From a virus: 20,141 nucleotides of DNA. The notes beneath the pieces were generated by a model, which was not told where the DNA came from, did no database searches, and worked only from the letters and a program-made list of their open reading frames with translations. Each line of letters starts with the position of its first letter. The first letter of the stretch is position 1. Below are positions 1 through 20,141 of this stretch, one piece after another. The position numbers were made by a program, and so were the translations under genes. Location of the stretch: the IMG/VR virus record IMGVR_UViG_3300046616_000113, positions 1 through 20,141 of that record. One strand, given 5' to 3'.

Positions 1-119
1 CGCTCGACGGAAACTTTCTTGTCGAGCCGCGTGCCGTACTCGCGGAGGTCTTCCTTGAGGTCGACATGGATGGCCTCGAGGCGTCTGGCGACCTCGCCGA
101 GTGTCGGCTCGTCGGCCAC
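1..119 (-). CDS. Coiled-coil lysis-cassette protein, N-terminal part only
   Basis: This is the first 39 codons of a gene that runs off the left edge. It starts with GTG at 119, with GGAG eight bases upstream, and reads VADEPTLGEVARRLEAIHVD followed by LKEDLREYGTRLDKKVSVER. The visible part is charged and heptad-like, so a coiled coil is likely. It lies 15 bases downstream of the holin stop, as the last visible member of the lysis genes. Short proteins opening with a similar TLGE..RRLE....DLKEDLRE pattern follow the holin in many Streptomyces phages and often end in a membrane segment; that comes from family memory and the C-terminus cannot be seen here. A membrane-associated lysis accessory role is inference. 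The reading frame and start are secure and the function is not. Confidence 0.7.
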   Translation of the reverse strand, partial: MADEPTLGEVARRLEAIHVDLKEDLREYGTRLDKKVSVE

Positions 120-134
120 GTGGAGCTCCTACGT

Positions 135-464
135 TCAGACGCCCTGAGTGGTGCGCGGGCGGGCGGTGACGAGGCTGTCCTGCGCCTTGCCCGAGATCCC
201 GGTCGGCTTGAGCAGCCCGAAGTGCGAGAGCACGCCGACGGCGAAGGAGACGAGGGAGAGCACGGCCGCGGTCTGCACGCTGTATCCGGCGTCGTGCGGG
301 CCGGCGAGCTCGACCAGGAAGCCGTTCGCCGTGGACAGCGCGAGCAGGAGTACCGACTTGGCGCCAGCCGAGGTGACGCGGGTGGTCACCAGGCCGACGA
401 GGACGGGCAGGACGACGGATATGACGAGGCCCAGCCAGTAGGCCGAGTTGAGGTTGACGGTCAT
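135..464 (-). CDS. Holin
   Basis: The product has 109 residues and three likely membrane segments at about 9-27, 37-54 and 62-83, followed by a hydrophilic tail (about 86-109) with several basic residues. Size, topology and position directly after the endolysin match an actinophage holin, which forms lesions in the cytoplasmic membrane at a set time so that the endolysin can reach the peptidoglycan. Three membrane passes would correspond to class I holin topology. The ATG at 464 is preceded by GAAGGAA at a good distance, and the gene follows the endolysin stop by 20 bases, so the two are probably translated from one message. No dual start motif typical of lambda S is obvious. Assignment rests on topology and context, not on a catalytic motif. 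Confidence 0.8.
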   Translation of the reverse strand: MTVNLNSAYWLGLVISVVLPVLVGLVTTRVTSAGAKSVLLLALSTANGFLVELAGPHDAGYSVQTAAVLSLVSFAVGVLSHFGLLKPTGISGKAQDSLVTARPRTTQGV

Positions 465-484
465 GGCGTTCCTTCGGGGTTGGG

Positions 485-1381
485 TCAGTCGGTGACGGTG
501 AATCCATGCTTGGCGCCGAGCTTCGACAGGGAGGTCTGGCCGGGGATGCCGTCAGCGGCGCTGCCGGTGTAGCCCAGCCGCCCTTGCCACGCCTTGTAGG
601 CGTTGACGGTCTTCGTGCCGAAGCTGCCGTCGACGTATTGAGAGGAGAGGAGCTTCTCGGCGGCGAGCGCCCGCTCGACCAGCAGCACCTCGGCCTTGTA
701 TGTCGTGTGACCCTGCGCCGCTGTCGGGTCGTGCTTCGCCGCATACACGACGTGCGCGAGGGAGACCTTCGGTTTCACTGGGGCTGGGGGCTTCGGCGGA
801 GTGACCGGCGTGTGCGTGCCGAACGTTGCCAGGTTCGGCATCGGGCCCGGGTCGACGTGCAAGTTGCCGCGGACCTGGTGGTGTCCGTACTGGCCACCCT
901 CGTTCTGCCACATGTCGGCGGAGACGGTGTCACGGACGAAGCCGGTGGGGGCGCCGCCGGGCCAGACGTCGGGGATGCCGAGGCTTCGCAACCAGTCCAT
1001 GATCTGGTCGAGCCCCTTGCACGGGGTGTCGCGGACTGTCGCGTACTTCTTGCCGTTGACGGTCTCGCCCGCGGTGAAGACCGTTTCGATCTGCACGCAG
1101 TGCTTGCCGGTGCGGTTTGTCTTCACCGCACCGTCGTTCTGCAGAGACAGGGAGCGGGAGTCCGCGGGGAAGAACTGCGCGATCTCACCGGTGAACGGGT
1201 CCCAGAGCAGATGGGGCGCGACGCTGGCGCCGCCGCCGGTGAACCAGCCGAGTTCGTTCTTGAACGTCCAGTCGTGTTCGTTGGACGTGATGTGCCAGAC
1301 GGCCCGTGCCGGGCCGCCATTCATCGCGCCGGTGTTGCCGACGGAGTGCCGGGCCGCGCCGGGCATCCACAGGTCAGGCAT
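485..1381 (-). CDS. Endolysin: amidase domain plus peptidoglycan-binding domain
   Basis: The 298-residue product looks like a two-domain lysin. Residues 1-180 resemble an Amidase_2/PGRP-type N-acetylmuramoyl-L-alanine amidase: an early VWHIT segment puts a candidate zinc ligand at His30, APHLLW (His57) follows, then the beta strand CVQIETVF, and the segment GHHQVRGNLHVDPG (about 166-179) supplies candidate late ligands His168 and Asp177. A Pro/Lys-rich linker lies near 191-207. The C-terminal 60 residues contain YVDGSFGTKTVNAYKAWQ, typical of PG_binding_1 repeats. There is no signal peptide, so export would depend on the neighbouring holin. The ATG at 1381 is preceded by AGAAAGGGG. The gene follows a terminator-like hairpin at 1402-1430 and opens ATGCCTGACCTG, nearly the same as the major tail protein gene. 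Bond specificity is inferred from fold-level resemblance. Confidence 0.88.
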   Translation of the reverse strand: MPDLWMPGAARHSVGNTGAMNGGPARAVWHITSNEHDWTFKNELGWFTGGGASVAPHLLWDPFTGEIAQFFPADSRSLSLQNDGAVKTNRTGKHCVQIETVFTAGETVNGKKYATVRDTPCKGLDQIMDWLRSLGIPDVWPGGAPTGFVRDTVSADMWQNEGGQYGHHQVRGNLHVDPGPMPNLATFGTHTPVTPPKPPAPVKPKVSLAHVVYAAKHDPTAAQGHTTYKAEVLLVERALAAEKLLSSQYVDGSFGTKTVNAYKAWQGRLGYTGSAADGIPGQTSLSKLGAKHGFTVTD

Positions 1382-1401
1382 GCGGGCCCCTTTCTGGGCA
1401 T

Positions 1402-1430
1402 GAAGAAAGCCCCGGCCAGCGGCTCGGGGC
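1402..1430 (-). terminator. Terminator-like hairpin upstream of the endolysin
   Basis: On the minus strand a GCCCCG arm (1425-1430) pairs with CGGGGC (1409-1414). An inner GCC/GGC pair, with one bulged base, leaves a three-base loop. The stem is followed by the interrupted T-run TTTCTT and then CATGCCC. The shape is that of an intrinsic terminator, although the U-tract is weak. It lies after the 69-residue protein gene and only about 20 bases before the endolysin start, which leaves no obvious room for a new promoter. It closely resembles the hairpin at 10780-10800. It could reduce or time lysin expression or stabilise processed mRNA; both are inference. Confidence 0.6.
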
Positions 1431-1445
1431 TCGGGGTGAGGTCGG

Positions 1446-1655
1446 TCAGGAGAAGACGGGCTGCGGGTCCAGCAAGGTCGCGGTGAGGATCTCCATCAGC
1501 TGGCTGCAGATACCGCACTGCACGTAGCAGTGCACGCCGTCATTGGAATAGAACGGGTTGACTTCGAAGGTCTCCCCGAAGTTGCGGCACGCCTCGTTGT
1601 TGTCGCGGACGGTGACGTCGTAGTACAGGGCGGGCGCGAAAACGGGCATGCTCAT
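1446..1655 (-). CDS. Small Cys-rich protein, function unknown
   Basis: The 69-residue product starts at an ATG that overlaps the stop of the upstream fibre gene (ATGA, four-base overlap), which argues for translational coupling and for this start over the downstream ATG two codons later. It contains Cys23 and a tight cluster, CYVQCGIC, at 43-50, giving four cysteines that could hold a metal ion or form disulfides. The middle is aromatic and acidic, and the C-terminus (LMEILTATLLDPQPVF) may be a short amphipathic helix. No membrane segment is visible. It sits between the last fibre gene and the endolysin, a place where small tail-tip accessory proteins occur in actinophages. I do not recognise a named family. 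A structural or zinc-binding role is inference; the coding call rests on the overlap and strong codon bias. Confidence 0.75.
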   Translation of the reverse strand: MSMPVFAPALYYDVTVRDNNEACRNFGETFEVNPFYSNDGVHCYVQCGICSQLMEILTATLLDPQPVFS

Positions 1656-2389
1656 ACCCCCATCACCATCCAGCTGATCCCGGTGCTCGTGTTGTTCGTG
1701 CGGGTCAGCCACACCGTGAGGCCGGTTGCGCTGACGCTGGTGACGCCGACGCCGGTGACCTGGGTACCGGGCACGGTCGTCTGCGGCGTGGCGAACGCGG
1801 TGAACGTGGTGCCCATCAGGTTCAGGCCGTTGATGGTGAACGAAGTCGGCGTGTTCGCGACCGGGGTGATGTTGATCGTGCCGTAGGCGATGTTCGACGC
1901 GGTCAGGGTCCCGAGGACGTCGAACGTGCACGGGGAAGAGTTCTCGCCCTGGATGGACGCGTGTGCCGTGCCGTCGAACAGGGACTCCAGGATGAGCAGC
2001 GCCCGATGGTCGCTCGGGTTGACGGCACCCGAGGTGAGGATGAGGTCGCTGTACTGGAAGGCGTCGCTGTCGTAGTAGATACTCGCAGGAACCGCGACCA
2101 GGTCGTTTTCCACAGGCCGGAACTGCAACTGCCCGCTACTCAGGTACCCGCTCATGTTGATCGGGTCCTGCAACCCGCGCGTCCACAGCCCACCCCCGCC
2201 GTTGCCGGCGTCCGGACCCAGTTCTGCCAGCAGGGTCGTACCGTCCTCCGAGTACACGCGGAGGGTGCCGACGGACGCGGCCGTCATGCGTCGCGCGGCC
2301 CGCATCTCCCTCACCTCGCGTTCGAGGGCGGCAAGGCGTCGGGCCAGGCTGGTGGCGTCCGGCGGGAGTTGGTCGAGTTGCCGGGGCAT
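1652..2389 (-). CDS. Minor tail protein / short tail fibre
   Basis: The 245-residue product begins with about 40 residues rich in Leu, Arg and Glu (ARRLAALEREVREMRAARRM), a probable coiled coil that would trimerise the protein. After that comes a Gly/Thr/Ser/Val-rich, beta-structured body with no enzyme motif, ending TGISWMVMGV. Such a short helical stalk plus beta-rich head is usual for phage fibres or tail-tip proteins. The ATG at 2389 follows directly on the stop of the Tal-like gene (TGA-ATG with no gap), with GGAGAG just upstream, so the two genes are probably coupled. Position at the end of the tail genes supports a host-contact or tail-tip accessory role. Whether it binds the receptor or decorates another fibre cannot be told from sequence alone. 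Confidence 0.75.
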   Translation of the reverse strand: MPRQLDQLPPDATSLARRLAALEREVREMRAARRMTAASVGTLRVYSEDGTTLLAELGPDAGNGGGGLWTRGLQDPINMSGYLSSGQLQFRPVENDLVAVPASIYYDSDAFQYSDLILTSGAVNPSDHRALLILESLFDGTAHASIQGENSSPCTFDVLGTLTASNIAYGTINITPVANTPTSFTINGLNLMGTTFTAFATPQTTVPGTQVTGVGVTSVSATGLTVWLTRTNNTSTGISWMVMGV

Positions 2390-3472
2390 TCAGCTCTCCT
2401 CTACGAGGATGGGCCGGACGCGGTCGGCGCCCGGGTCGAGCTCCCACGACCAGCAGCGGGCCACGGCGTCGGCGCCCTGCGGGTGGCGGGGCGAGCGTTC
2501 GACGGCGAGGTGGATGGTGTCGCCGAGCCCCCAGTCCCGGCCGAGCCGGGGCGACCGGGAAGCGACCGCATCGAGCGTCCACACCTGGCCGCCCTGCGCC
2601 ATCAGCGCCAGCGACTGCGCGGCGTGCGCCTCGAGCTGGTCGGGGTCCGTCACGCCGGTCGCGGGCGTGAACCTGTACTCCCAGCGCGGCCATCCCGAGG
2701 CGATGAGCGCGGTCGCTTCGTGTGGGCTGGAGGTGAGCCGGGATGATCCCTCGCCCTCGCCGCGGGCCAGGACGACCGTTGCGCCCTTCCCGTCTTCGTA
2801 GGACTCGGTCAGGGTGTACGTCGCGACGCAGCCCGGGAAGTCGAACGTGACGGTCGTGGCGGTTTGGACACCGATCTTTGGCCGGACACGCAGGGGGAAC
2901 TGGAAACCGCTGTGGGCGCCGTTCCAGACGACGTCGATCGCCCACTCGGGGCCGCCGTCCAAGCCCATGACCTCCTGCAGACAGGACAGGATCGTTTTGT
3001 CGTCGCCGTTCACGGTCAGGTAGTCCATGACCACGCCCGTGTTCGGCGCGTCGATGACGATCGGCGGGCCATTCGTGAGGGCGGGCGTGACGAGGGCGGC
3101 AATGACGGCGGCCTGGTCGGTGCCGATCAGGGTCTGGGTCCCGGGGTACCGGCTATTGAGGTAGCGCTCCAGGGTGGCCGCGCCGAGCTGCACACTCTCA
3201 GCGCTTCCGGCCTCTCTGGTCAGGACCGCGCCGCCCCACACGGGGGTGTCAGTGGCGGTGTCGACGGCGACCAGCAGACTGCTGCCCGGCACGGTCGCCT
3301 CGTCCCAGTTCGTCGCGGCGCCGTTCAGGTTGAGCTCGGCCTGCAGCGTGGTCGAATCGCCGAGCTTCCTCGCCAGCGCCCCGCTGGGCTTGAGGGAGGG
3401 GAGGTCTTCGACGATGCCGCCCGATCCCAGGTCGCAGCCGTACCAGGCGAGTTGGTAGGGCGTCTCTGTCAT
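2390..3472 (-). CDS. Minor tail protein, Tal/baseplate-hub-like
   Basis: The 360-residue product starts at the ATG at 3472 (MTETPYQLAWYGCDLG), which overlaps the upstream fibre stop by one base (TGATG). An open frame extends further upstream but only as an out-of-frame shadow of the fibre gene. The protein has features common in siphoviral hub proteins: a start describing a split beta barrel, a central segment with DDKTILSCLQEVMGLDGG, and a late GRDWGLGDTIHLAVE strand pair of the kind seen in gp27/gpD-like folds. These proteins form the trimeric cap at the tail tip, below Dit, through which the tape measure and DNA exit. No peptidase or lysozyme extension is visible. The assignment to a hub protein is from general resemblance and context; a simple minor tail protein call is the safe minimum. 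Confidence 0.78.
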   Translation of the reverse strand: MTETPYQLAWYGCDLGSGGIVEDLPSLKPSGALARKLGDSTTLQAELNLNGAATNWDEATVPGSSLLVAVDTATDTPVWGGAVLTREAGSAESVQLGAATLERYLNSRYPGTQTLIGTDQAAVIAALVTPALTNGPPIVIDAPNTGVVMDYLTVNGDDKTILSCLQEVMGLDGGPEWAIDVVWNGAHSGFQFPLRVRPKIGVQTATTVTFDFPGCVATYTLTESYEDGKGATVVLARGEGEGSSRLTSSPHEATALIASGWPRWEYRFTPATGVTDPDQLEAHAAQSLALMAQGGQVWTLDAVASRSPRLGRDWGLGDTIHLAVERSPRHPQGADAVARCWSWELDPGADRVRPILVEES

Positions 3473-4503
3473 CAGACGGACTCGTAGGAGCCGGTGATGC
3501 GGACCTGGGAGCCGCTGGTCATGGTCTCCGGCACGCCCTGGCTGTGGAAGGCGAGCCGGCAGTCGCCCGACGAGGGCGGGAAGAATGTGGAAATGCTGGT
3601 CGCGGTCGGCGAGATGACGGTCTGTCCTGCCCACCGGTTCGTGCCGAGCAGCTGGGCGACGCCGATCATGCTGGCGCCGAGGTTGGCGGCCGCGAAGGGC
3701 GGCAGCGTCCAGTTGTAGTTGCCGGACCCGTATGTGGTGGTCGACCCGCAGGTGAGGTTGATATGGAAGATCACCTGGCGGCCGATCTTCTGGTAGCGGC
3801 CAGCCAGCGTCCCGTTCCCGGGATTCGGGTTGGTGGTGGAGCCGGTCCACACCGGCGTGTAAGGCGTCCAAAGGCCCGGCACCTTGTAGTACGTGTCCCA
3901 GGAGGATCCGTTCCAGCGCAGCAGGTCGGTGCCGTTGTCGTAGAACTGGCCGATGTACGGAGTCGAGGGCGCGGTCGCGGTGGGCAGGATGCCGCCCGGC
4001 GCAACCGTCGTCGGCCGCACCGTGGTGGACACCGAGGCGGTGCCGCCGTTGGACACCGACAGCACCGTGATGTTGGCCAGTGGCATGTAGATCTGCGTGC
4101 CCGCCGGGGTCGGCGCGACCGGCGACGCCGACGGGGTGCCCGCCAGGTAGACCACGTCTCCCTTGGCCAGGCCGGACGCGTCGACCGTGTTGTCCCACAC
4201 CCGCAGATAGACCAGGTCGACCCTGTTCAGGGTGGCGTGCGCTGCCGTGTACGTGCCCGGGGACGTGGACGTCGGGAACGCCACCCGGTACACGCCCTGG
4301 CCGCTGTAGGCGACCGCGGCCACGCCCGCCGAGCAGTTGATCGTCGTACCAGCCAGCGTGACCGTGAGGCCCGGGTCGCCGGGACGGACGCCCGAACGGG
4401 AGCCGAGCGCGGTCCCGTCGGTCATGACCGACAGGGCCTCGACGTTGCGGGCCTCCAGGCCCGAGAAGGTGAGGCCGTCGATTGCCCATACGTCTACTGG
4501 CAT
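3472..4503 (-). CDS. Receptor-binding tail fibre-like protein
   Basis: The product has 343 residues. The first 190 or so form a Gly/Thr/Val-rich domain of the type that anchors fibres to the tail tip. A DNGTDLLRWNGSSWDTYYK segment (about residues 189-207) is a motif common in phage fibres, often found at domain borders. The last 130 residues, with GRYQKIGRQVIFHINLT, GSTTTYGSGNYNW and a final VRITGSYESV, resemble beta-sandwich C-terminal heads of Streptomyces phage fibres. The ATG at 4503 is preceded by GAGGAGG, which itself overlaps the Dit stop. The gene is placed between Dit and the Tal-like gene, whereas Tal usually follows Dit directly. It probably determines adsorption to the host surface. 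The receptor is unknown. Confidence 0.8.
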   Translation of the reverse strand: MPVDVWAIDGLTFSGLEARNVEALSVMTDGTALGSRSGVRPGDPGLTVTLAGTTINCSAGVAAVAYSGQGVYRVAFPTSTSPGTYTAAHATLNRVDLVYLRVWDNTVDASGLAKGDVVYLAGTPSASPVAPTPAGTQIYMPLANITVLSVSNGGTASVSTTVRPTTVAPGGILPTATAPSTPYIGQFYDNGTDLLRWNGSSWDTYYKVPGLWTPYTPVWTGSTTNPNPGNGTLAGRYQKIGRQVIFHINLTCGSTTTYGSGNYNWTLPPFAAANLGASMIGVAQLLGTNRWAGQTVISPTATSISTFFPPSSGDCRLAFHSQGVPETMTSGSQVRITGSYESV

Positions 4504-4513
4504 CTCTGCCTCC

Positions 4514-5383
4514 TCACATCCAGGCCGAACGCCACGTGGCGGTCAGCATCGGGAGCGCGCTATAGGTCGAACTCTGGAACTGGTAGTTGACGGCCGAACC
4601 AGCCGGGATGGTCGGCCAGCCGGACGCGACGGTCATGAAACGTCGACGGGACACGCCGCCGTTGAGGACCACGGTGTGCGCGTCCGTGTCGATGACGAGG
4701 ACGTCGCCGCTGGCCAGGTCGAGCGAGTAGGCGAGCTGCCGCACCGATCCATCCGGGTAGAGGGCGGAAACCACGGGCGCGACCACGGGCCCGGCAATCG
4801 TGAGGACCGGGCGGGTGTCCATGGAGCCGGAGTTCGTGGCGTTGATCTGCCCGGACACCGTCGTCGCGGAGAACGCGAGCGGGAACGCAGCCGGGAAGGT
4901 CAAGCCGCCGGTCGTGGTGGGCAGGCCCGTCGTCCCGGACTGCAGGGTGGTGCTGTAGCGGCGCGGGTCGGCGGCCGTCACCATCACGGACCAGGTCGCG
5001 GTGCGGTCGGTGACGTACTCGGCCAAGACCTTCCCGGACCGCCTGACGAGCGCCTGCTTGGGCGTGGCCTCCCACACCGTCAGCGTCGTGTCCGTCAGGG
5101 CCGCCGCCGCGTACAGCTGGTCCAGCGCGCCGTCGAGCGTGGGCCGGTCTGGCGCCTCAAGGGTCCCCTTCAGGGTGATGGGCCGGGATCCGAGGTAGAC
5201 GGGCGAGGCCCAGGAGCCGTGGTCCGCCTCCCGGTCCTGTAGCTCGGCCCGCACCTCCGGGCTGTCCCACCCCTCTATCCCTTGAAGGAACCAGGCCACC
5301 CCCGCCGCGTCGACTGCGCCGAGGCGCAGCGTGCCGAGGGTGGCCTGCCGGCCGTCGATGTCCGTGCCCGGCGTGTAGGCCAC
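4514..5383 (-). CDS. Distal tail protein (Dit)
   Basis: The 289-residue product follows the tape measure, the standard place for Dit in siphoviruses. The N-terminal half carries the Dit-like pattern: an early WFLQGIEGWDSPEVR, a GSRPITLKGTLEAPDR strand pair, an alpha segment with LDGALDQLYAAAAL, and a DRTATWSVMVTAADPRRYS strand that ends the ring-forming domain. Residues from about 160 onward form a second beta-rich, galectin-like domain (PVLTIAGPV, DVLVIDTDAHTVVLNG). Dit hexamers link the tail tube to the tail tip. The start is GTG at 5383 with AAAGGGGG upstream, 12 bases after the tape-measure stop. Confidence is good from length, motifs and order. Confidence 0.88.
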   Translation of the reverse strand: MAYTPGTDIDGRQATLGTLRLGAVDAAGVAWFLQGIEGWDSPEVRAELQDREADHGSWASPVYLGSRPITLKGTLEAPDRPTLDGALDQLYAAAALTDTTLTVWEATPKQALVRRSGKVLAEYVTDRTATWSVMVTAADPRRYSTTLQSGTTGLPTTTGGLTFPAAFPLAFSATTVSGQINATNSGSMDTRPVLTIAGPVVAPVVSALYPDGSVRQLAYSLDLASGDVLVIDTDAHTVVLNGGVSRRRFMTVASGWPTIPAGSAVNYQFQSSTYSALPMLTATWRSAWM

Positions 5384-5395
5384 CCGTGCCCCCTT

Positions 5396-8300
5396 TCAGC
5401 CGACGAACGAGATGACGCGGGCGATGTCGTGCGCCTGCTCGGCCGTCGACTGCTTGGCGGCGTACAGGTTCACCGTGATCTGCCGGGTGACCTCCTGCGC
5501 CATCGCCGCTGCAGACACCTGGCCGCCCGCGTAGCGGCCCGCGGGCGTGAGCCGGTAGCCCATAGCGGACGCTGTCTTGGCGAGCAGCGCCCGGGACCTC
5601 GAGGAGCTGTTCCACGGGATCCACGACTCGGGCACGCCCGCCTCGCCGCCGAGGACCATGGTCGGGCGCGACAGGACCCCGCCGGTCGCCATGGGCTTGC
5701 CGCCCTGCGCGACCCACTGCCGGACGAACGTTGATTTGTTCGGTGCGGGCAACGCCCCGATCTGCGCGGTCATCTTCGGCACCAGGGCCTTGATGGTCGC
5801 GGTGTCCAGCCCAGCGGCGATCAGGTCCGCATAGCCGCGTCCCGGGCCGCCCCGCAGGGTGGACAGCAGGGTCAGGCTGTTCAGCAGGTCGTCGCCGGTG
5901 AGCGTGTTCTGAGCTTTGCCCACAGCGGCGTTGGCGGAGGCGGCCTGCGTCTTGCTGCCTGCCGCCTGGTGGGCCAGCGTTTGCGCGTTGGAGTCGCCCT
6001 GCGCGGCGAGCGCCTGCGCCAGGTCGCCGAACCCCTGCGCCGCCAAGGTCTGCAAGTCCTTGGCGAACTGCTCGCTTTCCTTGGTCGACCCGCTGAGCTG
6101 CTTGGTGAAGTCCGCCAACGTGGCCTTAGCCAAGTCGCCGGTCTTCTCCAACTTGGACACGATCGACTTGAACTGTTTGTCGGACGCCCCGGCGAGGGCG
6201 TTGACGAGGCTGTAACCCTCCTCGCCCATCCCCTCCAGCATCGTCTGTAGTTCCTTGCCGCCTCGCGACCCGATCTTGTTCAGGCTCTTACGCCACTTCT
6301 CCGTCGCTGCCACGCTCTTGCCGAGCTGCGCTTCGTACCCCTTGAGGTTGAAAGAGGTCGGCGCCTTGCTGCCGTTCTTCAACCCGAGGGCCTTGTCGGC
6401 TGCGTTGACGTCCGCCCGCTCCTCGCGGACCTTCTTGTCGGACGCCTTCTTTGCCGTCTGAGCCTTGTCCACGCGGGACTCGGCGGCCCTCAGCTGAGCC
6501 GCGGTGTGGTGGCCCTTACGGACTCGCGAGAGGTTCTTCTCGGCGTCTCTGAGCGCGTCCGCCTTCTTCTTGGCGTCCTTCACCGCAGCGTTGAGGTCGT
6601 CCCACGCCTTCTTCAGCGCCTCGATGCCCTTGTCGTAGCGCGTCTTCGCGTCCGACGGGCCGCCGAGGACGGCCTGCGACGTCGGTGTGTACGAGAAGCC
6701 GCCCAGCAGGCCACCGGAGGCGAATCGCTTGGCGTTGAGCCGGTCGAACATGGCGACGCCGTACTTGCGGACGGCATCAGCCTTGATGACGTACTCGCCG
6801 TTGCTGACGAGGGCGGGGATGCTGTCCGAGGTGCCGGTGCCCGGTCCGACGATGGGACCTCCGAACGGGATGAACTGGACCGCACCACCAGTGGCGTAGC
6901 GACGAATGAGGCCACCGCGCGCGTTCTTGGAGACGCCACCCTCGCCGCTGGTGGGGCGCCCGACCGTGTTGTACACGGCCCGGTGCTCGCGGATTTCGAG
7001 CGTTCGGATGGTGACCGACTTGCCGTGCAGGTCGCGGATCGCGCGGGCGAGTGCGTCCACAGCGGCCTTCGCGCCGCCCGTGGGGACGGTGATGATGACG
7101 TTCTTGCCCTTGGTGTTCTTGATCTTAAATCCGAGGGCTTCGAGCTGCTTGCGGGCCTCGTCCGTGGGTGCCTGCATTGTGATGGTCTTGCCCTTGGTGC
7201 CGGCGACCTTCTTCTTGACCGCCTCAAGGTCGTTGATTGCGCCCTGAGTCTTGGCGTCAACTGTCGTCGACACGTGCCCTGGCAGATTCAGGTAGGCCGC
7301 GGCGAGCTTGTTGACCGCGTCCTTCGAGAAGCCCTTCGCGAGCATGTCCTTCTTCAGCAGGTCGATGTCCCTCGAGAGGACGGCCTGCCCTGCCTCCTGG
7401 CTGTTCTTCTCCTCGGAGACCGCCTGAGCGTGCTCCATGGCAGCCTTCGCCGCATCGAGGAAAGCGCCCTTGACCTTGCGGCCCTTTTCGGTGGCGACGT
7501 CCAGCGAGTGGCCGTTGTCCTTCACCGCACTGTTGAGGTCCGCCAGGCTCTGCCGGAAGCTGATCTCTCCCTCGGCGGAGTCGATGGCCACCCCGTTGAG
7601 GGTCTTCAAGGCGTCCGACAGCTTCTCCGCCGCGGACCGCTGATCCTGCATCTGATCGGCGGTGATCCCGGCTTCCTGGCCCAGCTTGGCCTGCGAGTCC
7701 GCAGACAGCTGCGTCTGCGTGTCGGCCGCGGTCAGGGCTTCCGCATATCCGGGCAGCAGCGTGCGCAGCTTCTCTGTGGAAGTGCCCTGCGCCTCGGCTT
7801 CCTTGGCCATTTTCTGGAAGGCCTGCGCCGCCACGTCCGGGGCGCCGCCCTCGACGAGACCTTGGAGGGCCTGGTCGACTGCCTTGATCTTGTCGCGGGC
7901 CTCTTCGAGGTGGTGATCGTCGGCGCCGATGTGGGTGATGGTGTACAGCGAGTCACCTACGCGGTCCAGGACGCCCGGGTGGGCGACTCGGGCCACCGCA
8001 TCGCCGAATCCGTCCAGGTCCTTGCCGAACGTCTTCGTCAGCTCGCCTGCGGCCTTGCCCGTCTTGGCGAAGTTCAGCAGGCTGTTGGCCATCTTCGTCA
8101 CGTTCGGCGGAGCGTCGTCGAACTGCGACACCAATTTTTCGACGCCCCAGGAGACGGCAGCCAGACCGGCCACGACGACACCGAGGCGCGCCATGCTCAT
8201 CAGCGCGTAACGGGTGCGAGCTGCGGTCACGCCCATCGACACAAGGGCGGCCCTGGTTGCGGCGATCCGTGGCAGCAGGAGCAGCATGCCCGCGCCTGCC

Positions 8301-9448
8301 AGGGCAGCAGCACCGCCGATTCCAGAGAACAGAGTGACGGCCCGCTGGAGTTCTGGCGGAAGGTCGCTGTACGCGTTCACCAGGCGGGTGACCCACTGCG
8401 TCATGTTCCGCAGAGCCCCGTTGGCCGCAGTACCGCCCTCGATGAGCGCCACCTCGATGGCGCCCCGCAGCCGCTCCAGGTCGCCGACGAGGTTGTCGGT
8501 CTGGATGGCGGCCATACGTCCGGCCGCGCCCTGGTCGTTGACGCTCTTGACGTACTTGTCGATGCCCTGTGAGCCGAGTTCGTACAGGATCGTCGCCGAC
8601 CGCACGGCGTCCGCACCGAAGATGGTGGCCATGGCGCTGTTGCGGGCCTCGGGCGTCAGCTTGCTGAACGATGTCTTCATGCGGCCCGCGAGCTCGCTGA
8701 GTCCGACGAACTTGCCGGTGGAGTCGTAGGCGCTGAACCCGATCTTGTCCATGGCGGCCTTGGCCTCGTCCGACTGCGGAACGAGACGCTGCAACATCAC
8801 CTTGAGCGAGGTGCCCGCGTCGCTCCCGATGAGGGCGTGGTCGGCGAACGCGGACAGGGTGCCGACGGTGTCCTCCAGCGAGAGGCCGGTCTGGTGGGCC
8901 AGCAGGCCGCCCATCCGCAGCGACATGCCCAGGCCCTTGACGTCCGCCGCGGACTTGTTCGCGCCGGCCGAGAGGACGTCGGCGATGTGCGTGACGTCCT
9001 TGCCTTTGAGGCCGAAGGTGTTCATGGCCTGCGCGGCGATGACTGCCGAGTCCGCGAGGTCGATCTGACCGGATGCCGCGAGGGCGAGGCTGCCCTTGAG
9101 GGCGCCGCCCGTGATGTTGGCGACCGAGACGCCCGCGCGGGCGAGCTCCGCCTCGGCGTCCGCGGCCTCCGTCGCCGTGAACGAGGTGGTCTTGCCCGCT
9201 TCCAGGGCTGCGGCCCGGAGCTTGGCCATGTCCTTGGACGACGCCCCGGTCACGGCCCGGACGTTGCTGAGGGCTTTGTCGAATTTGGCGGCCGACGCTG
9301 CGGCTACCGCAAAGCCCGTGATCATGGCGGTGCCGACGGCTGCGCCGGCGCCCGCCAGACGCGAGGTCTGATCGGCTGCCGTGCGCATGCCGCGGGTGTA
9401 GCTGCTGATGTCGGCGCGCAGCCGGACGGTGACAGTACGGGTCGCCAC
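5396..9448 (-). CDS. Tail tape measure protein
   Basis: At 1350 residues this is by far the largest gene, as expected for a tape measure. The N-terminus (to about residue 260) has the TP901-type tail protein pattern, including SSYTRGMRTAADQTSRLAG and AADAEAELARAGVSV. Hydrophobic segments lie at about 365-430 (GGAAALAGAGMLLLLP and LGVVVAGLAAVSWGVE). Two short beta repeats (GKTITMQAP, GKNVIITVPTGGAKAAVDAL) are at about 750-815. A conserved GTSDSIPALVSNGEYVIKAD element is near 868-888, and a Lys/Ala/Glu coiled coil spans about 936-1020. The C-terminus carries SRPTMVLGGEAGVPESWIP. No muramidase or peptidase domain is seen. By the usual rule of about 0.15 nm per residue the tail would be near 200 nm (inference). 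The GTG start has GGAGGTGA upstream, which overlaps the stop of the chaperone extension. Confidence 0.97.
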   Translation of the reverse strand: MATRTVTVRLRADISSYTRGMRTAADQTSRLAGAGAAVGTAMITGFAVAAASAAKFDKALSNVRAVTGASSKDMAKLRAAALEAGKTTSFTATEAADAEAELARAGVSVANITGGALKGSLALAASGQIDLADSAVIAAQAMNTFGLKGKDVTHIADVLSAGANKSAADVKGLGMSLRMGGLLAHQTGLSLEDTVGTLSAFADHALIGSDAGTSLKVMLQRLVPQSDEAKAAMDKIGFSAYDSTGKFVGLSELAGRMKTSFSKLTPEARNSAMATIFGADAVRSATILYELGSQGIDKYVKSVNDQGAAGRMAAIQTDNLVGDLERLRGAIEVALIEGGTAANGALRNMTQWVTRLVNAYSDLPPELQRAVTLFSGIGGAAALAGAGMLLLLPRIAATRAALVSMGVTAARTRYALMSMARLGVVVAGLAAVSWGVEKLVSQFDDAPPNVTKMANSLLNFAKTGKAAGELTKTFGKDLDGFGDAVARVAHPGVLDRVGDSLYTITHIGADDHHLEEARDKIKAVDQALQGLVEGGAPDVAAQAFQKMAKEAEAQGTSTEKLRTLLPGYAEALTAADTQTQLSADSQAKLGQEAGITADQMQDQRSAAEKLSDALKTLNGVAIDSAEGEISFRQSLADLNSAVKDNGHSLDVATEKGRKVKGAFLDAAKAAMEHAQAVSEEKNSQEAGQAVLSRDIDLLKKDMLAKGFSKDAVNKLAAAYLNLPGHVSTTVDAKTQGAINDLEAVKKKVAGTKGKTITMQAPTDEARKQLEALGFKIKNTKGKNVIITVPTGGAKAAVDALARAIRDLHGKSVTIRTLEIREHRAVYNTVGRPTSGEGGVSKNARGGLIRRYATGGAVQFIPFGGPIVGPGTGTSDSIPALVSNGEYVIKADAVRKYGVAMFDRLNAKRFASGGLLGGFSYTPTSQAVLGGPSDAKTRYDKGIEALKKAWDDLNAAVKDAKKKADALRDAEKNLSRVRKGHHTAAQLRAAESRVDKAQTAKKASDKKVREERADVNAADKALGLKNGSKAPTSFNLKGYEAQLGKSVAATEKWRKSLNKIGSRGGKELQTMLEGMGEEGYSLVNALAGASDKQFKSIVSKLEKTGDLAKATLADFTKQLSGSTKESEQFAKDLQTLAAQGFGDLAQALAAQGDSNAQTLAHQAAGSKTQAASANAAVGKAQNTLTGDDLLNSLTLLSTLRGGPGRGYADLIAAGLDTATIKALVPKMTAQIGALPAPNKSTFVRQWVAQGGKPMATGGVLSRPTMVLGGEAGVPESWIPWNSSSRSRALLAKTASAMGYRLTPAGRYAGGQVSAAAMAQEVTRQITVNLYAAKQSTAEQAHDIARVISFVG

Positions 9449-9451
9449 AGG

Positions 9452-9808
9452 TCACCTCCGGTCGCGATTGACGTGCACGTGCAGGCCGTCGGTGTCGCCC
9501 TTGTTGTCCTGGTGGGCCCGGACCTTCTTTGCGGAGATGGCGCAGGCGTGGCAGCGGACGAGGTGCGCGGTGTAGGCGCCCTCGCTGTCCTTGTCGGTGG
9601 CCTCACTCCAGGGCTGGCCGCAGTCCGGGCAGGAGTCCGCCTCAATCTCGGCGAGGGCGAGCGCCCAGTGCCGGTCCTCGTCCAGCCACAGAGGCTCGCC
9701 CTCGGCAATGACCCGCCCGAGAAACACGCTCCGCGGCACGCCCCAGGAGCGGGCCGCCTCTAGCTCTCGTCGGTGAGGGAGGCCAGGAGTGCGGAGGCGG
9801 CCAACGAG
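9452..9808 (-). CDS. Frameshift extension of tail assembly chaperone (GT product)
   Basis: This frame has no convincing start of its own and is read as the -1 extension of the chaperone gene that begins at 10281. Slippage at CCCTTTC (9808-9814) joins residues 1-158 of the upstream protein to these 118 residues, giving a predicted fusion of 276 residues. The extension opens LVGRLRTPGLPHRRELEAAR and continues with a Trp-rich stretch (GEPLWLDEDRHWALALAEIE). It ends with a pair of Cys knuckles, CPDC and CHAC, that look like a zinc ribbon, then a basic tail. As in lambda gpGT, the long form is thought to bring tail tube subunits to the tape measure and is not usually found in the virion. The stop overlaps the tape-measure ribosome binding site. 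An independent ORF with an upstream start (9934) is possible but lacks a ribosome binding site and would read through G coding sequence. Confidence 0.85.
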   Translation of the reverse strand, partial: LVGRLRTPGLPHRRELEAARSWGVPRSVFLGRVIAEGEPLWLDEDRHWALALAEIEADSCPDCGQPWSEATDKDSEGAYTAHLVRCHACAISAKKVRAHQDNKGDTDGLHVHVNRDRR

Positions 9809-9814
9809 AAAGGG
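9752..9814 (-). promoter_or_regulatory. Programmed -1 ribosomal frameshift site with downstream stem
   Basis: On the minus strand the heptamer CCCTTTC (9808-9814) is in the X XXY YYZ register: the upstream frame reads C CCT TTC, and slipping back one base re-pairs both tRNAs at CCC and TTT. After a five-base spacer (TCGTT) comes a perfect nine-base arm GGCCGCCTC (9794-9802), which pairs with GAGGCGGCC (9752-9760) across a 33-base loop. The stem brackets the G stop codon (TAG at 9760-9762). Spacing and stem strength are those of a stimulatory element. The site joins 9760-10281 to 9452-9808. Confidence 0.85.
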
Positions 9815-10281
9815 ATGACGTCCGAGGCGTTGTGGACATCCCACGCCGCGTCGAACAGCTTCTTGATCTCGCCCTCGTTGATGACCTCGAACAGCTCGAC
9901 GACCTGGTCCTCCGTCATCTCCGGCTGCACGCACGAGGCGGCCACCAAAGCCCGGGGGAAGGTGACGTTGTCGAACAGCTCCTGCTCGTTCTGGCCCGGA
10001 TGGGCGGCGATCAGGTCCGAGTACGCGCGGTCGCCGATGTACCGCAGCAGGAACGGCTCCTCAGCCTCGCGGACCTCCGCGAGCGTCGCCTTGAGCTGCT
10101 CGGCGATCGCACGCGCCGGGTGCACGGAGGTGAGATCGTCCGGCTCCCACTCCTCGGAGACCCGGGACAGCTCGTCCTGGAGACGCTCCGCCTCCCCCGC
10201 CAGGTCGCCGCGGAGACAGACCAGGACGGTCTTCTCCCGCGGCTTGGCCTTGGCGAGGATATCCGCGAAGGTGTTGCCCAT
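9760..10281 (-). CDS. Tail assembly chaperone (G product)
   Basis: The 173-residue acidic, largely helical protein lies between the major tail protein and the tape measure, the invariant place of the tail assembly chaperone. It starts with ATG at 10281, overlapping the last base of the tail protein stop (TGATG), which suggests coupling. Features include an N-terminal ADILAKAKPREKTVLVCLRG, a long Glu-rich helix region (ERLQDELSRVSEEWEPDD), and a C-terminal helical part with MTEDQVVELFEVINEGEIKK. Most ribosomes should stop at 9760 to make this short form, while a minority shift at codon 158 to make the long form. The protein acts in the cytoplasm during tail assembly and is normally absent from finished particles. 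Confidence 0.92.
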   Translation of the reverse strand: MGNTFADILAKAKPREKTVLVCLRGDLAGEAERLQDELSRVSEEWEPDDLTSVHPARAIAEQLKATLAEVREAEEPFLLRYIGDRAYSDLIAAHPGQNEQELFDNVTFPRALVAASCVQPEMTEDQVVELFEVINEGEIKKLFDAAWDVHNASDVIPFSLAASALLASLTDES

Positions 10282-10760
10282 CAGGCAACCGTGACGGCGG
10301 TCGCCGGCGGCGCCGTGACCTTCATCGGGCTGACGAACTTCATGACCTCATTGGCGGCCGGCGAGCTGTTCTGCGGCTCGCCGCAGGTGATGGGGTAGAC
10401 CTCGCACTTCTGCGACGTGGCCCAGGCGGTGGCGTAGGCGACGCCGCGACGGACGATGAGGTAGCCGCTGACGCCGTACTTCAGCGTCGTGTACGGCAGA
10501 TCCTCGCCGCCGGTGGTGCCGCGCTTGAAGGTCATCTCCGTGTCGTAGCCGACGCGACCGACGGTCTTCGTGTCGAACGTGCTCGCCAGCGAGGACGTGT
10601 CGACGTCCGCCGTGCTGGGGTCGATCTTCAGGCCGTCCGGGGTGACGCGGGTCGTGAAGTCGCTGCCCGCGTTGAGCTCGGTCGTGGTCGGCGCGTTGAT
10701 GTTCGAGATGGACGACGCCCAGACCACCTTGGTCATTCCGTCGCTGATCAGGTCAGACAT
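10281..10760 (-). CDS. Major tail protein (tail tube)
   Basis: The 159-residue product has the length and beta-rich composition of a siphoviral tube protein, with PTTTELNAGSDFTTRVTPDG near the N-terminus, a long loop region, and strands such as GVSGYLIVRRGVAYATAW. It lies directly before the chaperone and tape-measure genes. Hexameric rings of it stack into the tail tube. The C-terminal MKVTAPPATAVTVA is Pro/Ala-rich, and no separate Ig-like domain is fused. The ATG at 10760 has GAGGAGGG upstream. Just before that lies a strong terminator-like hairpin (10780-10800), so this highly expressed gene may be on its own transcript or under leader control. Function is secure from order and length. 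Confidence 0.9.
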   Translation of the reverse strand: MSDLISDGMTKVVWASSISNINAPTTTELNAGSDFTTRVTPDGLKIDPSTADVDTSSLASTFDTKTVGRVGYDTEMTFKRGTTGGEDLPYTTLKYGVSGYLIVRRGVAYATAWATSQKCEVYPITCGEPQNSSPAANEVMKFVSPMKVTAPPATAVTVA

Positions 10761-10779
10761 GAACCCTCCTCAGGGCATG

Positions 10780-10800
10780 AAAAAGCCCCGGCGACGGGGC
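10780..10800 (-). terminator. Intrinsic terminator-like hairpin before the major tail protein
   Basis: On the minus strand GCCCCG (10795-10800) pairs with CGGGGC (10785-10790) around a four-base loop TCGC and is followed by five T residues. This is a textbook short intrinsic terminator shape. It lies 21 bases after the stop of the 110-residue gene and 19 bases before the major tail protein start, and the space after it is taken by CATGCCC and the ribosome binding site. Its sequence and its downstream flank are repeated before the endolysin gene. Confidence 0.75.
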
Positions 10801-10821
10801 GGACAGGACTGGGTGGCGGAG

Positions 10822-11154
10822 TCAGATGACGAGGTTCGCGACGGTGACGCTGGTCGTCGACGAGTAGGTGATCGACGCGCTCACGCCGTCGGCGACAGAG
10901 GCGAAGAGGTCGGCGGTGATCGGGCCGATCATCTTGTCCCCGGTCGTCGCTGGGACGGTCACGACGAGGTCCGCGACACCCTGCCCACGGATCTTCCCGG
11001 TCGCGGTGATCGTGACCGTCATCGACGATCCGTTCGTGTTCTTGACGTGCAGGAACGACCGCTCGCCGCACGTCACCGTGGTGGACGCGGCGGCAGCCGA
11101 GTAGGTCGGGGTCAGGCCGCTCAGGGCGACGACCTGCTGGGCGAGAAGCGCCAT
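10822..11154 (-). CDS. Beta-rich virion-associated protein, function unknown
   Basis: The 110-residue product starts at the ATG at 11154, preceded by AGGAGAG; the longer frame upstream overlaps the tail terminator gene and is not credible. The sequence (QQVVALSGLTPTYSAAAAST, ERSFLHVKNTNGSSMTVTIT, DKMIGPITADLFA, SITYSSTTSVTVANLVI) is rich in Thr, Ser, Val and Ala and predicts an all-beta fold with alternating strands. Similar small proteins occur in Streptomyces phages between the neck and the tail tube genes and are usually left unnamed. A decoration or tube-completion role fits the fold and place but is inference. It is followed by a terminator-like hairpin that separates it from the major tail protein. 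Confidence 0.82.
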   Translation of the reverse strand: MALLAQQVVALSGLTPTYSAAAASTTVTCGERSFLHVKNTNGSSMTVTITATGKIRGQGVADLVVTVPATTGDKMIGPITADLFASVADGVSASITYSSTTSVTVANLVI

Positions 11155-11168
11155 GAGGGACTCTCCTG

Positions 11169-11579
11169 TCAGGCGGGAATGGACATCAGCTGGTACTGCA
11201 CCGGCACGAACCAGGAAGGCGGAGTGGTGTCGTCGTCGCGCTGCACCGGAGGCCCGCCCATGTCCTCCGGCCGCCAAGTGGCCCGGCCCGCCACAGTGAG
11301 CGGCGCCGACAGAGCAGCACGGGCCTTGTCGGCCGCCCACAGGGCGCGCTCCATCGAGCCGCCCACACACGTGATCTGAAAGACCGTCGTAAAGTCCGTG
11401 CGCGCGTCCGCGAGGGACTCCCGCACAGCTTGGCCGGGCTCCGGGTAGAGCACGACGTACACGTCCGGCGGCGACCAGCCGGGGGTGGCGGGCGCGCCGC
11501 CGAGGTGCACGGTCAGGCCAGCGCCCTCAAGCGCGGCCTGTACCGCGTCCACGTGCGGCAGGACTGTCGGTGTGGGCAT
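11169..11579 (-). CDS. Tail terminator (tail completion) protein
   Basis: The 136-residue product has the usual tail terminator layout: an opening helix (PHVDAVQAALEGAGLTVHLG), a strand with PPDVYVVLYPEPGQAV, a long strand DFTTVFQITCVGGS followed by a helix RALWAADKARAAL, and a closing strand VPVQYQLMSIPA. Its position after the gp10-like gene and ahead of the tube gene is that of the lambda gpU/HK97 gp10-gp11 region. The protein forms a ring that caps the tail tube and joins it to the neck. The start is ATG at 11579, with its ribosome binding site in the GAGGGG that bridges the four-base gap after the upstream stop. The family is inferred from fold pattern and order. Confidence 0.8.
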   Translation of the reverse strand: MPTPTVLPHVDAVQAALEGAGLTVHLGGAPATPGWSPPDVYVVLYPEPGQAVRESLADARTDFTTVFQITCVGGSMERALWAADKARAALSAPLTVAGRATWRPEDMGGPPVQRDDDTTPPSWFVPVQYQLMSIPA

Positions 11580-11583
11580 CCCC

Positions 11584-12000
11584 TCACCACCAGGCCAGGC
11601 CGCGTTCGGCGATCAGCGCGAGCTGGGCCTCGAAGCGCGGCTCCTCGACGTCCAGGGCGCGGCCGCCGTCGCGGTGCGGCGGGTTGTGTACCGACCCGTA
11701 TTCGAGGATGGCGCCGAGCGCGCCCTGCGAGCCTCGCGTCCGGTGCAGGTTCTCCGGGCCGATGGTCGCCATGACGATGTCGCGTCCGTAGGCGGCGATG
11801 TCGTACCCGATTGTGCGCGGGTAGGCGGGGGCGTGCTTCGGCGCGGACGAGCGGGCATTCGCCCTCCAGTCCCGCTTGATGTTCAGCGCGCCCCGCACCA
11901 CCACGGCCCGGGTGTCCCGGCGGGCTCGGGGGATGACGCGCGCGAGGTGCGCTTCCAGGCGCCGCACGTCGCTCATGTCGAATCGGGCACCGCCGCTCAT
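11584..12000 (-). CDS. HK97 gp10-like neck / head-tail joining protein
   Basis: The 138-residue product starts at the ATG at 12000, which overlaps the head closure stop (ATGA), so the two are coupled; a longer frame further upstream is only an overlap with that gene. It shows the gp10-like pattern: an N-terminal helix (DVRRLEAHLARVIPRARRDT), a central RGALNIKRDWRANARSSAP, and the conserved ILEYGSVHNPPHRDGGRAL followed by a helix with VEEPRFEAQLALIAERGL. Such proteins lie at the head-tail junction. The role in joining is inferred from family and order. Cys and membrane segments are absent. Confidence 0.85.
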   Translation of the reverse strand: MSGGARFDMSDVRRLEAHLARVIPRARRDTRAVVVRGALNIKRDWRANARSSAPKHAPAYPRTIGYDIAAYGRDIVMATIGPENLHRTRGSQGALGAILEYGSVHNPPHRDGGRALDVEEPRFEAQLALIAERGLAWW

Positions 12001-12407
12001 GACCGGTCCTCCGTTCTGATCCGCCAGGCTGTGGACTGATCGCTGAACGTGGCGCCGAGCACCCACAGGACCAGCCCGACCATGCGGGCATCTTGTGAGG
12101 CCGTCACCTCGATACGGGTCCCTGGGAGGACGCGCGTTCCGGGCGGAAGCGCTGTACTCCAGGGCAGGGACACCTCGTACTCGCGCAGCAGAACCTCGCG
12201 CTCCCCGGCCTCGGTGTCCTCGCCGGTGGCTGCAGCGATCGCCTTCACCCGGGCCTTCCCCGCGTACAGCTCCGTCTGCGGCCCTGGCGCCGTGGTGCCG
12301 TTGCTGCGGTCGAAGACGTCGGGGCCCTGCGTGTACAGGCGCACGGTGTCCCGCATGCGGGCCTCGGCGGCTGCCCGACCGGCAGTCAGAAGCGTGTCGA
12401 GGCTCAT
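11997..12407 (-). CDS. Head closure protein, DUF6093-like
   Basis: The 136-residue product overlaps both neighbours by four bases (ATGA at each end), marking a tightly coupled neck operon. The pattern RMRDTVRLYTQGPDVFDRSN, then ELYAGKARVKAI, EREVLLREYEVSLPW and TRIEVTASQDARMVGLVLWV matches the DUF6093 family of actinophage head closure proteins, known to me from general family knowledge. The fold is a small beta barrel that forms the ring closing the connector after packaging. Length is typical. Confidence in the family is good; the structural role is from neighbouring genes and the family. Confidence 0.83.
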   Translation of the reverse strand: MSLDTLLTAGRAAAEARMRDTVRLYTQGPDVFDRSNGTTAPGPQTELYAGKARVKAIAAATGEDTEAGEREVLLREYEVSLPWSTALPPGTRVLPGTRIEVTASQDARMVGLVLWVLGATFSDQSTAWRIRTEDRS

Positions 12408-12973
12408 CGCAGGCCCATCACTCCGACGCGGCGCCGGTAGTCACCCAGCAGCGTCTTGTGCGCGTCCGACAGGCTGCCTGCACCGAGAGTCTCCGAAGCG
12501 AAGGTGCGGCTGTAGTCGTCGATCGTCTCCTGCCGCAGCATCGACGGATTCACCAGAGTCGCCGACGCCAAGTCCAGGCAGACGGCACGCACTTCATCTG
12601 GGATCTCTTCCCAGCCGTGCGTATACGTGACCTGCACCAGGCCGGGATCCGGATAGGTCGTTGTGCCGGGTAGGCGGTGCCAGCCGCCCGTGCGCAACAG
12701 TCGGTCCACCGACAGTACCCAGTCGTGCAGTACCAGGCTGTTGACCTTCACTTCGGAGACCGAGACGACGGGCCGCTGCGGCAGGACCAGCTCGTCGCAG
12801 TCGATCACACGCAGTATCGCCGTGTCGTCGGCGACCCGGGTGATGGTTTGCCGTGTCCACTTGCGGATCACGGCCGATGCAGACGCCAACGCCAGCTCCG
12901 CCGCGGCGGAGTCGACCGGCGCCTGCATGGCTGCAGCCAGTTCGGCCGCCGTAGCGAACGGAGGAAGAGCCAC
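12404..12973 (-). CDS. Head-tail connector / adaptor protein, gp6-like
   Basis: The 189-residue product begins with a helical part (ATAAELAAAMQAPVDSAAAE, then SASAVIRKWTRQTI), followed by beta strands with LVLPQRPVVSVSEVKVN and a GLVQVTYTHGWEEIPDEVRA segment leading into a helix. These are hallmarks of gp6/gp15-type adaptors, which form a ring under the portal. The GTG start at 12973 has GGGGAGGT upstream. It is the first of a tightly coupled set ending at 11169. The C-terminus (LSDAHKTLLGDYRRR) is a basic helix, as is usual in the family. Family call is strong and oligomeric state is assumed. Confidence 0.87.
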   Translation of the reverse strand: MALPPFATAAELAAAMQAPVDSAAAELALASASAVIRKWTRQTITRVADDTAILRVIDCDELVLPQRPVVSVSEVKVNSLVLHDWVLSVDRLLRTGGWHRLPGTTTYPDPGLVQVTYTHGWEEIPDEVRAVCLDLASATLVNPSMLRQETIDDYSRTFASETLGAGSLSDAHKTLLGDYRRRVGVMGLR

Positions 12974-12988
12974 AGCGACCTCCCCTTG

Positions 12989-13219
12989 TCAGCGGTTGCG
13001 CGCGTCGTCGGCGAGCTTCTGCTGGACCTCGCGGGCGTGCTCCGAGTCGGTCTCCGGGGTCGGCTTTCCGGCGAGGACGCCGGCCACGGTGTAGTGCTCG
13101 TCCGGGGTGGGGTCGACCTCGACGCCGAGGTAGCCCTTCTCCGAGGCCTTGTCGACGGCCTGCTGGACTTCCTTCTGTGCCGCGTCCTGCGGCGGCTGAG
13201 AGGTTTTGCGCTCTGCCAT
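12989..13219 (-). CDS. Small hydrophilic protein, function unknown
   Basis: The 76-residue product starts at the ATG at 13219 with GAGGAG upstream, overlapping the stop of the decoration gene; the longer upstream frame has no matching site. It has a charged helical N-terminus (QDAAQKEVQQAVDKASEKGY), a middle with VEVDPTPDEHYTVAGVLAG, and a charged C-terminal helix (SEHAREVQQKLADDARNR). No Cys, membrane or known motif is seen. Short proteins of this kind follow the capsid genes in many Streptomyces phages. A role in head assembly is suggested only by location. It may be non-virion. Confidence 0.78.
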   Translation of the reverse strand: MAERKTSQPPQDAAQKEVQQAVDKASEKGYLGVEVDPTPDEHYTVAGVLAGKPTPETDSEHAREVQQKLADDARNR

Positions 13220-13230
13220 GGTTCTGCTCC

Positions 13231-13638
13231 TCAGTTCCGGGTGACGGTGACGCGGACGAGTCCGCCCGGGTCGGTCTGACCGGTGCCAATGTGCAGGGAC
13301 CTCCACAGCAGGGTGTCCCCGGCGGCCAGGACCAGGTTGGCGGGGGTGCCGGACAGGGTGATCGCCTTCTCGTCGCTCGCCGAGGCGTTCACGCCCGAGT
13401 CGAACTGGAGAGTGGCGACCGTGGTGGTGCCGGCTCCGGCCTGCCCCTTGTTGAAGAGGGTCACAGACCGGGTGTTCGTGTTGGCGCCGGTGATCGCGGC
13501 GACCGGAACGAACTCGACCTTGGTGACGGTGCAGTCGAACGGGGCCTGCGAGACGACGCTGTCGAGGTCGTTGCCGGCCGTCGCGACGGGGGCCACGTCC
13601 TGCTCCAGGATCCGCTGCAGGGGTGCGGTGTCTGCCAT
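13231..13638 (-). CDS. Probable capsid decoration protein
   Basis: The 135-residue product follows the major capsid gene and is rich in Thr, Val, Ala and Gly, with strands such as DCTVTKVEFVPVAAITG, TRSVTLFNKGQAG and TTVATLQFDSGVN and a closing GLVRVTVTRN. The fold looks all-beta and jelly-roll-like, the form used by head decoration or head-fibre proteins. Placement right after the capsid gene is typical for such proteins. The ATG at 13638 is preceded by CAGGAGA. I do not recognise a precise family; it might instead be a capsid stabiliser or a fibre anchor. Confidence 0.75.
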   Translation of the reverse strand: MADTAPLQRILEQDVAPVATAGNDLDSVVSQAPFDCTVTKVEFVPVAAITGANTNTRSVTLFNKGQAGAGTTTVATLQFDSGVNASASDEKAITLSGTPANLVLAAGDTLLWRSLHIGTGQTDPGGLVRVTVTRN

Positions 13639-13665
13639 GAGTGATCTCCTGTGGTGGGCGGCCTG

Positions 13666-14610
13666 TTACGGCAGGTCGATGCGGGCCACCGGGTACCGGC
13701 TGGCCTCGGTCGGCTGGTCGTTGTTGATGGTGTTCGCGACCTGCCAGCCCACACGGAAGGTGAGACGGATGGCGGTCATGTCCTGCTGCGCCAGGTTGTA
13801 GACGATGGCGCCGGTGTTGTCCTGGATGACGGCCTGGTCGAGGATCTTCATCGTGATGTCCTGGCGGACACCGATGACGAACTGCGACCAGTCGCCCATG
13901 AACAGCGTCGGGCTGCCCGAGGTGGACCCGAACAGGCCGCGCATCGGGTAGACGACGGGCAGGCCGTCGATCGACATCAGGTTCCCGGCGACGCGGGACT
14001 CGTCCAGCTTGCGGCCCTGCGAGTCGCGGGACTTCCGGAGCTTCGACTTCACCGAGGTGGCGCCGACGAAGCCGGACACCTCGTACCCGTCGGCCTCAAC
14101 GAGGCCGTAGCCGTTGTCGATGTCGCCGAAGAACGCGCCCGCAGTAGAAGCCGAGTTGGCGGTGACGTTGTTGCCCGCGGCGGTCGCCGAGGAGGCGATG
14201 TTCGTCGGCCACGACGACGGCGCGTTGGTTCCGAAGAAGGTCGCGGCGTCGAGGGTGCGGCCCATCGCCTCCGTCATCAGGGGCATCGCCTCGTCCCAGA
14301 TGTTGGCGTCCACGTCGGCCAGGACGTTGTCCGGGACCGGCATGATGACCGCGATCTCCTCGATGTTGAGGAACTTGTTCGCCCAGTTGACCTCGGTCGT
14401 CTGCTTCAGACCGGTGTCACCGCCGACGAAGTACGCCGTCGGCAGCGCGGACAGGACCGGGAACCGGACCTGCGCACGCCCCACCGGCACCCGGCGGAAC
14501 AGCGACAGGACGGCGGACTGCTCCAGCGCCTTGCCGAGCATCTCGTTGGAGACCTCTTCCGGGATGAGCGCCTGGGCGTCCGTCCGCGAGGTCAGGTTGG
14601 TAAAGGCCAT
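13666..14610 (-). CDS. Major capsid protein, HK97 fold
   Basis: The 314-residue product has the layout of an HK97-fold capsid protein: an N-terminal arm (ALIPEEVSNEMLGKALEQSA), an E-loop area with VRFPVLSALPTAYFVG, the long spine helix region starting near VPDNVLADVDANIWDEAMPL, and P and A domains with MSIDGLPVVYPM and SPTLFMGDWSQFVIGVR near the end. It follows the scaffold gene. The start ATG at 14610 abuts a perfect nine-base hairpin stem with a purine-rich loop (14611-14647), likely affecting its translation or mRNA life. There is no adjacent prohead protease, so the N-terminal arm is probably kept short and assembly driven by the separate scaffold. Identification is strong. Confidence 0.93.
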   Translation of the reverse strand: MAFTNLTSRTDAQALIPEEVSNEMLGKALEQSAVLSLFRRVPVGRAQVRFPVLSALPTAYFVGGDTGLKQTTEVNWANKFLNIEEIAVIMPVPDNVLADVDANIWDEAMPLMTEAMGRTLDAATFFGTNAPSSWPTNIASSATAAGNNVTANSASTAGAFFGDIDNGYGLVEADGYEVSGFVGATSVKSKLRKSRDSQGRKLDESRVAGNLMSIDGLPVVYPMRGLFGSTSGSPTLFMGDWSQFVIGVRQDITMKILDQAVIQDNTGAIVYNLAQQDMTAIRLTFRVGWQVANTINNDQPTEASRYPVARIDLP

Positions 14611-14647
14611 GGTCCGGCCCTCTCATTTCTCTTCAGCCGGCCGGACC
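14611..14647 (-). promoter_or_regulatory. Hairpin leader abutting the major capsid start
   Basis: On the minus strand GGTCCGGCC (14639-14647) pairs perfectly with GGCCGGACC (14611-14619) around a 19-base loop GGCTGAAGAGAAATGAGAG. The second arm ends directly before the ATG at 14610. The loop carries the purine-rich ribosome binding stretch. The stem may expose that stretch, block spurious starts, or protect the 5' end of a processed capsid message. Pairing is visible; the effect is inference. Confidence 0.65.
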
Positions 14648-14666
14648 TCGCCGTGCCGGGGATGGG

Positions 14667-15212
14667 TCAGCCGAGACCGGCCTTCTGGCGGATCAGGGCG
14701 TTCATGTCGGTCGGCGCACCCGCCGTCGTGCGCGCTCCGCCGTCGAAAGACGGGGCGACGGGCTGCTCCTTGCCGAGGTGCGGCTTGCGCTTCAGCAGGT
14801 CGGCGAGGGCCTTCTCGATGCCCTTGCTGTCGATGTCGCCTTCGTCGTCGACGAAGTCGCCCAGGTTCAGGAAGGCGGCAGCGTCCGACGGGTCCGCGAA
14901 GGTCGATGCGGCGAGGGCCCGCACCTCGGCGCGGGCGGCTCGTTCCACCATTGCGGTGGCCCGCTGTTCGGCGGCGGTAGCCCGCTCACCAGCCTTCTGG
15001 ACTTCCGTCTTGTCGCGGTCCTCGATCCCCTGCAGGCGCGCAGCGTTCGTTCGGTTCGCCTTCTCGGCGTCCTTGGCGCGCTGCTTCCACTCAGCGAGCG
15101 CCTTCTCTCCAGCCGGTCCGAGAGGGGCGTCACCGGCCGGTGCGGCGGGGCCGCCCGGTTCGGCGGGCTCGCCGCCTTCGGGCGCGACGGATTCGGTTGC
15201 GGTTTCGGACAT
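14667..15212 (-). CDS. Capsid scaffolding protein
   Basis: The 181-residue product starts at the ATG at 15212, with CGGGAG upstream; the longer frame to 15245 lacks such a site. Residues 1-33 are a disordered Ala/Pro/Gly/Glu-rich tail. Residues about 34-98 form a strong coiled coil (KQRAKDAEKANRTNAARLQG, ERATAAEQRATAMVERAARA). A conserved middle with FADPSDAAAFLNLGDFVDDE follows, and residues 169-180 end in a short helix (MNALIRQKAGLG) likely to contact the capsid. Location between the MuF gene and the capsid gene fits a scaffold of the SPP1 gp11 type, which drives procapsid formation and leaves before or during packaging. No protease motif is visible. Confidence 0.88.
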   Translation of the reverse strand: MSETATESVAPEGGEPAEPGGPAAPAGDAPLGPAGEKALAEWKQRAKDAEKANRTNAARLQGIEDRDKTEVQKAGERATAAEQRATAMVERAARAEVRALAASTFADPSDAAAFLNLGDFVDDEGDIDSKGIEKALADLLKRKPHLGKEQPVAPSFDGGARTTAGAPTDMNALIRQKAGLG

Positions 15213-15254
15213 GCGGTACTCCCGTTGCGGGATAAGGCCACGCATTGCGCGCGG

Positions 15255-16265
15255 TCAGGTCAGGTAGCCGAAGCGCCGCAGCATGGCGATCGCCTCGTCG
15301 CGGCTCCCGGCGAGCTCGAAGATCTGCTCGGGCAGGAGTCGGGGTGACATCAGCCGGTATTGGCGGCCGATGTTGGCGGGGACGCGGCCGCGGGCGATGT
15401 CCCGGGCCCGCTCCTGCCGGTAGTAGTGGCCGCGCGTCGTCGTGCCCTCGCGCGTTGCGCGCAACGTGCGGCCGTAGGTCGTCGTGGTGTACATACCGCG
15501 GCGGGCGTTGACGATCTGCGACATGTCGGCGCCCTCACGGATCGCCCGCGCGCCCGCGGCGGTGAAGACGCGGTCCTGCTCGGCGCGAGACAGCCGGTTG
15601 AAGTAGGCGTTCGGGTCGATGAATCCACCGCGGTCGAGGTGCTGATTGCGGGCGATCAGCGTGGTCGGCAGGTGGACGCAGTCGCAGCGCGGATGCCGCT
15701 GGAAGCCCTTGTTCCAGCCGTACTCCTTGCCTGCCAGGATGATGCAGCGGGAGCAGGCCGGAGGCTGAACGACCCGGACGTAGCCCTGGATCGTGCGCTT
15801 GCCGACCATCGACGAGCCGACCGCGCTACGGCCCGCCTGCGCGACCTCGGACGTCGACAGCATCAACGCCCGCTGCAGGCCGCGCATCATCGCGTCGTCC
15901 GCGGTCAGACCGTGACCGATGCCCTGCTTCGTGGTGATCACCGACAGGTACATCAGCGAATCCAGACCACGCCCGTCCGCCGCAAGCCCGGAGAAGGCTG
16001 ACGGTCGAACGCTGCCCGCACGCACCGGATCGGCGCCCTCGGCGTCCGCGACCTCATCGACGTAGTCGTCGGCGAGCCCAGCAGACGCCAACTGCCCGGC
16101 GGCGACAGCATCGGCCATACGGCGGCCGATCCCGGCATTCCAGGAGCCCGTCAGGTCGCCAATGTCGAGCAGGCGCCAAAGCTCCTGCACCTGGTTGGCG
16201 GCCTTGCGGGTGTATCGCTGCTGGCGGCGGTAGTGGCGCAGTGCGATCTGCCGAGCCGTCGCCAC
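15255..16265 (-). CDS. MuF-like minor head / capsid morphogenesis protein
   Basis: The 336-residue product has the signature of MuF-like proteins: a helical N-terminal half, then the metal-binding type motif CSRC at 171-174 followed by RHPRCDCVHLPT at 190-201, with Cys194, Cys196 and His198. These proteins bind the portal and lie inside the head; some are ejected with DNA. The start is GTG at 16265, four bases after the portal stop, with GGAG upstream. The C-terminal part (RTLRATREGTTTRGHYYRQE, basic) ends in AIAMLRRFGYLT. No toxin domain is fused to it, unlike in some phages that carry polymorphic toxins on MuF. Call is firm. Confidence 0.9.
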   Translation of the reverse strand: MATARQIALRHYRRQQRYTRKAANQVQELWRLLDIGDLTGSWNAGIGRRMADAVAAGQLASAGLADDYVDEVADAEGADPVRAGSVRPSAFSGLAADGRGLDSLMYLSVITTKQGIGHGLTADDAMMRGLQRALMLSTSEVAQAGRSAVGSSMVGKRTIQGYVRVVQPPACSRCIILAGKEYGWNKGFQRHPRCDCVHLPTTLIARNQHLDRGGFIDPNAYFNRLSRAEQDRVFTAAGARAIREGADMSQIVNARRGMYTTTTYGRTLRATREGTTTRGHYYRQERARDIARGRVPANIGRQYRLMSPRLLPEQIFELAGSRDEAIAMLRRFGYLT

Positions 16266-16268
16266 GGC

Positions 16269-17660
16269 CTACTCCGCGGGGATCGCGTCGACGGGCAGCT
16301 CGAACGCGGGTGGCTTAGGCCCGTACTCGGCTGCCAAGTCGCCGCCCATGGCCCGGTCGAGGGCGTCCTCGTTGAGCTGGCGCCAGCGCTCGATCTCCTG
16401 CGGCGTAGCACCCCAGCGCTCCCACAGCACCTCCCGCGGCACCCCGAGCGTCGACATCTTGACCAGGGCGTCGACGAGTTCGCCCTCAGTGCGCCACTCC
16501 GGGCTCTTCCACACGATGCGGGCCTGCGACGAGGCGAACCCGGCCAGCCGCATCGTTCGCTCCAGGCCTTCCTCGAGGAACCGGCGACGCTGATAGATCT
16601 TGTGGATCAGGCCCGCCTCGGCTGCCTTCAGTGCCTCCGCGCTCAGGTTGATCATGCTGCCGAGGAGATAGTGCGGAGGTGTCGACGTGATCGCCGCAAT
16701 GTCGTGGACGTCGGCTTCCTTGCCCTTCAGGTAACCGGAGAGGTCCGCGGCAGCGAACTGGCCGAACTTGGCGCCGCCCTCCTCCGCAATGAGGATCTTG
16801 TTGACGGCGACGTCGAACGGCTCGATGTCCTGACCGTTCTCGTCGACCGGGATCTCCATCCCGGTGACCCATTTCTGCGGGAACGCTGCGAACTCCTGCG
16901 TCATCATCCGGTCCGCGATCGTCTTGTTGATCCGGTCCTGGATCCCCGTGACCGACCGCAACTCCGAAGCGCCCGGCTTCAGCATCCGCGGCCGGTTCGC
17001 GAGCTCACCGAACGGAACCTCGCCGAGGACGTTCTTACCGCCCCACTCCTCGCCCGCCACGTCGCGGCGCACCCACTGAGGCTTCTGGTGTCCCTGCCCG
17101 TACTTCGGCTCAGGCGCCTCGAACTTGTAGATCCGGTCGGGGAGATAGACCGTGCAGCACAGCTTGGCCGTCCAGTCATCGATCCACAGCTTCAGCGCAG
17201 CGGCCATCTCGCCGGGCTCCCCCGGCTTCTCCTCCGTGATGACCTGCGTCGGATGCTCCGGAGTGATCCGGAAGCCGAGTCGCTTGTCCGGCGACACCAG
17301 CATGTAGGCGTTGCCGCGGATCGCCGCCTCCAGGAACGCCAGCGACGAGCCGCCGTCCAGGTTGTTGTCCTGCCACAGCCCCCACGCCGCCTGATCCGCG
17401 TCACCGGCGTCGGCGTCCGACTGGAAGCCAGCCACCTCCAGGCGACCCACGAGCGCATCGACGACGAGCTCCATGTAATTCGCCCGGGACATCTTCAGCA
17501 GCCGCCGGAACGGCTCCCGCGCCCTCTCGTGCAGGTGCGGCAGCGGGTGCTCGCACTCGTAGTAGTCGTCAAAGACTTTCGTCTCCTCCGACCGCTTGCA
17601 CAGCGCCTCGTACAAGCGGTCACGCCACCACTCCGGGGACTGGACTGCAGGCTGAAGCAT
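16269..17660 (-). CDS. Portal protein, SPP1 gp6-like
   Basis: The 463-residue product belongs to the SPP1 gp6-like portal family, judged by its opening (WWRDRLYEALCKRSEETKVF), the VVDALVGRLEVAGF segment, a mid domain with VTGIQDRINKTIADRMM and the final helical crown with SAEALKAAEAGLIHKIYQRR followed by LERTMRLAGF. Twelve copies normally form the ring through which DNA enters and leaves the head. The ATG at 17660 has GAGAGGGGG upstream, 15 bases past the large terminase stop. The order TerS, TerL, portal, MuF, scaffold, capsid is a standard arrangement. Identification is strong. Confidence 0.94.
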   Translation of the reverse strand: MLQPAVQSPEWWRDRLYEALCKRSEETKVFDDYYECEHPLPHLHERAREPFRRLLKMSRANYMELVVDALVGRLEVAGFQSDADAGDADQAAWGLWQDNNLDGGSSLAFLEAAIRGNAYMLVSPDKRLGFRITPEHPTQVITEEKPGEPGEMAAALKLWIDDWTAKLCCTVYLPDRIYKFEAPEPKYGQGHQKPQWVRRDVAGEEWGGKNVLGEVPFGELANRPRMLKPGASELRSVTGIQDRINKTIADRMMTQEFAAFPQKWVTGMEIPVDENGQDIEPFDVAVNKILIAEEGGAKFGQFAAADLSGYLKGKEADVHDIAAITSTPPHYLLGSMINLSAEALKAAEAGLIHKIYQRRRFLEEGLERTMRLAGFASSQARIVWKSPEWRTEGELVDALVKMSTLGVPREVLWERWGATPQEIERWRQLNEDALDRAMGGDLAAEYGPKPPAFELPVDAIPAE

Positions 17661-17675
17661 CCGGCCCCCTCTCGG

Positions 17676-19304
17676 TCAGAATCCGCGCGCCCTGCGCTTC
17701 TTGGTCCGGGCTTCACCAGCGGCGATCGCATCGCACGCGGCCTCATGGGCTAGAACTGACACCACGGCAAGGTCGATCTTTTGAACGTGCGTCGCCTTAC
17801 GCAGCACGTAACGCTTCGCCGGCCGGGCCGCCTTGCGGGCGTTCCGGACGTGGATAGACGTCGTCTCACAGCCGTCATGCCGGAAGGTCGTGTCCTTCTT
17901 CGTGACGTCCGTCAGTAGCTGCTCGCAGGCCGCATGCATCTGCGCAACGCGGTACGTCTGCCACTCAGTGACGCGCTTCTCGCCGAATCGGGCCTGCCAG
18001 GCCGCCATCTCGCTGGTCCAGTACGGCGGGTCGCCGTACATACGCACCACGTTGAAGCGGCCCATCAGTTCATCCACCGCGGCATCGACCTCAAGCCGCG
18101 GCACCTGGCCCTCCCAGTCCTCTGGATCCCAGATGCACGGCCTGTTGTCGGGCCCGTAGGTCGGAGTGAACTGGTAGCCGTCCAAAGTCTCGGCACGGAT
18201 GCCGGTCCAGTCGTCCACGTCGGAGCCGTCGAAGCCCAGCGCGAGAGCCGTGCCGTCCGGCACGTCCTCCAAGGCGATGCGGGCGTCCCAGCGGTCCTGC
18301 TGCAGCCAGGTGCCCATGCCCGCCGTGATGCGGTTGCCGTAGAAGCGCTCCGCTTCCGCAGGCTCCTTCTCCATCAGCTCGAAGGCCTCGCCCTCGATGG
18401 CATCGAGGTCGATGTGCGTACTGCCCAGGTACACGGCCGCGTGGATTCGCCGCCGTTCCGCCTTGTTCGTGTACGACAGGCTCTTGGGCGGCAGCCGGTG
18501 GAACCGGTAGACGTCCGGGGCCTTCGTCTCCGCGGTCTTCTGCGCGACCGTGTTCTCCGTCGGATCCCAGGCATTCGTCTGCTCCAGCGAGCGCCCTGAC
18601 ATGCCCGCCAGGCCGCGGCGTTGCGTCGTGGCGACCTTGGTCATGCCGTTCTGCTCGGTCCAGATTCCGCTCTCGTCCTGCGACGCAAACGTGATCGGGT
18701 TACCCAGCCTCGACTGGGCGGACGATGTGACGACGTCGATCCGGCCGTCGTTCGGCAGCCGGATGAACTGCTCACCGACTTTCATCACCTCGGACAGCGG
18801 GCCATTCCGAATCATCGCCTGCAGAGGCCGGTACGTGTTGTCCGTCTGATCCTCGGACGTTGCCGTGATCTGGATCAGCGGCTGATTCCACGGCCGGCCC
18901 ATTGGCTCGCCCGGCTCGTACCAGTACACCCAGCCACAGCCGCACCCGTGATCCGAGCACCGATAGCGCTCCCCGCCCTGCGCCCAACCGTTGAACAGCA
19001 CCGGGCCAACGGCCTCCGCGGCAACCACAGACGCGGCCCACGGACCCTTGCCGGACTTCTGAGGAGCCACCGCCTGAGCACGCCGATAGTGGAACGCGGT
19101 CGACAGCTGGCCAAGCTCGGCAGTCGGCTTGACACGGTACAGATTCGCCGTGATCCGCAGCTGCCAGTCGTACATCTCGAACGGGCGCGGCGTGATATCC
19201 AGGCCGCCAACCGACTGCAGCAGGCAATGCCGAGCAATCCAGTCAGGGACGACGTACAGGGTGGGGAAATCCAGCGGCCAGGTCCCGTCGTCAGCCGCTA
19301 CCAC
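17676..19304 (-). CDS. Terminase large subunit (TerL)
   Basis: The 542-residue product carries an ATPase and a nuclease domain. A Walker A-like PQKSGKG lies at 81-87, and the Walker B with catalytic acid is in ITFASQDESG (Asp210, Glu211). The RuvC-like nuclease has candidate acids in LGFDGSD (Asp359), MYGDPPYW (Asp425) and KIDLAVVS (Asp511). A Cys-rich piece, CSDHGCGC (116-123), sits in the ATPase domain and might hold zinc. The start is GTG at 19304, overlapping the end of the small subunit gene by 14 bases, which implies coupling. The enzyme cuts the concatemer and drives DNA into the prohead. Whether packaging is cos or headful cannot be read from the protein. Confidence 0.95.
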   Translation of the reverse strand: MVAADDGTWPLDFPTLYVVPDWIARHCLLQSVGGLDITPRPFEMYDWQLRITANLYRVKPTAELGQLSTAFHYRRAQAVAPQKSGKGPWAASVVAAEAVGPVLFNGWAQGGERYRCSDHGCGCGWVYWYEPGEPMGRPWNQPLIQITATSEDQTDNTYRPLQAMIRNGPLSEVMKVGEQFIRLPNDGRIDVVTSSAQSRLGNPITFASQDESGIWTEQNGMTKVATTQRRGLAGMSGRSLEQTNAWDPTENTVAQKTAETKAPDVYRFHRLPPKSLSYTNKAERRRIHAAVYLGSTHIDLDAIEGEAFELMEKEPAEAERFYGNRITAGMGTWLQQDRWDARIALEDVPDGTALALGFDGSDVDDWTGIRAETLDGYQFTPTYGPDNRPCIWDPEDWEGQVPRLEVDAAVDELMGRFNVVRMYGDPPYWTSEMAAWQARFGEKRVTEWQTYRVAQMHAACEQLLTDVTKKDTTFRHDGCETTSIHVRNARKAARPAKRYVLRKATHVQKIDLAVVSVLAHEAACDAIAAGEARTKKRRARGF

Positions 19305-19761
19305 CAGGCACCGCCCTCAGCCTGGCTCGCGCCGAGGTCGCCTCAATGGCAGGCGCGCTCAGCCCCGTCAGCGTCTCGTCTTCCTCGCTGATCCGGTCGA
19401 TGCGCCACCGGTTGCCGCGCATTCCAGGCGTCGTCAGCCCCAACGAGTCCGCCATCTGCCGCACAAGCGTCGACAGGACGACCGCCGAGTCCGGCTTCTC
19501 CGCCTCAGCGAGCCGACGGGCGTACAGCGCAACCTCGATCTCCTGGCCGTAGCGCTCCCACATCAGCCCCTGCGGCTTCTCCCAGAGACGTTCCCACAGC
19601 ACCGCCTCGCGAACGCTCTGCTCCTCGAACGGCCAGTCAGGCGTTGCGCCTTCACGGCCCCCAGCAGGAAGAATCGTCCACTCGCCAGCGTCTCGCTCAC
19701 GCCTCAGCGCGGTCGGATCGGGCGCCGGCCCGGACCTGGTGCGTGCTCCACCCTTCGGCAT
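19291..19761 (-). CDS. Terminase small subunit
   Basis: The 156-residue product begins at the ATG at 19761 (MPKGGARTRSGPAPDP), with GGAG eight bases upstream. A GTG three codons earlier is in frame but would overlap that ribosome binding site, so it is less likely. The Arg/Gly/Pro-rich opening, Trp-rich middle (REAVLWERLWEKPQGLMWER) and helical later part with ADSLGLTTPGMRGNRWRID match small terminases of actinophages (P27-like type). This protein binds the packaging site and recruits the large subunit; the adjacent repeat-rich region at 19762-19990 is a candidate site. The C-terminus overlaps the large subunit start by 14 bases. Confidence 0.9.
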   Translation of the reverse strand: MPKGGARTRSGPAPDPTALRRERDAGEWTILPAGGREGATPDWPFEEQSVREAVLWERLWEKPQGLMWERYGQEIEVALYARRLAEAEKPDSAVVLSTLVRQMADSLGLTTPGMRGNRWRIDRISEEDETLTGLSAPAIEATSARARLRAVPGGSG

Positions 19762-19990
19762 ATCGATCACTCCAACTAGCCGCGTTGCGCGGCGAAAACG
19801 CCGTCACCTTGCGTGACAGCGGAGCATGATCACCTAGGCTCTGAACCTGGCAAACCTGGGAGCCACCTCCCCGGCGGTCCCCCGTGGATCTTGATCTGGG
19901 GGTCCCTCCCCAGGGTGATCATGGCCTTCGTGACTGACCGTGATGATCACCGGGAGCCTGGGAGCATCGCCGGCCAGAGCCGGCCACTGC
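19762..19990 (-). other. Non-coding repeat-rich region, candidate packaging site
   Basis: This 229-base stretch has no credible gene. It holds three copies of GGTGATCAT: minus at 19826-19834, plus at 19914-19922 and minus at 19943-19951. It also holds two tandem AACCTGG (19844-19850, 19853-19859), two CCTGGGAGC (19855-19863, 19957-19965), and a direct repeat GCCGGCCA (19969-19976, 19979-19986). A hairpin with CTGGGG/CCCCAG lies at 19896-19913, and CGGCG-AAAA-CGCCG at 19790-19803, just upstream of the small terminase. Being next to the small terminase gene suggests a cos or pac site. No convincing promoter was found. Confidence 0.55.
19896..19913. repeat. Inverted repeat in the candidate packaging region
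   Basis: CTGGGG (19896-19901) and CCCCAG (19908-19913) form a perfect six-base stem around the loop GTCCCT. There is no T-run on either strand, so it is not a good intrinsic terminator. It lies directly beside the central GGTGATCAT copy and may help a protein recognise the region. Confidence 0.6.
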
Positions 19991-20141
19991 CTACCAGGTG
20001 TAGATCGCGTCGCCGTCCTGGTGCCGGTGCTCGTGCTCCGGGGTGCCGGGCGGCAAGTCCGGGTCGGCAGCCGGCTGGGCGCACGTCAGGTGAGCCAGGG
20101 TCGGCAGGAAGTGCGGCGCACCGCACAGCGGCCTCTCCTTG
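19991..20141 (-). CDS. Unrecognised protein, C-terminal part only
   Basis: The last 49 codons of a gene that enters from the right edge are visible, ending TAG at 19991. The part seen includes CGAPHFLPTLAHLTCAQP, an acidic Pro-rich piece and a His-rich end (EHEHRHQDGDAIYTW). Two Cys and several His could bind a metal, but the start is missing and no family is recognised. Codon bias (third position G/C) supports coding. It is the last gene before the terminase operon. Confidence 0.55.
   Translation of the reverse strand, partial: KERPLCGAPHFLPTLAHLTCAQPAADPDLPPGTPEHEHRHQDGDAIYTW

Follow-up and report, generated by a model that had tools for sequence, protein, structure and literature searches.

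The gene-free stretch next to the small terminase gene of an uncultured phage contig is very probably the cos site of a Streptomyces-type siphovirus, with a predicted cut, a predicted small-terminase word and a TGATCA array in the roles proposed below. The window is the entire IMG/VR contig of 20,141 nt. An initial annotation had read a repeat cluster here as a candidate cos or pac site. Its cos half stands on fixed ends, isolate junctions, a conserved cut element and the HNH and terminase flanks, and its pac half is disfavoured by the fixed ends. Conservation among relatives had been set as a test that could refute the proposal; the comparison was run and the region is conserved.

Gene content and likely host

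The minus strand encodes the small terminase (TerS; 19770–19291, 159 aa), the large terminase (TerL; 19304–17676, 542 aa), a portal, a head maturation protease, a major head protein, tail genes and an endolysin. TerS matches phrog_226 (4e-20), and its relatives in AGM phages and Tiff81 are annotated as terminase small subunit. PHROG 226 is labelled "minor tail protein" whereas its members occupy the small-terminase place; the label is copied in several RefSeq records. TerL matches phrog_19179 (1.2e-147) and phrog_9 (2.2e-39). The 3′ end of a small gene lies at 19991–20141 (minus strand). Nothing is encoded between its stop codon (19991–19993) and the TerS start (19770), so the description of the stretch as gene-free was correct.

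The five relatives examined beyond this stretch (L003, L005, L006, L008 and L010) encode an HNH endonuclease (phrog_589) across it from the terminase. The small gene lies between the HNH gene and cos in the nearest relatives, in the order HNH, small gene, cos in L003 and L005 and with aligned versions in L003, L006 and L010. The HNH gene itself falls beyond the window end and was read from L003 and L005. Gene order by comparison is HNH–small gene–cos–TerS–TerL–portal, the HK97-type arrangement with an HNH gene adjoining cos and TerS and TerL opposite. PHROGs matches were obtained for TerS, TerL and the HNH protein; Pfam (E ≤ 0.001) gave no match for these three or for the small gene. A DNA-level similarity search of phage records with the window found no match, nor did Rfam and tRNA scans of it. 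The host is probably Streptomyces or near kin, because close TerL relatives sit in Streptomyces genomes (4 of 7 loci, 77–84% identity); the rest are in Actinomadura, Micromonospora and Actinoallomurus. Close TerL homologues are encoded by prophages of Streptomyces sp. or43, S. nymphaeiformis SFB5A and Streptomyces sp. JH14.

The predicted cut

The initial annotation named no cut position. We place it at a 9-nt element at 19868–19876, which reads CGCCGGGGA|GGTGGCTCCC on the minus strand. The minus strand is predicted to be cut between 19868 and 19867 and the other strand 9 nt away, so that this element (cosN) would yield the 3′ overhang 5′-CGCCGGGGA-3′. Positions below are counted from the cut, negative toward the HNH gene and positive toward TerS. 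The placement follows from the genome ends of AGM1, Isolde, Dubu, Kromp and phiSASD1 and from a pile-up of contig ends. The window junction is ACCGCCGGGGA|GGTGGCTCCC. The AGM1 record ends join as ACCGCCGGAGA|GAGC, with the last 9 nt annotated as cos-site, and those of Isolde as ACCGCCGGTGA|GGTGGCTC. Dubu (AACGCGGGGGA|GGGCTCT) and Kromp (ACCGCGGGGGA|GGGCTCT) both have the overhang CGCGGGGGA, and the phiSASD1 record starts with CGCGGGGGAGGGCTCT. The available parts of the published reports give 3′ overhangs of 5′-CGCCGGTGA-3′ for MidnightRain (PMC10871062), CGCGGGGGA for Nyceirae (PMC5255912) and 9 bases, CGCGGGGGA, for Eugenia (PMC11682537). MidnightRain and Nyceirae are among the TerL matches of the window.

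Isolde/MidnightRain-type Arthrobacter phages, Gordonia Nyceirae, Brevibacterium AGM and Streptomyces Dubu, phiSASD1 and Kromp share the junction, the gene order and a homologous TerL with the window, whose predicted overhang is one or two letters from their 9-nt 3′ overhangs. The core GGACCGCCGGGGA|GG is near-invariant in relatives, with 12 of the 13 positions from −13 to −1 at 1.6–2.0 bits. The predicted position and polarity of the cut are supported by these comparisons.

Contig ends in relatives

Where virion DNA is sequenced, part of the contigs is expected to stop at the cut. Eight of 25 distinct contigs with the window-type TerS begin exactly at +1, counting contigs that start at most 250 nt upstream of TerS, with those beginning inside TerS excluded and identical starts collapsed. 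One of the eight (L004) is identical over its first 80 nt to the left arm of a close relative. L014 and L076 start 1–2 nt before +1, and L033 starts at −1 by a weak alignment. With a second TerS type, 13 of 26 contigs begin exactly 16 nt before TACGG(G/A)T, which is the same register, even where the cut bases differ. These 26 come from 29 loci beginning within 357 nt of, or inside, TerS, after exclusion of L325, L339 and L348, which begin inside it. A uniform-start binomial, a crude model of contig starts, gives 7e-14 for the window type and 6e-27 for the second type.

Right ends could be compared with continuing sequence in two cases only. G001 (L133) ends in ...GGAGGAC, where its read-through relative (L135/L195) goes on with CGCCGGGGA, and the end of G003 (L149) falls on the equivalent nucleotide of its own junction. 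As the 9 nt are missing from left and right contig ends alike, they are read as 3′ overhangs trimmed by end repair; a filled-in 5′ overhang would show on both sides. Left starts and the two checkable right ends agree with a 3′ overhang of about 9–12 nt, the polarity reported for MidnightRain and Nyceirae in the parts of those papers cited above. G002 and G004 end about 22 nt past an inverted repeat described below and have no read-through relative; in each of these single linear records, TerS and an HNH match occupy opposite ends, and both give the appearance of complete linear genomes. The right end of G005 lies elsewhere, and the left end of G007 seems recessed by about 9 nt. Genome ends are fixed in the relatives, which supply all of the end evidence; the window's own contig reads through cos, to about 265 nt beyond. 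The G003 record (L092/L149; 90,552 nt) begins 36 nt ahead of the cut, stops directly in front of the 9-mer and carries a terminal repeat of 27 nt.

The cut also marks a mosaic boundary. The window and L186, which has the second type of the word described below and the second-type TerS, are 91.2% identical over the 250 nt up to the cut and 51.1% at +11 to +100. The corresponding values are 96.4% and 61.1% for L196/L135, and 87.2% and 56.7% for L151/L138. Near-identical right arms are thus joined to unrelated left arms and terminases, which puts the exchange point at the cut itself. On these alignments, the core is the exchange point where a right arm with its HNH gene and a left arm with its TerS gene reassort, and signals around the cut seem to be swapped as modules between phages.

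A predicted small-terminase word at +15 to +29

The predicted small-terminase binding site is the word TTGCCAGGTTCAGAG at +15 to +29 (19839–19853, minus strand). It is the most conserved part of the left arm, varies with TerS type and lies in the register of the HK97 footprint, the +15 to +29 segment that HK97 TerS needs according to the available part of PMC11331095. Removal of in-gene matches to the core pattern (left arm starting GTGGAC or GCCG) left 90 of 116 distinct sequences as cos sites, two of them untyped. With near-duplicates collapsed, mean information in the 39 window-type sequences is 1.20 bits at +15 to +29, 0.86 at +1 to +14 and 0.32 at +30 to +44; the 27 second-type sequences give 1.56, 0.92 and 0.42 bits. 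GGGTTCAAA occupies this register in AGM1 and Isolde, and the second type typically has TGTACGGGTCTGGGA.

Among the 88 typed sites, the window-type word is paired with the window-type TerS in 53 and the second word with a Kromp-type TerS in 24; another 4 combine the second-type word with a weak (E about 1e-4) window-type TerS match, and no TerS match was obtained for 7. Word type therefore agrees with TerS type in 77 of the 81 loci that have a TerS match. This association could be plain linkage, the two being neighbours.

The TerS N-terminus is conserved (GGARxRSGPxPDP) yet predicted to be disordered (AF2 residues 1–30, pLDDT 48–66). Of 55 window-type loci, 53 contain the motif GG(A/H)..SGP and the remaining two have short DNA; with any of three frames allowed over 2 kb, 4 of 33 second-type loci give a loose match as well. 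The AF2 model of TerS has a mean pLDDT of 78 and no clear PDB match: a PDB sequence search with the TerS profile gave 0 matches, and Foldseek with the model found none at E ≤ 0.001. VIA-align of the model returned only rows with Z ≤ 2.6, in which the best phage TerS (44RR gp16, Z 2.3) was taken as uninformative. The +15 to +29 word is probably the TerS target.

Hairpins in the TerS leader

Two hairpins lie between the word and TerS on the minus strand. Hairpin 1 (GTCAC-GCAAG-GTGAC, 19803–19817) and hairpin 2 form a tandem with a spacing of 24 nt in many relatives. Hairpin 2 (GCCGC-GCAAC-GCGGC, 19779–19793) is just upstream of the TerS ribosome-binding site, and its stem is kept by compensatory changes. 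A GC(A/G)AN loop occurs at hairpin 2 in 53 of 67 distinct relatives, again with compensatory changes in the stems. The hairpins look like an RNA leader element and not part of cos, because a hairpin of this kind directly precedes the TerS start in relatives with a later TerS (e.g., L145 and L182). At L071:8093 and L116:8165, a different late gene has a GCAAN-loop hairpin and then a second small hairpin immediately ahead of its start codon, which suggests a repeated start-associated element. A leader peptide from an ATG in R3 (described below) was dropped; by eye, relatives do not preserve its reading frame. Extra DNA or a gene separates cos from TerS in L021, L034, L070 and L141, and in L021 and L070 the word and a TGATCA site remain at the cut.

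Flagged repeats and the TGATCA array

All of the repeats listed in the initial annotation are present where it had placed them. GGTGATCAT has three copies in the 20,141 nt, all in this stretch, at 19914–19922 (plus) and, as ATGATCACC, at 19826–19834 and 19943–19951. CCTGGGAGC occurs at 19855 and 19957, with a further copy at 3504. Its inner copy (GCTCCCAGG; 19855–19863, minus strand, +5 to +13) is variable among relatives, with low conservation, and its outer copy (19957–19965, minus strand) was not seen as a conserved feature. AACCTGG starts at 19844 and 19853. The inverted repeat CTGGGG-AGGGAC-CCCCAG (19896–19913) directly adjoins the central GGTGATCAT copy, as had been noted. The cut element, the word, both leader hairpins and GATCAAGATC had not been listed.

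The repeats by themselves are only moderately unusual against chance. A 9-mer present three times within 220 nt arose in 0.65% of 2000 first-order shuffles, and elsewhere in the contig 10 of 355 stretches of that length contain one too. Nor does the count of repeated 9-mers stand out (P = 0.10; 69 of 355 stretches). The case was therefore decided by comparison with relatives. The claim of an organised array in place of chance matches draws support from the phased TGATCA sites in relatives and little from repeat statistics.

TGATCA is a palindrome, the same word on both strands. It was observed 84 times in the right 150 nt of 83 cos sites (4.5 expected) and 29 times in the left 60 nt (1.4 expected), and it is 40-fold denser near cos than elsewhere (14 loci). 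In 69 non-redundant sites, GATC centres cluster at −51 to −49, −28 to −25, −22 to −20 and +38/+39. The −51 to −49 site is typically CATGATCACC, and the +38/+39 site is its reverse complement, GGTGATCATG. On the minus strand of the window, these correspond to R1 (CATGATCACC, 19914–19923), which is the central flagged copy, and to its inverted partner R3 (GGTGATCATG, 19825–19834), also flagged. R2 (GATCAAGATC, 19887–19896) lies between the inverted repeat and cosN and belongs to the largest GATC peak of the array (−28 to −20). The third flagged copy, the outer CGGTGATCATC (19942–19952, minus strand), is weakly phased in relatives, with 10 GATC centres at −79/−78 among the 69 sites.

R1 and R3 are perfect copies in the window, and their midpoint (19874) is 2 bp from the cosN centre (19872). 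Both match at 8 or more of 10 positions in 16 of 41 sites of the window type and in 3 of 28 of the second type, where chance would give about 2% per site; the inverted pair is common, not universal. In 69 of 83 relatives, the final 80 nt of the right arm contain a GGG-N-CCC counterpart of the inverted repeat, which in most cases begins at −49 to −42. The array was looked for at the cos sites of Dubu, Kromp, AGM1 and Isolde, where, unlike in the window, it is absent, and it is therefore not needed for cos function in general; the phiSASD1 right arm has one ATGATCAT. The initial annotation had described the spot as one where actinophage terminase recognition sites are usually found. The GGTGATCAT copies themselves flank the cut, and the small-terminase word has a better candidate than these.

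No Dam-type methylase (PF02086, PF05869) was found among 20 relatives, some of whose records are fragments, and PF01555 matched in 1 of the 20. A methylase hypothesis for the GATC sites is not favoured on this evidence. The literature searched described no partner protein for a phased TGATCA array and nothing on such an array.

Comparison with known packaging sites

The site resembles HK97 cos in having an HNH gene on one side and TerS on the other, a 3′ overhang, predicted here, and its most conserved word at +15 to +29 (HK97: available part of PMC11331095). The HK97 right end, GACCGCCGCCAAA, resembles the actinophage GGACCGCCGGGGA; in the last 120 nt of the HK97 record (L289), GACCGCCG is common to that end and the actinophage core, by chance or common descent. 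The HK97 overhang is 10 nt and that predicted for the window 9 nt, and the HK97 word CTAACCCGATTTTTT is unrelated to the window word. The TerS N-terminal arm is modelled with low confidence here, and the HK97 arm orders only on DNA. The available part of PMC11331095 describes no phased TGATCA array for HK97, whereas the window has one.

Like lambda cosQ-cosN-cosB, the site combines a modular cut, downstream TerS sites and an upstream element. Lambda overhangs are 12 nt and 5′.

Proposed mechanism and alternatives

In the cos reading, the terminase would make two nicks 9 nt apart and leave 9-nt 3′ overhangs of CGCCGGGGA. A TerS ring would read the word at 19839–19853, probably by its conserved, predicted-disordered N-terminal arm (GGARxRSGPxPDP), and place the TerL nuclease on cosN, aided by the HNH protein encoded just across the cut. 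Least certain is the role of the TGATCA sites at about −50, −21 and +38 and of the CTGGGG/CCCCAG repeat at about −44, which may bind a second factor, such as the HNH protein, TerL or a host DNA-bending protein. This factor might bend or mark cos, like cosQ or the accessory sites of other phages. A tentative extension, which we consider possible but doubtful, is a lock with two keys. One key would be the TerS word, which would exist in two or more versions, each fitted to its own TerS N-terminal arm, and would be exchanged together with TerS by recombination at cosN. The other would be the inverted R1/R3 pair together with R2. These sites lie for the most part on the HNH side, and a factor other than TerS would read them, perhaps depending on methylation as at P1 pac.

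A pac site is very improbable; in that reading, TerS would bind the TGATCA repeats and initiate headful packaging, and the ends would be imprecise. P1 is the model for it, and P1 packaging is headful. The available part of PMC10028697 describes seven TGATCA/G hexamers in P1 pac, and the several TGATCA hexamers at the packaging cut here are strikingly alike. That source also places P1 pac inside the pacA gene and under Dam regulation; the site in the window is intergenic, and no Dam-type gene and a single PF01555 match were found in the 20 relatives, some of them fragments. The variable second end of P1-type headful packaging is not seen either: ends in the relatives are fixed to one nucleotide on both sides, the same as the defined ends of the isolates. 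We give as little weight to the idea that the ends are assembly breaks at a recombination hot spot, with the core kept as a recombination target or integrase attachment site and not as a packaging cut. Arms are clearly reassorted at the core, which would break assemblies, and contig ends could in part come from such breaks at the mosaic boundary instead of physical ends. Isolate genomes start and end at the core, however, contigs from divergent phages begin exactly 16 nt before TACGGGT even though their core sequences differ, and G002 and G004 are single linear records with TerS and HNH at opposite ends.

A less remote alternative, though still unlikely, accepts the cos site and takes the flagged repeats as late-operon operator or promoter elements, with a regulator at TGATCA and no packaging role. 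In its favour, the first late gene has this stretch as its leader, with two conserved hairpins ahead of the TerS start. Most of the phased sites, however, are separated from the operon by the cut and belong to the right arm, which moves together with the HNH gene, and where extra DNA precedes TerS (L021/L168 and L070/L170), the word and R3 stay with the cut. A cos site with a probable packaging role for the word and, least certainly, a possible one for the array is the reading that we retain.

Implications

For a large group of uncultured Streptomyces-type phages, a vague repeat cluster is replaced by a genome-end prediction at single-nucleotide resolution and a 15-bp predicted small-terminase target. 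Natural swaps of the left arm and TerS against a constant right arm provide ready pairs for testing which word and which part of the protein determine packaging specificity; for HK97, structural work has answered this question. If the lock with two keys is real, swaps at the cut would let phages re-key their packaging specificity while their ends stay unchanged.
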